NCBI GenBank assembly: GCA_017522785.1
Contig: JAFWYF010000001.1
Coordinates: 1-64,000, forward strand
Reading direction: 5' to 3'
Source: Bacteroidaceae bacterium
Lineage (GTDB): Bacteria > Bacteroidota > Bacteroidia > Bacteroidales > Bacteroidaceae
DNA: 64,000 nucleotides
Shown here: one piece after another, positions 1-64,000 of the stretch
How the letters are laid out: each line of letters begins with the position of its first letter
How positions within the stretch are numbered: position 1 is the stretch's first letter
Program-made: the position numbers and the translations under genes
The notes under the pieces: generated by a model
What the model saw: the letters and a program-made list of their open reading frames with translations, nothing else
What the model was told of the DNA's origin: nothing
Databases searched by the model: none

Positions 1-55
1 CAATTATAAAATCGGTATACCGACAAATTGGAAGAATGAACCACTTTGACGGTAA

Positions 56-265
56 ATAGCGAGTCTGCCAGTAAATGGCGCGAACAAGCAACGCATATTA
101 CATGCAATTCAAATTGACAATACACTGTCTGTCCTTAAACTTCAAGTTCTAACCAATATTCCCCTACGAACCTTGCAGCGAGAAATAAATGAACTGATTG
201 CACTTGGGGTACTCGAAAAAGGAGGAACAAGAAAAAATATTATTTGGAGTATAAAGAATATGTAA
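56..265 (+). pseudogene. C-terminal fragment of a winged-helix protein
   Basis: An open frame of 69 codons runs from just after a stop at 53-55 to a stop at 263-265, with no start codon upstream in the window. Its translation ends in a pattern typical of a winged helix-turn-helix (PLRTLQREINELIALGVL, then EKGGTRKNIIW). Such tails occur at the end of Fic-family proteins and of AlbA/RecG-like regulators in Bacteroidales. I see no Fic motif or other domain before it, and the frame is closed at 53-55, so I read it as the decayed 3' end of a regulator rather than a gene continuing past the window edge. Family assignment is inference. Confidence 0.4.
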
Positions 266-267
266 AA

Positions 268-352
268 GTAACCAAGTGCAAGGCAAAATGGTAACCAAGT
301 AACTAAGTCGAATAGAAAAAGTAACCAAGTACCGAGTGAAAAGCAACCAAGT
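268..352 (+). repeat. Short direct repeats of gtaaccaagt
   Basis: The decamer gtaaccaagt occurs exactly at 268-277, 291-300 and 321-330. Variants are gtaactaagt at 299-308 and gcaaccaagt at 343-352. Starts are 23, 8, 22 and 22 bases apart, so most copies lie on the same face of the helix about two turns apart. They follow directly on the winged-helix relic. No gene is apparent between 266 and 453. Function unknown: decayed low-complexity coding sequence and a repeated binding site are both possible. Confidence 0.5.
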
Positions 353-396
353 CGTTCTAAATAGCAGAAGCGACAAGAAAACTCATAAATAACAGA

Positions 397-430
397 ACCC
401 GTCAGCATCCCATAAGAACTGCTGGCGGGT
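397..430. terminator. Hairpin downstream of the efflux operon
   Basis: Arms acccgtcagc (397-406) and gctggcgggt (421-430) pair with one G-T wobble around a 14-base loop. On the plus strand the stem is followed by cgctttta. It lies 24 bases beyond the stop of the minus-strand tolC-like gene, so it could end that operon, but the T-run in that direction is weak. Confidence 0.5.
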
Positions 431-453
431 CGCTTTTAACGTTAGAAGAGTAT

Positions 454-1788
454 TTAATTCAACAAGCCACTTTTTTTCTTATAATCTAGGAAGCGTAGAT
501 ATTGATTAACTTTTGCATCAACAAATACTTGCTCGGATTGTAACCATAGGGTTTGAGCTTCCAGATAATCGGTTAAACTCTCTTTCCCTACAGTATATTG
601 GCTACTGCTAACACGGAGATTTTCGGTTGCTGACTGTCGACCTGATTCTGCAAGGTGTAATTCATAGGCTGCCTCATCTAAATTGTTTATGGCTTGTGTT
701 ACCTCAAGTGTCATTAATTCAAGTTTTTCACTCTCTTCGGCTTGTGATTGTCTATATTGCATCTGTGCTGAACGATATTTTGCGTGAGAGCTAAGGTTGA
801 ATATCGGAATAGAGAGTTGTACCCCCACGGCAAAGTTCCAATCATTAAACAATTTACTGCCATTAAGTTGCGCCCCATTTATATAGCCATACTGCCCAAT
901 AAGCCCTATCTCTGGCAATATTTCTCCCTTTGCCATATTTACCTTTTGACGCATAAACTCGCTCTTTTGCGAAAGAAGTTGCACTTCAGGGCGTAGAGAT
1001 ATATCCGCATTCGCATTGTTGTAGTGTGGGATAAATATGTTATTGTCAACCTCTATTTGTGTAGTTAATGTATATCCAATGTAATGACATAAATTCATCG
1101 TTGCAAGACGTAATGCATTCTCCGCTCGTCGTAGATTAAGTTCACTCTCGTTTAACTTGACCTCTACTTTTAACACATCATTATGCGATTTAATTCCTCG
1201 CTCAAAAGCCTTATCAACTGTACGTTTCAACTCAACAAGCAATCCATTATAGGCCGTAGCAACCTTACACATCTCTGATGCTCGCACTACATTTGCATAG
1301 GCTTGTGCTGTCTCGAAAATTACCTCAGACTCCGTCAGTCTGTGGCTTTGAAGAGCTATTGACTCGCCTAACTTACCCATCTTATGACCCGCTATAATCT
1401 TTCCTCCCATAAAGATAGGTTGTTTGAATTGTACCCCTGCACTATAAACCCAATCAACACGATAATTAATATCGATTCCTGGGAAAAAAGCACCTGCTCC
1501 CGTAGGCAATCCATCCATTCCCACGACAGGCAACAAACCGCCTTCCATACCTAATGTACCCTCGGCTGTGGAATAGAGGCTACCGCCGGTCAATGCCACC
1601 GTCGGAAAGTAGTTTGATAAAGTGGCTCTTTTTTCATATTTAGCCGATTCTATCTGAAAATTAGAAGCTTCAATTCGTTTGTTATGACTCTTTGCCAATT
1701 CAAGACACTCGTCAAGAGTCAATCTCTCTTGTGCCATAGTACATATTGGCACTATGAGTAACATAAATATGATATTCAGTTTTTTCAT
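454..1788 (-). CDS. TolC-family outer membrane efflux protein
   Basis: Outer-membrane channel of a tripartite RND pump, expected to form a trimeric beta-barrel with a periplasmic alpha-helical tunnel that docks on the adaptor and inner-membrane pump encoded just upstream. The 444-residue length is usual for the family. The N-terminus is a signal peptide (residues 1 to about 19, ending near CTMAQ). Long helical stretches start with LTLDECLELAKSHN and recur in the second half, matching the duplicated OEP repeat. Its ATG overlaps the stop of the permease gene in an ATGA arrangement (1785-1788), so translation is probably coupled. No lipobox cysteine is seen, unlike many OprM-type members. Substrate cannot be told from sequence. 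Confidence 0.9.
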   Translation of the reverse strand: MKKLNIIFMLLIVPICTMAQERLTLDECLELAKSHNKRIEASNFQIESAKYEKRATLSNYFPTVALTGGSLYSTAEGTLGMEGGLLPVVGMDGLPTGAGAFFPGIDINYRVDWVYSAGVQFKQPIFMGGKIIAGHKMGKLGESIALQSHRLTESEVIFETAQAYANVVRASEMCKVATAYNGLLVELKRTVDKAFERGIKSHNDVLKVEVKLNESELNLRRAENALRLATMNLCHYIGYTLTTQIEVDNNIFIPHYNNANADISLRPEVQLLSQKSEFMRQKVNMAKGEILPEIGLIGQYGYINGAQLNGSKLFNDWNFAVGVQLSIPIFNLSSHAKYRSAQMQYRQSQAEESEKLELMTLEVTQAINNLDEAAYELHLAESGRQSATENLRVSSSQYTVGKESLTDYLEAQTLWLQSEQVFVDAKVNQYLRFLDYKKKSGLLN

Positions 1789-4700
1789 TTCTTAATCCTT
1801 ATTTTAAAAAACAATGCATAAAATATCGGCAAGTATATGAGTGTTGCGAGTGTAGAAAACAACAAGCCACCCATTATGGTCACTGCCATTGAACCGAACA
1901 AATCATCCGATAGAAGGGGTATCATACCAAGTATGGTAGTTAGTGATGCCATCATTACGGCTCTTAATCGAGAACAAGAACTCTCTATAAGTGCAGTATG
2001 AGCTTCCACTCCACTCTCTAATTGGGCACTTATCTCATCCATCAACACAATGCAGTTCTTGATGAGCATACCAATTAAACCCAATGCGCCTACAATAGCA
2101 CAGAAGTTAAAAACCTTACCACTGATAAACATAGCACCGACAATTCCAACGGCCAATAGAGGAATACAACAGAGTATCACCATCGGCTTACGATAATCTT
2201 TAAAGAGCAGTATCAGAACTGCAATTATCAAAACTATGCATAGCGGATAACTCTTGAACAGATAGTGTAGCGTCTGAGAACTAGCCTCCTTTTCGCCACC
2301 CCAGCGAATGGTATATCCATCAGGAAACTCCATCTGCTCTATTTTACGCTCTATAATCTGTTGAGCTGCTTCCGTTTCAATGCCATACACAGGTGAACAC
2401 ATAATGGTCTGCGCTCTCTGACCATTGTGTCGAGGTATTACAGGATATTCCCACTCTATCTCTACACCACTACCAAGCTCGCGCAGAGGTGTCGTTTTCA
2501 TAACCTCTTCAACTACCTCTTCCCTGGAAATTACGCCACTTTTGATTTTGAGTAGCATCTCCTCAGTAAGCAGACCGCTTATATTAGGGAGTAGAGAAAA
2601 GATTGGGACATTCTCCAAATTGTCAATTGGACTGCCATCTGCTTCTTCGCATTTCAGATATATTGTATTCTCGTTGCGTCCTTCATAAAATTTGCCAATA
2701 GGTATACCTCCTGTGGCAGTTAGCAACGACATGGATATATCCTCTCTGTTGATACCTGCTCTACGAGCCAAATTTTGCTTGTAATCGACAGTGTAGCATG
2801 GTATTTTATCATCCCAATCAGTGGTAATAAGGCAGACCTCTGGACTCTGTTCCATTATATCTCGAATCTGATCGGCTAGATTATTCAACACAGCGGGGTC
2901 TGGACCGAGAACCTGCACCTCAATAGGATATTTCTTGTACATAATATTGTACTTCTTTACCTTCACATATGCATCAGGGTAGTTGGTTGAGAGATAGTTT
3001 TGAATATCTACTATATTTTCGTCAATGCTTTTTGCCGAAGTGAAGGATACTATCAACTCACCATACGACAAGGAAGGTGTAGCAATACTACGCACAAGGT
3101 TATAGCGAGCAGGAGTTCCTCCTAGGGAGGTGGTAATATCAGTTACTTCATCTCGACTTTTGAGATAAGCCTCAATTTCGGACAAATCGCGCTCAACCCT
3201 TGTATAATTGATGTTTTCAGGGAGCTTGTACTCAATGTAGAGTTGGTCATATGTCATATCTGGGAAGAACCCTTGTTTTAGATAACCGTAACCAATAATA
3301 CTGCCAACAATTAAGGTTATCCCACAAATAAGCATTGACAAACGATGTCTAAGACCAAATCCAAGTAGAGAGCGTAATAAACGGTAAATCCACCCATTGT
3401 ATAATTGTCCGCTCTCCTGACTTTTAGGTTGTTTGAGCCACAAACTAGCCATTAACGGAACATGGGTAAGAGCTAAAATCCAACTTAACAGTAGGCTTAC
3501 GGCCATCACAATAAAGAGATCTCGGATATAAACTCCAGCCGTGTCAGGAGACATGAATATTGGCAAAAAAGCAAGTATGGCGATAAGAGTCGCACCTAAC
3601 AGAGGCATTGCTGTTTTCTTGCCAATTGTGGTTAGAGCCTCTTTTCGTGGCTTGCCTATACTAAGATCCACCAATATACCATCGATAATGACTATGGCAT
3701 TATCTACAAGCATTCCCATAGCCAATATGAACGTCGCTAATGATACACGCTGCATAGATCCTTCAAATACACCAAGGAACAGGAATGAACCTATAACAAT
3801 TGTAAGAAGACTGACCCCGATGATTACACCGCTACGGAATCCCATAGTCAGCATCAATATGACCAAGACTATAATAATGGACTCAATCAAATTTACAAAA
3901 AATGATGATAAGGCATCTGTTACTCTTTCTGGTTGATAGAAGATCTTATTATACGCAATGCCTATCGGCAGATGGCTCTTAGATATCTCTTCCAATCTCG
4001 TTTCTACAGCCTTGCCAACTTTCGTAATATCAGTTCCTGATGCAGCAGCAATAGCTATGCCCAATGCTTTTTCTCCATTGTATTTAAGCTGGTTGCGAAT
4101 TGGTTCCGAGAATCCAGATTCGATATCAGCAATATCTGTCAGTCGCAATTGGTCATTCTCATGTCCTTGAATGATCATTTGACCAATCTGATCAATAGTT
4201 CTGAATCTATCAGCAACAGTTACACGTACGCGATTATCTCCATTGTCATAATATCCAGCATAGAAAATATTGTTATGACCCTTTAATGTAGCGATAACCT
4301 CTGCAGGCGATACACCGAGTGATGCCATCTTTTCAGGTAACAATGCAATGTTTACAACCTCTTCTTTTTCGCCATAAACAGTAACTCGTCCAACACCATC
4401 TATGTTTGTCAGTTCACGTTGGATAAGATTTGCATAGTCCGACAATTCACGCTCACTATATCCATCACCAGTAAGAGTATAGAACATTCCATATACAAGG
4501 TTAAAATCGTCTTGTACCTTTACTGTAACTCCATCCGGCAATGTGGATGAAGCATCGTTCACACGACGCCTTAACATGTCCCAACATTGCTCCAAATCTT
4601 TGTCCTTAGTAGTAGGATATAGCTCTACATTTAGAATTGCAACATCATTGCGAGACCAACTCTGCACATATTTCACATCGTCAATAGTTCTGATTACCTT

Positions 4701-4907
4701 CTCTAAAGGGTCTGTGACTTCAAGTTCCATTTCAGATGCAGATGCACCTGGGTATGTGGCTACTACCATCGCCACTTTGACCTTTATCTCTGGGTCTTCC
4801 AACTTGCTCATATCGTATGCCGAGTAGAGTCCTCCGAGCAAGAGTATGACAACTAAAAACCATACGAGGTTTTTGTTGTTAAACGCCCACCGTCCAAAAT
4901 CTATCAT
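1785..4907 (-). CDS. RND efflux transporter permease
   Basis: Inner-membrane proton-driven pump of the hydrophobe/amphiphile efflux (AcrB-like) superfamily, 1040 residues, the usual length. It has the typical order of one N-terminal membrane helix, a large periplasmic loop, helices 2-6, a second loop and helices 8-12. In the fourth helix the motif GMLVDNAIVIIDG (about residues 396-408) keeps one of the two AcrB aspartates, with Asn in place of the second. The lysine of GMLIKNC (about residue 947) matches the conserved proton-relay lysine. It lies between adaptor and TolC genes and overlaps both by 4 bases. The DN pair instead of DD is common in some HAE clades, so loss of function is not implied. 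Substrate range is unknown. Confidence 0.93.
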   Translation of the reverse strand: MIDFGRWAFNNKNLVWFLVVILLLGGLYSAYDMSKLEDPEIKVKVAMVVATYPGASASEMELEVTDPLEKVIRTIDDVKYVQSWSRNDVAILNVELYPTTKDKDLEQCWDMLRRRVNDASSTLPDGVTVKVQDDFNLVYGMFYTLTGDGYSERELSDYANLIQRELTNIDGVGRVTVYGEKEEVVNIALLPEKMASLGVSPAEVIATLKGHNNIFYAGYYDNGDNRVRVTVADRFRTIDQIGQMIIQGHENDQLRLTDIADIESGFSEPIRNQLKYNGEKALGIAIAAASGTDITKVGKAVETRLEEISKSHLPIGIAYNKIFYQPERVTDALSSFFVNLIESIIIVLVILMLTMGFRSGVIIGVSLLTIVIGSFLFLGVFEGSMQRVSLATFILAMGMLVDNAIVIIDGILVDLSIGKPRKEALTTIGKKTAMPLLGATLIAILAFLPIFMSPDTAGVYIRDLFIVMAVSLLLSWILALTHVPLMASLWLKQPKSQESGQLYNGWIYRLLRSLLGFGLRHRLSMLICGITLIVGSIIGYGYLKQGFFPDMTYDQLYIEYKLPENINYTRVERDLSEIEAYLKSRDEVTDITTSLGGTPARYNLVRSIATPSLSYGELIVSFTSAKSIDENIVDIQNYLSTNYPDAYVKVKKYNIMYKKYPIEVQVLGPDPAVLNNLADQIRDIMEQSPEVCLITTDWDDKIPCYTVDYKQNLARRAGINREDISMSLLTATGGIPIGKFYEGRNENTIYLKCEEADGSPIDNLENVPIFSLLPNISGLLTEEMLLKIKSGVISREEVVEEVMKTTPLRELGSGVEIEWEYPVIPRHNGQRAQTIMCSPVYGIETEAAQQIIERKIEQMEFPDGYTIRWGGEKEASSQTLHYLFKSYPLCIVLIIAVLILLFKDYRKPMVILCCIPLLAVGIVGAMFISGKVFNFCAIVGALGLIGMLIKNCIVLMDEISAQLESGVEAHTALIESSCSRLRAVMMASLTTILGMIPLLSDDLFGSMAVTIMGGLLFSTLATLIYLPIFYALFFKIRIKK

Positions 4908-5962
4908 AACATTCCTCCTATATTAGTTGCACTCTTTGATTGCAATGGTTTTACTTTTTGATTATTTTTTAGGTTCTTTACTCCAGCTGTAACAATAATA
5001 TCTCCATATACCAGACCTTCTGTTATTGTAGCAGTTCCGTTAAGGTGCAATGACGAAACGATAACCTGACGAGGTTCTACAACTTCATTTTTATAAATCC
5101 ACACATAACTTTTGTCATTATGGCTGAATAATGCACTCGCAGGAATAGTGACTTCACTTGAGTTCTGATTTTTAAAAGTAGCATTCACCATTGCAGACAT
5201 CCCTACGGTTGGCTTTACTTTTATAGAGTCTGGCAATGTCAAACGAACGGAGTATAATTGATTAGCGTTGGCATTAGGGCTTACGCTGACCATTGTTAAG
5301 GCAATAGGCTCATCGTGAAAATCGAATTTTACAGAGAATGATTCAACGTCTGCTAATCTCTGATATGTTGATGCTGGTACATAAATCTCAACCTCTGGCA
5401 TATCAGATGATATAACAGTCATAATAGGCATACCCGCACTAACAATAGTAGGAGGATCAAACAGACAAGTTTTGACAAAGCAATTAAACGGTGCATAAAT
5501 CTTAGTATCCGCAAGTTGATTCTTAGCATTCTCATACTTTGCTGTAATCTGCTGTAATCCGTAACGGGCTTTATCATAATCACTTGGTGTAGCCACACTA
5601 TCAGCATACAAGGCAAAGACTCGTTCAGCCTCAGCTTTTATACCAAAGTATTCTGGTTCTACGGCTTGTAACTGTAACTCATAATCGCGAGAATCCATTT
5701 GGGCTATCAACTCTCCTTGCTTAATGTATTGTCCTTCCCTGACATATAACCGTTGTAGTGTTCCACTTACCTTAAATGCGATATTGACTTCTTGTGAAGC
5801 CTTTATTTTGGCAGGGAACTGTAATATTTCCTGATAAGTGGAACTTTTGATAGTATCTATCTTTACCCATCCACCTTCATTTGTGGCTTTTTGATCATTA
5901 TGGCAACTACTTAGCCCCATAGTGACAACCACAATACACAACTTAAATAAAACCTTTTTCAT
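4904..5962 (-). CDS. RND efflux periplasmic adaptor (HlyD/MFP lipoprotein)
   Basis: Membrane fusion protein linking the RND pump to the TolC-like channel. I place the start at 5962 because it gives a clean lipoprotein signal (MKKVLFKLCIVVVTMGLSSC, lipidated Cys20); a frame extending to 6028 would run through the intergenic promoter region. A lipoyl-like half motif (VSGTLQRLYVREGQYIKQGE) follows, then a short hairpin, the second lipoyl half with a FVKTCLFDPPTIVSAG-type strand, a beta-barrel and a membrane-proximal domain. The 352-residue length is normal. It is first in a three-gene operon with 4-base overlaps, and a divergent AraC gene starts 181 bases away, so AraC control is likely. Confidence 0.9.
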   Translation of the reverse strand: MKKVLFKLCIVVVTMGLSSCHNDQKATNEGGWVKIDTIKSSTYQEILQFPAKIKASQEVNIAFKVSGTLQRLYVREGQYIKQGELIAQMDSRDYELQLQAVEPEYFGIKAEAERVFALYADSVATPSDYDKARYGLQQITAKYENAKNQLADTKIYAPFNCFVKTCLFDPPTIVSAGMPIMTVISSDMPEVEIYVPASTYQRLADVESFSVKFDFHDEPIALTMVSVSPNANANQLYSVRLTLPDSIKVKPTVGMSAMVNATFKNQNSSEVTIPASALFSHNDKSYVWIYKNEVVEPRQVIVSSLHLNGTATITEGLVYGDIIVTAGVKNLKNNQKVKPLQSKSATNIGGML

Positions 5963-5995
5963 CTTAATATTATTGATTTTGTAATTTAGTGCAAA

Positions 5996-6041
5996 ATTAG
6001 TGTTATGATATGTCTCTATTATGTACAAAATTTACACTAAT
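5996..6041. promoter_or_regulatory. Inverted repeat in the efflux/araC divergent region
   Basis: The arms ATTAGTGT (5996-6003) and ACACTAAT (6034-6041) are perfect inverted repeats 30 bases apart. Each arm has a tgca sequence 3-4 bases outside it. They lie between the divergent efflux operon and the araC gene, 34 bases upstream of the adaptor start. On the minus strand a TAATTTTG box (5995-6002) overlaps the inner arm. This fits an operator for the AraC-type regulator, by position only. Confidence 0.4.
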
Positions 6042-6076
6042 ATGTGCAATATGTTTGTTTTTGCAATCTTTAATGC

Positions 6077-6105
6077 TTGTTTTTAATCTTATTTTGGTAT
6101 TTTTG
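6077..6105 (+). promoter_or_regulatory. Promoter of the araC-type gene
   Basis: A TATTTTTG box (6098-6105) matches the Bacteroidetes -7 consensus TAnnTTTG. TTG at 6077-6079 lies 18 bases upstream, as a -33 element. The predicted transcript starts about 30 bases before the ATG at 6144. Confidence 0.6.
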
Positions 6106-6143
6106 TACGAAATATTGAATGAAATAAAATTAAGTTAAATATA

Positions 6144-6986
6144 ATGGATAATATTCATAGTATCGAAATTATTGATGTAACGAAAGATTTTGTAGATAGC
6201 AAATATCCAGTTATACATAGCGACAAGAATGGATTTCTCTTATGCAAACAAGGGAGTATTCAACTATTACTTGATGATAGTACTTTTAACATCAATGCGG
6301 GTGACTTATATATTTACCCACCATTCTCGCAAACCTTTATAAAAGAGGTTAGCTATGATTTTTTAGGTGTGGTTGGTATTGCGGATTTTGACTTTGTTTT
6401 ATCCACTATCATTCAGGTTTCAAATACCCAACAACATATATACATCCGCAGTAGACCTTGTGTTACCTTGAATCAACATCAGCAACGAAACATAGAAGAA
6501 CTTATATCTGTAATGAAAAATAGAATTGCTGAGATCGATCGCCCATTAAGAGCACAAATCTTATCAGCATTGGTGCAAACCGTATGCTTTGAAATTTTAG
6601 ATGCATATTTAGACGGTTTGAGTATTAGTCCCTTATATCAAAATCAACGAGATAAGATATTTCATAGATTTATTCAGGATTGTTTTATGCATTTCAAGAA
6701 ACATAGAGAAGTAAAATTCTATGCGGAGTTGCAACACTTGACTCCTCGATATTTTTCAACTGTAATACGTGAAGTCTCGGGGAAGACGCCTATGGATTGG
6801 ATAAATCTCTCTATTATCACCGAGGCAAAGAAATTGCTTGTGACCCCAGATCTTAATATCAAGGAAATTGCCATACAACTGAATTTTGAAGATCAATCAC
6901 TTTTTGGAAGATACTTTAAACGCATCACGGGATTATCACCTTCGAACTTTAGAGCCAAACAAAATATAGCATGTAAGCGCCATTGA
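6144..6986 (+). CDS. AraC-family transcriptional regulator
   Basis: DNA-binding regulator of 280 residues. The N-terminal part (to about residue 165) is a cupin-like effector domain with a glycine turn, INAGDLYIYPP. The C-terminal 100 residues hold two helix-turn-helix units: YFSTVIREVSGKTPMDWI, then LNIKEIAIQLNFEDQSLFGRYFKRITGLSPSNFR, the AraC signature. It is divergent from the RND efflux operon and shares a 181-base intergenic region with an inverted repeat, so it most likely regulates that operon, though this is inference. The effector is unknown. No membrane helix or sensor-kinase domain is fused, so it is a one-component regulator. Confidence 0.9.
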   Translation: MDNIHSIEIIDVTKDFVDSKYPVIHSDKNGFLLCKQGSIQLLLDDSTFNINAGDLYIYPPFSQTFIKEVSYDFLGVVGIADFDFVLSTIIQVSNTQQHIYIRSRPCVTLNQHQQRNIEELISVMKNRIAEIDRPLRAQILSALVQTVCFEILDAYLDGLSISPLYQNQRDKIFHRFIQDCFMHFKKHREVKFYAELQHLTPRYFSTVIREVSGKTPMDWINLSIITEAKKLLVTPDLNIKEIAIQLNFEDQSLFGRYFKRITGLSPSNFRAKQNIACKRH

Positions 6987-7521
6987 ATTTTGTTATGAGA
7001 GTGCAATTCTTATATTCTTTGAGTTGCGAAATAAAACATCATCCGTTTACCCTCTTTTGTCGGATGCAAAGGTAGCCAAACCTCTTTTAGAATAAGAAAA
7101 GGTCAGGCGGTAAACCGTTTGGAGCAGTTTCTTCCTCCGTTGGAGAGTAAACAGCTCCAAAACCTTTTCCTATTCATCGGCTTGGCTTGGATCAGCATCC
7201 GGCAACGGAGATAAACGACTGACGAAATAGTAGCACCAAAGAACAGCATAGACGAAAGGTCTCTACTTGATAGCCTATCATTCAACCTGTTCTTAAATCT
7301 TTCAGTGGCTTATTATTTTCGACAGAGAGAAATTTGGCAAGCGGCAGATTTCACTCCCTCCAAAATAATAGATTGATAAGAGTGTGCTTTTGCTGTTCTT
7401 GGAATTTATCGTACCTTTGTGCCGAATACGTGGAATGATGGAAACATCAAACTGCAAAAAGCACAGAAAAGAGAAGAAACGCCCTTTATTGATACGCTTT
7501 GAGCGTTAAGAAACAATAAAA
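6987..7521. other. Intergenic relic region without a supported gene
   Basis: No convincing coding sequence is seen. A 60-codon minus-strand frame at 7103-7285 has no recognisable motif. A weak hairpin, catccg (7040-7045) with cggatg (7061-7066), may end araC transcription. A TACCTTTG box occurs on the minus strand at 7069-7076 with no gene to serve there. The stretch resembles decayed or imported DNA. Confidence 0.5.
7389..7419 (+). promoter_or_regulatory. Consensus promoter upstream of the LRR relic
   Basis: TTTG at 7389-7392, exactly 19 bases, then TACCTTTG at 7412-7419: a full match to the Bacteroidetes vegetative consensus. It would transcribe the short frame at 7522 and the broken BspA-like frame beyond it. 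Confidence 0.6.
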
Positions 7522-8079
7522 ATGTTAAATCTTCACCTTTTAGAATGCACCGTTAAAGGTTATGACCATATTTCTGACTTATTATTCGCAAAATATTGAG
7601 TAATAACTGGTTGTAAATACTATGACTGTACCAGTCTTGCAAGTATAACCATTCCGAATAGCGTAACACGCATTGGAGATTGGGCGTTCGCATATTGCTA
7701 CGGTCTTACTAGCATAACAATTCCCAATAGTGTAACAAGCATTGGTGAGGGTGCGTTTTATAGTTGCACCGGTCTTACAAGTATAACAATAGGTAAAGGC
7801 GTTACTACTATTGAAGACAAAGCATTTTCTTATTCACATATCTCTCTTTGGGATGAAGAAACAAATGAAACAATTGGAATACGAGAACATAAGCCTATAA
7901 ATATGTATCTTATGGGTGAAAATCCCACATTAGTGCGTCCCGAGTGTTTTCGAGAACGTGATTATGAAAATATTACACTTTATGTTCCATCGGGTACAAT
8001 AGATGCATACAAAGCTGCCGATACGTGGAAGAATTTCTTAAATATAAAAGAATTTGATGCAACAGATGTTGATAAATGA
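7522..8079 (+). pseudogene. BspA-type leucine-rich repeat protein, broken
   Basis: From the ATG at 7522 a frame of 25 codons runs to a TGA at 7597-7599. The same frame then stays open for 159 codons to a TGA at 8077-8079. The second part has clear BspA/LRR_5 repeats of about 23 residues ([20 protein letters not shown], then [20 protein letters not shown], then [20 protein letters not shown]), followed by a typical LRR_5 tail with [20 protein letters not shown]. No signal peptide or secretion domain is present. Intact family members are usually much longer surface proteins. I read it as the 3' remnant of such a gene behind a foreign promoter and start. Stop-codon readthrough cannot be excluded. 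Confidence 0.65.
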
Positions 8080-8130
8080 ATATTCTTTTGAATAAAAAAT
8101 TATTTAGAGGATTCTTAAACTTTAATAAGA

Positions 8131-8163
8131 AAAAGTAGAACGACGATTTGTCGTTCTACTTTT
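8131..8163. terminator. Bidirectional terminator
   Basis: Perfect 14-base arms, aaaagtagaacgac (8131-8144) and gtcgttctactttt (8150-8163), with a 5-base loop and a T-run to 8166. On the minus strand the leading A's form the T-run. It separates the LRR relic from the converging GH20 gene. Confidence 0.85.
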
Positions 8164-8179
8164 TTTAGTTTAATATTTA

Positions 8180-11100
8180 TCACTTAATGTAAACCTTCTT
8201 TCCGTCGATTATATAAATTCCCGGTGCTGTAACCTCCATAATATGGCGACCTGTTAAGTCAAAAATTCCTTTGGCTACATTATCTAACTTGATATTCTCT
8301 ATACCGGTGCTGTTATTGCTATATGAGATTACAACATCCATATTGCCATTAACTATATTACTTCCGGATACTGCTCCTGTAATCTCTTTCATTGTATAGC
8401 CATCTATCGTTGGAACTGATAGCATGTAGCTATCGCCTGCCATTAGATACTTGCTATTCGATTGTAGTATATTCTCCTCTTCATCGGTGCACTTTACGTT
8501 CACTGAAAAATAGGGAATAATATAATATTCGTATGCCATAAATGGGTGCCCTTCGTCCCAACCTGTGAAGGTGTGGTTGTCGTTTCCATTCCAATAAAGA
8601 TTGTTATTCCCTTTTACAAAGAATGTTCCATCGGCATTGTATTGAAATGTAAATTCTCCTCCTGTTGCTGATGCTGTATTTGCAGAACCTCTACTAAGTG
8701 TTGGGATATAGCATCCTAGACCGTTTACAACCTTGTAACTATCGCCCGAAGTCTCTATGTTCCAGATGTACGCAGGGCTACCCGATGTTGCACTATTATC
8801 GGTCATGATATTTGTGTTTATGGCACCAACATTCAAGAAACCGTTTCTTTTGCTCTCATCTTTGTTGTTGAACAGTAGATATGATTTCCCTGTTTTTATC
8901 TCTTTGACAGGCTCTCCAATGGCTCTGAAACCGCATATTCCTTCTGTTCTATATACGGCCTCTATGGTTATATCCTCGTTTGGAGTAATTGTACTCTCTG
9001 TTGTATTGCTCGATACAAATGTGTAGTATTCCAATACGGGGTATTCCAGTGCTATGCTTTCTCCTATGGGGCAACTCTGTTCTACTATTTCTATGATGCC
9101 TCCACGCTCTTCTATGCAACGTATAGCAATGGTATATGCGCTTCTTTTATATGTTACCTTTACTCTCTTGTGCTCATCGAGGCTGATGTATTTTGGTGCC
9201 TCCTCTGTACAATCATCGCCATAACCTTTTACAGACATATTCTTTATTTGTGGTGCATTGCATGTGTACTCCTCGTTTTGTTTGCCCGATTGGTAATAGT
9301 CGCCTAGGTGGTTACCCTGTTCGTCGTAGCAGTTATATGTAATCTGATACACATGTTCATACTTCCAGCCGGTTCCTTGTGGGTAGATTCCATTTACATT
9401 AAGGGTGTTGGGGTTGGTTGGCGCTTTTTCGGGCATTGGGAAGAGTGCTTTTCCGCCTGCTAAAATAGAAAAATCGTCAGTTTTGCTGTTGTATCTGTTC
9501 TGTAGAGTTATGGCTGTTTCTCCAAGTGTAATAGGTGCAGCAGTTCCACTTATGTAACGTCCTGTAGCAACATTGCGCAGTGTGAATTCTTGACCGGCAG
9601 AAAGTGTGTTTGCTGTTACTACTTCCCATACATCGGCAAGGTATGCTCCTGCAAGGGCATTTACATGTGCTTTACCATTGTCTGCCAAGCACCATCCTTT
9701 GAATTTTTCTACATTGTTTGTTATACGCACAAAGCTACCTTGCATAGGGTAATCTACTACTATATCGTCGGTGCTGTTTCCTATTGGTTGAAACTCCCAA
9801 ACTCCACTATTTCCATCGTTGGGGTTGTTCCATAGGTTTATGGCGTAATTCTGTCCACCTGCCGCCATGTTCATGTACATCCCTGTGGCTACTTTTGTGC
9901 TATGTATGCTGTAGCAGTAGTTCTCTCCATTTTTGTTGTATACGGCTTCTCCAAGTACAAAATCGTAGTGTCGTGTGTTATCGTCGTAATCCCAACGTGC
10001 ACTATTATTGTTTGCAGTGGGGGAACTGTTTACTGAACCGTTTGGCTTTGCTTTGTTTACAATGGCATATCTACCGGGGTTTTGTGGGTCTTCCATAACA
10101 GCCCACAATTGATAGTCGTATGCAGCGTTATCCTCTGCCACTACTGTACCGTTCCATAGACGGTTTACTTGTGCATTGCCGGTACCAATCTGTGATGCTC
10201 CTTCGCGCAGTAGTTCTATACATTTACCGCTACGTGATGCATCGGTGGCTCCTGTAACAATTCTATACCAATATTTTTGGTTCTCTGTTGAGTTGTTGGG
10301 CATGACCATTGCTTCTTCATCGCTATTGCTCTTCATGAAGTGGCGACCATACTCGTAGTTGTTGTAGTTCAATAACACGCTATCGGCTGTAATACGTTCA
10401 CAGAAATTGTCGAAATCCTTTTTGTCGGCAGGAGTCCATCCTGTTTCGGCAATGGCTATCAAACGTGGTAGAGCAAGGTATTCAAGTAGATAGTTGCTCT
10501 GTACATGCTCTGTCCAGAATGTGCCTTGTACTCCGCAGTAGTATTTCTGCAACTCGGCAGGAACGTCTGTGGGAACAGGAACATAATTGTATGTTGCACG
10601 TACATCGTCGTTTCCATTTCCTGCTCCAACAGGCTCACCGGGGTCAGTGCTTTGTTTACGGTTAATGTAGTAAGGGCCCCATGGGGTTATAATGGATTTC
10701 ATACCCAATTGTGCCGCTTGTAGAGCTGTCGGTTGCACTTTGCCCTGCTCCCAGCACATCATTGTTCCATTAGTACCTTTTATCAGGTCTACATTTGTTC
10801 CGTTTGCCGACAAACTCTCGTTCCACATTATTACATTGCGTTGTTTGTCGCCCTCTTTCGATGTAACATGGTCGGCAAGGAGTCGTACAAAACGCGACTG
10901 CAATTCGCGTATATGGCTAAAGCCCATCTCCTCTTTAAGTGCAAGACATTCTGCATTGTTCTCCCATGCACTAGTAGGACATTCGTCGCCACCAATGTGT
11001 ATTTGGTTGTAAGGGAATATATCTATTATCTCGTCGATAACATCTTTTGCAAATTGCAATGTTGCAGGGCTACCAACATTAAATACATCGGCAAATATGC

Positions 11101-12004
11101 CACCATCAACCTTAACACTATGGCTACCATTGGGAGTACAACTGAATTCGGGGTATGCGGCAAGTGCTGCACATGCATGTCCGGGGAACTCAATTTCGGG
11201 TATCACCTCAATATGTCGCTCTTTTGCATATTTTACAATGTCGCGTGCCTCTTCTTGTGTGTAAAAATAGGGGCCATAAGGCTCATTAGTATAATATCCG
11301 CCATATTCGGGGTCTACGCTCCACGAATTGCTACGTGTTGCTCCAACGGTTGTTAGTTTGGGATATTGCTTTATCTCTATTCGCCAACCTTGGTCGTCTA
11401 CAAGATGCCAGTGAAAACGGTTCATCTTGTAATAGGACATGACATCCAACATACGTTTAATCTCATCTACCTCAAAATAGTGGCGGGCAACATCGAGCAT
11501 GAAACCTCTGTATTCAAATCGTGGGGAGTCGGTTATGCTCAGAATGGGCAGGCTGAATTCTGTTACATCATCATCTTTAACTCCTGCCATAACGCATGGT
11601 GGAAGAATCTTTTTTATGCTCTGAAAAGCATAGTAAAAGCCTTGTGCTGTTGTTGCTGTTATGCTAACACCTTCTGTTGTTACATCAAGCGTATAGCCCT
11701 CGGTACCCAAATCTTCGCCTCCGTTGTATAGCGACATCTTAAAAAGTGCGTTGGAAGACTCTTTCTCGACAGAGATTGTGTAACCGGTAACTTTGGCAAG
11801 ATGCTCCGAGAACTTTTGTGCTTCGTTGCAATGCACATCTTCTAAATTTCCTGTTTCTATAACAAATGAGTTTGGAAGAGTTAGTTTCCCTTCGCCTACC
11901 GTCATCTGTTTTGGTGTAGGGGTTAGGTTTATGCTGTTATTTGCTAAAATGAGTAGCGGAAAGCATAAACTCAGTAGTAGGGTCAATAGTTTGGTTGTTT
12001 TCAT
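8180..12004 (-). CDS. Secreted GH20 beta-N-acetylhexosaminidase with T9SS sorting domain
   Basis: Removes terminal beta-linked GlcNAc or GalNAc from glycans such as mucin. Signal peptide at residues 1 to about 21. A GH20b domain (about 25-160) leads into the TIM-barrel: FEYRGFMLDVARHYF, FHWHLVDDQGWRIEI, and the catalytic Asp-Glu pair in HIGGDECP (about residue 340). The 1274-residue length far exceeds a minimal GH20. Beyond about residue 560 are beta-rich modules, including a MucBP-like stretch (YQITYNCYDEQGNHLG). The end (FDLTGRHIMEVTAPGIYIID) resembles a T9SS type A sorting domain, so surface export by type IX secretion is likely. It is last of a minus-strand run behind the TRIC gene (26-base gap). 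Exact substrate is not deducible. Confidence 0.92.
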   Translation of the reverse strand: MKTTKLLTLLLSLCFPLLILANNSINLTPTPKQMTVGEGKLTLPNSFVIETGNLEDVHCNEAQKFSEHLAKVTGYTISVEKESSNALFKMSLYNGGEDLGTEGYTLDVTTEGVSITATTAQGFYYAFQSIKKILPPCVMAGVKDDDVTEFSLPILSITDSPRFEYRGFMLDVARHYFEVDEIKRMLDVMSYYKMNRFHWHLVDDQGWRIEIKQYPKLTTVGATRSNSWSVDPEYGGYYTNEPYGPYFYTQEEARDIVKYAKERHIEVIPEIEFPGHACAALAAYPEFSCTPNGSHSVKVDGGIFADVFNVGSPATLQFAKDVIDEIIDIFPYNQIHIGGDECPTSAWENNAECLALKEEMGFSHIRELQSRFVRLLADHVTSKEGDKQRNVIMWNESLSANGTNVDLIKGTNGTMMCWEQGKVQPTALQAAQLGMKSIITPWGPYYINRKQSTDPGEPVGAGNGNDDVRATYNYVPVPTDVPAELQKYYCGVQGTFWTEHVQSNYLLEYLALPRLIAIAETGWTPADKKDFDNFCERITADSVLLNYNNYEYGRHFMKSNSDEEAMVMPNNSTENQKYWYRIVTGATDASRSGKCIELLREGASQIGTGNAQVNRLWNGTVVAEDNAAYDYQLWAVMEDPQNPGRYAIVNKAKPNGSVNSSPTANNNSARWDYDDNTRHYDFVLGEAVYNKNGENYCYSIHSTKVATGMYMNMAAGGQNYAINLWNNPNDGNSGVWEFQPIGNSTDDIVVDYPMQGSFVRITNNVEKFKGWCLADNGKAHVNALAGAYLADVWEVVTANTLSAGQEFTLRNVATGRYISGTAAPITLGETAITLQNRYNSKTDDFSILAGGKALFPMPEKAPTNPNTLNVNGIYPQGTGWKYEHVYQITYNCYDEQGNHLGDYYQSGKQNEEYTCNAPQIKNMSVKGYGDDCTEEAPKYISLDEHKRVKVTYKRSAYTIAIRCIEERGGIIEIVEQSCPIGESIALEYPVLEYYTFVSSNTTESTITPNEDITIEAVYRTEGICGFRAIGEPVKEIKTGKSYLLFNNKDESKRNGFLNVGAINTNIMTDNSATSGSPAYIWNIETSGDSYKVVNGLGCYIPTLSRGSANTASATGGEFTFQYNADGTFFVKGNNNLYWNGNDNHTFTGWDEGHPFMAYEYYIIPYFSVNVKCTDEEENILQSNSKYLMAGDSYMLSVPTIDGYTMKEITGAVSGSNIVNGNMDVVISYSNNSTGIENIKLDNVAKGIFDLTGRHIMEVTAPGIYIIDGKKVYIK

Positions 12005-12030
12005 GGTAAGTTGTTTTTAATTTATATTGT

Positions 12031-12660
12031 TTATTCTTCGCCTCCTTTTAATGTCGGTAGACATATATGGAACTTAACAGCAAGTATTCGTACAAGGAAT
12101 ACGCTTGTACCACACAAGATATGTGTGAAATGCATGTTCATGTCCATTATATTGCATATTCCGTAAACAATTCCACCTATAACACATGCCATTGCATAAA
12201 TCTCTTTTCTGAAAATCAGTGGTATCTCGTTAATGAACACATCGCGTATGACACCACCGGCAGCTCCGGTCATGGTACCCATAATTATAGCCACCCATAG
12301 ATGGTAACCACAATCCAATGTTTTTTGTACACCTACTACGGTAAATAGAGCTAAGCCTATGGCGTCGAATATGAAAAAGGTGTTGTTCAAACGAATGAGA
12401 TACTTGCTGAACATTATTACACAGAGCAGTGCCATACCCGAACAAACAAGATAAATAGAGTCTGTCATCCAGAAAGGGGTTACACCCAACATCATATCTC
12501 TGAAAGTTCCTCCACCGACGGCTGTGGCTACTCCAACAACATAGGCACCAAACCAGTCGAATTTTTTTGCCGAAGCCAAACGTATACCACTTATTGCAAA
12601 TGCAAATGTTCCAAGAAATTCAATAACCTGAACAAAGGTGGGCATTGTTAAATTAAGCAT
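12031..12660 (-). CDS. TRIC-type membrane channel protein (UPF0126/YicG family)
   Basis: Small membrane protein of about 209 residues with seven hydrophobic segments. It has the repeated glycine-rich motif of UPF0126/TRIC cation channels: GVATAVGGGTFRDMMLG in the first half and MTGAAGGVIRDVFINEIP in the second. Bacterial homologues form trimeric monovalent-cation channels. I chose the ATG at 12660 (MLNLTMPTF) because the family begins there; the frame extends to 12723 through sequence that reads as the spacer after the transglutaminase gene. It lies between that gene (78-base gap) and the GH20 gene. A role linked to glycan breakdown is not implied by the family. Confidence 0.85.
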   Translation of the reverse strand: MLNLTMPTFVQVIEFLGTFAFAISGIRLASAKKFDWFGAYVVGVATAVGGGTFRDMMLGVTPFWMTDSIYLVCSGMALLCVIMFSKYLIRLNNTFFIFDAIGLALFTVVGVQKTLDCGYHLWVAIIMGTMTGAAGGVIRDVFINEIPLIFRKEIYAMACVIGGIVYGICNIMDMNMHFTHILCGTSVFLVRILAVKFHICLPTLKGGEE

Positions 12661-12738
12661 GGATATATCTTTATTATGTTTTTTAATACAAAATGAGTGC
12701 ACCAATCTTGTCGGCACACCCATTTTGTTGTTAAGATA

Positions 12739-14019
12739 TTACTCTTTTATCTGTGGAATATTTGTGTATTCGCCACGTATGATTTGGAAATCATTTGCAA
12801 CTTCATAGAAAGCTCCGTCGGCAACATTTGTCGATACCGGAACATATGCTTTATGCAAATTGGGGCAATGCTCGATTGCTGTTCCATCGATGTTTGTTGT
12901 TCCTTCGGGGAATACTACGATTTCGAGCTTATCCAAATGTTTAATCTTGCACTCTTTGTCGAATGATTTTATATATTTAACCTCGAGGAAGGTTGTTGCA
13001 GGCGCCACATAAACCATCATGTATTCTCCTACATAATTCTTTTCGTAAATGGCATTGGAGTAACTGAGGTATGTGGGATGTTCGGGGTCTACATGTATTG
13101 CCGAAATGTTTTTATAATTTACAAGGCTGATATAATAGTCGCTGTTGTAGATTGTCTCAATATTCTTACCTATGTAAAGTTCGCTAATCTCTGTATTGCC
13201 GAAGTCCTCATTAACATTCCATGCTTCGGGATTTATTGATGTAACTGTGAATCCTTCGATGCTATAAGGTACAACTGCCGGCATCTCCGAAGGTTTTATT
13301 TTTCTTACATTAATGTGTCCCTGATAGAAATTATATACAAAATTCTCATCTTCGTAAATGTCGGCATCGAATGAGGTCGATACTAAATGTTTATATGCAC
13401 CGATGTTGCTGGTTTCTGTATCGTATGTATCGCTGTTAGTAGGGTCGCAAACGTACCATTTCCCATTGCAATATACATTACTCCATGCATGACCATAGCC
13501 ATAGGGCTGTCCATTCCCGTCAGGATTATAAAAACCATTTGTTGTGAAACAAAGTATGTTCTGTGAATGTAGCATTACCGAAAGTAGGTCTGCATAACCT
13601 TGACAAACTGCTTGGCGATTTTTAAAAACAGAATACGGATCGTTGCTTACAGGAGAATGTGCATATTTAACAGTTCTGACATCTTTATAGATTTTTGCAT
13701 ATCTCTCCATGTCGGTTTTACAATCTGCAACAAGCTTGTCTGTATACTCTTTAATTTCGTTGTATTCTTGTTCTGTTATCTGTATTTTAGATAGTTCGTT
13801 CTTTAGATTGCTACCAAATATTGTGAACAAAGTGTTAATCTTTTCACTATTTAAACCGCTTAGCTTAACGGAATTGTCGGCTTCGGGGAACTTAATCTCT
13901 TGTGAATGTTGAGGATTGTTGTTTACCTCGTCGAGGTTAATTCCGTCGTTGTCCGACGTACATGAAAACATTAGAAATGATAATGCTAATGTTGCAATAA
14001 GGCGTAACTGTTTTTTCAT
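12739..14019 (-). CDS. Transglutaminase-like lipoprotein with LRR_5-type tail
   Basis: Lipoprotein signal at the N-terminus (SFLMFSC, lipidated Cys20). The middle is a transglutaminase/protease-like fold with the full Cys-His-Asp triad: NRQAVCQGYADLL (Cys about 139), GHAWSNV (His about 176) and CDPTNSD (Asp about 193). The C-terminal third looks like a short BspA-type LRR_5 region ending in YVPVSTNVADGAFYEVANDF. Members are surface or periplasmic proteins that may cleave or crosslink peptides; the substrate is unknown. The gene is first of a minus-strand run with the TRIC and GH20 genes. A TATCTTCG box lies 31 bases upstream. Confidence 0.85.
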   Translation of the reverse strand: MKKQLRLIATLALSFLMFSCTSDNDGINLDEVNNNPQHSQEIKFPEADNSVKLSGLNSEKINTLFTIFGSNLKNELSKIQITEQEYNEIKEYTDKLVADCKTDMERYAKIYKDVRTVKYAHSPVSNDPYSVFKNRQAVCQGYADLLSVMLHSQNILCFTTNGFYNPDGNGQPYGYGHAWSNVYCNGKWYVCDPTNSDTYDTETSNIGAYKHLVSTSFDADIYEDENFVYNFYQGHINVRKIKPSEMPAVVPYSIEGFTVTSINPEAWNVNEDFGNTEISELYIGKNIETIYNSDYYISLVNYKNISAIHVDPEHPTYLSYSNAIYEKNYVGEYMMVYVAPATTFLEVKYIKSFDKECKIKHLDKLEIVVFPEGTTNIDGTAIEHCPNLHKAYVPVSTNVADGAFYEVANDFQIIRGEYTNIPQIKE

Positions 14020-14050
14020 ATTTAGATAATTATTTGTTTGTAAAATTTTT

Positions 14051-14058
14051 CGAAGATA
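14051..14058 (-). promoter_or_regulatory. Variant -7 box upstream of the transglutaminase gene
   Basis: On the minus strand TATCTTCG reads 31 bases before the ATG at 14019. It differs from the TAnnTTTG consensus by one base and belongs to a set of similar TAnnTTCG boxes in this window. Confidence 0.4.
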
Positions 14059-14185
14059 GTTCTATTTTCTCTAATTATTAACAATTGTTCTAAGTTTTAA
14101 CTTTTTTTACCTCAAAAAAGGCTTTATATAGCTGTTTGGCTATGAAAAAGGACCGTTTGATAGAATGTTTATCTACTTTTTTATT

Positions 14186-14193
14186 TACATTCG
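14186..14193 (+). promoter_or_regulatory. Variant -7 box of the PAP2 gene
   Basis: TACATTCG followed by C lies 20 bases before the ATG at 14214. Because it falls inside the longer reading frame that starts at 14136, it argues for the shorter start. Confidence 0.4.
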
Positions 14194-14213
14194 CAAAAGA
14201 AAATAACAGTTAT

Positions 14214-14795
14214 ATGATGGGCGAAAATCAGAAACAGAGAGGTATAACCTATATAAAGCAATTTTATCTGTTTTTAATACTATTGTTGCTATCACAGGGT
14301 GTTTGTGCACAAAGTCGCGAAGGGGTGAAAACTTCAACCGATTTGCTTATGTTCCTTCCATCGGCAGTAGGGGCGGGTAAGGCGCTTGTTGATAGTGATT
14401 ATAAGGGGTTGTTGCAACTAGCCGAAACGGGTGTGACGTCAGTTGCAGTTTCCTATTTACTCAAGTATACAATTAAAAAGAGACGTCCCGATGGTAGCGA
14501 CAATCACTCTTTCCCATCGAACCATACAGGGGTGGCTTTTGCAGGGGCTGCTTTTCTACAGCGTCGTTATGGCTGGACGTGGGGAGCACCGGCCTATGCT
14601 GTTGCTACTTATGTGGGGTGGGGGCGTGTCTATTCCAAACGACACGATACTTGGGATGTGCTTGCAGGAACTGCTATTGGCATCGCTTCGGCCTATATAT
14701 ATACACGACCATTTGCTAAAAAATATCAACTGACAATTGCTCCCGCATTATCATCGTGTGGGGGTTGTGGGGTCTATTTCTCTATGAACTTTTAA
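14214..14795 (+). CDS. PAP2-superfamily membrane phosphatase
   Basis: Phosphatidic acid phosphatase type 2 enzyme, likely acting on a lipid phosphate such as undecaprenyl diphosphate or phosphatidylglycerol phosphate at the periplasmic face. All three family motifs are present: KKRRPDG (K-x6-RP type, about residue 88), PSNH (about residue 100; the usual form is PSGH), and GRVYSKRHDTWDV, giving the R-x5-H signature (about 138-145). A hydrophobic N-terminal segment (YLFLILLLLSQGVCAQS) looks like a signal peptide, as in other secreted Bacteroidales PAP2 proteins. I chose the start at 14214 (or 14217) because a promoter-like box lies at 14186; the frame opens upstream at 14136. It stands alone between divergent and downstream genes. 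Confidence 0.85.
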   Translation: MMGENQKQRGITYIKQFYLFLILLLLSQGVCAQSREGVKTSTDLLMFLPSAVGAGKALVDSDYKGLLQLAETGVTSVAVSYLLKYTIKKRRPDGSDNHSFPSNHTGVAFAGAAFLQRRYGWTWGAPAYAVATYVGWGRVYSKRHDTWDVLAGTAIGIASAYIYTRPFAKKYQLTIAPALSSCGGCGVYFSMNF

Positions 14796-14890
14796 CAGTT
14801 ATATGCCGTTTTACATACGACTTAAATTAATCTCTTAATTTTTTAAAAGTTGTTTCCTTAATTTTGTGTAGTATATGTAGGAAAAAGTGT

Positions 14891-14898
14891 TACCTTTG
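14891..14898 (+). promoter_or_regulatory. -7 box of nadA
   Basis: TACCTTTG fits TAnnTTTG and lies 51 bases before the ATG at 14950. The nearest TTTG upstream (14863-14866) is 24 bases away, longer than usual. The box lies inside a longer frame opening at 14887, so that start is rejected. Confidence 0.5.
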
Positions 14899-14949
14899 TG
14901 GGTGATAATGCCTGTTCTTATAAATGATTTGAACATAATAAAAGAGATT

Positions 14950-15945
14950 ATGATAGTAAATGAAGAGTGGAAAATAAAAGGTTATATAGATGAACCAATT
15001 CCCGAAAATATAGATTTGAAAGCAGAGATTCGTCGTTTGTGTAATGAGAAAAATGCTGTAATATTGGCACATTATTATACACGTGGCGAGATTCAGGATG
15101 TTGCCGACTTTGTAGGTGATAGCCTTGCTCTTGCACAACAAGCCGAAAAGACCGATGCCGACATAATAGTAATGTGTGGTGTTCACTTTATGGCTGAGAC
15201 AAACAAAATTCTCTGTCCCGATAAAATAGTGTTGTTGCCCGATCTTAATGCCGGTTGTTCTCTTGCCGATAGTTGCCCTGCCGAGGAACTTGCGAAATAT
15301 AAAGAGGAACATCCTGAATATAAAGTTATTGCATATGTGAATACTTCGGCTGCTGTTAAGGCACTTACAGATGTAGTGGTAACATCCTCAAATGCTCGTG
15401 AGGTGGTGGATAGCTTCCCTAAAGATGAAAAAATTATTTTTGCTCCCGATAAGAATTTAGGAAATTATTTGAATGCTGTAACAGGTCGTTCCATGATGCT
15501 TTGGAATGGTGGATGTCATGTTCATGAAGAATTTTCGGTAGAGAAAATAGTTGAACTAAAAAGTTTAAATCCTAAGGCTAAAGTTCTTGCTCATCCTGAA
15601 TGTAAAAGTGGTGTACTTGCTTTAGCCGACTATGTAGGTTCTACAGCAGCCATACTAAAATTTGCGCAAAACGACGATTGTGATACGTTTATTGTCGCAA
15701 CAGAGAGTGGTATATTACATGAGATGCAAAAACGTTGCCCACAAAAAACGTTCATACCAGTTCCTCCTCTTTCAGGAACATGTGCATGTAATGAATGTGC
15801 TTATATGCGTTTGAATACATTGGAAAAACTATATAATTGTTTGAAGTTTGAGTGGCCATACGTGGAATTAGATTCTGCAATGCGCGAAAGAGCAAAATTG
15901 CCTATCGAGAAAATGCTGGAAATTTCTGCAAAAATGAATAAATAA
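14950..15945 (+). CDS. nadA: Quinolinate synthase A
   Basis: Condenses iminoaspartate with dihydroxyacetone phosphate to quinolinate in de novo NAD synthesis; cytosolic [4Fe-4S] enzyme. The 331-residue protein has the three-domain pseudo-repeat of NadA. The cluster cysteines are visible in IVMCGVHFMAE, NGGCHVHEEF and GTCACNECAYMRLN. HYYTRGEIQDVADFVGDS near the N-terminus is the family signature. I chose the start at 14950 since a TACCTTTG promoter box at 14891 lies within any longer frame. nadB and nadC are not nearby. A strong bidirectional terminator follows. Confidence 0.96.
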   Translation: MIVNEEWKIKGYIDEPIPENIDLKAEIRRLCNEKNAVILAHYYTRGEIQDVADFVGDSLALAQQAEKTDADIIVMCGVHFMAETNKILCPDKIVLLPDLNAGCSLADSCPAEELAKYKEEHPEYKVIAYVNTSAAVKALTDVVVTSSNAREVVDSFPKDEKIIFAPDKNLGNYLNAVTGRSMMLWNGGCHVHEEFSVEKIVELKSLNPKAKVLAHPECKSGVLALADYVGSTAAILKFAQNDDCDTFIVATESGILHEMQKRCPQKTFIPVPPLSGTCACNECAYMRLNTLEKLYNCLKFEWPYVELDSAMRERAKLPIEKMLEISAKMNK

Positions 15946-15960
15946 ATTTTCTACTATATA

Positions 15961-15999
15961 AATAAGAGACGCGATTGCCGAGCAATCGCGTCTCTTATT
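15961..15999. terminator. Bidirectional terminator between nadA and tdh
   Basis: Perfect 18-base arms (15961-15978 and 15982-15999; core GCGATTGC with GCAATCGC) with a 3-base loop. A/T-rich arm bases supply T-runs in both directions. It separates converging genes. Confidence 0.9.
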
Positions 16000-16016
16000 T
16001 ATTGTATTATGTATTG

Positions 16017-16973
16017 TTATTTTCCGTAACGTTCACGAAGAGTCTTAATCATGTCTACAGTCATGCTGTCGAGGTCGTATGTGGGAGACCAATCCCATTC
16101 ATTGCGTGCACAAGAGTCGTCCATTTTGTCGGGCCAAGATTCTGCAATAGCCTGACGTACAGGGTCGTCTACATAATGCATCTTAAAGTCGGGAATATAT
16201 TTAAGTATGGCATTCTTAATGATTTCGGGGTCGAAACTCATTGATGCTACGTTAAATGCGTTGCGGTGAACAAGACGCGCAGGGTCGGCATTCATAATGT
16301 CAATAGCAGCCTTTAGTGCATCGGGCATGTACATCATATCCATGAATGTTCCAGCTTTTATAGGACATGCGAAATCTTCGCCCTTAACAGCTGCATAGTA
16401 AATTTCTACTGCATAGTCTGTTGTTCCGCCACCGGGAAGTGTTACGTTTGAAATCAATCCGGGGAAACGAACAGCACGTGTATCAACACCATATTTTGTA
16501 AAATAGTAGTCGCTAAGCAACTCGGTTGCAACCTTTGTTACTCCATACATGGTGCGAGGACGCTGAATGGTGTCTTGTGGCGTGTTCATACGTGGAGTAT
16601 TGGGGCCAAATGAACCAATTGAACTTGGAGTAAATACTGCACATTTTTTTTCACGTGCAATCTCCAGAATATTAATAAGACCATTCATCTGTATATCCCA
16701 AGCCAACAATGGTTTTGCCTCGGCAACAGCAGAGAGCAGTGCTGCAAGGTTGTATATTGTGTCAATATTGTATTTGTCTACAATATCGGCAAGCTGTTTT
16801 GCATCGCAGACATTTGCTATAGCCGAAGGACCACTTTCGAGTAACTCTCCTTTGGGTTCTGCACCTTGAATGTAACCAGCAACAATATTTCCATTGGGAA
16901 TTTGCTTGCGCAATGTCATTGTAAGTTCGGAACCGATTTGACCGGTAGAACCGATGATTAGTACATTTTTCAT
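16017..16973 (-). CDS. L-threonine 3-dehydrogenase, SDR type
   Basis: Oxidises L-threonine to 2-amino-3-ketobutyrate with NAD, feeding the adjacent Kbl enzyme. The 318-residue extended short-chain dehydrogenase has the Rossmann motif IGSTGQIG at its N-terminus and the catalytic Tyr-Lys pair in MYGVTKVATE, with a Ser in TPSSIGSFG. It is of the epimerase-like rather than the zinc-dependent Tdh type, as is usual in Bacteroidetes. I chose ATG 16973 because it places the Rossmann strand at the start; the frame opens at 17048. It is divergent from kbl, which supports the specific assignment over a generic nucleotide-sugar epimerase. Confidence 0.9.
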   Translation of the reverse strand: MKNVLIIGSTGQIGSELTMTLRKQIPNGNIVAGYIQGAEPKGELLESGPSAIANVCDAKQLADIVDKYNIDTIYNLAALLSAVAEAKPLLAWDIQMNGLINILEIAREKKCAVFTPSSIGSFGPNTPRMNTPQDTIQRPRTMYGVTKVATELLSDYYFTKYGVDTRAVRFPGLISNVTLPGGGTTDYAVEIYYAAVKGEDFACPIKAGTFMDMMYMPDALKAAIDIMNADPARLVHRNAFNVASMSFDPEIIKNAILKYIPDFKMHYVDDPVRQAIAESWPDKMDDSCARNEWDWSPTYDLDSMTVDMIKTLRERYGK

Positions 16974-17050
16974 ATTTATAATCAATGTGTTATATTTGTT
17001 GTCCTCTTTTGGTACACTTAAACAATGTGGTGAAAGTGTAAATGACACTG

Positions 17051-17058
17051 CGAATATA
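17051..17058 (-). promoter_or_regulatory. Variant -7 box upstream of tdh
   Basis: The minus strand reads TATATTCG followed by C, 78 bases before the ATG at 16973. One base off TAnnTTTG. Position fits, proof is lacking. Confidence 0.35.
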
Positions 17059-17148
17059 CATTTATTTTTTTTACACTTGTATCGGTTTTGTCTTTTTTTT
17101 AAATAATATTTTTTTTTCTAAAAATGTAACATTGTTTGCGAAATAAAT

Positions 17149-17156
17149 TACATTTG
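17149..17156 (+). promoter_or_regulatory. -7 box of kbl
   Basis: TACATTTG followed by C, 79 bases before the kbl ATG, matches TAnnTTTG. No TTTG lies at the ideal distance upstream. Confidence 0.5.
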
Positions 17157-17234
17157 CAGTTGAATTAAGATTTATAATCTCTAATTATTATTAACGTTGT
17201 ATAAATTGTTTAACAAAAATAAAAGATTTACAAA

Positions 17235-18425
17235 ATGTACGGTAAGTTTCAACAGCATTTACAGAATGAACTCGCTGCAATAGACGAAGCGGGTTTGTAT
17301 AAGAGAGAGCGTAATATTGCTTCATCGCAGTCGGCAGAAATTACTCTTGAAGATGGCTCAAAAGCGCTTAACTTCTGCGCAAATAACTATCTAGGTTTGG
17401 CTAACAGCCCTCGCCTCATTAAGGCTGCCGAGGAAGCAATGGCTGTTCGTGGTTTCGGTATGTCATCGGTGCGTTTCATTTGTGGAACACAAGACCAGCA
17501 CAAGGTGCTCGAAAAGGCAATTGCCGACTATTTCCACACCGAGGATACCATCCTTTATGCAGCATGCTTCGATGCAAACGGCGGTGTGTTTGAACCTCTA
17601 TTTACTGCAGAGGATGCAATTATATCCGACTCTCTTAACCATGCATCTATTATCGATGGTGTACGTCTTTGTAAGGCTGTTCGCTATCGTTATGCAAATG
17701 CCGATATGGCCGATTTGGAGCGTTGCTTGCAAGAGGCACAGGCACAACGTTTCCGCATTATTGTAACCGACGGTGTCTTCTCTATGGATGGCAATGTGGC
17801 TCCCATGGATAAAATATGCGACCTTGCCGAGAAGTACGATGCACTTGTAATGGTGGATGAAAGCCACTCTGCAGGCGTTGTTGGTGCAACCGGTCATGGT
17901 GTTGCCGAGCAGTTCGATTGTTATGGCCGCATCGATATATTTACCGGTACATTGGGTAAAGCATTTGGCGGTGCTGTGGGTGGTTTCACTACAGGACGTA
18001 AGGAAATTATTGATATGTTGCGTCAGCGCTCACGTCCCTATCTTTTCTCTAACTCATTGCCTCCTTCGGTTGTGGGTGCTTCAATAGAGATGTTCAAGAT
18101 GCTTGCCGAAAGCGATGCTTTGCACGATAAGTTGCAAGGTAATGTGAACTATTTCCGCGACAAGATGTTGGCTGCAGGGTTTGATATCAAACCTACACAA
18201 TCGGCTATCTGCGCCGTTATGTTGTACGATGCTAAATTGTCGCAAGTGTTTGCTGCTAAGATGGCCGAAGAGGGAATATTCGTTACAGGTTTCTACTATC
18301 CTGTTGTGCCCAAGGGTCAGGCTCGTATTCGTGTGCAGTTGTCAGCGGCTCACGAGCATGAGCATCTCGATCGTGCTATCGCTGCTTTTGTTAAAGTTGG
18401 TAAGGAACTCGAAGTTATCAAGTAA
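17235..18425 (+). CDS. kbl: Glycine C-acetyltransferase (2-amino-3-ketobutyrate CoA ligase)
   Basis: Cleaves 2-amino-3-ketobutyrate with CoA to glycine and acetyl-CoA, the second step of threonine breakdown after Tdh. The 396-residue PLP enzyme of the alpha-oxoamine synthase family has the Schiff-base lysine in TGTLGKAFGGAVGG (about residue 242), the aspartate in VMVDESHSAGVVG, and NNYLGLA near the N-terminus. Length is typical of Kbl. Related enzymes (BioF, serine palmitoyltransferase, HemA) share the fold; the divergent tdh partner decides for Kbl. A perfect palindromic terminator lies 19 bases after the stop. Confidence 0.94.
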   Translation: MYGKFQQHLQNELAAIDEAGLYKRERNIASSQSAEITLEDGSKALNFCANNYLGLANSPRLIKAAEEAMAVRGFGMSSVRFICGTQDQHKVLEKAIADYFHTEDTILYAACFDANGGVFEPLFTAEDAIISDSLNHASIIDGVRLCKAVRYRYANADMADLERCLQEAQAQRFRIIVTDGVFSMDGNVAPMDKICDLAEKYDALVMVDESHSAGVVGATGHGVAEQFDCYGRIDIFTGTLGKAFGGAVGGFTTGRKEIIDMLRQRSRPYLFSNSLPPSVVGASIEMFKMLAESDALHDKLQGNVNYFRDKMLAAGFDIKPTQSAICAVMLYDAKLSQVFAAKMAEEGIFVTGFYYPVVPKGQARIRVQLSAAHEHEHLDRAIAAFVKVGKELEVIK

Positions 18426-18444
18426 TATCTAAATATATTAAAGA

Positions 18445-18480
18445 TATAAAAGCCGATGGTTTAAACCATCGGCTTTTATA
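18445..18480. terminator. Terminator of kbl
   Basis: A perfect 36-base palindrome with GC core GCCGATGG/CCATCGGC and flanking A and T runs. It can act in both directions. Confidence 0.9.
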
Positions 18481-18488
18481 TTGTGCAA

Positions 18489-18531
18489 TTACAACAAAAG
18501 AGGCAACAAATTACTGCCTCTTTTGTTGTAA
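18489..18531. terminator. Terminator of the NahK-like kinase gene
   Basis: Perfect 17-base arms, 18489-18505 and 18515-18531, with a 9-base loop. It lies 10 bases beyond the stop of the minus-strand gene. With the hairpin at 18445 it gives two back-to-back terminators between converging genes. Confidence 0.85.
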
Positions 18532-18541
18532 ACTATGAAGG

Positions 18542-19630
18542 TTATTTTGTAAGTTCTTTTACAATCTTCTGCATTTCGGGATATTGCTCCTCCATGCTTT
18601 GCAATAGTTTGTACTGTGCATGTGTACGTACAAGATTGTGTTTGTCATAACGTGTCTTGTAATAGGTGTCGCCATCAATGTAATCCATCAAGAAACGAAG
18701 AACCTGCTCATATGTAATGTAGAGTGCCGAGAATGCCAACCACTCTTTCTCTGTCTCAACCATTGATGCTGCACGCTCCGATAGATATCCGGCTGTGTAA
18801 TTTTTGAATGTTTCAATATCCATTGATACGCGACTCAAATCCTCGTCGTCCTCAGCACCGGTGTTTGTGTATGAACGAATAGCATCGCCAAAGTCGTTGA
18901 GTGATGTACTGCTCATTACTGTGTCAAGGTCGATAACGCAAAGAACTTCATCATTCTGGTCAAAGAGAATGTTGCTTAACTTAGTGTCGTTGTGTGTAAC
19001 GCGGAGGGGAAGACGTCCATCTTCAACCATCTCCCAGAATGCCAGCATCTTCTCGCGACGGCTCTCAATCCACTCAATCTCTGTAGCAAGTTCTGCTTTG
19101 CGACCAGCCTTGTCTGCTGCAAGAGCTTCGTCCCACTGTTGGAAACGCCAACGGATATTGTGGAATCCTTTGATGACTTCTGCCAAAGGCTCTGTGAAAT
19201 CTGCCAACTGTGCTTGGAATTTTCCAATACCTTTACCACCCATGAATGCTAAACGAGGAGTGTTAGCAACATCGTGTGTTACAGAACCTTCGATGAATGT
19301 ACAAACAGCCCAATAATCTTCGCCATCTTGGTAATACAATGTACCGTCTTTTGCTGGAACGACTGTGAGAACTTCACGCATTGGGTCGCCACCTGCGGCT
19401 TTTACCTTTTCTTTAATGTGGTTGGTTACACGATAGATATTGTCCATCATTCCGGGAACATTGGGGAAAATGTTGTGGTTCTTGCGTTGAAGAATGTAGT
19501 TAGGAGTGTCTCCTTCGGTTTTTACAATGAATGTGTCATTGATGAAACCTGCGCCCAAAGCCTTTATCTCGGCAATGTTTCCCTCTAAAGCGAATTTTTC
19601 GGCAATAGCCTGCATTTTTGTATCAGCCAT
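18542..19630 (-). CDS. Phosphotransferase-family sugar kinase, NahK-like
   Basis: Kinase of the aminoglycoside phosphotransferase/choline kinase fold, 362 residues. The catalytic loop RVTHNDTKLSNILF (about residue 213) and the metal-binding VIDLDTVMSS (about residue 235) match the family, and the DTKLSN plus IDLDT combination resembles N-acetylhexosamine 1-kinase (NahK) and related anomeric sugar kinases. A likely substrate is therefore GlcNAc, GalNAc or another free sugar. It is divergent from a ROK sugar kinase and a hexosamine operon, which fits. True antibiotic modification is unlikely in this setting. Start at 19630 (MADTKMQAIAEKF); the Met at residue 6 is an alternative. Confidence 0.75.
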   Translation of the reverse strand: MADTKMQAIAEKFALEGNIAEIKALGAGFINDTFIVKTEGDTPNYILQRKNHNIFPNVPGMMDNIYRVTNHIKEKVKAAGGDPMREVLTVVPAKDGTLYYQDGEDYWAVCTFIEGSVTHDVANTPRLAFMGGKGIGKFQAQLADFTEPLAEVIKGFHNIRWRFQQWDEALAADKAGRKAELATEIEWIESRREKMLAFWEMVEDGRLPLRVTHNDTKLSNILFDQNDEVLCVIDLDTVMSSTSLNDFGDAIRSYTNTGAEDDEDLSRVSMDIETFKNYTAGYLSERAASMVETEKEWLAFSALYITYEQVLRFLMDYIDGDTYYKTRYDKHNLVRTHAQYKLLQSMEEQYPEMQKIVKELTK

Positions 19631-19770
19631 CTTTCTGTTTTTTTTGTAAGGTTTATACTTTATTTAATATAACAATTATCTTACTTAAAATTATGTAAAC
19701 TGTTTTTGGTAACTCAAACAGCACAAAATTGTGTTTTAAAAAGTATTGCTTATTTGTCTCTTGAGTTTTA

Positions 19771-19807
19771 TGTATACGCTTTTGCTCAAGTGTATACATT
19801 ATCTTTG
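19771..19807 (+). promoter_or_regulatory. Candidate promoter with paired GTATAC sites
   Basis: tgtatac at 19771-19777 and again at 19791-19797 flank a TTTG at 19781-19784. TATCTTTG follows at 19800-19807. The TTTG to TA spacing is 15 bases, shorter than the usual 19. The repeated palindromic core overlapping the promoter looks like an operator. Confidence 0.35.
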
Positions 19808-19919
19808 CGAAGATATAAAAAGAATTTGATGATAAAAAAACTTATCTGCTTTTTTTATATTTTTCGTGTTGTAAGTGAATATTTTGTCTTATAAATAAAT
19901 AAACTTGATTTTTTTTGTT

Positions 19920-19927
19920 TACATTCG
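19920..19927 (+). promoter_or_regulatory. Variant -7 box of the ROK kinase gene
   Basis: TACATTCG followed by C, 58 bases before the ATG at 19986. It matches the variant seen before several other genes here. Confidence 0.35.
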
Positions 19928-19985
19928 CAAGATTTCCATTTTTGGCTATAAACAAGTAATATTATTCACAAATAAAATATAATTT

Positions 19986-20939
19986 ATGAGCACAAAGTAT
20001 GTAATAGGAATTGACCTTGGTGGCACAAATACCGTAATAGGTCTTGTAGATGTAAAAGGTAACATCATTGCAAAAGATGCTGTTAAAACTCAGGCATACA
20101 CAGAAATAGAGGAGTATACCGATGCAGTGTCCAACGTTATAAAAAAACTTATTCAAGAGAATGGATGCGAAGGCCAAGTAGAAGGCGTTGGTATTGGTGC
20201 ACCTATGGCAAATTATTACACTGGCGAAATTGTAAATGCAGCAAACCTTCCTTGGAAAGGAATTGTTCCACTTGGTTGGTTGATAGAGAAAAAGACCGGT
20301 CTTACAACAAAAGTAACCAACGATGCTAATGCGGCTGCTATTGGTGAAATGAAGTATGGTGTTGCGCAAGGTATGAACGATTTCATTGTAATAACCCTTG
20401 GTACCGGTGTTGGTAGCGGTATTGTAGCAGGCGGAAAACTCATTTATGGTCATGATGGCTTTGCCGGAGAGTTGGGTCATGTTACAGCTCCTGTTCTCGA
20501 AGGACGTTCTTGTGGCTGTGGACGCATGGATTGTTTGGAAACTTATGCATCTGCAACAGGTATTGTACGTACTGCACGTATTTGGTTGGAGACTCGTAGT
20601 GATGCAAGCGTTTTGCGTAGCATTGAGAGCGAAAAATTAACATCTAAGATGCTCTATGATGCAGCTGTTCAGGGTGATGCTCTTGCAAAAGAGATTTTTG
20701 AGTTTACAGGTGAGGTGCTCGGTGAGGCGTTTTGTAACTTTATAGCATTCTCGGCTCCCGAGGCGATTATTCTCTTCGGTGGTCTTGCGAATGCAGGCGA
20801 GTTGTTGCTTGAGCCTATTCGTCGTAAGATGAACGAAGATGTCGTTTTCTTGTGGAAAGATAAAGTAAAAGTGCTGAAGTCTTCTCTTCCCGGTGCAGAC
20901 GCGGCTGTGCTTGGTGCTTCGGCTTTGGGATGGAAATAA
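19986..20939 (+). CDS. ROK-family sugar kinase (glucokinase-like)
   Basis: Phosphorylates a hexose, probably glucose or an N-acetylhexosamine, with ATP. The 317-residue protein has the phosphate motif IGIDLGGTNTVIGLVD at the N-terminus, the catalytic aspartate in TNDANAA, and the ROK zinc site: His in GELGHV (about residue 164) with the cysteines of CGCGRMDC (about 176-183). It sits upstream of a sulfatase/NagB-like operon (231-base gap) and divergent from a NahK-like kinase, which suggests a hexosamine substrate, though the generic annotation would be glucokinase. No helix-turn-helix is fused, so it is an enzyme rather than a NagC-type repressor. Confidence 0.88.
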   Translation: MSTKYVIGIDLGGTNTVIGLVDVKGNIIAKDAVKTQAYTEIEEYTDAVSNVIKKLIQENGCEGQVEGVGIGAPMANYYTGEIVNAANLPWKGIVPLGWLIEKKTGLTTKVTNDANAAAIGEMKYGVAQGMNDFIVITLGTGVGSGIVAGGKLIYGHDGFAGELGHVTAPVLEGRSCGCGRMDCLETYASATGIVRTARIWLETRSDASVLRSIESEKLTSKMLYDAAVQGDALAKEIFEFTGEVLGEAFCNFIAFSAPEAIILFGGLANAGELLLEPIRRKMNEDVVFLWKDKVKVLKSSLPGADAAVLGASALGWK

Positions 20940-21057
20940 AATTAAAAACTTATATATTAAAAACTATCCTCTTTTTATTTTTGATTTTTTATATTTTTTT
21001 TAAAATTATATCACATAAAAACATTTAAAAAATTACATAAAATTTAATTGATTGTTT

Positions 21058-21065
21058 TATTTTTG
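21058..21065 (+). promoter_or_regulatory. -7 box upstream of the sulfatase operon
   Basis: TATTTTTG followed by C, 105 bases before the sulfatase ATG, matches TAnnTTTG. It suggests that the sulfatase, maturase, NagB-like and GH35-like genes form their own transcript. Confidence 0.5.
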
Positions 21066-21170
21066 CAATGATGTTGTGAAAGTAGGCTTTGTTTGGATTA
21101 ATCTTTATAATAAGGTTGGTATTATATACGATATCTTTTATTTGAAAGCTAAATCATAAAATTTACTGAT

Positions 21171-22751
21171 ATGGAAAATATAGACAAAATTAAACAAATG
21201 ATATGCCTTTCATTGGCAAGTTCTGCTGTCTTACCAATTGCGGCAACTGCAAATGTTCGTAATGACAATGGTGATGAGCGTAAGCCAATGAATATACTTT
21301 TTATAATGTGTGATGACCATTCATACCAAACAATAAGTGCTTACGATACGCGATACATAAATACGCCAAACATAGACCGTATTGCTGCCGATGGTGTGCG
21401 TTTTACAAATAGTTTTGTTGCAAACTCTATAAGTGGCCCAAGTCGTGCATGCATGCTCACAGGTAAGCATAGTCTTGCAAATGGCTTTACCAATAACCGT
21501 TCTTCGTTCGATGGCGGACAACAGACATTCCCTAAACTGTTGCAGGCGCAAGGTTATGAAACAGCAGTTATTGGAAAATGGCATTTGACATCGCAACCTA
21601 CAGGTTTCAATTATTGGGATATACTTATAGGTCAGGGCGATTACTATAATCCTAAATTTATAAAAAATGGTGAATATGTACAACGTCAAGGGTATGCAAC
21701 AAATATAACGACAGATGTTGCCATAGATTGGTTGGAAAACGTGCGTGATGATAGCAAACCATTCTGTCTGTTATTACATCACAAGGCACCTCACAGAACA
21801 TGGATGCCGGATACATGCGATTTGGAACTTTTTAGCGACAAGGTATTTCCAATTCCCGAGACTTTCTATGATAATTACGAAGGTCGTTTAGCAGCGAAGG
21901 GCCAACGAATGTCTATACACAATGATATGGACATTATATACGACCTTAAAATGGCAGATAAAGAGAATGAGATACATGGTAATCCCATACACGAGGCAGG
22001 TGGACGTGCAATGTATAAACGCATGAACCCCGACCAAAAAGCCGCATGGGATGCACACTATGATAAAGTTATAGCAAAATTTAAGAAGGATAGCTTGCAA
22101 GGTGATGCTCTGTCGGAGTGGAAATTTCAGCAGTATATGCGTGATTATTTGCGCGTGATTACCTCGGTTGATCGCAATGTGGGTCGTGTGCTTGATTATT
22201 TGGAGGCTAATGGCCTCGACGAAAATACTCTTGTAGTTTATACGTCGGACCAAGGATTCTATATGGGCGAACATGGTTGGTTCGACAAACGTTTTATGTA
22301 TGAGGAGTCTTTCCGCACTCCTTTGCTCATGCGTTTGCCCGGAGGAGCAAAAGGTGATATCTCGGAGCTTGTTCAGAATATTGATTATGCACCAACATTC
22401 CTAGAACTTGCCGGCGTAGATGTTCCCGAAGATATACACGGTGTTTCTCTACTACCTCTTCTAAAAGAGGAAAAATGGGATGCAGAACGTAAAGCGTTGT
22501 ACTATCACTATTACGAATTCCCAGATGAGCATGCTGTGAGACCACATTATGGTGTTCGTACTGAACGCTATAAATTGATACATTTTTACGAAGATATCGA
22601 TTCATGGGAATTGTTTGATTTGCAAAATGACCCGACAGAGTTAAATAACATATATGGTAAGGAGGGTACAGAAGAACTTACCGACAGCCTTAAAACTCTA
22701 TTGCACGAATTGCAAGTGAAATATAACGAAGAGCAATATATAGCAAAGTAA
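21171..22751 (+). CDS. Ser-type sulfatase, S1_11-like (GlcNAc-6-O-sulfatase)
   Basis: Hydrolyses sulfate esters from glycans. The 526-residue type I sulfatase has the calcium motif FIMCDDHS near residue 45. The catalytic signature is SISGPSRACMLTGKHS, with serine (about residue 88) as the formylglycine precursor, so it needs an anaerobic maturase, encoded next. The sequence around GGQQTFPKLLQAQGYETAVI and KWHLTSQPTGFNYWDIL strongly recalls Bacteroides S1_11 enzymes, which remove 6-O-sulfate from GlcNAc; specificity is inference from recall. A hydrophobic N-terminal stretch (ICLSLASSAVLPIAATA) is likely a signal peptide for periplasmic export. First gene of a four-gene operon. Confidence 0.9.
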   Translation: MENIDKIKQMICLSLASSAVLPIAATANVRNDNGDERKPMNILFIMCDDHSYQTISAYDTRYINTPNIDRIAADGVRFTNSFVANSISGPSRACMLTGKHSLANGFTNNRSSFDGGQQTFPKLLQAQGYETAVIGKWHLTSQPTGFNYWDILIGQGDYYNPKFIKNGEYVQRQGYATNITTDVAIDWLENVRDDSKPFCLLLHHKAPHRTWMPDTCDLELFSDKVFPIPETFYDNYEGRLAAKGQRMSIHNDMDIIYDLKMADKENEIHGNPIHEAGGRAMYKRMNPDQKAAWDAHYDKVIAKFKKDSLQGDALSEWKFQQYMRDYLRVITSVDRNVGRVLDYLEANGLDENTLVVYTSDQGFYMGEHGWFDKRFMYEESFRTPLLMRLPGGAKGDISELVQNIDYAPTFLELAGVDVPEDIHGVSLLPLLKEEKWDAERKALYYHYYEFPDEHAVRPHYGVRTERYKLIHFYEDIDSWELFDLQNDPTELNNIYGKEGTEELTDSLKTLLHELQVKYNEEQYIAK

Positions 22752-22766
22752 GAATAAGATTTTAAA

Positions 22767-24020
22767 ATGAAAAGTAACAAAAAAAACAATCTGAGTCTTG
22801 GTGATGTTGCAAAGATGAGTCGCATGCCGGCCTTTGCAACAATGGTCAAGCCTATAGGTTCGGCTTGCAATCTCGATTGTCATTATTGTTACTATCGTGA
22901 TAAATCCGAAATATATTCGGGGAGAATGCCAAAAATGAGCGATGAATTGCTCGAAGAGTATATTAAACAATATATACAAGGTGCATCGCAACAACATGTT
23001 GTTTTTTGTTGGCATGGTGGTGAACCACTTATGGCCGGTTTGCCATTTTATAAAAAGGCAATAAAATTACAAGAAAAATATTGTGAGGGTAAAACAGTCG
23101 AAAATACCTTACAGACAAATGGCATTCTTGTGAACGATGAGTGGTGCGATTTCTTCCGCGATAACAATTTTTTGGTAGGCTTGTCGCTTGATGGCCCCGA
23201 AGATATACACGACGCTTTTCGTAAAGATTGTGGTGGCGCACCAACCTTTGCACGTGTTATGAAGGCTGTAGAGCTTATGAGACAAAAAAATGTCCAATTC
23301 AATATTCTTTCTACAGTAAATGCACGTAGTGAAGGACGTGGAAAAGAGGTTTATAAGTTCATAAGTTCGTTAAGCCCATATATGCAATTCCTGCCGGTTG
23401 TGGAGTATGTACGTCTACGCGATGGTGAAGGAAAACGTCCGATAATTGTATCTCCCGACGAAGAGGATGCGGTTGAGGCTGCATGGTCGGTATCGGCAAA
23501 GGGGTATGGGCAATTTATGTGCGACATGTTCGACGAATGGGTTAAATATGATGTCGGAAATAAGTTTGTACAACTTTTCGATGTTACACTAGCTAATTGG
23601 TGTGGTGTACCTCCTTCGCTTTGTTCTTTCTGTGAAACATGTGGCGATGGTCTAGTAGTTGAACATAATGGAGATGTCTATTCGTGCGATCATTTTGTCT
23701 ATCCCGAATATCGTCTAGGCAATATATTGGACAAGTCATTGCAAGATATGTACAAGAGCGATGAACAACAATCGTTTGGTAGAGACAAGCGTGAAGCATT
23801 GCCTATGGAGTGTAAACGATGTAACTACTATTTCTTGTGCAGGGGTGAATGTCCAAAACATCGTTTCGACTTTGCTAAAAATGGCGAACCGTACAAAAAT
23901 GTTCTTTGTGAAGGATATAAAATGTTTTTCCGACATACAGACCCATATATGAGATATATGAAAACACTGCTCGACAAAGGTGAACCTGCATCTTTGGTCA
24001 TGCAGTGGAATAAAAAATAA
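22767..24020 (+). CDS. Anaerobic sulfatase maturase, radical SAM (anSME)
   Basis: Oxidises the active-site Ser or Cys of sulfatases to formylglycine in the cytosol before export. The 417-residue protein has the radical SAM cluster motif with Cys34, Cys38 and Cys41 (CNLDCHYC). The C-terminal SPASM region carries further cysteines in CGVPPSLCSFCETCGDG, SCDHF, CKRCNYYFLCRGECP and VLCEGYK for two auxiliary clusters. It starts 15 bases after the sulfatase stop, so the two genes are almost certainly co-transcribed, and the neighbour is its evident substrate. It may also serve other sulfatases in the genome. Confidence 0.95.
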   Translation: MKSNKKNNLSLGDVAKMSRMPAFATMVKPIGSACNLDCHYCYYRDKSEIYSGRMPKMSDELLEEYIKQYIQGASQQHVVFCWHGGEPLMAGLPFYKKAIKLQEKYCEGKTVENTLQTNGILVNDEWCDFFRDNNFLVGLSLDGPEDIHDAFRKDCGGAPTFARVMKAVELMRQKNVQFNILSTVNARSEGRGKEVYKFISSLSPYMQFLPVVEYVRLRDGEGKRPIIVSPDEEDAVEAAWSVSAKGYGQFMCDMFDEWVKYDVGNKFVQLFDVTLANWCGVPPSLCSFCETCGDGLVVEHNGDVYSCDHFVYPEYRLGNILDKSLQDMYKSDEQQSFGRDKREALPMECKRCNYYFLCRGECPKHRFDFAKNGEPYKNVLCEGYKMFFRHTDPYMRYMKTLLDKGEPASLVMQWNKK

Positions 24021-24070
24021 ATTTTTGAGATAAATAAAAGAATAATAATTGATAAAAACCATTTTTAATT

Positions 24071-26002
24071 ATGAATCCGAATTTCGAACTTCCAAAAATA
24101 GGTGAATTGCCGGTATTGGCATCTATCGACAGTATATGTAAATTTGAAAAGGTGCCAACATTGGTAACAGAGAATGCTATTGAAGGAGCAAGAAAAGCTG
24201 CTGATATAGTAGTGAATGCAATCAATAGACATCGTTCCGATGGCAATTTTGTACTTGGTCTTTCTACCGGTCGCACTCCACTAGGCTTGTATGCCGAATT
24301 GGTACGTCGTTATAAAGCCGGTGAGGTTAGCTTTAAGAATGTAGAGGTTTACAGCCTTGACGAGTTCTATCCTATGGGACCACAAAATCCTCAAAGCCGT
24401 AACCATCGTGTATACGAGGATTTTTTGAATGACGTTGATATTGACCCTCAAAATGTTCACTTCCCCGATGGTACTGTACCAATGTCTCGCGTACGCGAAT
24501 ATTGCAAAGAGTATGAAGAGAGAGTGCGTGGTAATGTCGATCTTATGATTATGGGTGTTGGTGAATTGGGACAGGTTGGTTTCAATGAACCCGGAAGCTA
24601 TTTTAAATCAACAACACGTTTGGTACAACTGACATATAACAGTCGTAAAACACAAAATCAGTTCTTCTCTAATCCCAATGATGTTCCTAAGATGGCTATC
24701 ACTATGGGTCTTGAAACTATCAATAGTGCAAAGAGTATTGTACTTATGATGTGGGGCGAAGATAAAGCTGCTATTGCACGCGACTTAATTGAGGGCGAGG
24801 TAACAGAGAGTCATCCGGCAACAAGTTTGCAAGGTCATCCCAATATTCAGGTAATAATTGATGAACCTGCAGCTCAGGAATTAACCCGAGTAAAAGAGCC
24901 ATGGCTCATAGCACCTCCTGCAGAATGGACTTCCAAACTCATACGCAAGGCTGTTATTTGGCTCTGTAATGTTGTAAATAAACCTATCTTGAAATTGACA
25001 TTCCAAGATTATATTAACAACTCACTATCTGATTTGTTGGAGCGTGTAGGCACTTACGATCAGGTGAACATTAAAGTATTTAATGATATTCAGCATATAA
25101 TTTCGGGATGGCCCGGAGGAAAACCCAATGCCGATGATTCAACTCGTCCTGTTCCTTCTACTCCCTATCCCAAAAGAGTATTGTTGTTCTCCCCGCATCC
25201 CGATGACGATGTAATATCAATGGGCGGTACTTTTAATCGTTTGATAGAGCAAGGACATGATGTGCATGTGGCTTACGAGACATCGGGTAACGTTGCAGTG
25301 AACGATGATGTTGTGTTGCAGAATATTGATACAGCTCGTGAGATGGGATTCGGACATTTGGGCGATTTGTTCGACGAAATCAGAGATATTATCGCTTCAA
25401 AGGTTCCCGGTGTGCCTGAACCTCGCGAACTTCTCAATTTCAAGGGGGCTATACGTCGTGCTGAGGCTCGTGCGGCATGTCGTTCAATTGGTCTTAACGA
25501 CAGAACAAATGCTCACTTCCTTGATTTGCCTTTCTATGAAACCGGTGGTATTAAAAAAGGCTCTCTAAGTGATAAAGATATTGAAATTGTTAAGGAGTTG
25601 ATGCAAAGATTGAAACCTCATCAGATATATGCAGCCGGTGATTTGGCCGACCCTCATGGCACGCACCGTGTATGTATCGAGGCTGTTCTTCGTGCATTCG
25701 ATGAACTTAAAGACGAGGATTGGGCTAAAGAGTGTCATATTTGGCTCTATCGTGGCGCATGGCAAGAGTGGGATCTTTCTGTAGCCGATATGGCTGTTCC
25801 TCTCAGTCCCGAGGAGATGATTCGCAAACGTCATGCAATCTTCCGCCATCTCTCACAGAAAGACATCGTGCCATTCCCCGGCGAAGATTCACGTGAATTC
25901 TGGCAACGTGCCGAAGACCGTATGCAGGCGACAGCACATTTGTTCGATAAGATAGGTCTTCCCGAATATCAGGCAATTGAGATGTTCGTGAAACTACTAT
26001 AA
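24071..26002 (+). CDS. NagB-like/PIG-L deacetylase fusion protein
   Basis: Two-domain protein of 643 residues resembling Bacteroides BT_0258. Residues 1 to about 290 are a glucosamine-6-phosphate deaminase fold, with the phosphate loop LGLSTGRTPLGLYAELV and the conserved Asp in SLDEFYPMG. In the active-site loop the E. coli pattern NDGHIAFNEP reads ELGQVGFNEP (about residue 163): the catalytic His is Gln and the nearby Asp is Leu, while the Glu is kept. From about residue 370 a PIG-L/LmbE zinc deacetylase domain shows PHPDDDVISMGG and DPHGTHR, with its metal ligands. Expected role: de-N-acetylation, and perhaps deamination, of GlcNAc phosphate. The deaminase half may be altered or inactive. 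Third gene of the sulfatase operon. Confidence 0.88.
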   Translation: MNPNFELPKIGELPVLASIDSICKFEKVPTLVTENAIEGARKAADIVVNAINRHRSDGNFVLGLSTGRTPLGLYAELVRRYKAGEVSFKNVEVYSLDEFYPMGPQNPQSRNHRVYEDFLNDVDIDPQNVHFPDGTVPMSRVREYCKEYEERVRGNVDLMIMGVGELGQVGFNEPGSYFKSTTRLVQLTYNSRKTQNQFFSNPNDVPKMAITMGLETINSAKSIVLMMWGEDKAAIARDLIEGEVTESHPATSLQGHPNIQVIIDEPAAQELTRVKEPWLIAPPAEWTSKLIRKAVIWLCNVVNKPILKLTFQDYINNSLSDLLERVGTYDQVNIKVFNDIQHIISGWPGGKPNADDSTRPVPSTPYPKRVLLFSPHPDDDVISMGGTFNRLIEQGHDVHVAYETSGNVAVNDDVVLQNIDTAREMGFGHLGDLFDEIRDIIASKVPGVPEPRELLNFKGAIRRAEARAACRSIGLNDRTNAHFLDLPFYETGGIKKGSLSDKDIEIVKELMQRLKPHQIYAAGDLADPHGTHRVCIEAVLRAFDELKDEDWAKECHIWLYRGAWQEWDLSVADMAVPLSPEEMIRKRHAIFRHLSQKDIVPFPGEDSREFWQRAEDRMQATAHLFDKIGLPEYQAIEMFVKLL

Positions 26003-26013
26003 AAAATATTCTG

Positions 26014-27855
26014 ATGAAAAAAATAATGAGTAGGTTTGTTCTACTCGTTACAATAATTCTCCTTACACTCCTTGCGGGGTGTAAGGAGAATGTGAAAATA
26101 GAGACTCTTGTCGCTCGAAACGGAGTCTTCTATCGAAATGATACGCTCTTTAAGATTGCTTCTGCTGAACTATCATACCCACGTGTTCCTCGTGAATATT
26201 GGGCCTCTCGCATGCAACTTCTAAAGCGTATGGGCATAAACACTCTTTCGGTTCGTGTCCCATGGATGTTGCATGAAACCAAAGAGGGCTGTTTTGATTT
26301 CGAAGGAAACAGAGATGTCAGAGAATTTTGTCGAATGGCGCAGGAGCATGGCTTTCTTGTGTGGCTGCATGTGGGCCCTGCAGTCGATGAATTTATGGAT
26401 ATGGGAGGTTTGCCATGGTGGTTGTTAAAAGATAAGAACATTGGTTTTACAGCAAAGAATAAACTGTTCATGGAAAAGGTCGGTACATACTTCAGAGCTT
26501 TGGGTGAACAGTTATCCGATATGCAACTCTCTAAAGGAGGGCCCATAGCTCTAATACAAATATCGGAGCCAAACGGCTTGCTTTCTTCCGACAAGAAAAC
26601 TCTTTTGCAATTGCAAGATAGTGTTGTTGCCGCAGGTTTTTCATCTTCAATATTTACAGTAGCGACCGATGCAAAGCATGTGAAAGATGTGATAATCCCT
26701 AGAGCTATCGTAGCCATAGGTATTGATGCTCAAAAGCATGCCATGTCTAATTTTACATCTCTTAAGAAAATTCAAAATACAATGCCTGTCCTATGCTATG
26801 ATGTAAATCGCAGTTGTACTGATATATGGGGCGCTGATGAACCATTACGTGAATGGCACAAAATTTATATGCGCATGTATGAAGTCTTTTCATCTGTCGG
26901 TTCTATTAATATATCATCAATATGTGGAGGTTCCTCATTCGGACACATTGCCGGTGCAACAAAAGATGATAATGAATACTTACCATATTCAACGACATAC
27001 TTTGGCGATGCTATAATAGATGAACATGGCTTGCTTGATGACCAATATTTTACCTTTGGTAAAGCTCTTAACTACTTTGTTTCCGATGATAATTTTGTGA
27101 AAGAAGGGTTGCATTCAACCTCATTGCTAAGTTTTCCCGAAACTGAAGTTTGCGATTTTGCCCCTTTGCTACAAGATATTTCATCATTTGCAACATCTGT
27201 TCATCCTATGACAATGGAGCAGTGTAACATCGGATATGGCGCAATTATGTATGAAACTACATTGCCTCTTTTGAACGAAGGAGACAGGTTGTTTGTAAAA
27301 GGTGTACACGATAATGCTCAACTCTTTGTCGATGGTAAACCAATTGCATCTGTCGCCCGTGGCAATAGCGGTTGTTATATCCCATTCTCTTCGGAGTATA
27401 GCAATGGTAAATTACAGATACTTGTAGATGCCATGGGACGAGTAGGTGATATTCCCGGTTATAAGGATTATAAAGGATTAACCGATGTTGTGCAAATGCA
27501 TTGTGCTAATGGGCGCGTCGATACCTTGACTAATTGGAAAAACTATCCTTTGCCTGCAGAATATGATGCTATAAAAGAAAAGAAGTTTGAAAATAGCAGA
27601 GGAACCAACCTTCCCGGATATTATAAAACCATTATTAATTGCGATAGTGAAGGTGATACCTATCTTAATCTCTCTTCATGGACACGCGGTGAGGCTTGGA
27701 TAAACGGACATAGTTTGGGACGTTTCTGGAATAAAGGACCTGTACGAACTTTATATGTCCCCGGTTGTTGGTTACAAGCTGGCGATAATGAACTGATTAT
27801 AGTCGATTGGGTTGGTCCTAGTGAACCCAAAGTATCAGGTATTAAAAGGCGATAA
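26014..27855 (+). CDS. GH35-like lipoprotein, probably catalytically inactive
   Basis: Resembles a glycoside hydrolase family 35 beta-galactosidase: LSYPRVPREYWASRMQLLKR, PWMLHETKEGCFDFEGNRDV, WLHVGPAVDEFMDMGGLPWW and YLPYSTTYFGDAIIDEHG follow the GH35 order. The lipobox LLAGC gives a lipoprotein. The acid/base motif QVENEYG reads QISEPNG (about residue 183). The nucleophile segment, normally Glu before the GW/WG region, reads CYDVNRSCTDIWG (about residue 262). HGGTNFG reads CGGSSFG. Both catalytic glutamates therefore seem lost. The C-terminal jelly-roll (GEAWINGHSLGRFWNKGP) that binds galactose in the family is intact. It may be a glycan-binding pseudoenzyme. Last gene of the sulfatase operon, 11 bases after the fusion gene. 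Confidence 0.8.
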   Translation: MKKIMSRFVLLVTIILLTLLAGCKENVKIETLVARNGVFYRNDTLFKIASAELSYPRVPREYWASRMQLLKRMGINTLSVRVPWMLHETKEGCFDFEGNRDVREFCRMAQEHGFLVWLHVGPAVDEFMDMGGLPWWLLKDKNIGFTAKNKLFMEKVGTYFRALGEQLSDMQLSKGGPIALIQISEPNGLLSSDKKTLLQLQDSVVAAGFSSSIFTVATDAKHVKDVIIPRAIVAIGIDAQKHAMSNFTSLKKIQNTMPVLCYDVNRSCTDIWGADEPLREWHKIYMRMYEVFSSVGSINISSICGGSSFGHIAGATKDDNEYLPYSTTYFGDAIIDEHGLLDDQYFTFGKALNYFVSDDNFVKEGLHSTSLLSFPETEVCDFAPLLQDISSFATSVHPMTMEQCNIGYGAIMYETTLPLLNEGDRLFVKGVHDNAQLFVDGKPIASVARGNSGCYIPFSSEYSNGKLQILVDAMGRVGDIPGYKDYKGLTDVVQMHCANGRVDTLTNWKNYPLPAEYDAIKEKKFENSRGTNLPGYYKTIINCDSEGDTYLNLSSWTRGEAWINGHSLGRFWNKGPVRTLYVPGCWLQAGDNELIIVDWVGPSEPKVSGIKRR

Positions 27856-27888
27856 AGATTATTATATTATCAACACAAAGATATCTTA

Positions 27889-27943
27889 GAATAAAATGAG
27901 CCCCAAAAGTTTTTTTGTATAACTTTTGGGGCTCATTTTATTC
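27889..27943. terminator. Bidirectional terminator
   Basis: Perfect 23-base arms, 27889-27911 and 27921-27943, with core GAGCCCCAAAAG. The 3' arm runs 6 bases into the converging gene and includes its stop codon (27938-27940). Confidence 0.9.
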
Positions 27944-28261
27944 TTCTTCGTCGATTACTCCATTATAAGCAAGTTCTCCTTCTACAACAAAGAAAATCTC
28001 TTCCGGGTCATAATCTCCAATGCCGTTCTTCTTAGCCTCTTTAACTATGAATTCTGCTATTTTGTTTATATCTATATCGATATACTCATTGTTACTATCT
28101 AAAATTCCACTTTTGTCATAGTAATCGTAAATGGTATCTAGAAAATAGTAAAATTCATCATCTGTAAATTTCTCTTTTAGTTCCTGAGGCAAACGTTCGC
28201 GTATATAGGCTATGGTTTTCTCATCATCGAGATCTTCCATGCCAAACTCATCGTTCTGCAT
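27938..28261 (-). CDS. Small acidic protein of unknown function
   Basis: A 107-residue, strongly acidic soluble protein (many Asp and Glu, ending GVIDEEE). No signal peptide, membrane helix or motif that I recognise. Tyr/Phe-rich segments such as DDEFYYFLDTIYDYYDK suggest a helical fold. It follows trxA by 8 bases, and dnaE-trxA precede it, so it is the third gene of that operon. I recall similar short proteins after trxA in other Bacteroidales, but cannot name a family. The stop codon lies in the stem of the shared terminator. Confidence 0.75.
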   Translation of the reverse strand: MQNDEFGMEDLDDEKTIAYIRERLPQELKEKFTDDEFYYFLDTIYDYYDKSGILDSNNEYIDIDINKIAEFIVKEAKKNGIGDYDPEEIFFVVEGELAYNGVIDEEE

Positions 28262-28269
28262 AGCAACTA

Positions 28270-28587
28270 TTATCCTAAAAGATTCTCAAATTTTGCTTGA
28301 ATCTCTGCTTTAGACTTTGAGCCTACGAATTTATCAACCACTTCGCCATTCTTAATGAAAAGGACTGTAGGGATATTACGAATGCCATATGTGTTGGTAA
28401 GGTCGTCAGCCTCCTCAATATCACATTTGCCTACTGCAATACGTCCATCGTATTCTTTTGCCAATTCATCAATTATTGGAGCTAATTGACGGCAAGGACC
28501 GCACCATGTTGCGCTGAAATCGAGAACAATGGGAAGTTCTGTTGCAAAAAACTCTTGTGAGTTGTTGTCTGTTACGTTAAATTCCAT
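28270..28587 (-). CDS. trxA: Thioredoxin
   Basis: Cytosolic disulfide reductase, 105 residues, typical length. The redox site WCGPC occurs in DFSATWCGPCRQLAPIIDEL, and the cis-proline lies in RNIPTVLFIKNGE. No signal peptide, so it is a cytosolic thioredoxin rather than an envelope oxidoreductase. It follows dnaE with a 21-base gap and precedes the acidic 107-residue gene by 8 bases, suggesting a common transcript. Confidence 0.96.
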   Translation of the reverse strand: MEFNVTDNNSQEFFATELPIVLDFSATWCGPCRQLAPIIDELAKEYDGRIAVGKCDIEEADDLTNTYGIRNIPTVLFIKNGEVVDKFVGSKSKAEIQAKFENLLG

Positions 28588-28608
28588 AATTTTAAATTTT
28601 ATAGGTTA

Positions 28609-31600
28609 TTAATTAAGTTTATATTCAATGTTCTTCAATGACTTTATATAATCAATAAATTTTTGCTCAACAGTTATATTGTGGCTCTTAGAAACCAGTT
28701 CTAAAGAGAATTCATGTTCTGCGTCTTTAATCTGGAACACTAGTTTGCTGTTCCCGGGATGACTCTCTACATATTCCATGATTCCTTCATATGCCTCTTG
28801 TGAGAAATTCATCACATCAAAGGACAAAGTTATACTTTTTATAATAGTATCCTTAATATCTGACAATAATTGTATGTTATTTACTACAAATTCTAATTTG
28901 TTTGGGTCCCAACGTCGCGGTTGGCAACTGCCGGTTATATAAAGGAAGGTTCCTTGCGCAAAATAGAACTGTTTTTGTATCCAATCGTCTCCAAAGAAAG
29001 GAAACTCTGCAGTTCCGGTAAAATCTTCGATTTTTACTATTCCGTAGGGATTACCTTTTTTTGTCTGTCCAACACGAGGGGCTTCACTGACAATACCACC
29101 AAATGTAACTTTACGGTTCTTTAGATTCTCAACGTCAATAAATTCTTCGGCTTTTGTGTTGCAGAATTCGTTTAATATGAGCGAATATTCGTCTAATGGG
29201 TGTGCCGATAAATATATACCTACCAACTCTCGTTCTCGGTTAAGGCGTTCAAGGGTACTCCAATTTCCTCCTTCGGGAATTTCGGGGTGTGGAATGTCGG
29301 CCATACCTTGGTCTCCGAATAGCGAGTTTTGCGATTCATTCTTGTCTACCTGATAACGGTTGCCATATCTAATCAAACTTTCAAGGAACTGCTCTCCTTT
29401 GCTGTTTATCCCTAAATATTGCTCACGTTCAATTCCTCCGGGAAGTTCGTCAAATGCTCCTGCTAAAGCAAGACATTCAAGGTTCTTACGGTTACAAGCA
29501 GTCAAATTCACACGTTCAACAAAGTTGAAAACACTTGTAAATGGGCCATTTGCTTCGCGCTCCTCAATGATGCTTTGTACAGCATTTTCTCCTACTCCTT
29601 TTATTGCACATAAGCCAAAACGTATATCGCCTTGTTTGTTTACGCTGAACTTACGTCTCGATTCATTTACATCCGGTCCCAAAACCTTTATACCCATAGA
29701 GGTACACTCTTGCATCAATTTGGTGATTTCATTGATGTTTGATAGGTTGCGACTAAGTGCACCGGCCATGTATTGCGAAGGGTAGTGGGCTTTTAAGTAT
29801 GCTGTTTGGTATGCAACCCATGAGTAGCATGTTGCATGCGACTTGTTGAATGCATATGATGCGAATTTCTCCCAATCGGCCCAAATCTTCTCCAAAGTTT
29901 TTGCAGGATGTCCATTAGCCTCACCTCCTTTTATGAATTTGGGCTTCAGTTCATCTAGTTTCTCTTTCAATTTCTTACCCATTGCTTTACGCAACGTATC
30001 GCTCTCGCCTCTGGTGAAATTTGCAAGCAAACGAGATAGTAACATCACCTGCTCCTGATACACTGTAATGCCATATGTGTCTTTTAGATATTTCTCCATG
30101 CATGGCAGGTCGTATTTCACCAACTCGGGGTTATGCTTACGCTGAATAAAGTCGGGAATATAGTCCATTGGTCCCGGACGATAAAGAGCGTTCATGGCAA
30201 TGAGATCCTCGAAGGTACTGGGCTGTAGTTCCCGTAGATATTTTTGCATGCCCGGCGACTCAAACTGAAATGTTCCGATTGTGTTTCCCTTGCAATACAA
30301 TTCATAAGTTTTGCTATCGTCAATTGGTATGTTGTCAATGTCAATTTCGATACCTAAACTTTGGCGTATATTAATAATTGCTTCGTTTATAACAGACAAT
30401 GTCTTTAGCCCTAGGAAGTCCATCTTTATGAGACCTGTCTCTTCAATAACGCTTCCTTCGTATTGGGTTACAAGTAGTTTTTCTCCTGTAACTTTGTCTT
30501 CGGCAATGCTTATAGGAACATGGTCGGTAATGTCGTCGCGACAGATGATAGTTCCGCATGCATGAACACCTGTGTTACGTACGTTGCCTTCCAACATTTT
30601 CGCATATTTGATTGTGTCGCGAAGTGTCGGGTTTGGCGATGCTTCGGCTTCACGTAACTCGGGCACTGATGAAATCGCATTTGGCAGGTTCATCTTTTTC
30701 CCATCCGGCAAACGGTCGGGTATGGACTTGCACAATTGATTTGATATATCTAATGGTAACTTTTGTACTCGTGCGACATCCTTAATGGCTAACTTTGTTG
30801 CCATTGTACCGTATGTAATAATATGTGCAACCTTTTCTTGACCATATTTTTCTGTTACCCATTTTAATACCTCGCCACGTCCGTCGTCGTCAAAATCAAC
30901 ATCGATATCGGGTAACGATATACGGTCGGGGTTTAAGAAACGTTCAAACAGTAGGTCGTACTTTATGGGGTCTACACGTGTAATTCCCAAACAATAGGCA
31001 ACAACACTTCCTGCGGCGGAACCACGTCCCGGTCCTACAGCTACGCCTAGTTCTTCGCGTGCAGCTCTAATAAAGTCCTGCACAATAAGAAAATATCCGG
31101 GGAAACCCATCGTTTTCATTATGTGCAGCTCAAAATCTATTCGGTCGGTAAGTTCTTGTGAGAAAGGCTCTGGGTAGCACTTCTTTGCTCCGTCATACGT
31201 GAGTTTACGTAAGTAGTCTCCCTCTAGTTTAATACGATATAACTTTTCGTATCCACCTAATTTCTTTATTTTCTTTTCAGCCTCCTCTTGGGAAAGCACA
31301 ACGTTCCCTTTTTCGTCTTGTGTGAACTCATTAAAAAGGTCTTCGTGAGTGAATTTTTTTCTATATTCCTCTTCTGTGCCAAACTCTTCGGGTATTGCAA
31401 AGGTAGGCATGATGGGTGCGCTATCTATGCTGTAGAATTCTACCTGATTGCAAATGTCTACGGTGTTGGAAAGTGCTTCGGGAACATCTCCAAATAGTTC
31501 ATTCATCTCGGCTCTTGTTTTCATCCACTCTTGCTTGGAGTATAGCATACGTTTCGGGTCGTCAAGGTCCTTTCCAGTGCTAAGGCAAATAAGGCGGTCG

Positions 31601-32304
31601 TGTGCCTCTGCATTTTCTTCGTCTACAAAATGCACATCATTTGTGCATACAAGTTTTACATTGCACTTCTTGCTTAGCTCAATAATATGCTTGTTTACTT
31701 CGACTTGTAACGGATACACTTCGTGGTTAGCTCTCTCCACTGTCGCCTTATGCAGTTGAAGCTCCAAATAGTAATCGTCGCCAAAAATGCTTTTATACCA
31801 CCTTACAACCTCTTCGGCTTTTTCTAAATTACCATTTTTTATCAGCTGGGGTACTTCACCACCTAAACATGCTGAACAGCAAATCAATCCCTCTCGGTAT
31901 TTTTCCAACTCAACTTTGTCGGTACGAGGGTTGTAATAGTATCCTTCGGACCATGCTTTAGAGACTATTTTAATAAGGTTATGGTAGCCTTTCTCGTTTT
32001 TTGCCAAAAGAATAAGGTGATGACCTCTAATATCTTCTTTCTGCTCTCGGTTATAGAGTCTTCGTTCGGCAACATATACTTCACAACCGATTATAGGCTT
32101 AAACTTTTCTTCGTCGCTTTTGCCTTTATTTATTTTGTTCACATAGTTATAGAACTCTTTAATGGCCATCATGTTTCCATGGTCGGTAACTGCTATACCT
32201 CTCATTCCGTCCGATATAGCTTTGTCTACCAAACGTTTAACCGACGCTTGGCCATCTAGTATGGAGTATTGTGTGTGTACGTGTAAGTGAACAAAATCTT
32301 GCAT
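28609..32304 (-). CDS. dnaE: DNA polymerase III alpha subunit
   Basis: Catalytic subunit of the chromosomal replicase, 1231 residues. The N-terminal PHP domain starts with HLHVHTQYSILDGQ and has AVTDHGNM. The polymerase palm carries LPDIDVDFDDDGR (about residue 468) with the metal-binding aspartates, and VGPGRGSAAGS lies just before it. A helix-hairpin-helix region (CAIKGVGENAVQSI) and an OB domain follow in the last 350 residues. No intein is seen. I chose the ATG at 32304 (MQDFVHLHVH), which puts the PHP motif at the usual distance; the frame is open to 32346. It leads an operon with trxA. Confidence 0.96.
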   Translation of the reverse strand: MQDFVHLHVHTQYSILDGQASVKRLVDKAISDGMRGIAVTDHGNMMAIKEFYNYVNKINKGKSDEEKFKPIIGCEVYVAERRLYNREQKEDIRGHHLILLAKNEKGYHNLIKIVSKAWSEGYYYNPRTDKVELEKYREGLICCSACLGGEVPQLIKNGNLEKAEEVVRWYKSIFGDDYYLELQLHKATVERANHEVYPLQVEVNKHIIELSKKCNVKLVCTNDVHFVDEENAEAHDRLICLSTGKDLDDPKRMLYSKQEWMKTRAEMNELFGDVPEALSNTVDICNQVEFYSIDSAPIMPTFAIPEEFGTEEEYRKKFTHEDLFNEFTQDEKGNVVLSQEEAEKKIKKLGGYEKLYRIKLEGDYLRKLTYDGAKKCYPEPFSQELTDRIDFELHIMKTMGFPGYFLIVQDFIRAAREELGVAVGPGRGSAAGSVVAYCLGITRVDPIKYDLLFERFLNPDRISLPDIDVDFDDDGRGEVLKWVTEKYGQEKVAHIITYGTMATKLAIKDVARVQKLPLDISNQLCKSIPDRLPDGKKMNLPNAISSVPELREAEASPNPTLRDTIKYAKMLEGNVRNTGVHACGTIICRDDITDHVPISIAEDKVTGEKLLVTQYEGSVIEETGLIKMDFLGLKTLSVINEAIINIRQSLGIEIDIDNIPIDDSKTYELYCKGNTIGTFQFESPGMQKYLRELQPSTFEDLIAMNALYRPGPMDYIPDFIQRKHNPELVKYDLPCMEKYLKDTYGITVYQEQVMLLSRLLANFTRGESDTLRKAMGKKLKEKLDELKPKFIKGGEANGHPAKTLEKIWADWEKFASYAFNKSHATCYSWVAYQTAYLKAHYPSQYMAGALSRNLSNINEITKLMQECTSMGIKVLGPDVNESRRKFSVNKQGDIRFGLCAIKGVGENAVQSIIEEREANGPFTSVFNFVERVNLTACNRKNLECLALAGAFDELPGGIEREQYLGINSKGEQFLESLIRYGNRYQVDKNESQNSLFGDQGMADIPHPEIPEGGNWSTLERLNRERELVGIYLSAHPLDEYSLILNEFCNTKAEEFIDVENLKNRKVTFGGIVSEAPRVGQTKKGNPYGIVKIEDFTGTAEFPFFGDDWIQKQFYFAQGTFLYITGSCQPRRWDPNKLEFVVNNIQLLSDIKDTIIKSITLSFDVMNFSQEAYEGIMEYVESHPGNSKLVFQIKDAEHEFSLELVSKSHNITVEQKFIDYIKSLKNIEYKLN

Positions 32305-32624
32305 ATTTTTTAGTATAATTGCGTTGTTAAAGATAATAGATTTCACCCATTTGGCATAGTCGTTGAGAGAAAAAAGTTTTCAACAGAAGATTAAATACTG
32401 ATAAAAACAAAAATATACGTTAATTTATAATTCTTAACACATTGAAAAATAGAGCGTTTTATTGTTAATGCTCTTTTGTGTGGTTTATTTTCTCGTTTTT
32501 TTATTTGTTGTTTAACAAATTGTTACTATTTTTGCTAAAAATAGAGGACAAATAGTGCTTGCAACATAAATACGATAATGCAAGTTCTGTCAGTCTCACT
32601 GGTTTAATATAATACTGTGGCTCG
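32305..32624. other. Divergent region between dnaE and psd
   Basis: A 320-base AT-rich gap. It contains a consensus promoter for psd (32504-32534). On the minus strand TATCTTTA (32328-32335), one base off TAnnTTTG, lies 24 bases before the dnaE start. No other gene or RNA structure is apparent. Confidence 0.6.
32504..32534 (+). promoter_or_regulatory. Consensus promoter of the psd operon
   Basis: TTTG (32504-32507), 19 bases, TATTTTTG (32527-32534): full match to the Bacteroidetes consensus, 90 bases before the psd ATG. Confidence 0.75.
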
Positions 32625-33311
32625 ATGAAGAGAATTAAAAAAATTAAAAAGATACGTATTCACAGAGAAGGTACGGAAATTCTATTACTATCCTTGCTGG
32701 TATTGTCATTAATTAATGCTATCTGTTGGTATTTCTCACCGTACGAAATTTTTAACATTGCTCTATCGAGTATATCATTATTCCTCTATTTGTTGATGGT
32801 GAATTTCTTTCGTAGTCCAAAACGTATTTTTGAGGGAGATGTAGAAAAGACAGTCGTTGCTCCTGCCGATGGTAGAGTGGTTGTTGTTGAAAAGGTATTT
32901 GAACCCGACCACTTTAAAGATGAGAGATTGATGATATCTATCTTTATGAGTCCAATGAATGTGCATGCCAATTGGTATCCGGTAGAAGGTGTTGTTACTC
33001 GCGTGGAACATCATAAAGGTCGTTTTCATAAAGCATGGTTGCCAAAAGCAAGCACCGAAAATGAACGTTCATTGGTCGTTATAAAGACTGACGAAGGAAC
33101 TGAAGTTCTGGTACGTCAAGTCGCAGGTGCTATGGCTCGTCGTATTGTTACCTATGCCGAGGTTGGTGAAGATTGTTTTATCGATCAACACATGGGTTTC
33201 ATTAAGTTTGGTTCTCGTGTAGATGTTTATCTTCCTTTAGATACCGAGATTTTTGTTAATTTGGAACAAAAAACTGTTGGAAACGAAACTGTAATAGCCA
33301 AACTAAAATAA
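32625..33311 (+). CDS. psd: Phosphatidylserine decarboxylase, short form
   Basis: Converts phosphatidylserine to phosphatidylethanolamine at the inner membrane. The 228-residue protein is of the short (PSD-A) type. Two hydrophobic segments at residues about 18-60 anchor it, followed by [14 protein letters not shown] and [15 protein letters not shown] with the family histidine. The self-cleavage site is in [13 protein letters not shown], where the Gly-Ser bond is cut to give the pyruvoyl group. It is followed after 11 bases by pssA, the gene for the preceding step, so the pair makes a complete phosphatidylethanolamine branch. Confidence 0.94.
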
Positions 33312-33322
33312 AATTATTTCTT

Positions 33323-34030
33323 ATGGCTTCTATAAAACGACATATCCCGAATACAATTACATGTTGCAATCTTTTCTCGGGTTGCGTGGCTGTAACAATG
33401 GCTTTTCAAGGCCAATTCGAATGGACATTGGCATTCATAGTCTTGGGTGCAGTGTTTGATTTCTTCGACGGTATGGCAGCTCGTTTATTAAAAGTTAGTT
33501 CTCCTATGGGTGTCGAGATGGATTCACTTGCCGATGATGTTACATTTGGTTTTGCACCGGCGGCTATGGTGTTTGTTTATATGAAGTCGCTTCTATACCC
33601 TCAGTTTCTCGGTGGTGTAGCAGAATATATTCCTTATTTGGCTTTTCTTATAGCTGTATTCTCGGCTGTAAGATTGGCTAAGTTTAATATCGATAAACGT
33701 CAGTCTGTCTCCTTCATTGGCTTGCCTACACCGGCAAATGCTCTTTTTTGGTCTTCATTGGTAGTTGGAGCTGGCGGATGGATTAGTGATGAAATTCATT
33801 CGGGTTGGCTTCTCATTGTAGGTTTAATATTCCTATCTTCTTATCTTATGGTTTCCGAGATACCAATGTTCTCATTAAAGTTTAAGAGCCTTTCGTGGAG
33901 TAGAAATAAGATAAGATATTTCTTCCTAATAACAATCATACCCATGTTGTTCCTAGGCTTTCTATCGGCTGTGCTTATAATAACATGGTATGTCATTTTG
34001 TCTATATCTCTTGCTATGCGCAAGAGATAA
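33323..34030 (+). CDS. pssA: CDP-diacylglycerol-serine O-phosphatidyltransferase
   Basis: Makes phosphatidylserine from CDP-diacylglycerol and serine, the substrate of the psd product encoded just upstream. The 235-residue integral membrane protein carries the CDP-alcohol phosphotransferase signature: DG-x2-AR-x8-G-x3-D-x3-D in FDGMAARLLKVSSPMGVEMD followed by SLAD (about residues 52-75). About seven hydrophobic segments follow. The N-terminal IPNTITCCNLFSGC is typical. It is the integral-membrane (Bacillus-like) type rather than the E. coli PLD-like type. Confidence 0.94.
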   Translation: MASIKRHIPNTITCCNLFSGCVAVTMAFQGQFEWTLAFIVLGAVFDFFDGMAARLLKVSSPMGVEMDSLADDVTFGFAPAAMVFVYMKSLLYPQFLGGVAEYIPYLAFLIAVFSAVRLAKFNIDKRQSVSFIGLPTPANALFWSSLVVGAGGWISDEIHSGWLLIVGLIFLSSYLMVSEIPMFSLKFKSLSWSRNKIRYFFLITIIPMLFLGFLSAVLIITWYVILSISLAMRKR

Positions 34031-34114
34031 TATGCAAATTTGTCGCATATATATTCTGAAATCCTTTGCGGTCTACATTTTGTTATTACTTATATGTAGA
34101 ATAACTGTAAAGCT

Positions 34115-34387
34115 ATGATATCATTTATATTTTTTATTATAATAATCTTCTTCTTGTTACTGGTCTTTGTGCCGGTAATACTCATCTCTATTGTACGTTC
34201 AATCGTTTCAATTTTCACAGGCAGAACAAAGCAAAAGGTAAACGATAATAATCGTACATCCTCGAGACACCATTGGGAGCATGAGGCTACCATGCACAAA
34301 CGAGATAATAATCTAAAAAAGAATAGAAAGATATTCGATAAGGACGAAGGTGAATATGTCTCTTTTGAAGAGGTAAAAGATAAATAA
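34115..34387 (+). CDS. Small membrane protein, DUF4834-like
   Basis: A 90-residue protein with one long hydrophobic N-terminal helix (residues 1 to about 32) and a basic, then acidic, hydrophilic tail ending EYVSFEEVKDK. That arrangement and the position after pssA match a small Bacteroidales family I recall as DUF4834. Function is unknown; the context suggests membrane lipid synthesis or the envelope. An 84-base gap separates it from pssA, with no evident terminator. Confidence 0.7.
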   Translation: MISFIFFIIIIFFLLLVFVPVILISIVRSIVSIFTGRTKQKVNDNNRTSSRHHWEHEATMHKRDNNLKKNRKIFDKDEGEYVSFEEVKDK

Positions 34388-34398
34388 TAGTTATAAGC

Positions 34399-34836
34399 CT
34401 ATCGTTTTCCTTCAAAGAATTTTTTCATTAGCATTGCAGCCTCTTGAGCACAAATACCCTCTAAAACCTCTGTTTTTGGATGAAGAACATCGGGAGCATA
34501 ACGTCTATATCCTCTTTTTTCGTCGGTAGCTCCATATACAAGTCTTCCTAATTGTGCCCATCCTAACGCTCCTGCACACATTGGACATGGTTCTACTGTT
34601 ACATACAAAGTGCATTCATTGAGGTACTTGCCCCCAATGTTGTCTGCCGCTGCCGTTATTGCCTGCATCTCGGCATGTGCTGTAACATCGTTGAGTGTTT
34701 CTGTAAGATTGTGGCAACGTGCTATAATTCTGTTGTTGCACACTACAATGGCCCCAATAGGTATCTCGTTTTCGTTGAATGCTTTTTGTGCCTCATCGAG
34801 TGCTAATTTCATATACTCATTGTCGGTCATACTCAT
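34399..34836 (-). CDS. tadA: tRNA-specific adenosine deaminase
   Basis: Deaminates adenosine 34 of tRNA-Arg(ACG) to inosine. The 145-residue zinc deaminase has the motif AHAEMQAI (His ligand and catalytic Glu, about residue 50) and PCPMCAG with the two Cys ligands. IPIGAIVVCNNRIIARCHN near the N-terminus is typical. I chose ATG 34836 (MSMTDNEY), which lies 4 bases beyond the stop of the preceding gene; a longer frame to 34866 would overlap that gene. Guanine deaminase is a related alternative, but the length and motifs favour TadA. Confidence 0.88.
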   Translation of the reverse strand: MSMTDNEYMKLALDEAQKAFNENEIPIGAIVVCNNRIIARCHNLTETLNDVTAHAEMQAITAAADNIGGKYLNECTLYVTVEPCPMCAGALGWAQLGRLVYGATDEKRGYRRYAPDVLHPKTEVLEGICAQEAAMLMKKFFEGKR

Positions 34837-34840
34837 ATAT

Positions 34841-35080
34841 TTAGCGACGCATTTCGTGTTCTCCAAATAGAGTTGGATAGTCCTCGTCTAAATTTTTATA
34901 GATAAAAGCAAGCAGTGTTTCGCGAATCCAATTGCTTTTGTTGTTAATTCGATATTTTTTTAGATAGTCATCTATAATTTTATTCTCCTCTTCACTTACA
35001 AGGCTCACGATGCGCGTATTGCGCTTTGCTTGTTGTCGTGCGGTAGTAGCTTTTGGTGCAATTTTCTTTTTTGTCCTCAT
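34841..35080 (-). CDS. Small basic protein, ribbon-helix-helix-like
   Basis: A 79-residue protein with a lysine/arginine-rich N-terminus (residues 1-22), then a strand-helix-helix pattern: TRIVSLVSEEENKIIDDYLKK followed by SNWIRETLLAFIYKN. This resembles the ribbon-helix-helix fold of small DNA-binding proteins such as MobC or CopG relatives, but I cannot assign it to a family. It is directly upstream of tadA (4-base gap) and both are served by one consensus promoter. No toxin partner is visible. Confidence 0.7.
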   Translation of the reverse strand: MRTKKKIAPKATTARQQAKRNTRIVSLVSEEENKIIDDYLKKYRINNKSNWIRETLLAFIYKNLDEDYPTLFGEHEMRR

Positions 35081-35131
35081 AAGTTAAACGACTTATAAAA
35101 ATTTACAGTCTGTTTTGTAAACTTCGTGTTG

Positions 35132-35163
35132 CAAATTTACATTTTACTTGTCCGAAAAACAAA
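35132..35163 (-). promoter_or_regulatory. Promoter of the small basic gene and tadA
   Basis: On the minus strand TTTG (35163-35160), 20 bases, TAAATTTG (35139-35132) followed by C. It lies 52 bases before the ATG at 35080. Confidence 0.65.
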
Positions 35164-35223
35164 CTTTTGGTTGCCTTTTCAACGATATTGCTTTATATTA
35201 GCAATGTTTTTAAGATATAATTT

Positions 35224-35589
35224 ATGGCAGAACATAATCTCTTGGGTAATAAAGGTGAAATGTTGGCGGCAAGGTTTTTGCTTGATTCGGGTTTCGCTAT
35301 TCGCGAATACAATTGGCGTAGTGGCCACAAAGAGATAGATCTTGTTGCACAAGAACGCGATGTACTGGTGTTTGTAGAGGTGAAAACACGTTCTACCGAT
35401 GCATACGGCAATGCAGAGGATGCTGTTACACCCGACAAAATACGTCGCTTGATTTTAGCCGCCGATGCATATATAAAATCAAAAAAAATAGACCTTGATA
35501 TTCGTTTTGATATTGTTACCGTTGTGGGAACCGGTGATAATAGAAAAATAGAACATATACGTGATGCTTTTTATCCAACACTTGAATAG
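35224..35589 (+). CDS. YraN-family endonuclease-like protein (UPF0102)
   Basis: A 121-residue protein with the UPF0102 nuclease-like pattern: GNKGEMLAARFLLDSGF, then the PD-(D/E)xK-type core HKEIDLVAQERDVLVFVEVKTRS (Asp, then Glu-x-Lys, about residues 39-57). DKIRRLILAADAYI is the conserved C-terminal helix. The family is widespread and the role is uncertain, though a Holliday-junction-resolvase-like fold suggests DNA repair. First of three overlapping or tightly spaced plus-strand genes with the MmcQ-like and birA genes. Confidence 0.9.
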   Translation: MAEHNLLGNKGEMLAARFLLDSGFAIREYNWRSGHKEIDLVAQERDVLVFVEVKTRSTDAYGNAEDAVTPDKIRRLILAADAYIKSKKIDLDIRFDIVTVVGTGDNRKIEHIRDAFYPTLE

Positions 35590-35591
35590 CT

Positions 35592-35939
35592 ATGAATATA
35601 GAAGATGCACGATTGTACTGTCTTAGCAAGCAAAATGCTTCAGAAGATTTTCCTTTTGACGAAACCACATTGGTCTTTCGTGTAGAAAATAAGATTTTCG
35701 CATGTGTCGATTTAATGAATACTAAATGGTTTTGTGTTAAATGCGACCCGGAACGGGCTATAGAACTACGTGATGCATATTCAGCTATCACTCCTGCCTG
35801 GCACTGGAATAAAAAGTATTGGAACCAGTTAGATATAGAAGCATTGCCGGATGCAGTTGTGTGTGAATTAATAGACCACTCCTTTGATGAGGTTATAAAG
35901 AAAATGCCCAAAAGGGTTCGTTTGCTTTATGGAAAATAG
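35592..35939 (+). CDS. MmcQ/YjbR-family protein
   Basis: A 115-residue protein of the YjbR/MmcQ double-wing fold. Visible family features are DFPFDETTLVFRVENKIFAC near residue 18, KCDPERAIELRDAYSAITPAWHWNKKYWN, and the C-terminal ELIDHSFDEVIKKMPKR. The family is proposed to bind DNA, but direct evidence is thin. It begins 2 bases after the YraN stop and overlaps birA by 11 bases, so the three genes are translated from one message. Confidence 0.88.
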   Translation: MNIEDARLYCLSKQNASEDFPFDETTLVFRVENKIFACVDLMNTKWFCVKCDPERAIELRDAYSAITPAWHWNKKYWNQLDIEALPDAVVCELIDHSFDEVIKKMPKRVRLLYGK

Positions 35940-36690
35940 AGGTATTAGATATTTTATTCATCATCTGGTCGAGGTCGATTCAACAAATCGTTATATAAAC
36001 GACGAGGCTCCTTCGTTATGGGATATAGCCGGTGATGCCGACGCTTTGGTTGTTACTGCCGATTTACAAACAGCAGGTAGGGGGCAGAGAGGTAATATCT
36101 GGTGTTCGGAGACAGGAGAGAATCTTTTGGTAAGCATTTTAGTACGTCCCGAATTTCTTCCTGTAAAGGAGCAGTTCTTGCTTTCTCAGATAACAGCATT
36201 GGCGGTCAAAGATTGCATGAAATCTTTTGGAATAGATGTTTCTCTCAAATGGCCAAACGATATTTATATCGGGAAATGCAAATTATGTGGAATGTTGTTG
36301 GAACTACAATTCAGCGCTACGACTATTGAGCAGGCAATCATAGGTGTCGGGATAAATATAAACCAAGCAACATTTCCTGTAATTGATAGAACACCTGTTT
36401 CTATGTATCAACTCATGGGGCGTAGATATAATATAAATGATGTCCTCGATGCTCTATTAGTGAATTTCTCTAAATATTATATGATGCTGTATGAAGGTAA
36501 TGTACAGACTATAGTAGATGAATACAAAAACTCTCTGTTGGGTATGGGGGCAACAATGAATTACCGCGACAAAGATGGAAATTTTGACGCAACAATTGTA
36601 GAAGTAGAAAATGATGGCCACTTGCTGTTACAACGCAAGAATGGCAATATATCTCGTTATGCTTTTAAAGAGGTGGAACTTTTGCTATAA
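35929..36690 (+). CDS. birA: Biotin-[acetyl-CoA-carboxylase] ligase
   Basis: Attaches biotin to carboxylase carrier proteins via biotinyl-AMP. The 253-residue protein is the group I ligase without the N-terminal DNA-binding domain, so it is not a repressor. The signature GRGQRGNIWCSETGENLLVSI (about residues 52-72) and the catalytic lysine of LKWPNDIYIGKCKLCGMLLE (about 104) are present, and a C-terminal SH3-like domain ends the protein. The start overlaps the MmcQ-like gene by 11 bases. The stop abuts the stop of the converging gene with no gap (36690/36691). Confidence 0.93.
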   Translation: MENRGIRYFIHHLVEVDSTNRYINDEAPSLWDIAGDADALVVTADLQTAGRGQRGNIWCSETGENLLVSILVRPEFLPVKEQFLLSQITALAVKDCMKSFGIDVSLKWPNDIYIGKCKLCGMLLELQFSATTIEQAIIGVGININQATFPVIDRTPVSMYQLMGRRYNINDVLDALLVNFSKYYMMLYEGNVQTIVDEYKNSLLGMGATMNYRDKDGNFDATIVEVENDGHLLLQRKNGNISRYAFKEVELLL

Positions 36691-36921
36691 TTATCTATTT
36701 TCTTTTCTATTACGCATCTCTTCTTCGCGTTCACTACGTAAACGATTACGACGACGCATCAGGAACCACAATAGAATAAGTACGGCGTAAGAGACACCTA
36801 TAATGCTCCACTTTTCGGTGTTGCTCATTTCGTGGTTTCGTGGAAACAGATAAATATACATGCCTGTTGTGTATATGAATAGTATAGCAACGGTTATAGT
36901 GGGGTTTTTAAAGAATCTCAT
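36691..36921 (-). CDS. Small two-helix membrane protein
   Basis: A 76-residue protein with two predicted membrane helices (residues about 8-28 and 40-58) and a very charged Arg/Glu-rich tail (RRRNRLRSEREEEMRNRKENR pattern). I do not recognise a family. A variant promoter box TATCTTCG lies 18 bases upstream on its strand, supporting a real gene. It converges with birA with directly adjoining stop codons. Confidence 0.65.
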   Translation of the reverse strand: MRFFKNPTITVAILFIYTTGMYIYLFPRNHEMSNTEKWSIIGVSYAVLILLWFLMRRRNRLRSEREEEMRNRKENR

Positions 36922-36938
36922 GTCTGAATAATTTTTTG

Positions 36939-36946
36939 CGAAGATA
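36939..36946 (-). promoter_or_regulatory. Variant -7 box of the small membrane gene
   Basis: The minus strand reads TATCTTCG followed by C, 18 bases before the ATG at 36921. Confidence 0.4.
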
Positions 36947-37004
36947 CTTAAATTTTTACTAGATATATCTTCTTATACCTTTTTTATATAAAATTTAACC
37001 ATTC

Positions 37005-37035
37005 TTGCACTATTGCAAAAAAAGATATACTTTTG
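37005..37035 (+). promoter_or_regulatory. Promoter of pyrH
   Basis: TTG (37005-37007), 20 bases, TACTTTTG (37028-37035), which fits TAnnTTTG. It lies 33 bases before the pyrH ATG. Confidence 0.6.
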
Positions 37036-37068
37036 TTTAATTGAATAAACGTAACAGATAACATAACT

Positions 37069-37779
<711 letters not shown>

Positions 37780-37790
37780 TATCACATTAT

Positions 37791-37836
37791 CAAACATAAA
37801 AAAGTCGCAGTTAAAACTGCGACTTTTTTATGTTTG
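37791..37836. terminator. Bidirectional terminator between pyrH and the VTC cassette
   Basis: Perfect 22-base arms (37791-37812, 37815-37836) around core AAGTCGCAGTT, with A- and T-runs on both sides. It lies between pyrH and the converging cassette. Confidence 0.92.
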
Positions 37837-37845
37837 TATTCTTTT

Positions 37846-39543
37846 TTACTCTTCTCCTTTGCTCAAATACCATCCGCTTTTCTGATTTACTTCTTGGTTT
37901 ACAGGCTTGGTATCATTACTGCTAATAGCATGCATGGTACCATTGTTGAGTGTAATAGATGTCGCAGATATGGCTTTGTCGTATGCTTTCATCAGTAGGG
38001 TTCCGTTGTTTTGCACAAGGTCTATACATGTAATAGCTCTCGACTTCTTGCTATCTGTTGATGTTTGGTGGTTGGGAGCAATTGATAGTAGAGTTACCTC
38101 TCCACTTTCTATTGTAACATTGCCATCTCCATTAATGGCTTTAGCTCCTTCTCCGGTACATTTTATTGCAACAGATGACTCTTTAATAGTGATATCTCCT
38201 ATACATTTAATTCCGCCTGCATAGGTAGTGTCGGTGTCTGCAATAATATGTGCTGATCCATGAGCAATTCCAGTTGTTCTACCTCCGGATATTGTAACAG
38301 TTTTGTCGCAGTTTAATATTTTAGAGCCATTCCCTTCAACCTCAGCGTGAATTACTCCACCTTCTTGAGTGAAACTACCGATTGCTTTTATCGCCGAACT
38401 CTTCTCTCCGGTTGTGTTAATACTCAGATAACCGCCCTTAACTGTTACATTGGGAGTAATAAGTGGGTCGGGCTTGGCCTCTTCTGCCGGGTTATATGAC
38501 GCTTTTATTCCTTCTCCTATACTATTAATATTTAAGCTACCGGCCTCAATGAGCACTTCGCCTTTTCCGCAGTCAATGCCATCGCCCGATGCATTAATAC
38601 TAATCTTAGGCGAACTGTTTTCCATGCGTCCTACGCGGAAAATATCGTTTGTGTGAAAGCCGTCTTTTGCCGCTTCGGTAATATTAATATTACCGCTACG
38701 TATGCGAATATAGTCATCACTGCAAATAGCATGTCCCGAAAGGCTCTTAACATTCAATGTACCTGTTCCGCTGAAAATCAATTGTCCCTCACTGAAGAGA
38801 GTTCCTTTTTGGTCCTCTTCAATTCCGGCAACAATGGTTGGAGCAGAGTATGTGGAACCATCGCACAAACTATTTGTGGTGTTGTTCCCAATACTGAAAT
38901 ATACAGTCTTTCCACTTTGAATGTTTATAGCCGGGCCTGTGGGGTTTGTCAATTCCAAACCGGCCAACATAATCTGGAATTTCTTAGTGCTGTATATCTT
39001 TAAAGAACCATTTTTGCATCCTCCTTTAACAAGATATCGCATTTTGCCAACAGTGGCATCTATCTTTAGATGAGTCTTGTCGGTAGTTGTAAATGTTACA
39101 CCGTTTACAATACTTGGCACGCAAGTAACACTGTTTTCACTAAATGTAATGGTAACTTTAACTGGTTGTGAAGAGTAGTTCTCAAGAAAATCTTCCGATT
39201 CATCATCCATCTCATCGGTAATGATAGTCTCAACAACTTCGTCATACACGTCTGCTTCATTTCTATCAAACTCAACATCGAAATCGGTTGAATATGTTAG
39301 TTGTGTCCCATTTGCAGGGCTTTCAGTGGCAATACATACAACCTTGTCTGTTGCAAAACTGTGTGTCAAATTACCAATATTATGGAATTTGACAAGGCGT
39401 TGTTCGGCATTGAATGTTATCTCTTTATTCTCACCTGCAGGAATCTCTAATACAGTTCCATCTTCGTTACATACATTGTACGATTGTGCTTTGGCATGGC
39501 ATACCGCAACAAACACTCCTAATATAAATAATACTCTTTTCAT
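37846..39543 (-). CDS. Secreted beta-helix protein, Cthe_2159/DUF4353-like
   Basis: A 565-residue exported protein with a signal peptide (residues 1 to about 20, ending HAKAQS). From about residue 170 onward it is built of short repeated strands with the pattern G-x-(I/L)-x-I-x-(S/T)-x-G (GNINITEAAKDGFHTND, KGEVLIEAGSLNINSIGEG), typical of a parallel beta-helix. AKDGFHTND and SGDGIDCG recall the Cthe_2159 (DUF4353) family, annotated as carbohydrate-binding after a polygalacturonate-binding clostridial protein. The acidic region at about 95-125 may bind cations. It is the last gene of the VTC cassette and overlaps the preceding gene by 4 bases. Enzymatic activity is not evident. Confidence 0.75.
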   Translation of the reverse strand: MKRVLFILGVFVAVCHAKAQSYNVCNEDGTVLEIPAGENKEITFNAEQRLVKFHNIGNLTHSFATDKVVCIATESPANGTQLTYSTDFDVEFDRNEADVYDEVVETIITDEMDDESEDFLENYSSQPVKVTITFSENSVTCVPSIVNGVTFTTTDKTHLKIDATVGKMRYLVKGGCKNGSLKIYSTKKFQIMLAGLELTNPTGPAINIQSGKTVYFSIGNNTTNSLCDGSTYSAPTIVAGIEEDQKGTLFSEGQLIFSGTGTLNVKSLSGHAICSDDYIRIRSGNINITEAAKDGFHTNDIFRVGRMENSSPKISINASGDGIDCGKGEVLIEAGSLNINSIGEGIKASYNPAEEAKPDPLITPNVTVKGGYLSINTTGEKSSAIKAIGSFTQEGGVIHAEVEGNGSKILNCDKTVTISGGRTTGIAHGSAHIIADTDTTYAGGIKCIGDITIKESSVAIKCTGEGAKAINGDGNVTIESGEVTLLSIAPNHQTSTDSKKSRAITCIDLVQNNGTLLMKAYDKAISATSITLNNGTMHAISSNDTKPVNQEVNQKSGWYLSKGEE

Positions 39544-40013
39544 CTTTTTATGAATTTTGCGGTTTTACCATTTGATCGTATCAAATATATTCCCTTTGGA
39601 AGTGTTGCAATGCTAATGCTTCCGCCATCGGCTGTTTGGCGTCGTGTGAGAATTTTACTTCCATTAATGTTGTATATGGCAATAGTCTCACCTGCATTGC
39701 AGTTAATGGAAATCTCATCCGATGAAATGTATTGTAACAATTCATTGCCTTCTAATATGGCCGATGATATGCCTGTGTTGTTTGCGTAAGTTGCAATACG
39801 TAAAATATCGGACATATCGCTCTTTATTGTATTGCCGTTGAATTGCTCAATATTAACTGTTGTGCCACTAAATGTTATGCGACTCAATTGGTCGAAAGCT
39901 ATAGTTTGCGAACTATTGTCATTCATTTCTATTACAATATTTGCATCCTCTTGTTGCGAGAAGACTGATATTGCAAACATCGTTGTTATGACTAAAATGT
40001 ATAACTTTTTCAT
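39540..40013 (-). CDS. Small secreted protein with T9SS-type C-terminal domain
   Basis: A 157-residue exported protein with a signal peptide (MKKLYILVITTMFAISVFSQ). After a short strand-rich region (FDQLSRITFSGTTVNIEQF) comes a C-terminal domain of about 75 residues, with ISINCNAGETIAIYNINGSK and LPKGIYLIRSNGKTAKFIKR. That is the pattern of T9SS type A sorting domains, so it is probably displayed on the surface. Apart from the sorting domain it has little bulk, suggesting a small structural or adaptor role. It lies between the DUF2490-like and beta-helix genes and overlaps the latter by 4 bases. Confidence 0.75.
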   Translation of the reverse strand: MKKLYILVITTMFAISVFSQQEDANIVIEMNDNSSQTIAFDQLSRITFSGTTVNIEQFNGNTIKSDMSDILRIATYANNTGISSAILEGNELLQYISSDEISINCNAGETIAIYNINGSKILTRRQTADGGSISIATLPKGIYLIRSNGKTAKFIKR

Positions 40014-40025
40014 ATTTGTTGTTTT

Positions 40026-40898
40026 TTATAGATCGAAAGAGTAACCTACACACACTGCATGACCGGCAGGACTACTGCTGGCATGATTGTCTTGGTACAT
40101 GTAGTAAAGAGATAATTCGTTGTCTTTGTCTATTTTGTATTCGGCTCCCAAACGATAGCGTAGTTTGTCGTGTCCTTTCCACTCATCGGTACGTGTGAAT
40201 AGTTCTACCGAAGCAAAAGGTGTTATCTTGCATTTCTTTATATCCCATTCTGCAGTAAGACGCGAACGTATAGTGGTGCTTCTCTTTGCGTTCTTTAGTT
40301 CAGAACCACCATTGGGGCTATCCTCTTCGGACTCAATGATAGGTGCTGCAAATGGGTCGTTGGGGTCTGACATATCTTTAAATCTGTATTTATCCTCATA
40401 GATAAGCTCACTATGTGTGTATTGATATTGTAAACGCTCGCGAAGGCTGAACTTTATTCGACCAATCTTCCACGATGCTGTAAGCGATACATTAAAACGG
40501 TCGCGCTGTTCCCAATATGCATGGTCTATATTATAGTTGTGGATTGGTGAACCATCTTCGTCGTCTCCTATATACTCTTTAATCTTCTTCTCTTGTTCGT
40601 TGAACGAAGCTATGTAAATATAACCAATGTCGGCTTTGAGCCATGACAATAGGTCATAATTCATGCTAAAGCCAATTGAACGGCGGTCTGTATCAGAAAC
40701 TCCGTTTATGGTTCTTAACTCTCCTTCCAATTCAAATTTTAGTTTATCCGTAAGCTTTTTGCTTATATTTAAACTTGTCCATACACCAAAATCGTCATTG
40801 TTACTCTCTGCATTAGCCTTGCAAATAGGTGATAGCATAAATAGGAGTGCTGCAATATATGCAACTAATCCTTTATTGTTTAATCTTGAATTCATCAC
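40026..40898 (-). CDS. DUF2490-like outer-membrane beta-barrel protein
   Basis: A 290-residue exported protein with a signal peptide (residues about 8-28, ending CKANAES). It is rich in alternating amphipathic strands: FGVWTSLNISKKLTDKLKFE, FSMNYDLLSWLKADIGYIYI, RFNVSLTASWKIGRIKFSLR. It ends in an aromatic strand with terminal hydrophobic residues (AVCVGYSFDL), a signature of outer-membrane barrels. The start WTSLNISKKLTDKLKFELEGELR is typical of DUF2490. It overlaps the DUF4956 gene by 26 bases, pointing to tight coupling. Role unknown; in this cassette it might be the outer-membrane pore or anchor. Confidence 0.8.
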   Translation of the reverse strand: MMNSRLNNKGLVAYIAALLFMLSPICKANAESNNDDFGVWTSLNISKKLTDKLKFELEGELRTINGVSDTDRRSIGFSMNYDLLSWLKADIGYIYIASFNEQEKKIKEYIGDDEDGSPIHNYNIDHAYWEQRDRFNVSLTASWKIGRIKFSLRERLQYQYTHSELIYEDKYRFKDMSDPNDPFAAPIIESEEDSPNGGSELKNAKRSTTIRSRLTAEWDIKKCKITPFASVELFTRTDEWKGHDKLRYRLGAEYKIDKDNELSLYYMYQDNHASSSPAGHAVCVGYSFDL

Positions 40899-41637
40899 TA
40901 GGTGCTTTTATAATTGTGTCTACTGTGTTAATTGAATCATCAGAAGGGCGATAATACATCTTAATAATAGCAGCGTCTTTCAGAAAATCGATTCCACCAA
41001 CCTCAACTTTAACGATGTCCAGTCCGGTGCGTTTCTTTAAATCCTCTATAAGCTCTGTCTCTTTGTCGGGAGTTATAAGATTAACGTTGTCATATTTAAT
41101 CACTTTATACGAAAGATGTCTTATAAATAGATTGCTCTCGCATAGCCATATAGAAAGTATAAAAAGAAGATTGGCTACAACCATTTCGGAATAGCTCAAT
41201 TCTTCTATGACCAAACCGTTAATGGCGCTCATGGCAATAATTATAAACAGATAGGTCATCTCTCTAATGGCAACCTGCTCGGTACGATATCGAATAATAC
41301 TGAATATCGCAAACAGACCAAGAGCAAAGCCTGTCTTTAGTTTGACTCCACCCAACAGGTATATCAATAGAAATATACTTATCGATATAAGAATAAAAGT
41401 GAAAAAGTATTCACCACGTTTACATTTGGGGTAGTAGAAGCAACGTGCCACAACTCCAACAAAGAATAGGTTTATAAAGAATCCAATAAGCAGATTCCAT
41501 ATTCCCGGTAGATTTACAATCTCCCCTGCTAACTGTAACTTGCTTTCAGGGTTTGTTACAAGAAACTCATCTCCCATTGAGGCCATGGTGTTTGCTAGTT
41601 GAGTTCCTCCTGCTAGTAGTGTAGTTAAAATTTCCAT
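40873..41637 (-). CDS. DUF4956 membrane protein
   Basis: A 254-residue inner-membrane protein with about four helices (residues about 46-65, 77-100, 103-140, 151-170). The conserved DUF4956 motif LGLFAIFSIIRYRTEQVAIRE lies at about 107-127, at the cytosolic end of a helix. The C-terminal third is a soluble domain (KKRTGLDIVKVEVGGIDFLKD, AAIIKMYYR). DUF4956 proteins almost always neighbour VTC-domain polymerases, as here (5-base gap). By analogy with yeast, where Vtc4 needs membrane partners, it may form the channel or anchor for the polymer made by the VTC protein; this is inference. Confidence 0.85.
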   Translation of the reverse strand: MEILTTLLAGGTQLANTMASMGDEFLVTNPESKLQLAGEIVNLPGIWNLLIGFFINLFFVGVVARCFYYPKCKRGEYFFTFILISISIFLLIYLLGGVKLKTGFALGLFAIFSIIRYRTEQVAIREMTYLFIIIAMSAINGLVIEELSYSEMVVANLLFILSIWLCESNLFIRHLSYKVIKYDNVNLITPDKETELIEDLKKRTGLDIVKVEVGGIDFLKDAAIIKMYYRPSDDSINTVDTIIKAPSDEFKIKQ

Positions 41638-41642
41638 TTTAT

Positions 41643-42413
41643 TTATGTTGTTTGTTTTTCAAGTTTCTCAATGAATTTTATTCTCTCTTTAAAGTTGTTC
41701 CTCTTTAATCCTTTGTTTGTGAGTGCACTACCTATGCAATATTTACTGAATCCGGAACGTCGTATTCGTAAATCGCGTATTATATTCAGTGCCGGAGATG
41801 GAACATTGCCATCGCGTTTAAGTTCTATAATTGCAACACCTTCCAGATTTTCTCTATCATCGGTAACTAAATTATGGAACCGTAAATCGAAATCAATAGT
41901 CAAACGCTCGGTTTTTCCATAATTCACAAGCGTGATTCTGCTAAATCGGTTTTCGCATGCCGGTTTAATATTTTCCAATTTATACCAAGCATGTTTGGCT
42001 AAGAATGGTACAATTGTTTCGCGCTCTTCTAGTAATGTCTCTACACCTTGCACAGCTATACGTTTTTTCTTTGTGCGACCATGGTTGTTCTTGTTTTTTA
42101 CTTCGAGAAAGGTGTCTTTGCTGTCAAGATATGTTCTTACGCGAATCTTTTCACGACGAGTCTTTCCATTATGGTGCATGGTGTACATAATGTAGTCGGG
42201 AGTATCCAGATATACGGTGTGGTAAGAGGCAATGCGCTTGTTGTTGTGCTGTTGAATGTAATATTTACCCTGTACTGCAAGTAGAAACTCGTTTAATTGT
42301 TTCATCGTTGCTACAAACTTGGTATCAGTTCTGTTCATGAGCTTTATTCCCGACATTTCACTGAGTGAAATCGGTGGCAACATTTCTGTTTTTGCAATTA
42401 CGCCATTTCTCAT
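41643..42413 (-). CDS. VTC-domain polyphosphate polymerase-like protein
   Basis: A 256-residue protein of the CYTH/TTM tunnel fold, VTC-domain type. Basic and acidic tunnel residues are visible in order: NRTDTKFVA, YHTVYLDTPDYIMY, TRREKIRVRTY (about residues 83-93), FLEVKNKN (about 101), VAIIELKRDG (about 200) and SKYCIGSAL near the end. In yeast Vtc4 these residues bind ATP and the growing polyphosphate. No membrane segment is present, so it probably docks on the DUF4956 protein. It heads the five-gene cassette. Polyphosphate as product is inferred from the fold; a bacterial member with this neighbourhood could make or modify another anionic polymer. Confidence 0.85.
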   Translation of the reverse strand: MRNGVIAKTEMLPPISLSEMSGIKLMNRTDTKFVATMKQLNEFLLAVQGKYYIQQHNNKRIASYHTVYLDTPDYIMYTMHHNGKTRREKIRVRTYLDSKDTFLEVKNKNNHGRTKKKRIAVQGVETLLEERETIVPFLAKHAWYKLENIKPACENRFSRITLVNYGKTERLTIDFDLRFHNLVTDDRENLEGVAIIELKRDGNVPSPALNIIRDLRIRRSGFSKYCIGSALTNKGLKRNNFKERIKFIEKLEKQTT

Positions 42414-42451
42414 GATAACTAGTAATATTTATATAAATATATACTCAATTT

Positions 42452-42511
42452 TGCAAATATAATAATAAACGAGCGAGAAATATGAAATTTACTTCGATAT
42501 TTTTTACAGCG
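42452..42511 (-). repeat. 60-bp dispersed promoter element, VTC copy
   Basis: Read on the minus strand, this matches 48283-48342 at 50 of 60 positions without gaps (my hand count). Shared blocks include taaaaaatatcga, ttcatatttct and gctcgttt. It ends in TATATTTGCA, a -7 box 41 bases before the VTC gene ATG. Confidence 0.7.
42454..42461 (-). promoter_or_regulatory. -7 box of the VTC cassette
   Basis: The minus strand reads TATATTTG followed by C, matching TAnnTTTG, 41 bases before the ATG at 42413. No TTTG lies at the ideal distance; the dispersed element supplies the upstream sequence instead. Confidence 0.55.
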
Positions 42512-42526
42512 ACGACGCGAAAATAG

Positions 42527-42558
42527 CGTATTTTGCGACAACTGAAGCTTTAGCTTCA
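42527..42558 (+). repeat. Short element related to the lptD promoter
   Basis: cgtattttgcgacaact followed by gaagctttagcttca resembles 43354-43388 (cgtaattttgcgacaact, then gaactttggcttca). The second half, tgaagctttagcttca (42543-42558), is itself an inverted repeat. Confidence 0.45.
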
Positions 42559-42649
42559 CAAAGGAGTACGGCTTTTAACTGTCCAAAAGTATATATTCGA
42601 GGCTTACCTCAAATATATAAATAAATATGGATTTTTAGTGTTTTTGTGC

Positions 42650-42657
42650 TATTTTTG
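42650..42657 (+). promoter_or_regulatory. -7 box of the HD hydrolase gene
   Basis: TATTTTTG, 40 bases before the ATG at 42698, matches TAnnTTTG. No clear -33 element. Confidence 0.5.
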
Positions 42658-42697
42658 TGATGAATAAACTGATATAATAAACCAATCTCATCTTTTT

Positions 42698-43237
42698 ATG
42701 GATTATCAACATATTATAGATAAATATTATCCTTTGAATGACGAACAACGGCATATATATATGACCCATGCTCGCAAAGTGGCAGATATGGCATTGGAAA
42801 TATCGAACAAACACCCGGAACTTAATGCAGACAATGCTTTCATAGAAGAGGCTGCAATGTTGCACGATTTAGGTATGTTTCTGGTTGATGCTCCCCGTAT
42901 ACATTGCCATGGAAAAGCAGAATATATTTGTCATGGTTTTCTTGGTGCGGAACTATTGCGCCAAGAGGGCTTTGAACGCCATGCTCTGGTGTGCGAACGT
43001 CATACCGGCACAGGTATTTCTAAAGAATTGATAATTAAAATGGGGTGGAACTTGCCACATCGTGATATGTTGCCTCTTTCCATTGAAGAACAAATAATAT
43101 GTTTTGCCGATAAGTACTACTCAAAAACAAAATTTTTAAATGAGCCACGAACGTATCAGCAAGTACTCGAAAGCATGGCAAAAATATCTGATGAGGCTGT
43201 AGCAAGAATAGAGCAGTGGGCTAAAATGTTCCTTTAA
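42698..43237 (+). CDS. HD-domain phosphohydrolase
   Basis: A 179-residue metal-dependent hydrolase of the HD superfamily. Ligands appear in order: His in THARKVADMAL (about residue 24), the HD pair in AAMLHDLGMFL (about 56), His in VCERHTGTG (about 104) and Asp in CFADKYYSK (about 131). Small stand-alone HD proteins of this type act on nucleotides or related phosphate esters; the exact substrate is not evident. It lies between the VTC cassette promoter region and lptD, in the lptD direction, with its own -7 box. Confidence 0.88.
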   Translation: MDYQHIIDKYYPLNDEQRHIYMTHARKVADMALEISNKHPELNADNAFIEEAAMLHDLGMFLVDAPRIHCHGKAEYICHGFLGAELLRQEGFERHALVCERHTGTGISKELIIKMGWNLPHRDMLPLSIEEQIICFADKYYSKTKFLNEPRTYQQVLESMAKISDEAVARIEQWAKMFL

Positions 43238-43353
43238 GTTGGTTTCTGCGGTTTCTATGGCAGAAGCAGATGTCGCATTTACTGTTTTTTGTTTACTTTT
43301 TTTATTCGGCTGTGGTTTTTTTTAATATAAATTGGTGTAACTCCTTTTTATTT

Positions 43354-43388
43354 CGTAATTTTGCGACAACTTGCGAACTTTGGCTTCA
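43354..43388 (+). repeat. Short element in the lptD leader, related to 42527-42558
   Basis: The stretch carries the lptD -7 box and is similar to the sequence 827 bases upstream at 42527, with a small insertion. It may be a shared regulatory sequence or an old duplication. Confidence 0.45.
43356..43363 (+). promoter_or_regulatory. -7 box of lptD
   Basis: TAATTTTG followed by C, with TTG 21 bases upstream at 43332-43334. The implied leader is about 100 bases before the gene. Confidence 0.55.
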
Positions 43389-43472
43389 TCAGTTGCCGAT
43401 TATGACGAATTTGTCAATTGCTGGTTTGTTGCTGTTGAATGGAGTTTGCATAGATAAATCTAGTTAATAGAG

Positions 43473-46214
43473 TTGAAAACGATAAAGAATATAGCATTTA
43501 TGGTATTCACCTTAGTGCTGGTGGCGGCTGTGTCGTTGCCGGTAAAAGGTGTTACATCAATGCGTGTAATTCATAATTATCGAGCATTCGCAATAGATTC
43601 AATTGTTGCCGATTCGCTTCTTACTCATGTCCCCGATTCGGTATTGTCCGATACTATAAAAAAAGAGTCTGAGAATGATGCTCTTAATGCTCCTGTAGAA
43701 TATGAATCAAACGACTCAATGGTGTGGACTCGTGGTGGAGATGCCTATCTCTATGGTCAGGCAAAAGTCCAATACGAAAAAATAGAGCTCACAGCCGGTG
43801 TAATATCTATGAATATGGATAGCAGTATTGTGCATGCCGATGCCATTGCCGATTCTCTCGGAGAGTTGCATTCGTTGCCGGTGTTCAAAGATGGCGGCAC
43901 GCCATACGAGTCGCACAAAATGAGTTATAATTTTAAAAGCAAAAGAGGACTCATAAACAATGTCTATACTCAGCAAGGCGACGGTTTTATGACCGGTGGC
44001 AGAGTGAAAAAGGATAGTGCAAATGTGATGTATGCACAAGGTGGACGCTACACTACATGTGATGCCGAGCATCCTCACTTCTATATAAATATGACACGAG
44101 CAAAGGTACGTCCAAAGAAAGATGTGGTCTTTGGCCCCGCCTATCTTGTTGTAGAAGATGTACCATTGCCTCTCGCTATTCCTTTTGGTTTTTTCCCATT
44201 CTCAAAGAGCTATTCTTCGGGCTTCATCATGCCTTCGTATGGTGATGAAACAGAACGAGGATTCTATTTGCGCGATGGAGGATGCTATTTCGCTATAAGT
44301 GATAGAATGGATTTGAGACTCACCGGCGAAATATTTACAAAAGGTTCATGGGGAGTCTCTGCAGCATCGACATACGCACAAAGATATAGATATTCGGGTA
44401 ATTTTAATTTCAGTTATTTGGTAACAAAAGAGGGAGAACGTAATTTGCCCGATTACTCTGTAGGAAAGAACTTTAGAATTCAGTGGAGTCATCGCCAAGA
44501 CCCAAAATCGATGCCCAATATGAACTTCTCGGCTAGTGTGAACTTTGCAACGGCAAGCTATGAACGTTCAAACCTGAACAGTCTCTATAATCCTGTACTC
44601 AACTCGCAAAGTATCAGAACTTCTAGTGTTAGTTTCTCAAAAACATTTCCCGAAATAGGTCTCACCTTGTCTGCTACAACAAATATATCACAGAATGTAC
44701 AAGACTCAATAGTTTCGCTGACGCTTCCTAGCTTCAATGTGTCGTTGTCCAAAAAATATCCTTTCCGACGTAAAAAGAGAGCTGGCGACGAACGTTGGTA
44801 TGAAAAGATATCCTTGTCATATAGTGGACAATTGAGTAATAGTATAACAGCAAAAGAAGACAAAATATTTAAGTCGAATCTTGCGCGTGAGTGGAACAAT
44901 GGTGTTAAGCATTATATCCCTATCAGTGCAACATTCCAATTGTTTGACTACATAAATGTAACACCTAGCTTGAACTATACAGAGCGCTGGTATCTTAAGA
45001 AAATTAATCAATCGTGGAGTGATGCAACCCAATCTGTTGTACGTGATACAATAAACGGTTTTAATCGTGTGTACAACTATAATATGTCGCTCTCTATGAA
45101 TACGACACTATATGGTTTCTATCAACCGGCAGGTTTCTTAAAGAACAGTCGAGTACAAATGGTGCGCCACGTCTTTAAACCTACAATATCGTTCTCTTAT
45201 GCCCCAGATTTCAGTGCTGAAAGATATGGATATTACGACACATATACATATACCGACGAAGATGGCGAAGTGCATACAGTCGAATACTCTCCCTATGCCG
45301 GCAGTATGTATGGAGTGCCGGGTAAAGGAAAGACAGGAAGTATTTCATTCGATATCAGTAATAACGTGGAAATGAAATTGCGTACAAAGAGCGATTCCTT
45401 AAGAAAAGTCAGTCTAATCGATGAACTAGGTGCAAGTCTGTCATATAATCTTGCCGCAAAAGAGAAGCCTTGGAGCAATCTATCGACACGTTTGCGCTTA
45501 AAACTTTCAAAGAGTTACACATTCAGTTTGAATGCTACATGGGCAACTTATGCCTATGAGTTCAATGATAAAGGTCAGGTTATCGTTGGTAATCGAACAG
45601 AGTGGTCTTATGGACGTTTCGGGCGTTTTCAAGGTATGAGCCAAAATATCTCATATACCTTCAACAATAGCACATTGGGTAAAATCAAAAAACTTTTTGG
45701 TGCCGATGATGACGAAAATGAACTGATGGATGACGACTTAGAGGATAAATCTACGGAGGATATGGCAGAGGATATGAGTGGTGTAAAGCTTAGAAAAAAG
45801 AAAAGTAAAAAGGCCGATGTTGATGACGAAGGCTATATGCCATTTAAACTTCCTTGGAATTTTACTGTATCATACGGTATTGTGATGGCCGAAGACCGTT
45901 CTGCTCAGATAAACATTAAGAATATGCGTTATCCTTACAAGTTTACGCAGAATATGAACTTCTCGGGTAATATAGGTATCTCCGATAATTGGAAAATTAA
46001 TTTCACATCGGGTTATAACTTTGAGTTTAAGAGGCTCACAACTACAACAATGAACATTTCTCGCGATTTACATTGCTTCGAAATGTCTTGTGGTATTGTA
46101 CTTTCGCCTTATACATCGTTTAACTTCAGTTTCCGTGCGACATCACAAATGTTGGCCGATGCTTTAAAGGTTGATAAGCGTAGCAGTGGTAGTAGCAATG
46201 TCGATTGGTATTAA
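43473..46214 (+). CDS. lptD: LPS-assembly outer membrane protein LptD
   Basis: Outer-membrane barrel that inserts lipopolysaccharide into the outer leaflet, 913 residues. After a signal peptide comes an OstA-like N-terminal domain (DAYLYGQAKVQYEKIELTAG, then SHKMSYNFKSKRGLINNVYTQQGDG), then PLPLAIPFGFFPF at the domain junction, and a long series of amphipathic strands. An acidic loop (residues about 745-770, DDDENELMDDDLEDK) followed by a Lys-rich patch is notable. The first in-frame start is TTG at 43473; ATG at 43500 (residue 10) is an alternative that keeps the signal peptide. Bacteroidetes versions are annotated as putative LPS assembly protein LptD. Confidence 0.88.
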   Translation: MKTIKNIAFMVFTLVLVAAVSLPVKGVTSMRVIHNYRAFAIDSIVADSLLTHVPDSVLSDTIKKESENDALNAPVEYESNDSMVWTRGGDAYLYGQAKVQYEKIELTAGVISMNMDSSIVHADAIADSLGELHSLPVFKDGGTPYESHKMSYNFKSKRGLINNVYTQQGDGFMTGGRVKKDSANVMYAQGGRYTTCDAEHPHFYINMTRAKVRPKKDVVFGPAYLVVEDVPLPLAIPFGFFPFSKSYSSGFIMPSYGDETERGFYLRDGGCYFAISDRMDLRLTGEIFTKGSWGVSAASTYAQRYRYSGNFNFSYLVTKEGERNLPDYSVGKNFRIQWSHRQDPKSMPNMNFSASVNFATASYERSNLNSLYNPVLNSQSIRTSSVSFSKTFPEIGLTLSATTNISQNVQDSIVSLTLPSFNVSLSKKYPFRRKKRAGDERWYEKISLSYSGQLSNSITAKEDKIFKSNLAREWNNGVKHYIPISATFQLFDYINVTPSLNYTERWYLKKINQSWSDATQSVVRDTINGFNRVYNYNMSLSMNTTLYGFYQPAGFLKNSRVQMVRHVFKPTISFSYAPDFSAERYGYYDTYTYTDEDGEVHTVEYSPYAGSMYGVPGKGKTGSISFDISNNVEMKLRTKSDSLRKVSLIDELGASLSYNLAAKEKPWSNLSTRLRLKLSKSYTFSLNATWATYAYEFNDKGQVIVGNRTEWSYGRFGRFQGMSQNISYTFNNSTLGKIKKLFGADDDENELMDDDLEDKSTEDMAEDMSGVKLRKKKSKKADVDDEGYMPFKLPWNFTVSYGIVMAEDRSAQINIKNMRYPYKFTQNMNFSGNIGISDNWKINFTSGYNFEFKRLTTTTMNISRDLHCFEMSCGIVLSPYTSFNFSFRATSQMLADALKVDKRSSGSSNVDWY

Positions 46215-46246
46215 TTGCTGAGAAACATATATCTGTATTAAAAAAC

Positions 46247-46276
46247 AAAACCTATTCTCACCACAGAATAGGTTTT
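46247..46276. terminator. Bidirectional terminator between lptD and ung
   Basis: Perfect 12-base arms aaaacctattct (46247-46258) and agaataggtttt (46265-46276) with a 6-base loop. The ung stop codon (46258-46260) begins in the stem. Confidence 0.88.
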
Positions 46277-46923
46277 TTATTGTGTAATTTAAGATAGTCA
46301 TTTGCGCGACTGAAGTGGTGGTTGCCAAAGAAACCATGATAGGCCGATAGTGGCGATGGGTGTGGCGATGTCAGAACAAGGTGCTTGTTTCTGTCGATAA
46401 ATGCACCTTTCTTTTGGGCATAACTTCCCCAAAGAATAAAAACAATATTTTCTCTTTTCTCGGCAAGAATACGAATTACTGCGTCTGTAAACTCTTCCCA
46501 TCCTTTTTTCTGATGTGAACCTGCGCTAGATGCTCGTACTGTGAGTGTTGCATTTAGCAATAGTACACCTTGGTCGCTCCAGCGTGTAAGGTCGCCGTCT
46601 GTAGGTATTGGAGCACCGGTGTCCTCCGACACCTCCTTAAAGATATTTATTAGTGATGGCGGGAACTGTACTCCTTTGTTCACCGAGAAGCACAATCCGT
46701 TGGCTTGTCCTATACCATGATAGGGGTCTTGTCCAATAATTACAACCTTTACATCGTCGAAAGGACAATGATTGAATGCATTGAATATGAGTTTTGCCGG
46801 TGGATATATTGGTGTGCCACCACTATACTCCTTTCTTACAAAAGAGGTTAGTTCCTCAAAATATGGTTTTTGGAACTCCTCGTCAAGGTGTGTTTTCCAG
46901 CTCTGCTCAATCTTTACATCCAT
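46258..46923 (-). CDS. ung: Uracil-DNA glycosylase
   Basis: Removes uracil from DNA in base-excision repair. The 221-residue family 1 enzyme has the water-activating motif GQDPYHG (about residue 63), FPPSLINIFKE, LLLNATLTVR, and the DNA-intercalating HPSPLSAYHGFFG loop (about 190). Length is standard. Stop and terminator overlap. It lies 15 bases downstream of asnA on the same strand, so the two may be co-transcribed. Confidence 0.96.
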   Translation of the reverse strand: MDVKIEQSWKTHLDEEFQKPYFEELTSFVRKEYSGGTPIYPPAKLIFNAFNHCPFDDVKVVIIGQDPYHGIGQANGLCFSVNKGVQFPPSLINIFKEVSEDTGAPIPTDGDLTRWSDQGVLLLNATLTVRASSAGSHQKKGWEEFTDAVIRILAEKRENIVFILWGSYAQKKGAFIDRNKHLVLTSPHPSPLSAYHGFFGNHHFSRANDYLKLHNKKPILW

Positions 46924-46938
46924 AATTGATGCTATTTG

Positions 46939-47976
46939 TCAAATTAGAGGAATGTTTAGTTCACGACATTGCTTGCGCATATCATCGGGCCATATACTCG
47001 ATTGAATCTCTCCAATATGTGCTTTTTTAAGTAGTAGCATACACAAACGCGATTGTCCTATACCTCCACCAATGCTCAGTGGCAGTGTGTCGTTTAGCAA
47101 TCTTTGGTGGAAATAGAGCTTTTTACGTTCCTCTTTCCCTGAACTTTCCAATTGCTGTAGTAGTGTTTTTTTGTCTACACGAATACCCATGGAAGAGAGC
47201 TCTACAGCTTTTCCAAGAATATCGGACCAAATCATAAGGTCGCCATTCAATCCGTAGAAACCATCGTCGTTGGGGGTGCTATAGTCATCATAGTCGGGTG
47301 CACGGTTGTCATGTGGTTCTCCATCACCAAGTTTCCCGCCAATACCAAAAATAAATACAGCTCTATGTTCTTTGGTTATAGCCTCTTCTCGTTCTTTGGA
47401 CGTTAATGTCGGATACATTCTGCGTAGCTCCTCGGAGTGTATGAAATGTATTTCGCGAGGTAGTGTAGGGATAATCTGAGGATAATGCTCGCTTATCATA
47501 AACTCTGTGTGAAGAATAGCTGAGTATATGTCCTTTACTATTTGTCGTAAAAAAGCGATGTTACGCTCTTCTTCTGTAATAACTCTTTCCCAGTCCCATT
47601 GGTCGACATACAACGAGTGTAGGTTGTCTAACTCTTCGTGTGCTCGTATGGCATTCATATCTGTGTATATACCATACCCCTTAGGAATATTATAATCGGC
47701 TAGCGTTACACGTTTCCATTTTGCTAATGAATGTACCACCTCTGCTGTTGCTCCATTCATGTCTTGGATAGGAAAACTTACCGCATGCTCTGTACCACTA
47801 AGGTCATCATTCAAGCCGGTTCCTTGTAAAACAAATAATGGGGCGGTAACTCTTCGCAGACGTAGCGTCGATGCTATGTTTAATTGGAAAATTTCTTTTA
47901 TCTGCTTAATAGCCAACTCTGTCTGTTTAAGATTAAGCAGTGGTTTATACTCCTGAGGTAATTCGTATATCTTCAT
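46939..47976 (-). CDS. asnA: Aspartate-ammonia ligase (asparagine synthetase A)
   Basis: Makes asparagine from aspartate, ammonia and ATP. The 345-residue protein is related to class II aminoacyl-tRNA synthetases. Visible features are LRRVTAPLFVLQGTGLNDDLSG, VSFPIQDM, KWKRVTLADYNI, YVDQWDWERVI and the C-terminal GGGIGQSRLCMLLL. I chose ATG 47976 because known AsnA proteins start MKxYxLPxxYKP-like, and because a consensus promoter (48062-48093) lies inside the longer frame that opens at 48114. The enzyme type is the ammonia-dependent AsnA rather than glutamine-dependent AsnB. Confidence 0.95.
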   Translation of the reverse strand: MKIYELPQEYKPLLNLKQTELAIKQIKEIFQLNIASTLRLRRVTAPLFVLQGTGLNDDLSGTEHAVSFPIQDMNGATAEVVHSLAKWKRVTLADYNIPKGYGIYTDMNAIRAHEELDNLHSLYVDQWDWERVITEEERNIAFLRQIVKDIYSAILHTEFMISEHYPQIIPTLPREIHFIHSEELRRMYPTLTSKEREEAITKEHRAVFIFGIGGKLGDGEPHDNRAPDYDDYSTPNDDGFYGLNGDLMIWSDILGKAVELSSMGIRVDKKTLLQQLESSGKEERKKLYFHQRLLNDTLPLSIGGGIGQSRLCMLLLKKAHIGEIQSSIWPDDMRKQCRELNIPLI

Positions 47977-48061
47977 TTTGTTCTGACAATATGCAATTGA
48001 TTTGCTTGAAATTGTTGAATTTTTGTTTTGTGTTTTCGCTTTATTGGTGTTTATTTGTGTG

Positions 48062-48093
48062 CAAATATAACTAGACGTTTGCGAATTTGCAAA
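48062..48093 (-). promoter_or_regulatory. Promoter of asnA
   Basis: On the minus strand TTTG (48093-48090), 20 bases, TATATTTG (48069-48062) followed by C. The ATG at 47976 is 85 bases away. This excludes the longer asnA frame. Confidence 0.7.
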
Positions 48094-48160
48094 TATATTT
48101 TCTCTAATTTCCATATTCTTTGATTTTGAAACTTGTATATGGTGGGGTAAAGAAATATTT

Positions 48161-48340
48161 GCTATCTTTGAGCTGTCGCTCGAAGATTTTCTGCACTCGC
48201 TTTAAAAAATATCGAAACAAGCTTCATATTTCTTGCTCGTTTGTTGCTATCTTTGAGCTGTCGCTCGAAGATTTTCTGCACTCGCTTTAAAAAATATCGA
48301 AACAAGCTTCATATTTCTTGCTCGTTTGTTGCTATCTTTG
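48161..48340 (+). repeat. 85-bp tandem repeat with promoter boxes
   Basis: Two perfect 85-base copies (48161-48245, 48246-48330) are followed by the first 10 bases of a third (48331-48340). Each unit begins gctatctttg, so TATCTTTG -7 boxes recur at 48163, 48248 and 48333. The last box, followed by C, lies 48 bases before the tRNA-Arg gene. Identity of the copies suggests recent duplication. The unit's 3' part is the element also found before the VTC cassette. Confidence 0.9.
48333..48340 (+). promoter_or_regulatory. -7 box of tRNA-Arg
   Basis: TATCTTTG followed by C, the third of three identical boxes spaced 85 bases. It is nearest to the tRNA and the likely start of its transcript. Confidence 0.55.
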
Positions 48341-48388
48341 CAGTAAGTGGCGAGTATGTCGTAACTTTTTGATGTTAATTAAGTACAA

Positions 48389-48462
48389 GGCCCCGTAGCT
48401 TAGCTGAATAGAGCGTCGGATTCCGGTTCCGGAGGTCCTGGGTTTGAATCCCAGCGGGGTCA
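48389..48462 (+). tRNA. tRNA-Arg (anticodon CCG)
   Basis: A 74-base cloverleaf folds by eye. Acceptor ggccccg pairs with cggggtc (one G-T). The D-stem gctt/gagc has one T-G pair. The anticodon stem tcgga/tccgg encloses loop ttccggt with anticodon CCG (48423-48425). The T-arm is ctggg/cccag. The discriminator base is A and CCA is not encoded. Reads CGG arginine codons. Confidence 0.95.
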
Positions 48463-48527
48463 CACTTATTTTGAGATTTTTTAGAATAAACACCGGAGAT
48501 TATGTTCTCTGCGAAATATATTAAAAT

Positions 48528-49475
48528 ATGTCTACAATAGTTTTTTATATAGTTACATCGTTCTGGTATTTGGTTTCTCGTCTGCCTTTCAGAGTGTTAT
48601 ACTTCTTTTCCGATTTAATGTACTATCTGGTCTTCTATGTTGTTCGTTATCGAAGAAAAGTGGTACATAAAAATCTTGTAAATTCGTTCCCCGAGAAAAG
48701 TGAAAGTGAAATAAAAGAGATAGAACATAAGTTTTATCATCGTCTATGCGACTACTTTGTAGAGACAATGAAACTCTATGGTATGAGCGAAGAGAAGGTA
48801 TGCAAACGTTTACAGTTTACCGGTCTCGATAAGGTACACGAGGTTCTCGAACGTGGACAATCGATAGTACTCTATTTTTCTCATACCTTTAATTGGGAAT
48901 ATGCAGTATCATTGCCTCTTCATATTAAACATGACAATTTGGCTATTGCCTATATTTATCATCCTCTAAGGAATAAACGTTTTGATGAGTTCTTTAAGAA
49001 GATACGATGTCAATATAAAGCCGAGAATGTGGCAATGAAAGTAACATTGCGCCATGTTGTGCAGTATCAAAAACAGAAAAAACAGTTTCTGCTAGGTACC
49101 ATGGCCGACCAGTCGCCTAAGTGGGAGGCAATACACCATTGGTTAAACTTCTTTAATCAAGATACCCCTGTGTTTACAGGAAGTGAAAAAATTGCGGCAA
49201 AAACAGGCTGTGCTGTATTCTTTTTACGCATGGAGCGCGTTAGACGTAGTAAGTACACTGCTGAATTTGTTCATATGACAGACAATGCTGCGGAACTTCC
49301 CGAAATGGAACTTACAAATCAATATTTCCGCCTTCTCGAAGATTGTATAAAGGAACATCCGGAATCGTGGTTATGGACTCACGACCGTTGGAAACGTACT
49401 CGCGAGGGTCTTAAGCAAAGAGAAGAAAGACTTGCAAAAGAGCGTGAACAGAAGCAAAAAGAGAAGGAGCAATAG
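48528..49475 (+). CDS. LpxL-like lipid A acyltransferase
   Basis: Late acyltransferase of lipid A or a related lipid, 315 residues, inner-membrane associated. A hydrophobic N-terminal segment (IVTSFWYLVSRLPFRVLYFF) is followed by the catalytic H-x4-E motif in YFSHTFNWEYAVS (about residue 118). MADQSPKWEAIHHWLNFFNQDTPVFTG is the typical DQ...F-P region, then ESWLWTHDRWKR near the end. The last residues (EREQKQKEKEQ) are Lys/Glu-rich and are encoded by the 5' arm of the terminator. Acyl donor and exact position are unknown; the gene stands alone after tRNA-Arg. Confidence 0.88.
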   Translation: MSTIVFYIVTSFWYLVSRLPFRVLYFFSDLMYYLVFYVVRYRRKVVHKNLVNSFPEKSESEIKEIEHKFYHRLCDYFVETMKLYGMSEEKVCKRLQFTGLDKVHEVLERGQSIVLYFSHTFNWEYAVSLPLHIKHDNLAIAYIYHPLRNKRFDEFFKKIRCQYKAENVAMKVTLRHVVQYQKQKKQFLLGTMADQSPKWEAIHHWLNFFNQDTPVFTGSEKIAAKTGCAVFFLRMERVRRSKYTAEFVHMTDNAAELPEMELTNQYFRLLEDCIKEHPESWLWTHDRWKRTREGLKQREERLAKEREQKQKEKEQ

Positions 49476-49497
49476 TATTACTCCTTCTCTTTTTGCT
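49453..49497. terminator. Bidirectional terminator overlapping the acyltransferase end
   Basis: Perfect 17-base arms (49453-49469, 49481-49497; agcaaaaagagaaggag and complement) with an 11-base loop that holds the acyltransferase stop (49473-49475). The converging gene stops at 49501. Confidence 0.88.
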
Positions 49498-49500
49498 CTA

Positions 49501-50757
49501 TTACTTTACCGTTGTCATTTTTGTCCTTAAATTTATAGCGGCATTTATTGCTACATCCATATTATAATATTCCCACTCGGCAAAACGACCCAAAAGATAG
49601 AAATCTTCTTGTTCTAACTTCTGCTTTAATGAGCATATCATATCTCTTGTTCTATTGCTTTGAATGGGATATGTGTATGGCTCGTAATGATGGTCTATGT
49701 ATTGTGGCGCATAGGGAATTCGTTTTAGATTATCAATAATGTCTTCTTTCGATATGTAATCGGTGAACTCAATGCTTGCTGTGATACATCCTTCCTTAAT
49801 CCCTTTATTATTATTTGGTGAGAAGTTGCCGGTGCATATTATGCGATGCGATTCATGCTCTCTGTCGGGAAGGTAAATCCAACTTAAATCATTTTTATCT
49901 ATCTGACAGAATACAGCTGTTGTGCCATGAGCCTCAAGTGCATTTATATCGTCGTGATATCCCGAGATAATATCTTGCAATCCTTGTATCGAAGGCAACT
50001 GTTTAATATTGCCACAGAAAACAACCTTATCAAACAACCGGTTGTTAATATTCCATTTATTACCCTCCTTTGATATTTTTTCTATTTTGCTGTTTAAACA
50101 AATATCCAGCCCCTGAGCCAATCTCTCTGCAATAAATTGTGAACCGCCTTGGCATGGATAGTAGAATGAACTATGTACAAACGCTTCTTCCTTAATATGG
50201 TTAAAGTTGTTGAATAGAATCTCTTCTACTGTAGGCATAGGTAACTTGCCTTCAAGCCATGCCAATGGTACGCTGTTTAACTCTTTACGCCATATTTTAT
50301 AATTATATGGTTGAAAATAGATGTTGTAAAGGGTTTCTCCAAAACGTGTACGTAAGAACTCTTCAAAATTTGAAGGTGCTGATGCTCCTTGTGAGTGTAT
50401 TGCCAATAAGTCATTTATGATATTTTTCTGGGTGCACTCGTCCAATTGGTATACATAATTCTCAATAGGGTAGGGTACAAGGCGGTCTTTCAACACTATA
50501 GCGGAATTACGCAATGCTTTAGTGAACTCTTTTTCTCTGTCAAACTGGTTCCAAAACCATTCACCAGCCTCTTTGTACTTAGTGTTGAAAACATGTCCTC
50601 CTGTTTGATGGAATAGTGAACCGTTCTCATCTTTACATTTTATTAAACCTCCAACTTTTGATTCTCCTTCAAAAGTTGTAACATCATATCCATCTTCTTT
50701 AAGCATTCTGCTTATAGATAGTCCGGAGATACCTGCGCCTATTACTGCTACTTTCAT
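49501..50757 (-). CDS. UDP-galactopyranose mutase-like FAD protein
   Basis: A 418-residue flavoprotein of the amine oxidase/UGM superfamily. Rossmann motif VIGAGISGLSISRMLKEDG at the N-terminus, then GGHVFNTKYKEAGEWFW, which parallels the UGM G-x-HIFHT-type substrate loop, and FQPYNYKIWRKELNSVPLAWL like the UGM FxxYxxKxW segment. It could rearrange a sugar nucleotide ring or oxidise a related substrate; databases often label such proteins protoporphyrinogen oxidase-like. I chose ATG 50757, giving an ATGA overlap with the preceding gene; ATG 50763 is possible. Coupled with the glycosyltransferase-like gene, it suggests a glycan-modification pair. Confidence 0.7.
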   Translation of the reverse strand: MKVAVIGAGISGLSISRMLKEDGYDVTTFEGESKVGGLIKCKDENGSLFHQTGGHVFNTKYKEAGEWFWNQFDREKEFTKALRNSAIVLKDRLVPYPIENYVYQLDECTQKNIINDLLAIHSQGASAPSNFEEFLRTRFGETLYNIYFQPYNYKIWRKELNSVPLAWLEGKLPMPTVEEILFNNFNHIKEEAFVHSSFYYPCQGGSQFIAERLAQGLDICLNSKIEKISKEGNKWNINNRLFDKVVFCGNIKQLPSIQGLQDIISGYHDDINALEAHGTTAVFCQIDKNDLSWIYLPDREHESHRIICTGNFSPNNNKGIKEGCITASIEFTDYISKEDIIDNLKRIPYAPQYIDHHYEPYTYPIQSNRTRDMICSLKQKLEQEDFYLLGRFAEWEYYNMDVAINAAINLRTKMTTVK

Positions 50758-51620
50758 TTCCATTGAGATAATTTAATTGGGTGTAGGAATAGTCTTTCTT
50801 TCGGAAAATCCTTTAAGAGTGCATCGAGGCTGTAATTGTAGTTGTCTAAAAAAGCCTTCTCTTCCGGTGTCCAAAGGGCTCCCGATTTAAATTTAAGTTC
50901 TTTCGAGAGCCTTAGTTTGTCTGTCGACAACACAAGAGCTGTCGGGATGGCCAATTCAACAAAAAGTTTTGTTGCCGAAAATGCACCGCAATATTTGGTG
51001 AATTTATCCATTGCTTCTGCAGTTATCAATGCTATGTCTGCATATCCACCAACTAGTGGATAATCTGGTATGCGACGTTTGTAGTTTACCAAATATGTGA
51101 ATATGTAATCCAAATGTGAACTTAGGAAAGGCTTAATAGACATTTTCGCATGAGGAATTCCATACTTTTTGAACTGTACCAAAGCCTCTTCCTTGCTGGG
51201 AAGTTCTCTGTAAGCTTCTACTCCGCGTTGCTTTAGCTTGTATTTCATCGCGCGCAATTGGTACCATCGCCAATCCAACTTAGAAAGTATGTGCAGATAG
51301 TCCAAGAAACATTCATCCTCGGCCAAGCCCATCTCATTAAATAAATTATTTTCATTTAACGCAGGGTTTAAAACCATGTCGTCGGCAACAATGAAAAAAT
51401 GGGTAAATCCCTTCTTTTTCAAATGCGTGTATGCTTGGCTTATATAGCCTTGAAAATACCATGAATGTTCATAAACGGGTATAACATTATCTTTATCTCC
51501 GTCATAAAATGGGATTAAATGGAAAATGTTGCTAAAACGTTTGCTGTATAAATTTTCCAATACAGGAATATTCTTGTCGTATCTGTGATTATACAGAATA
51601 AGTAGGGCTATATTGCTCAT
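50754..51620 (-). CDS. Glycosyltransferase-like protein of unknown function
   Basis: A 288-residue soluble protein I cannot place in a named family. It starts with a GT-A-like strand (NIALLILYNHRYDKNIPVLE), and FTHFFIVADDMVLNP (about residues 71-85) holds a DDM motif at the point where GT-A enzymes carry their DxD metal site. No signal peptide or membrane helix. It is first of a two-gene unit with the UGM-like flavoprotein (ATGA overlap), which supports a sugar-related role, for example transfer of an unusual sugar. The assignment is inference. Confidence 0.6.
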   Translation of the reverse strand: MSNIALLILYNHRYDKNIPVLENLYSKRFSNIFHLIPFYDGDKDNVIPVYEHSWYFQGYISQAYTHLKKKGFTHFFIVADDMVLNPALNENNLFNEMGLAEDECFLDYLHILSKLDWRWYQLRAMKYKLKQRGVEAYRELPSKEEALVQFKKYGIPHAKMSIKPFLSSHLDYIFTYLVNYKRRIPDYPLVGGYADIALITAEAMDKFTKYCGAFSATKLFVELAIPTALVLSTDKLRLSKELKFKSGALWTPEEKAFLDNYNYSLDALLKDFPKERLFLHPIKLSQWK

Positions 51621-51787
51621 GATATTTGTTACTTATAATGTGTTCAAAAAATATTTCTCAACAATACACAAATAAATTGTGCTTTTTATAAAATCAAATA
51701 CGATTCTTTAGACAATTATAATGCTTATTTTATTGTTCAAATATATACAGCATTTCTCTAAAGTGTGTGTTATGCACTTATTAATCA

Positions 51788-53266
51788 TTAATATGCTCTT
51801 GCAAACAGAACACGACGTGCCGAAGGTTTGCCTGTTACCATACATGTTCCGGGAGTTTCGTCCCAACCAATAGGTATACAGCGTATTGTGGCTTTGGTCT
51901 CCTCTTTAATGCGTTCTTCTGTTTCGGGTGTGCCATCCCAATGTGCAAGGATGAAACCGCCTTTTTCGATTTCAGTTTTGAACTCTTCGTAAGTGTCTAC
52001 ACTGCGTGTGCTTGCTTCGCGCATCTCCAATGCTTTCTTATGTAGGTTCTTTTGTATATCGTCGAGTAACTCTTTTACATAAGTAGTTATGCCTTCGATT
52101 GAGCGTGTCTCTTTCTCCAATGTGTCGCGACGCATAACCTCTATTGTTCCATTCTCCAAGTCGCGTGCTCCCAATACCAAACGCACAGGTACTCCTTTTA
52201 ATTCGTAGTCAGCAAATTTGAAACCGGGGCGTCTGTTGTCGGCATTGTCATATTTTACGCTAATACCCATCTTGCGCAATTCGGCTGTGATTTCTGCAAC
52301 TTTTGCATCAATTGCATCTAGTTGGTCCTGTTTTTTGTATATAGGCACAATCACAACTTGAATAGGTGCAAGTGCCGGTGGCAATACAAGGCCGTTATCG
52401 TCGGAGTGAGTCATTATGAGTGCTCCCATAAGGCGTGTAGATACACCCCAAGAGGTTGCCCATACATAATCAAGTTTATTTTCTTTGTCTACGAACTGCA
52501 CATTGAATGCTTTGGCAAAGTTTTGTCCCAAGAAATGTGATGTTCCACATTGCAATGCTTTGCCATCCTGCATTAGTCCCTCAATTGTATATGTATCCAA
52601 TGCTCCTGCAAAACGCTCATTAGCCGATTTTACTCCCATTATAACTGGTAACGCCATGTAGTTGTTGGCAAAATCGTTATATACATGCAACATTGTTTTA
52701 GCCTCCTCTTCGGCCTCCTCTTTTGTTGCATGAGCAGTGTGTCCTTCTTGCCATAGGAACTCTGCTGTACGCAAGAACAGACGTGTACGCATCTCCCAAC
52801 GCATAACGTTTGCCCACTGATTAACCTTTATAGGCAGGTCGCGATACGATTGTATCCAATTTTTGTATGTGCTCCAAATAATTGTCTCCGATGTGGGGCG
52901 AATAATCATCTCCTCTTCTAGTTTGGCTGCCGGGTCTACAACAACTCCGCTACCATCGGGAGAGTTTTTCAAACGATAGTGAGTAACAACGGCACACTCT
53001 TTTGCAAATCCCTCAACATGTTCAGCCTCTCTGCTAAGGAACGATTTAGGGATGAGTAGTGGAAAATATGCGTTTACATGTCCGGTTTCTTTGAACATGT
53101 CGTCTAATGTACGTTGTATCTTTTCCCAAATTGCATAACCATAGGGCTTGATAACCATGCAACCGCGAACGGGTGATTGCTCTGCCAAATCGGCTTTAAT
53201 GACCAAATCGTTATACCATTGCGAATAACTCTCGCTACGTTTTGTCAAATCTTTTAACTCTGCCAT
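51788..53266 (-). CDS. proS: Proline-tRNA ligase, archaeal/eukaryal type
   Basis: Charges tRNA-Pro. The 492-residue class II synthetase is of the shorter ProS type lacking the bacterial INS editing domain. Motif 1 is near [21 protein letters not shown], motif 2 at [25 protein letters not shown], motif 3 near [19 protein letters not shown]. The C-terminal domain ends RRVLFARAY with the conserved terminal tyrosine of this type. This form is usual in Bacteroidetes. A variant -7 box lies 37 bases upstream. Confidence 0.96.
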
Positions 53267-53302
53267 ATTGTTGTATTATTTAGTTTCAATATAAATATTT
53301 CG

Positions 53303-53310
53303 CGAATTTA
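53303..53310 (-). promoter_or_regulatory. Variant -7 box of proS
   Basis: The minus strand reads TAAATTCG followed by C, 37 bases before the proS ATG. A TATTTTTG (53318-53311) directly abuts it upstream. Confidence 0.4.
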
Positions 53311-53320
53311 CAAAAATATA

Positions 53321-53351
53321 TTTGATTATCACTCTTTATTTTTTAACTTTG
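53321..53351 (+). promoter_or_regulatory. Consensus promoter of the OmpA-like gene
   Basis: TTTG (53321-53324), 19 bases, TAACTTTG (53344-53351). It is a full consensus match and implies a leader of about 125 bases before the ATG at 53485. Confidence 0.75.
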
Positions 53352-53484
53352 GGTTTGTATATGTCATTTTTTTTATAACTTAGCAGACGAAATTTCTCAG
53401 ATGCACTCGGTTTGTGTCTGTTTTCTTGTTCAAAGGCGATAAATCTTGCCTAAATGAAGTGTATAATGTTTTAATATATTAGTT

Positions 53485-54174
53485 ATGAAGATTAAATTTT
53501 TTAAATTTTTATGTGTTGCAATATGTGCCGTAATGGTATTAAGTGGTTGCGGAACAATGAACAACACTGCAAAAGGTAGTCTTATTGGTGCAGGTGGCGG
53601 AGCCGCTTTAGGATTGTTAATAGGACATTTTGCTGGTAATAAGGCTATTGGCGCGGCTGTAGGTACCGCTGTTGGTGCCGGTACAGGTGCTCTCATTGGA
53701 AAAAGAATGGATAACGCTGCAAAGGCTGCAGCTCAGGTGCAGAATGCAACTGTAGAAACAATTACCGATGCGAATAATCTAACAGCAGTTAAAGTAACCT
53801 TCGATTCGGGCCTGTTGTTTGCTACGAACAAGTACGACCTCAATGCTGCAGCAAAGAGCAATTTGGCAGAGTTTGCAAAGGTGTTGAAAGATTTTAACGA
53901 TGCCGATGTGTTAATCTATGGCCACACCGATTCAACTGGTAGCGATGCCATTAATAACCCTCTCTCGGTAAATCGTGCAAATGCTGTTGCCAACTATTTG
54001 CGTTCACTAGGTGTTTCTAACACTCAAATTAAAGGTGTCGAGGGATTTGGTTCAAAAGAACCTGTTGCAGACAACTCGACAGTTGCAGGTCGCGCAAAGA
54101 ACCGTCGTGTAGAGGTTTATATGTATGCTAGCGAAGCTATGATAAATGCGGCAAACCAAGGAACTTTAAAATAA
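53485..54174 (+). CDS. OmpA-family lipoprotein with glycine zipper
   Basis: A 229-residue outer-membrane lipoprotein that likely tethers the membrane to peptidoglycan. Lipobox VLSGC (Cys22). Residues about 30-75 are a glycine-zipper stretch (GSLIGAGGGAALGLLIGHFAG, GAAVGTAVGAGTGALIGKRM). The C-terminal OmpA domain has VTFDSGLLFATNKYDLN, LIYGHTDSTGS with the diaminopimelate-binding Asp, and GRAKNRRVEVYM with the binding Arg. The combination resembles the YiaD type. A perfect 42-base palindromic terminator follows. Confidence 0.92.
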   Translation: MKIKFFKFLCVAICAVMVLSGCGTMNNTAKGSLIGAGGGAALGLLIGHFAGNKAIGAAVGTAVGAGTGALIGKRMDNAAKAAAQVQNATVETITDANNLTAVKVTFDSGLLFATNKYDLNAAAKSNLAEFAKVLKDFNDADVLIYGHTDSTGSDAINNPLSVNRANAVANYLRSLGVSNTQIKGVEGFGSKEPVADNSTVAGRAKNRRVEVYMYASEAMINAANQGTLK

Positions 54175-54188
54175 TTAAAATCAATTAT

Positions 54189-54230
54189 ATACAAAAAGAA
54201 ATATCCCCGCGGGGATATTTCTTTTTGTAT
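54189..54230. terminator. Bidirectional terminator, perfect palindrome
   Basis: A 42-base perfect palindrome centred on ccccgcgggg with A-rich and T-rich flanks. It separates the converging OmpA-like and DUF1460 genes. Confidence 0.92.
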
Positions 54231-54239
54231 CATATATCT

Positions 54240-55088
54240 CTATTTAATTCTGAACACTCTCACTCCTAAGTGGCTCTTTCTATCTTTTTGGTAATCGTAA
54301 ATAGTCTTTTCATCGGCTATAACACACTCTCTGTTGCTCGAAGCATGCAAAAGATGTAGTTTCCCATTTTCCCAAAAAGCAAAGCCAACGTGGCTGACGT
54401 CTAATCCATTTACAGATGTTACTAATGCCAATATATCCCCGTCGTTAATATTTATCTCTTTTTGGCTCTTGCATAAAGTTTTCTTTGGAATATAGTTAAT
54501 ATCGATATCTCTGAATGGTAGTTCGTGATGCTCAATCTCCTTTATAAGTTCTTTGTTCTCTTTAAGTTGTTTGTAACTGTCGGGGTGTTTACTCATGAAA
54601 TCGAGTGATAGGTGTTGTGTGGCGGTGTGTGCGTTGCCAATTATCTCAGAAATCTCATCATGCTTTGCCGAATCGCATATCCATTGCGAAATATAGTGTA
54701 AACGGCTCGCGTATCCATTGCAAATACCGTTACGATAGCGAATACGCTCTAGGTTGTCGCAAAATGAGTTAAACGAACTCTTCTTCTGCTTGTGAGTCAA
54801 AACAACGGCGACAATCTGTTCAACAAATGTTGTGCAATCGACCTCTCTGGTGTTTACAACGAGGTGCTCAGAAGGCTCTTTGTCGAGTGTTTCACTAACA
54901 TACGGTGTACCTATGAATTCGCGAGCAACGGCAAGTACAATATCGCCTGTTGTCTTGTACTCTTTTTCTTGTAATTTTTTTAAAATGTTTTCTATTCTTA
55001 TGCTATCACTCTTTTTGTATATTGCGTTGTAGGCAAATATGTTACATTGAATAAACAGCAGTATAAAAAATGTTGTGCAAAATCTCAT
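54240..55088 (-). CDS. DUF1460 amidase-like (NlpC/P60-fold) protein
   Basis: A 282-residue exported protein with a signal peptide (FCTTFFILLFIQCNIFAYN). The fold resembles NlpC/P60 cysteine peptidases: the nucleophile is in REVDCTTFVEQIVA (Cys about 83) and the base in VSHVGFAFWENGKLHLLHASS (His about 231). Other DUF1460 landmarks are GTPYVSETLD and GYASRLHYISQWICD. Members are annotated as N-acetylmuramoyl-L-alanine amidase-like and probably act on peptidoglycan fragments in the periplasm. It is divergent from the T9SS plug gene. Confidence 0.88.
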   Translation of the reverse strand: MRFCTTFFILLFIQCNIFAYNAIYKKSDSIRIENILKKLQEKEYKTTGDIVLAVAREFIGTPYVSETLDKEPSEHLVVNTREVDCTTFVEQIVAVVLTHKQKKSSFNSFCDNLERIRYRNGICNGYASRLHYISQWICDSAKHDEISEIIGNAHTATQHLSLDFMSKHPDSYKQLKENKELIKEIEHHELPFRDIDINYIPKKTLCKSQKEININDGDILALVTSVNGLDVSHVGFAFWENGKLHLLHASSNRECVIADEKTIYDYQKDRKSHLGVRVFRIK

Positions 55089-55194
55089 CTTATGATTCTA
55101 TAATATATAACTTTCTCTAAATAATTGTAAATATACGTAGTAATTCTTTTTTAATGCTTATCTTAGTTGCAAAATTTTGTAATTATTTACCGTA

Positions 55195-56439
55195 ATGCGA
55201 AAATTACTCACAATAATACTGTTTGTCCCCATTTTAATGTATGCGCAATTTACAGAATCACATTCACCTCAGTTGCGTACCCTGCAGGCAATGGTCAATG
55301 GCGACCCGAACAATCCGCCAATCATAACATTGGGTAGCGACGATGAAATAATCTTCTCTTTCGATGAATTGTCGCACACCTATCGTCGATATACCTATCG
55401 CATTACTCATTGCAATTCCGATTGGCAACCATCGGATTTACATGAAATAGATTATATCAGTGGATTTAATGACCGTACAATAGAATATTGGGAAAACTCT
55501 TCGGGTACAACTCAACTCTATACTCACTACGAATTTTATATACCCAACGAGGATGTTTCACTAAAGGTATCGGGTAATTATATGGTTGAGGTTTTTGACG
55601 ATGAGAACGACAATGCGCCTGTAGCAATTTATCGTTTTGCTGTTGTTGATAGGCGTCTATCTCTCTCTGCCGATGTTAGCGGAAATACAGATATCGATTT
55701 TAATAAGACACACCAGCAGTTAAATTTTAAAATCGCTTATTCATCTTACAACGTTCAAACTCCTGCAAATGATATTAAGCCTGTGGTCTATCAGAATCGT
55801 AGGTTCGATAATAGAGTGAGTGGGCTAAAACCAACATATATAACCGGCTCAACATTGGAATATGTACATAATAAAGCATTAATATTTGATGCCGGAAATG
55901 AGTATAGGCGCTTTGAACTTACCGACCCGTACTCTCCCGGAATGAACGTGGAGCGCGTAACCTATTTCGAGCCCTATTTTCATGCCGATTTATATGTCGA
56001 TGAGCCGCAAAAGAACTATCTTCACGATAACGACCAAAATGGTCGTTTCTACATAAACACATTGCAAGGTTACGATGCCACCTTAGAGGCCGATTATGCT
56101 CTTGTACATTTTACTTTTGATGCACCATATCGCAGTGGAGGCAACTATTATATTCTTGGCGACTTATGTGGAAACCGTTTTGTCGATTCCAATATTTTGC
56201 AGTACGATAATTCCAAAGGCGCCTATTCGTCTGTACAATTGTTGAAATATGGCTTATATAACTATCAATATGTGTGGGTACCCGAAAATTCATCAGTGGC
56301 AACAACAGCCGGTGGCGAAGGCAATTTCTACAATACAGAAAATGAATATCTGATACTTGTCTATCATCGTGAATTCGGAGCACGCTACGATAGTCTTGTA
56401 GGAGTATTGCAATTAAACTACGATATAGAACAAAACTAA
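55195..56439 (+). CDS. Type IX secretion system plug protein (DUF5103)
   Basis: A 414-residue exported protein with a signal peptide (residues 1-17, ending MYAQF). It starts with the DUF5103 pattern HSPQLRTLQAMVNGD and IITLGSDDEIIFSFDEL, then YTYRITHCNSDWQPSDL, DRTIEYWENSSGTTQLYTHY, and GNYMVEVFDDEND. The family closes the SprA translocon of the type IX secretion system from the periplasmic side. This fits the T9SS-type C-terminal domains on at least three proteins in this window. Other T9SS core genes are not in the window. Confidence 0.9.
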   Translation: MRKLLTIILFVPILMYAQFTESHSPQLRTLQAMVNGDPNNPPIITLGSDDEIIFSFDELSHTYRRYTYRITHCNSDWQPSDLHEIDYISGFNDRTIEYWENSSGTTQLYTHYEFYIPNEDVSLKVSGNYMVEVFDDENDNAPVAIYRFAVVDRRLSLSADVSGNTDIDFNKTHQQLNFKIAYSSYNVQTPANDIKPVVYQNRRFDNRVSGLKPTYITGSTLEYVHNKALIFDAGNEYRRFELTDPYSPGMNVERVTYFEPYFHADLYVDEPQKNYLHDNDQNGRFYINTLQGYDATLEADYALVHFTFDAPYRSGGNYYILGDLCGNRFVDSNILQYDNSKGAYSSVQLLKYGLYNYQYVWVPENSSVATTAGGEGNFYNTENEYLILVYHREFGARYDSLVGVLQLNYDIEQN

Positions 56440-56441
56440 TT

Positions 56442-56480
56442 GATATAATAAATGGCGACAACGTCGCCATTTATTATATC
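56442..56480. terminator. Bidirectional terminator overlapping the ahpF stop
   Basis: Perfect 18-base arms (56442-56459, 56463-56480; core aatggcgac/gtcgccatt) with a 3-base loop. The ahpF stop codon (56474-56476) lies in the 3' arm. Confidence 0.9.
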
Positions 56481-58021
56481 TCTCCACGCATCTTGTCTTC
56501 GAATAGGGCAAGAGCGCTTTTTGCTCCTTCGCCCATGGCTATAACAATCTGCTTGTATGTAACATCGGTAACATCACCTGCAGCATATATACCCTTAATT
56601 GATGTTCTGCCGTTCTTGTCTGTCAGAATTTCTCCAATCTTGTTTGTTTCAACAATCTCTTTGAATAAGTCGCTGTTTGCACTTAGTCCTATCTGCACAA
56701 ACACTCCGTCTAAAGCAATTTCATTCTCCGCACCACTTTTACGGTCTTTAAGTGTAATCCCAACAACCTTGTCTCCATTGCCTTTAATGCTGGTCGTTTG
56801 AGTATTTGTGAAAATATTTACATTGTTAAGGCTTCTTAACTTCTCTTGTAACACATTGTCGGCTCTCAGTGCATCGGCAAATTCAATCAATGTTACTTTG
56901 TTACATATTCCTGCTAGGTCTATTGCTGCTTCAACTCCCGAATTTCCTCCACCAATAACAGCAACATCTTTGCCTTTGTAGAATGGACCGTCGCAATGCG
57001 GACAGAATGCTACTCCATGTCCTATGTATTCCTCTTCACCGGGTACATTAAGTTTTCGCCATTTGGCTCCGGTAGCAACTATCAACGCAGGTGCTTTGTA
57101 CACCTCGCCACCTTTAATGCTAACTATTTTTGTGCAATTTTCAACAGCAACTTTTTCAATATGCCTATTCTCCAAAATATCTATAGGATACTGCAATATG
57201 TGGCTTTTTAAGTCTCTGGCTAAGTTGGCACCGGTTGTGCTGGCAACAGAAGGAATATTCTCTATTGCAACTGTTTCGTTTACTTGACCGCCTACGCGCT
57301 CTGCAATCATTGCAACTCTAAGTCCTTTTCTTGCAGAATATATTGTAGCTGTAGCACCGGCAGGGCCTCCACCTGCCACTATTACATCATACTCTTTTAC
57401 TTTCTGTTCATGTATAGCTTCCAAACCATAACGCTCCTCTAATTTATCAAGCAATTCTCCTATCGTTCCGCGTCCTACATGTAGTAGGATGCCGTTGGCA
57501 AGAACTGTGGGTACTGCCTGAATTTTCAAACGTGTAACCTCTTCTTCGTTAATCTCTCCATCTACAGCCTCATGAGTGATGTTTGGATTGAGTATCGCCA
57601 TTATATTCAGTGCCTGTACAACATCGGGGCAGTTAGTACAGCTTAGCGACAGGTAGGTTGTTAGGTGTATTTCTCCTTTCAGTGCTTTAATCCTTTTTTG
57701 TATAAACTCATCCGGGAGGTTCTTTCCCTTGCCATCTGCATTTAGCAAAGCCATGATGAGCGATGTAAACTCGTGTCCTCCGGGTACTGCGCGGAACGAA
57801 ATTCCTGTCTCTACCCCATTCTTTAGTATTGAGAAACTTAAACCTTCGCTCTCAATAATCTCACAACTTATTTTCTCCGAAGTGCTTGCTACATCTTTAA
57901 GCATGTCCACCAACTCGGCACGCTTCTCGTGGTGTTGATGGACATGAATTTGAAATGTATAATGCGCTTCTAGTTGTGAGAAGATTTCTCTTAACTGTAA
58001 TATTATCGCATTATCTAACAT
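56474..58021 (-). CDS. ahpF: Alkyl hydroperoxide reductase subunit F
   Basis: NADH-dependent flavoprotein that reduces AhpC. The 515-residue protein has the N-terminal double thioredoxin-like domain with the redox pair in SLSCTNCPDVV (about residue 128). A thioredoxin-reductase-like part follows: VIVAGGGPAGATATIYSARKG, the active disulfide CPHCDGPFYKG (about 341), VIGGGNSGVEAAIDLAG and the terminal IYAAGDVTDV. It follows ahpC by 55 bases on the same strand, so the two form the usual peroxide-defence operon. Confidence 0.96.
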   Translation of the reverse strand: MLDNAIILQLREIFSQLEAHYTFQIHVHQHHEKRAELVDMLKDVASTSEKISCEIIESEGLSFSILKNGVETGISFRAVPGGHEFTSLIMALLNADGKGKNLPDEFIQKRIKALKGEIHLTTYLSLSCTNCPDVVQALNIMAILNPNITHEAVDGEINEEEVTRLKIQAVPTVLANGILLHVGRGTIGELLDKLEERYGLEAIHEQKVKEYDVIVAGGGPAGATATIYSARKGLRVAMIAERVGGQVNETVAIENIPSVASTTGANLARDLKSHILQYPIDILENRHIEKVAVENCTKIVSIKGGEVYKAPALIVATGAKWRKLNVPGEEEYIGHGVAFCPHCDGPFYKGKDVAVIGGGNSGVEAAIDLAGICNKVTLIEFADALRADNVLQEKLRSLNNVNIFTNTQTTSIKGNGDKVVGITLKDRKSGAENEIALDGVFVQIGLSANSDLFKEIVETNKIGEILTDKNGRTSIKGIYAAGDVTDVTYKQIVIAMGEGAKSALALFEDKMRGEI

Positions 58022-58076
58022 TTTATTAATTATTTGTGGTTACTATTCTTGTCTCTACATCAGCAGAGTCTTGTGT

Positions 58077-58643
58077 TTAAATCTTTCCAACTAAATCAAT
58101 ACTTGGCTTTAGGGTTTCTGCGCCTCTCTTCCATTTAGCAGGGCAAACCTCTCCGTCGTGCGTAGCAACAAATTGTGCTGCCTCTACTTTACGCAGTAGT
58201 TCATCGGCATTTCGTCCAATACTGTTGTCATGAACTTCTGCAAGCTTAATTTTTCCTTCGGGGTTCACTACAAATGTTCCGCGATAGGCCATACCTTCCT
58301 CTTCAATTAGTACTCCGAACGCGCGTGATAGTGCTCCGGTGGGGTCTGCCAACATTGGATATTTAATCTTTCTGATACTCTCCGATGCATCGTGCCATGC
58401 CTTGTGTACGAAGTGTGAATCGGTACTTACTGAATATACTTCAACTCCCATTGATTGCAGTTCTGCATATTTCTCGGCGAGGTCTACCAACTCAGTCGGA
58501 CATACGAATGTAAAATCGGCAGGGTAGAAGAAGAATACAGCCCACTTGCCTTCTACATCTTTATTAGAAACACTACGAAAACTTCCATTATGGAACGCTT
58601 GTACATTGAACTCGGGTAATTGTGAATTAATAATAGGTGTCAT
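58077..58643 (-). CDS. ahpC: Alkyl hydroperoxide reductase subunit C (peroxiredoxin)
   Basis: Reduces hydrogen peroxide and organic peroxides. The 188-residue typical 2-Cys peroxiredoxin has the peroxidatic cysteine in PADFTFVCPTELVDLAEKY (Cys about 48) and the resolving cysteine in HDGEVCPAKWKRG (about 165). The product works with AhpF from the next gene. The -7 box TATCTTTG with TTG 20 bases upstream serves it. A PerR-like sequence lies further upstream (58744-58758). Confidence 0.97.
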   Translation of the reverse strand: MTPIINSQLPEFNVQAFHNGSFRSVSNKDVEGKWAVFFFYPADFTFVCPTELVDLAEKYAELQSMGVEVYSVSTDSHFVHKAWHDASESIRKIKYPMLADPTGALSRAFGVLIEEEGMAYRGTFVVNPEGKIKLAEVHDNSIGRNADELLRKVEAAQFVATHDGEVCPAKWKRGAETLKPSIDLVGKI

Positions 58644-58693
58644 AATAAATTATTTTAATTGTAATTATTTTAATGTTGAAATCGTTTCAATTG

Positions 58694-58724
58694 CAAAGAT
58701 AGGCATGTTACATAGTTACTGCAA
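58694..58724 (-). promoter_or_regulatory. Promoter of ahpCF
   Basis: On the minus strand TTG (58724-58722), 20 bases, TATCTTTG (58701-58694) followed by C. It lies 51 bases before the ahpC ATG. Confidence 0.65.
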
Positions 58725-58743
58725 TAGTCATAAATAACTAAAT

Positions 58744-58758
58744 TTATAATAGTTTTTA
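58744..58758. promoter_or_regulatory. Weak PerR-like site upstream of ahpC
   Basis: ttataatagttttta matches the PerR box TTATAATnATTATAA at 12 of 15 positions by my count. It lies about 20 bases upstream of the ahpC -33 element. The region is AT-rich, so chance similarity is possible. Confidence 0.25.
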
Positions 58759-58802
58759 GTCGGTTATAACTAAATGCTCTCTATTTAATATGTTATTCTC
58801 GC

Positions 58803-58817
58803 TTTCTATTATAGAAA
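58803..58817. promoter_or_regulatory. 15-bp palindrome between the C10 and ahpC genes
   Basis: tttctat and atagaaa form perfect 7-base arms around one T. Its compact form suits a protein site more than a hairpin. Owner unknown. Confidence 0.25.
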
Positions 58818-58936
58818 TAACATATAAGATTTGGTATATGTTCAATAGAAATTAAATAAGAATAGAAGTTTCTACTAAATAAAAAGGAGTACTTATTTGA
58901 AATGGTCAATGGTTGTTGCAATGGTATTGTATTCAC

Positions 58937-60718
58937 CTATTGAACAATTACACTTTGTCCATTAACAATATATATTCCTTGTGGCAAATGTATAATCTGT
59001 GTTGTGTCCGGCATTAGACAAACATTTCTCAACATCATGCCATTGGTCGAATATATTCTGACAGTCATCTCTTTGGGAGAACTTACAGCAATAGCACCTT
59101 TTAGGGGCTTCAGTTTGAATTCTTCGGCAATTGAACCTGAAATATTATTTGGTAAATTCTTGGGTCTTTCTGTATAAAAATAATGGCCTGTGTCTGTAGT
59201 CTCCATATATATGATACTGTTCGCTCCATATAGATTATACCACTCATCACTTCCATCCGGTTGCCATAGGAACCTTAACTCTCGTATTCCCTTAGTCTGG
59301 TACTCGGTTCCCTTCAAATATAGATAATCACCAGCACCGGCTAACTCATCATGCACTATTGTTTCGTTACCACAATCTTTTATTATTTTAGGTGTTTCTG
59401 TCGCCTCGCTGTCCCAAATAGAGATTCCTATTTTACCACTAATGTCTTTGTCATTGATGTTTGTATAATAGATTTCATACATGAGCCATGGATTGGAAAG
59501 GGTATTCTCTTGCTCTGTGATAAATAGTTTGGAAATATGTGGTATCGGTTTAAGATTTTCCTCATATTCTCCCTCTTCTGTGGGCTTGATATTGATTATG
59601 GCAAAAATATCCTCATTATATCTATATCCATCAGGAGAAAAATTACCCATGTAGAAATAACCATCACAGTAACCTCCCCATCCCCAATTGATGTAATAGC
59701 GTCCTTTTTGGTCTATACCACAGCAGATATAGGCATGACCGCCACTACCAAATTCGTCATTTCCACAAAACCATATAGGTCTGCCCTCTAACAACTCTTT
59801 ATGCATCATTTCGTTCCAAACATCATTGGAATAGTGAGACTTATCTATCAATTTAATATCCGTAGAATAATAGAAGTGGCGCAATAATGCCGTTAAAGCA
59901 TTAACGGCAAATGCTTCTGTTACGTCTGTGCCATAGAAACTTTTGCATGCATAGCCAACGTCTCTTATCAGGGCTGCTGTAGCATACTTTTGTTTGCTAG
60001 TGTAATAATCAGAAGCGTTTTCCATCATATTTGCCCAACTGTATTTCTTTCCTAACGTAACGGTCGTTTCTGTGTTGTTACCGTCGTTAAGTGTGGCAGT
60101 GCATGTGCCTCTTCCCATCTGTGGCCACTCGTAGTACTTCATTATTTGTGCTACGGCTACAGCAACGCATCCGGCTAGTGTTTGCTTTCCATCTATTTCG
60201 GGTGCATAATAATTATAAGGGCCTCTTTGATTCCATTTTGTAGTTATGAATGGTTCTACGGGTGTAATATCAGTATCGGTGTATTGTTGTGGTGTCAGTT
60301 CTCTGCTTCTAATTTTGCCAATATAGTTCCTGTATGATTCAAGGTGCTTTTTCATTGCATCCGGAATCTGTTGCAGGCTGATTTTTGTATTTAAGGAATA
60401 GCCTAAAATGGGTTCGACTTCATCCTCTCCGGCAACGATGACAAATCCTATAGAGTCCTCAGGAATGAATATGTAGTACTCCGGAGAGTGGTCTGCAGAA
60501 CGTGTTTCGGGCATTGCTTCGCTTAAAAGAGTTAATGAGACATGAGCACGAGCTTTGCTCCTTTTTCCGCCGGTCGAGGTGTTGCCTAAATTTGCATTGA
60601 AAAAACTTTCTGCCCTATTTTTCGCACTCTTTACGTCTACAGGGCCGGCAATAGTATGCGAAGCAACAAACAATAAAGTAAGTGCCAGATATGCTTTGAT
60701 GAAAGAATGATGAGACAT
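58937..60718 (-). CDS. C10-family cysteine peptidase with T9SS-type sorting domain
   Basis: Secreted papain-like protease related to streptopain (SpeB) and prevotellal interpain. The 593-residue protein starts with a signal peptide (residues about 7-25, ending SHTIAG). A propeptide follows (to about 150), with the inhibitory-type segment EYYIFIPEDSIGFVIVAGEDEV. The catalytic Cys is in TLAGCVAVAVAQIMKYY (about 181) and the His in GSGGHAYICCGID (about 329), followed by YYINWGWGGYCDGYF. The last 60 residues (VRIYSTNGMMLRN, LPQGIYIVNGQ) look like a T9SS type A sorting domain. I chose ATG 60718, 4 bases beyond the WecA-like stop; ATG 60736 would overlap it. Confidence 0.9.
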   Translation of the reverse strand: MSHHSFIKAYLALTLLFVASHTIAGPVDVKSAKNRAESFFNANLGNTSTGGKRSKARAHVSLTLLSEAMPETRSADHSPEYYIFIPEDSIGFVIVAGEDEVEPILGYSLNTKISLQQIPDAMKKHLESYRNYIGKIRSRELTPQQYTDTDITPVEPFITTKWNQRGPYNYYAPEIDGKQTLAGCVAVAVAQIMKYYEWPQMGRGTCTATLNDGNNTETTVTLGKKYSWANMMENASDYYTSKQKYATAALIRDVGYACKSFYGTDVTEAFAVNALTALLRHFYYSTDIKLIDKSHYSNDVWNEMMHKELLEGRPIWFCGNDEFGSGGHAYICCGIDQKGRYYINWGWGGYCDGYFYMGNFSPDGYRYNEDIFAIINIKPTEEGEYEENLKPIPHISKLFITEQENTLSNPWLMYEIYYTNINDKDISGKIGISIWDSEATETPKIIKDCGNETIVHDELAGAGDYLYLKGTEYQTKGIRELRFLWQPDGSDEWYNLYGANSIIYMETTDTGHYFYTERPKNLPNNISGSIAEEFKLKPLKGAIAVSSPKEMTVRIYSTNGMMLRNVCLMPDTTQIIHLPQGIYIVNGQSVIVQ

Positions 60719-60722
60719 AACG

Positions 60723-61892
60723 TTAAATCTTGTCAATATTTCTTTGAATAAAAGCCCAAATACCTCGTTTCTCTATTCTCAATAGGTTACCTATTGTTGT
60801 CAAAAATCTATAGTAAGCGCTTTGGCGTTTTATCTCTCTCTTTGTGAAAGAGTAGAAAATAAAAGTAAATAATATACTCAAGAATAGAACAAGGTAGAAT
60901 TGTACGTCAATAGATGCTCCCGCAATATATGCCAAGAACCATGCAAATATTACAATGCTATTTAGTGTGAGTATAGCTATTGTAGTACCAATGTGTGAAA
61001 AACCTAATTCAATGAAAAGATGATGCAGGTGGGTCTTGTCGGGGTAGAATGGTGAACGTTTCTGCATAATTCTTGCACTCATTACACGCAGGGTGTCAAA
61101 AACTGAAATTGAAAGCACCGATAGTGCAAAGGGGATGAGCCCCATTCTATTATGCGCAAAATATGTGCATGCGCTATCACTATCCAATAAGTCCATGACA
61201 AATATGGATAGAAGCATGCCCATTAGCAGTGCACCACCATCTCCTATGAACATTTTTGTTCTATTGCCAAATACATTATGCAAAAAGAACGGTATTAATG
61301 CGCCAACAGCAGTTGCAGCCAGTATTGTCATCACTGTATTACCCGTTAAGCAGAACATGATTGCAAAAACAGATGATGCCATTATGCAGTATCCCGATGA
61401 CAAACCGTTTACTCCGTCAATAAGATTAATAGCATTTATGATTCCAACAGTAGCAAGCATGGTAAGAGGATAGGCTAGGTAGTCGGGTATTCTCCCTATT
61501 CCCCACAATCCAAAGAAATTTCCCATGTAATCTTTGCTCACAAGCATCACAACCAATATAATAATACCCTCTATTAGAAAACGTAAACGTGGCGATAGTC
61601 CTAAAATATCGTCAAGTGTACCCAAATAGAGCATAACAGTTATTGCCGCTGTAACAATAAAAAGATTTGGTGTGTTAAATGCTATTTGTGAACTGCATAT
61701 ACCTACAATTATACCAAAGAACACCGCAATACCTCCCATGACAGGTGTTGGCTCACGTTGCAATTTGCGTGCATCGGGGTTGTCCACCAAATTCTTTAAA
61801 ATGGCAATTTTGAGAATTTTAGGATGTATCCAGAATGTTGCAATCATTGCAACTATAAATGGAATGATTATATGGTATAATGCCGACATCAT
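60723..61892 (-). CDS. WecA/MraY-like polyprenyl-phosphate sugar-1-phosphate transferase
   Basis: Transfers a sugar-1-phosphate, probably GlcNAc-1-P, onto undecaprenyl phosphate to start glycan assembly at the inner membrane. The 389-residue protein has about eleven membrane helices. Family motifs: REPTPVMGGIAVFFG, the cytosolic GTLDDILGLSPRLRF, NAINLIDGVNGLSSG (about residue 155), FIGDGGALLMGMLLS and the HLHHLFIELGFSH loop. It is WecA-like rather than MraY by the NLIDGVNGL and HLHH forms. It lies between upxY (37-base gap) and the C10 protease gene. No other capsule genes follow in the minus direction. Confidence 0.9.
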   Translation of the reverse strand: MMSALYHIIIPFIVAMIATFWIHPKILKIAILKNLVDNPDARKLQREPTPVMGGIAVFFGIIVGICSSQIAFNTPNLFIVTAAITVMLYLGTLDDILGLSPRLRFLIEGIIILVVMLVSKDYMGNFFGLWGIGRIPDYLAYPLTMLATVGIINAINLIDGVNGLSSGYCIMASSVFAIMFCLTGNTVMTILAATAVGALIPFFLHNVFGNRTKMFIGDGGALLMGMLLSIFVMDLLDSDSACTYFAHNRMGLIPFALSVLSISVFDTLRVMSARIMQKRSPFYPDKTHLHHLFIELGFSHIGTTIAILTLNSIVIFAWFLAYIAGASIDVQFYLVLFLSILFTFIFYSFTKREIKRQSAYYRFLTTIGNLLRIEKRGIWAFIQRNIDKI

Positions 61893-61929
61893 ATTATTAT
61901 AATCTTTTTTATCTGTTCACAAAATCCTT

Positions 61930-62499
61930 TTAATTTTCAATTTTCTCTACAAATGAGCCGGGTAGTGTTGTGGTTGCTACGGCTATAATACCTTCAATCT
62001 TAACAACAACTCTTTTCCCTCCTCTATTTTGTACCTTCATGAATGTTCCTTCGGCTCCTTCGAAAGGACCACTCAGAATACGTACCTTATCGCCACATGT
62101 TAAGTCTACCTCTTCGCTGTCCAAATACATAATTTTCTCCTTCTCATTTCCTGCTATAGCAATAAAGCTTTGCATTTGTCGTTCCGGAACAATTAAGGGT
62201 TGCTTCTGTGCTTCGCTTCTATTTTTCATGACATAGCGCAACCAAGGTATTTCGTAGCGTTTCAACTCATTAAGTTTCTCTTTGTAGGTGTTTATAAAAA
62301 TGTAGTTATGTATAACCGATTCTGTACTCCAAATTTTAAATCCCTCCTTCGTTGTTTTTCTAACTCGCTTGGTAGGAACAAAACTTTCAATTCCCAATTT
62401 GTCGAGTATTTCTTTTGCTTTAAGTTCCCTTTGATAGGTAACGCGCATAACAAACCACGACTTTTCCAAAGTATCATCCGCTACATTATTCACAAACAT
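61930..62499 (-). CDS. UpxY-family transcription antiterminator (NusG-like)
   Basis: A 189-residue specialised NusG paralogue. UpxY proteins in Bacteroides allow RNA polymerase to read through long polysaccharide operons. The NGN domain starts SWFVMRVTYQRELKAKEIL. The C-terminal KOW domain is at about residues 135-170 (LTCGDKVRILSGPFEGAEG). It is the first gene of a minus-strand unit with the WecA-like and C10 peptidase genes. A -7 box lies only 20 bases before its ATG, so the leader is unusually short for the known UpxY mechanism. Confidence 0.88.
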   Translation of the reverse strand: MFVNNVADDTLEKSWFVMRVTYQRELKAKEILDKLGIESFVPTKRVRKTTKEGFKIWSTESVIHNYIFINTYKEKLNELKRYEIPWLRYVMKNRSEAQKQPLIVPERQMQSFIAIAGNEKEKIMYLDSEEVDLTCGDKVRILSGPFEGAEGTFMKVQNRGGKRVVVKIEGIIAVATTTLPGSFVEKIEN

Positions 62500-62518
62500 T
62501 CTATTAGGTATATTATCG

Positions 62519-62526
62519 CAAAGATA
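62519..62526 (-). promoter_or_regulatory. -7 box of upxY
   Basis: The minus strand reads TATCTTTG followed by C, 20 bases before the upxY ATG. No TTTG at the ideal distance. Confidence 0.5.
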
Positions 62527-62820
62527 GGTATAAAGAATTTAAAATTAAATGATTTACCCCTTCTATTTGTTAAAAAGTCTAAAAATATATATGGTTTTGG
62601 CAAAAATTATATGGTATTCCATGTTTTGTTAAATGAAATAAAATCGTAGCTCTACATTTATGATGTAGGAAAATTATGTAAATAAAAAATACTTATTATG
62701 AGATATAAATATGCTTCATAAACAAATCCATATTAACAAAGTTCATTTTATTTGTTTTTTCTGCATGTTGCTACTCTCTTTGTGTTGTTGAGGCTGTTAT
62801 GCTAATTGTTATCACTTTTT

Positions 62821-62851
62821 TTTGTATATTTTTTTATTTTTTATACTTTTG
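62821..62851 (+). promoter_or_regulatory. Consensus promoter of manC
   Basis: TTTG (62821-62824), 19 bases, TACTTTTG (62844-62851): a full match, 30 bases before the ATG. Confidence 0.75.
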
Positions 62852-62880
62852 TATTCCTAAGATATTTTTTAATCTGAGTT

Positions 62881-63942
62881 ATGAGTAATTCGAATCACGT
62901 AGTAATAATGGCCGGTGGCATCGGAAGCCGTTTTTGGCCGGTCAGCACCACTGAATGTCCTAAACAATTTATTGATGTGTTGGGCTGTGGAAAATCGTTG
63001 TTACAATTGACGGTAGAGCGTTTTGGAGATATCTGCCCTCCCGAAAATGTTTGGGTACTTACTTCGGAGAAGTATGCCTCTTTGGTAAAAGAGCAGTTGC
63101 CAATGATTGCCGATGAAAATATCTTGTTGGAGCCTTGTCGCCGTAATACAGCTCCATGTATCGCGTATGCTGCATGGAAAATTAAAAAGCGCGACCCGAA
63201 TGCCAATATGGTGGTTACTCCCAGCGACCACTATGTAAATGATACACAAGAATTCCGTCGTATCATAAAATCTTCATTACGTTTTGTCAGCGACTCCGAT
63301 GCAATTCTCACACTTGGAATTAAACCGACACGTCCTGAAACGGGGTATGGATATATAGAAGCTGTGCTTGGTACATCTACTCTCTCTAATAAAGAGGTTT
63401 ATCGCGTAGATTCATTCAAGGAGAAACCCGACGTGGAAACAGCAAAATTGTATATATCAAAGAACAACTACTATTGGAATTCAGGAATCTTCATTTGGAA
63501 TGTTCAGACAATAGTAAATGCGTTCAGGGTATACCAGTCTCCTATTGCCGAAGTCTTTGAATCTCTTTTACCACTTTATTATACCGATAAAGAGCAAGAT
63601 GCAATAAATGAAAGATTCCCCGAATGTCGTAACATATCTGTCGATTATGCAATTATGGAGCGTGCCGAAGAAATTTTCGTCTTCCCTTCCGATTTTGGCT
63701 GGAGCGACTTGGGTACTTGGGTGTCGTTACACAACAAAATGCCACATGACATAAATGGTAATGTGGCTGTAGATTCAAATGCTGAAATGCTCGATTCGCA
63801 CAATTGTATAGTTTATGCCCGTGGCGAAAAGAAAGTTGTTGTTATAGGTCTCGATGATTGTATAATATCGGAGCACGATGGGCATCTTTTGGTTTGTAAA
63901 ATGAGCGAAGAGAACAGAATTAAAGAGATTTCCGATAAGTGA
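62881..63942 (+). CDS. Mannose-1-phosphate guanylyltransferase
   Basis: Makes GDP-mannose from GTP and mannose-1-phosphate for glycoconjugates such as fucose- or mannose-containing surface glycans. The 353-residue protein is the short, single-function form without the isomerase domain. Nucleotide motif MAGGIGSRFWPVSTTECPKQ at the N-terminus, LLEPCRRNTAPCIAYAAW, VTPSDHYV (metal-binding Asp), ETGYGYIEA, YWNSGIFIWN and FGWSDLGTW are all in order. A consensus promoter precedes it and a perfect palindromic terminator follows, so it is monocistronic. Confidence 0.93.
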   Translation: MSNSNHVVIMAGGIGSRFWPVSTTECPKQFIDVLGCGKSLLQLTVERFGDICPPENVWVLTSEKYASLVKEQLPMIADENILLEPCRRNTAPCIAYAAWKIKKRDPNANMVVTPSDHYVNDTQEFRRIIKSSLRFVSDSDAILTLGIKPTRPETGYGYIEAVLGTSTLSNKEVYRVDSFKEKPDVETAKLYISKNNYYWNSGIFIWNVQTIVNAFRVYQSPIAEVFESLLPLYYTDKEQDAINERFPECRNISVDYAIMERAEEIFVFPSDFGWSDLGTWVSLHNKMPHDINGNVAVDSNAEMLDSHNCIVYARGEKKVVVIGLDDCIISEHDGHLLVCKMSEENRIKEISDK

Positions 63943-63957
63943 TATCCATTGCATAAC

Positions 63958-63999
63958 ATAAAACAAATAGAGAGCTAATTAGCTCTCTATTTGTTTTAT
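63958..63999. terminator. Terminator of manC
   Basis: A 42-base perfect palindrome centred on agctaattagct, with A-rich and T-rich ends. It starts 15 bases after the manC stop. Confidence 0.9.
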
Positions 64000-64000
64000 A

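Follow-up and report, generated by a model that had tools for sequence, protein, structure and literature searches.

A conserved VTC-DUF4956 gene cassette with an outer-membrane barrel and surface proteins, a candidate unit for the synthesis and display of a phosphate polymer

What does a VTC-type polymerase do in a bacterium when its gene heads a cluster that runs on to the cell surface? VTC is known chiefly from eukaryotes, where it synthesizes polyphosphate and passes the chain across a membrane. In bacteria, this polymer is usually attributed to PPK1 and PPK2. Neither of these was found in the genome studied here, and across genomes PPK1 and VTC occur independently of each other. In the window (the whole 64,000-nt stretch of DNA analysed), five genes lie on the minus strand between positions 37846 and 42413, with ORFs and Pfam/TIGRFAM matches in the order of families given in the preliminary description. 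The first gene encodes a VTC (TTM-tunnel) polymerase-type protein of 256 aa (41643..42413; PF09359, E 2.1e-30). It is followed after a 5-nt gap by a DUF4956 membrane protein of 254 aa (40873..41637; PF16316, E 2e-52). The next gene, for a DUF2490 outer-membrane beta-barrel (40026..40895; PF10677, E 1.3e-30), overlaps the DUF4956 gene by 23 nt if it starts at the ATG at 40895 (289 aa) or by 26 nt if it starts at a GTG at 40898 (290 aa). After a 12-nt gap comes a small secreted protein of 157 aa with a T9SS type A sorting tail (39540..40013; PF18962, E 9.6e-7; TIGR04183, E 5.5e-8), and its gene overlaps by 4 nt that of a Cthe_2159-family secreted beta-helix protein of 565 aa (37846..39543; PF14262, E 1.2e-47). 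All junctions are gaps of 12 nt or less or overlaps, as had been described. A single promoter had also been proposed. A Bacteroidota-type promoter-like match (42584..42613, minus strand) does lie about 170 nt upstream of VTC, but it is weak, and the pattern scanned, which we take to be the Bacteroidota-type consensus, matched nine times in the window against 3.9 expected. The proposed shared terminator agrees with a palindromic terminator-like hairpin of 20 pairs (37791..37836) between the cassette and a convergent gene, presumably pyrH; the terminator scan reports it on the plus strand only, and the sequence is symmetric enough to act in both directions.

Recurrence of the five families elsewhere had been set beforehand as a check on the cassette. 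Of the 40 family loci fetched, 26, from 13 of 21 genera, carry these families on one strand and in unchanged order; so do 19 of 80 named loci. The two sets share some genomes, and no gap limit was applied to them. The five-gene order is beyond chance because it repeats in both sets. Among nine five-gene loci listed, identity to the window protein is 43 to 77% for VTC and 26 to 59% for Cthe_2159. A conserved neighbourhood without a common pathway would suit the presence of Cthe_2159 in six and of DUF2490 in 16 of the 148 genomes searched despite the absence of VTC. It is very improbable, as order and tight spacing hold across the 13 of 21 genera even though the three outer proteins fall to 20-33% identity to those of the window. 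The family link between VTC and DUF4956 was borne out: DUF4956 is present in 73 of the 74 VTC-bearing genomes among the 148. At the core stands the VTC-DUF4956 pair; DUF2490 often joins it, and the outer part varies. In Bacteroidota that part is Cthe_2159 or CotH, and a small number of plasmid records from other phyla have genes for Porin_O_P, phytase-like proteins or phosphate transport in its place. The five-gene cassette is recurrent in order, but it is not the basic unit.

The PF09359 match spans profile positions 1-233 of 235. Retention of the tunnel residues had been named as a second check. The presumed basic residues of the tunnel and the metal-site glutamate are invariant in the 56 VTC sequences aligned, and the same presumed tunnel residues are kept in 25 of 25 sequences of a divergent VTC class; these residue identities are to be read with the match of the VTC profile to yeast Vtc4 (3g3q), which is weak (E 0.14) and limited to the N-terminal half. 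A Pfam search with E up to 1 matched only VTC in the 256-aa protein, and no SPX domain was detected. Family and invariant residues suggest that VTC would polymerize phosphate from ATP in the cytoplasm. The AlphaFold2 model of DUF4956 (pLDDT 83.2) has five membrane-length helices and a C-terminal alpha/beta domain, and an R-x-R motif is conserved in all sequences sampled. The Pfam matches of this membrane partner include no Vtc1-type family; DUF4956 was matched instead. VTC may dock on DUF4956 as a stand-in for the membrane helices of yeast VTC, and the nascent anionic chain might then be pulled past the conserved arginines and across the membrane.

KdgM porins have a basic lumen. The nearest structures to the DUF2490 model (pLDDT 88.8) are the acidic-sugar channels KdgM and NanC, with which autotransporter barrels tie. 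The predicted lumen carries a Lys/Arg ladder, with the side assigned by strand periodicity rather than from coordinates, and four acidic positions. In part the ladder belongs to the family at large: 73% is also seen in unlinked DUF2490. A Pfam search of the protein returned only DUF2490, DUF7840, DUF481 and OMP_b-brl, and no KdgM match. In the available part of PMC4827864, DUF2490 is TC 1.B.81, with functions not established. Model and conservation are consistent with a barrel that passes the chain or its fragments, be it outward or inward. The same barrel could belong to acidic-sugar handling, as an uptake channel for acidic oligosaccharides, with Cthe_2159 as a pectin-binding surface protein and VTC-DUF4956 as a regulatory or energy accessory. 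The structural resemblance to KdgM and NanC points that way, as do the binding of celluloses and polygalacturonic acid by the Clostridium thermocellum relative of Cthe_2159 (excerpt of PMC6712302), the gut and rumen sources in many record titles, and a fusion with a dockerin from a genome of the same genus. We consider sugar handling decidedly unlikely, since the five proteins have no lyase, glycosidase or SusC/SusD match and VTC-DUF4956 occurs without the barrel and Cthe_2159 in plasmid records from three further phyla, with phosphate genes adjoining in Alphaproteobacteria. Such neighbours would suit phosphate acquisition or storage, in which the periplasm would hold a store of polyphosphate, DUF2490 would take up phosphate or phosphorylated anions, and phosphate-rich material would be captured by the surface proteins. 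Genes for a Pi transporter and phytase-like proteins adjoin VTC-DUF4956 in Nitratireductor, Porin_O_P occupies the barrel slot in Pseudoalteromonas, and DUF4956 without VTC lies beside metallophosphatase genes in two loci (L118 and L299). However, no phosphate-transport or phosphatase match was found in the five proteins, and the regulators near some cassettes are of the LytTR type. The chance of this reading appears slimmer still.

The small secreted protein scores 32.7 bits for TIGR04183 against a cut-off of 23; the same genome has this domain in 15 places, 13 of them above the cut-off. Its N-terminal module is related to that of the Cthe_2159 protein. No lipobox was found on the Cthe_2159 protein of the window. 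Across loci, lipid-anchored Cthe_2159 and the small T9SS protein come close to mutual exclusion, and therefore the small protein is probably the surface anchor of Cthe_2159, replacing the lipid. The exchange pattern supports a Cthe_2159 protein kept on the surface without a lipid anchor, where its beta-helix may bind the polymer, probably via a cation such as calcium.

In loci with CotH, VTC-DUF4956 might instead supply a high-energy phosphate donor outside the cell for CotH-type secreted kinases that modify matrix proteins; Cthe_2159 would be a matrix or substrate part where CotH is missing. A purpose-built profile placed CotH no more than 3 kb from VTC in 23 of the 81 VTC loci of the order, some with low scores, and clear CotH in 6 of 20 loci of other Bacteroidota. 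In locus L155, DUF4956 is followed by CotH (score 65). Pfam confirmed two CotH proteins in L081 and one each in L047, L076 and L124, three of which carry a T9SS tail. CotH also adjoins VTC-DUF4956 in Deinococcus, Planococcus and Pseudobutyrivibrio records, and accompanies Gram-positive pel loci in the accessible portion of PMC7112168. Surface phosphorylation is nevertheless unlikely: the five proteins of the cassette have no CotH match, and no phosphorylated substrate is known.

We tentatively favor a cassette that makes and displays polyphosphate or a similar phosphate polymer, at chances a little below even. The observations are gene order and its conservation, the families, the residue conservation, the anchor exchange and the lack of a PPK1 or PPK2 match in this genome; every biochemical step is inferred. 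The layout proposed earlier, with synthesis in the cell, transport across the envelope and binding or display outside, agrees with the families and with an anion-friendly path made up of the DUF4956 R-x-R, the predicted basic DUF2490 lumen and the Cthe_2159 anchoring by a lipid or the T9SS protein, but not as a fixed set of five genes. A broader and more doubtful proposal is that gut Bacteroidales have a dedicated system for secreting polyphosphate across the envelope, its core related to the eukaryotic VTC synthase-translocase. VTC-DUF4956 would export the chain through an arginine-lined DUF2490 pore into a calcium-bridged coat on the beta-helix, with interchangeable lipid or T9SS-adaptor anchors, and in CotH versions the exported chain would serve as the phosphate donor outside the cell. 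New here are the VTC residue invariance that includes the divergent class, the DUF4956 helices and R-x-R, the DUF2490 likeness to KdgM/NanC with its basic ladder, the anchor exchange on Cthe_2159, and a VTC genome in which neither PPK was found. Given a conserved cassette of VTC, membrane protein, anion-friendly barrel and surface anchor in a genome with no PPK family found, the role of VTC in bacteria and the export of a polymer can be put to the test in culturable Bacteroides. The anchor exchange likewise gives a handle on the surface role of Cthe_2159-type beta-helix proteins.

Compared with the yeast VTC complex (Vtc1/Vtc3/Vtc4), the cassette shares the VTC/TTM domain with presumed tunnel residues and a membrane partner with conserved arginines. 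It differs in having no SPX or Vtc1-type match, in encoding the membrane part as a separate DUF4956 gene, and in adding an outer-membrane barrel and surface proteins. The KdgM/NanC channels resemble the barrel in structure and in its predicted basic lumen, but not in Pfam family, and autotransporter barrels score equally. The Gram-positive pelDEADAFG accessory genes cotH-PPP-DUF4956-DUF4832 (PMC7112168, in part) likewise place a VTC-type polymerase beside DUF4956 with linked surface-matrix genes, whereas the cassette of the window lacks CotH and has DUF2490, the small T9SS protein and Cthe_2159. In B. thetaiotaomicron, BT3498-BT3499 bring DUF4956 and DUF2490 together in a listing, with one expression row (-7.6-fold in iron depletion, P 0.175); the available portion of that source (PMC10434189) describes no cassette. 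C. thermocellum Cthe_2159 is likewise a secreted PF14262 protein, whereas the family member in the window is tied to VTC, with a T9SS partner or, at other loci, a lipid anchor.

The cassette is real and conserved. Five minus-strand open reading frames (37846-42413) are arranged much as claimed in the preliminary description. The VTC gene (41643-42413) is first in transcription order, followed by the DUF4956 gene (40873-41637), the DUF2490 gene (40026-40895, counted from ATG), the gene for a small, 157-aa protein ending in a T9SS sorting tail (39540-40013) and the Cthe_2159 protein gene (37846-39543). The tight or overlapping junctions were borne out: from VTC to Cthe_2159, successive genes lie 5 nt apart, overlap by 23 nt, lie 12 nt apart and overlap by 4 nt. 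Of the single promoter and shared terminator also proposed, the terminator side is supported by a 20-pair palindrome (37791-37836) at the cassette end, but the promoter-like match (42584-42613) is weak evidence. The palindrome lies between the cassette and a convergent gene that we take from its sequence to be pyrH; the neighbor on the other side is presumably an HD-type ORF, also labeled from sequence. Short inverted repeats were seen by eye at 42500-42640, where VTC and the HD-type gene diverge, near the promoter-like site.

Of 148 genomes of the same order (at least 90% completeness requested), 74 carry VTC, 79 DUF4956, 61 DUF2490 and 27 Cthe_2159. VTC and DUF4956 were both present in 73 genomes and both absent from 68; six carried DUF4956 without VTC and one VTC without DUF4956 (the VTC gene there runs off the contig end). 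At 81 VTC loci fetched from the order, the window excluded, DUF4956 was within 300 nt of VTC in 78 and DUF2490 within 500 nt of DUF4956 in 35. Within 3 kb of VTC, Cthe_2159 was matched in eight loci (one weakly) and CotH, by a custom profile, in 23, some low-scoring. Upstream of VTC we also observed a lipoprotein with carboxypeptidase-regulatory/SdrD-like domains (23 order loci) and a secreted repeat protein of about 140 aa (21 order loci; one scanned, no Pfam match); L052, L063, L083, L105 and L106 are among such loci. A protein of about 356 aa precedes VTC in a divergent VTC-DUF4956 class (13 loci, mostly L035-L049); one member gave only a sub-threshold match to an outer membrane efflux protein. 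Four of all the loci fetched (L117, L118, L298 and L299) carry DUF4956 but no VTC, with ankyrin/metallophosphatase or purple-acid-phosphatase-like genes as neighbors; these were checked by Pfam in L118 and L299 and assigned by size in L117 and L298.

At family level, 129 of 201 genomes carry VTC, and these span 21 of the 30 genera. The comparison of gene order called for earlier was made on 40 of these 129 genomes (all 11 listed from the same genus, and between one and three per genus for 20 others). The complete set, collinear and on a single strand, is present in 26 loci, which represent 13 of the 21 genera; in L161, one of the 26, the small gene is preceded by a gap of 481 nt. Five loci show VTC-DUF4956-DUF2490-Cthe_2159 without a small-protein match, six only VTC-DUF4956-DUF2490 (one at a contig end) and three other arrangements. 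In the best 80 of 577 named loci found via DUF4956, some from genomes shared with the order and family sets, VTC adjoins DUF4956 in 76, together with DUF2490 in 69. Five genes in order were found in 19 (including Prevotella sp. MGM2, one Paraprevotella and one Alloprevotella MAG) and the four-gene form in 12 (including Bacteroides salyersiae, B. timonensis and B. ihuae), with the small gene after Cthe_2159 in two of the 12. No VTC match was seen at the B. cellulosilyticus locus. In the wider phylum, DUF4956 occurs in 68 of 247 genomes; 20 loci were fetched, in which VTC adjoins in 17, DUF2490 is matched in 11, CotH clearly in six and Cthe_2159 in none among the genes displayed. Across the loci fetched, nine cassettes (L056, L061, L065, L074, L104, L108, L151, L152 and L165) are followed by a histidine kinase paired with a LytTR response regulator; Pfam was applied to a single protein from L065 and another from L104, and the rest were assigned by sequence or size.

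The small protein most likely carries or anchors the Cthe_2159 protein at the cell surface, as the sequence comparisons suggest. In 72 loci with Cthe_2159 near VTC-DUF4956, the Cthe_2159 protein lacks a lipobox in 42 of 47 loci with the small protein and has one in 22 of 25 without it, a near mutual exclusion with eight exceptions (p 8e-11, kinship not corrected for). The small protein and the Cthe_2159 protein have related N-terminal modules: hhalign gave a probability of 94.7% with E 6e-8, against 2.5% and 0.3% for two control pairings. L134:5699-7723 (minus strand), from a genome of the same genus, encodes one protein in which Cthe_2159 is joined to a type I dockerin (E 1.1e-8) and an N-module of the small-protein kind. 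A dockerin inside a VTC cassette is unusual. Direct polyanion binding by Cthe_2159 proteins is disfavored because they are acidic (mean net charge -16.4, 72 proteins); a bridging cation would fit. The Clostridium thermocellum relative is described as binding celluloses and polygalacturonic acid (PMC6712302). The window's own genome encodes another Cthe_2159 protein of 710 aa, whose start looks lipobox-like by eye (contig C9, L126 8424-10556, plus strand); its gene is on a different contig from the sole VTC gene.

In the tunnel-residue check, the presumed residues are invariant in 56 VTC proteins, and 15 are kept in 25 of 25 divergent-class members, in which E169 and R118 vary. The match of the VTC profile to yeast Vtc4 (3g3q) is weak (E 0.14) and limited to the N-terminal half. 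R91-x-R93 falls on the Vtc4 RLR, which we infer to be R264/R266, with E197 corresponding to E426. The R264A/R266A/E426N yeast enzyme served as an impaired version in PMC9911596. The window genome (98.6% complete) yielded no match for PPK1 or PPK2. Over the 148 order genomes, the presence of PPK1 is independent of that of VTC (46, 28, 49, 25; p 0.73), and PPK1, PPK2 and VTC all occur in B. ihuae, which served as a control.

The DUF4956 model (pLDDT 83.2) shows five helices of membrane length and, at the C terminus, an alpha/beta domain; no structural relative stood out in a search with it. Basic loops face the cytoplasm under the positive-inside rule. Loops on the C-terminal-domain side average 4.1, 3.0 and 1.9 K+R, against 1.4 and 0.2 on the opposite side, so that the former side is probably cytoplasmic, the same side as VTC. 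R116, R118 and G107 are retained in 28 of 28 divergent members; K71, R74 and R125 are not retained. The DUF2490 barrel lumen has four acidic positions. From sequence and models, the cassette may be a synthesis-and-display unit for polyphosphate or a similar phosphate polymer, both polymer identity and direction being putative. We rate this reading at somewhat below an even chance, lowered slightly from close to even because of the partial retention of the DUF4956 basic face in the divergent class and the acidic lumen positions. In yeast VTC, a basic path guides the chain into a channel lined with basic residues (PMC9911596, section 9); the likeness of DUF4956 to that membrane part is one of layout, not of established homology.

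Other phyla were surveyed through plasmid records. CotH-VTC-DUF4956 is found in Deinococcus taeanensis and, amid glycosyltransferase and acyltransferase genes, in Pseudobutyrivibrio; Planococcus has VTC-DUF4956-CotH with a glycosyltransferase further along. Aminobacter and Shinella have DUF4956-VTC-phytase-like, Nitratireductor has DUF4956-VTC-inorganic phosphate transporter-phytase-like, and Deinococcus QL22 has an acid phosphatase and a Phn transporter near VTC-DUF4956. In a Pseudoalteromonas plasmid, Porin_O_P starts 1 nt after DUF4956; VTC there (L248 5520-6423) is a C-terminal piece only, and DUF4956 and Porin_O_P are open frames.

A description of the cassette was not found in listings and text passages from open-licence PMC papers on VTC/DUF4956, Cthe_2159, CotH-polyphosphate polymerase, DUF2490 and Bacteroidales polyphosphate. 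BT3498-99 (DUF4956, DUF2490) appears as a single table row in PMC10434189 (P 0.175). The core pair is already known. VTC-DUF4956 with CotH is described as accessory to Gram-positive pel loci (PMC7112168), and a Clostridium perfringens locus holds VTC and CotH genes (PMC2879425). Within the literature searched, the envelope form seen in Bacteroidales, whose surface anchor can be exchanged, is new.
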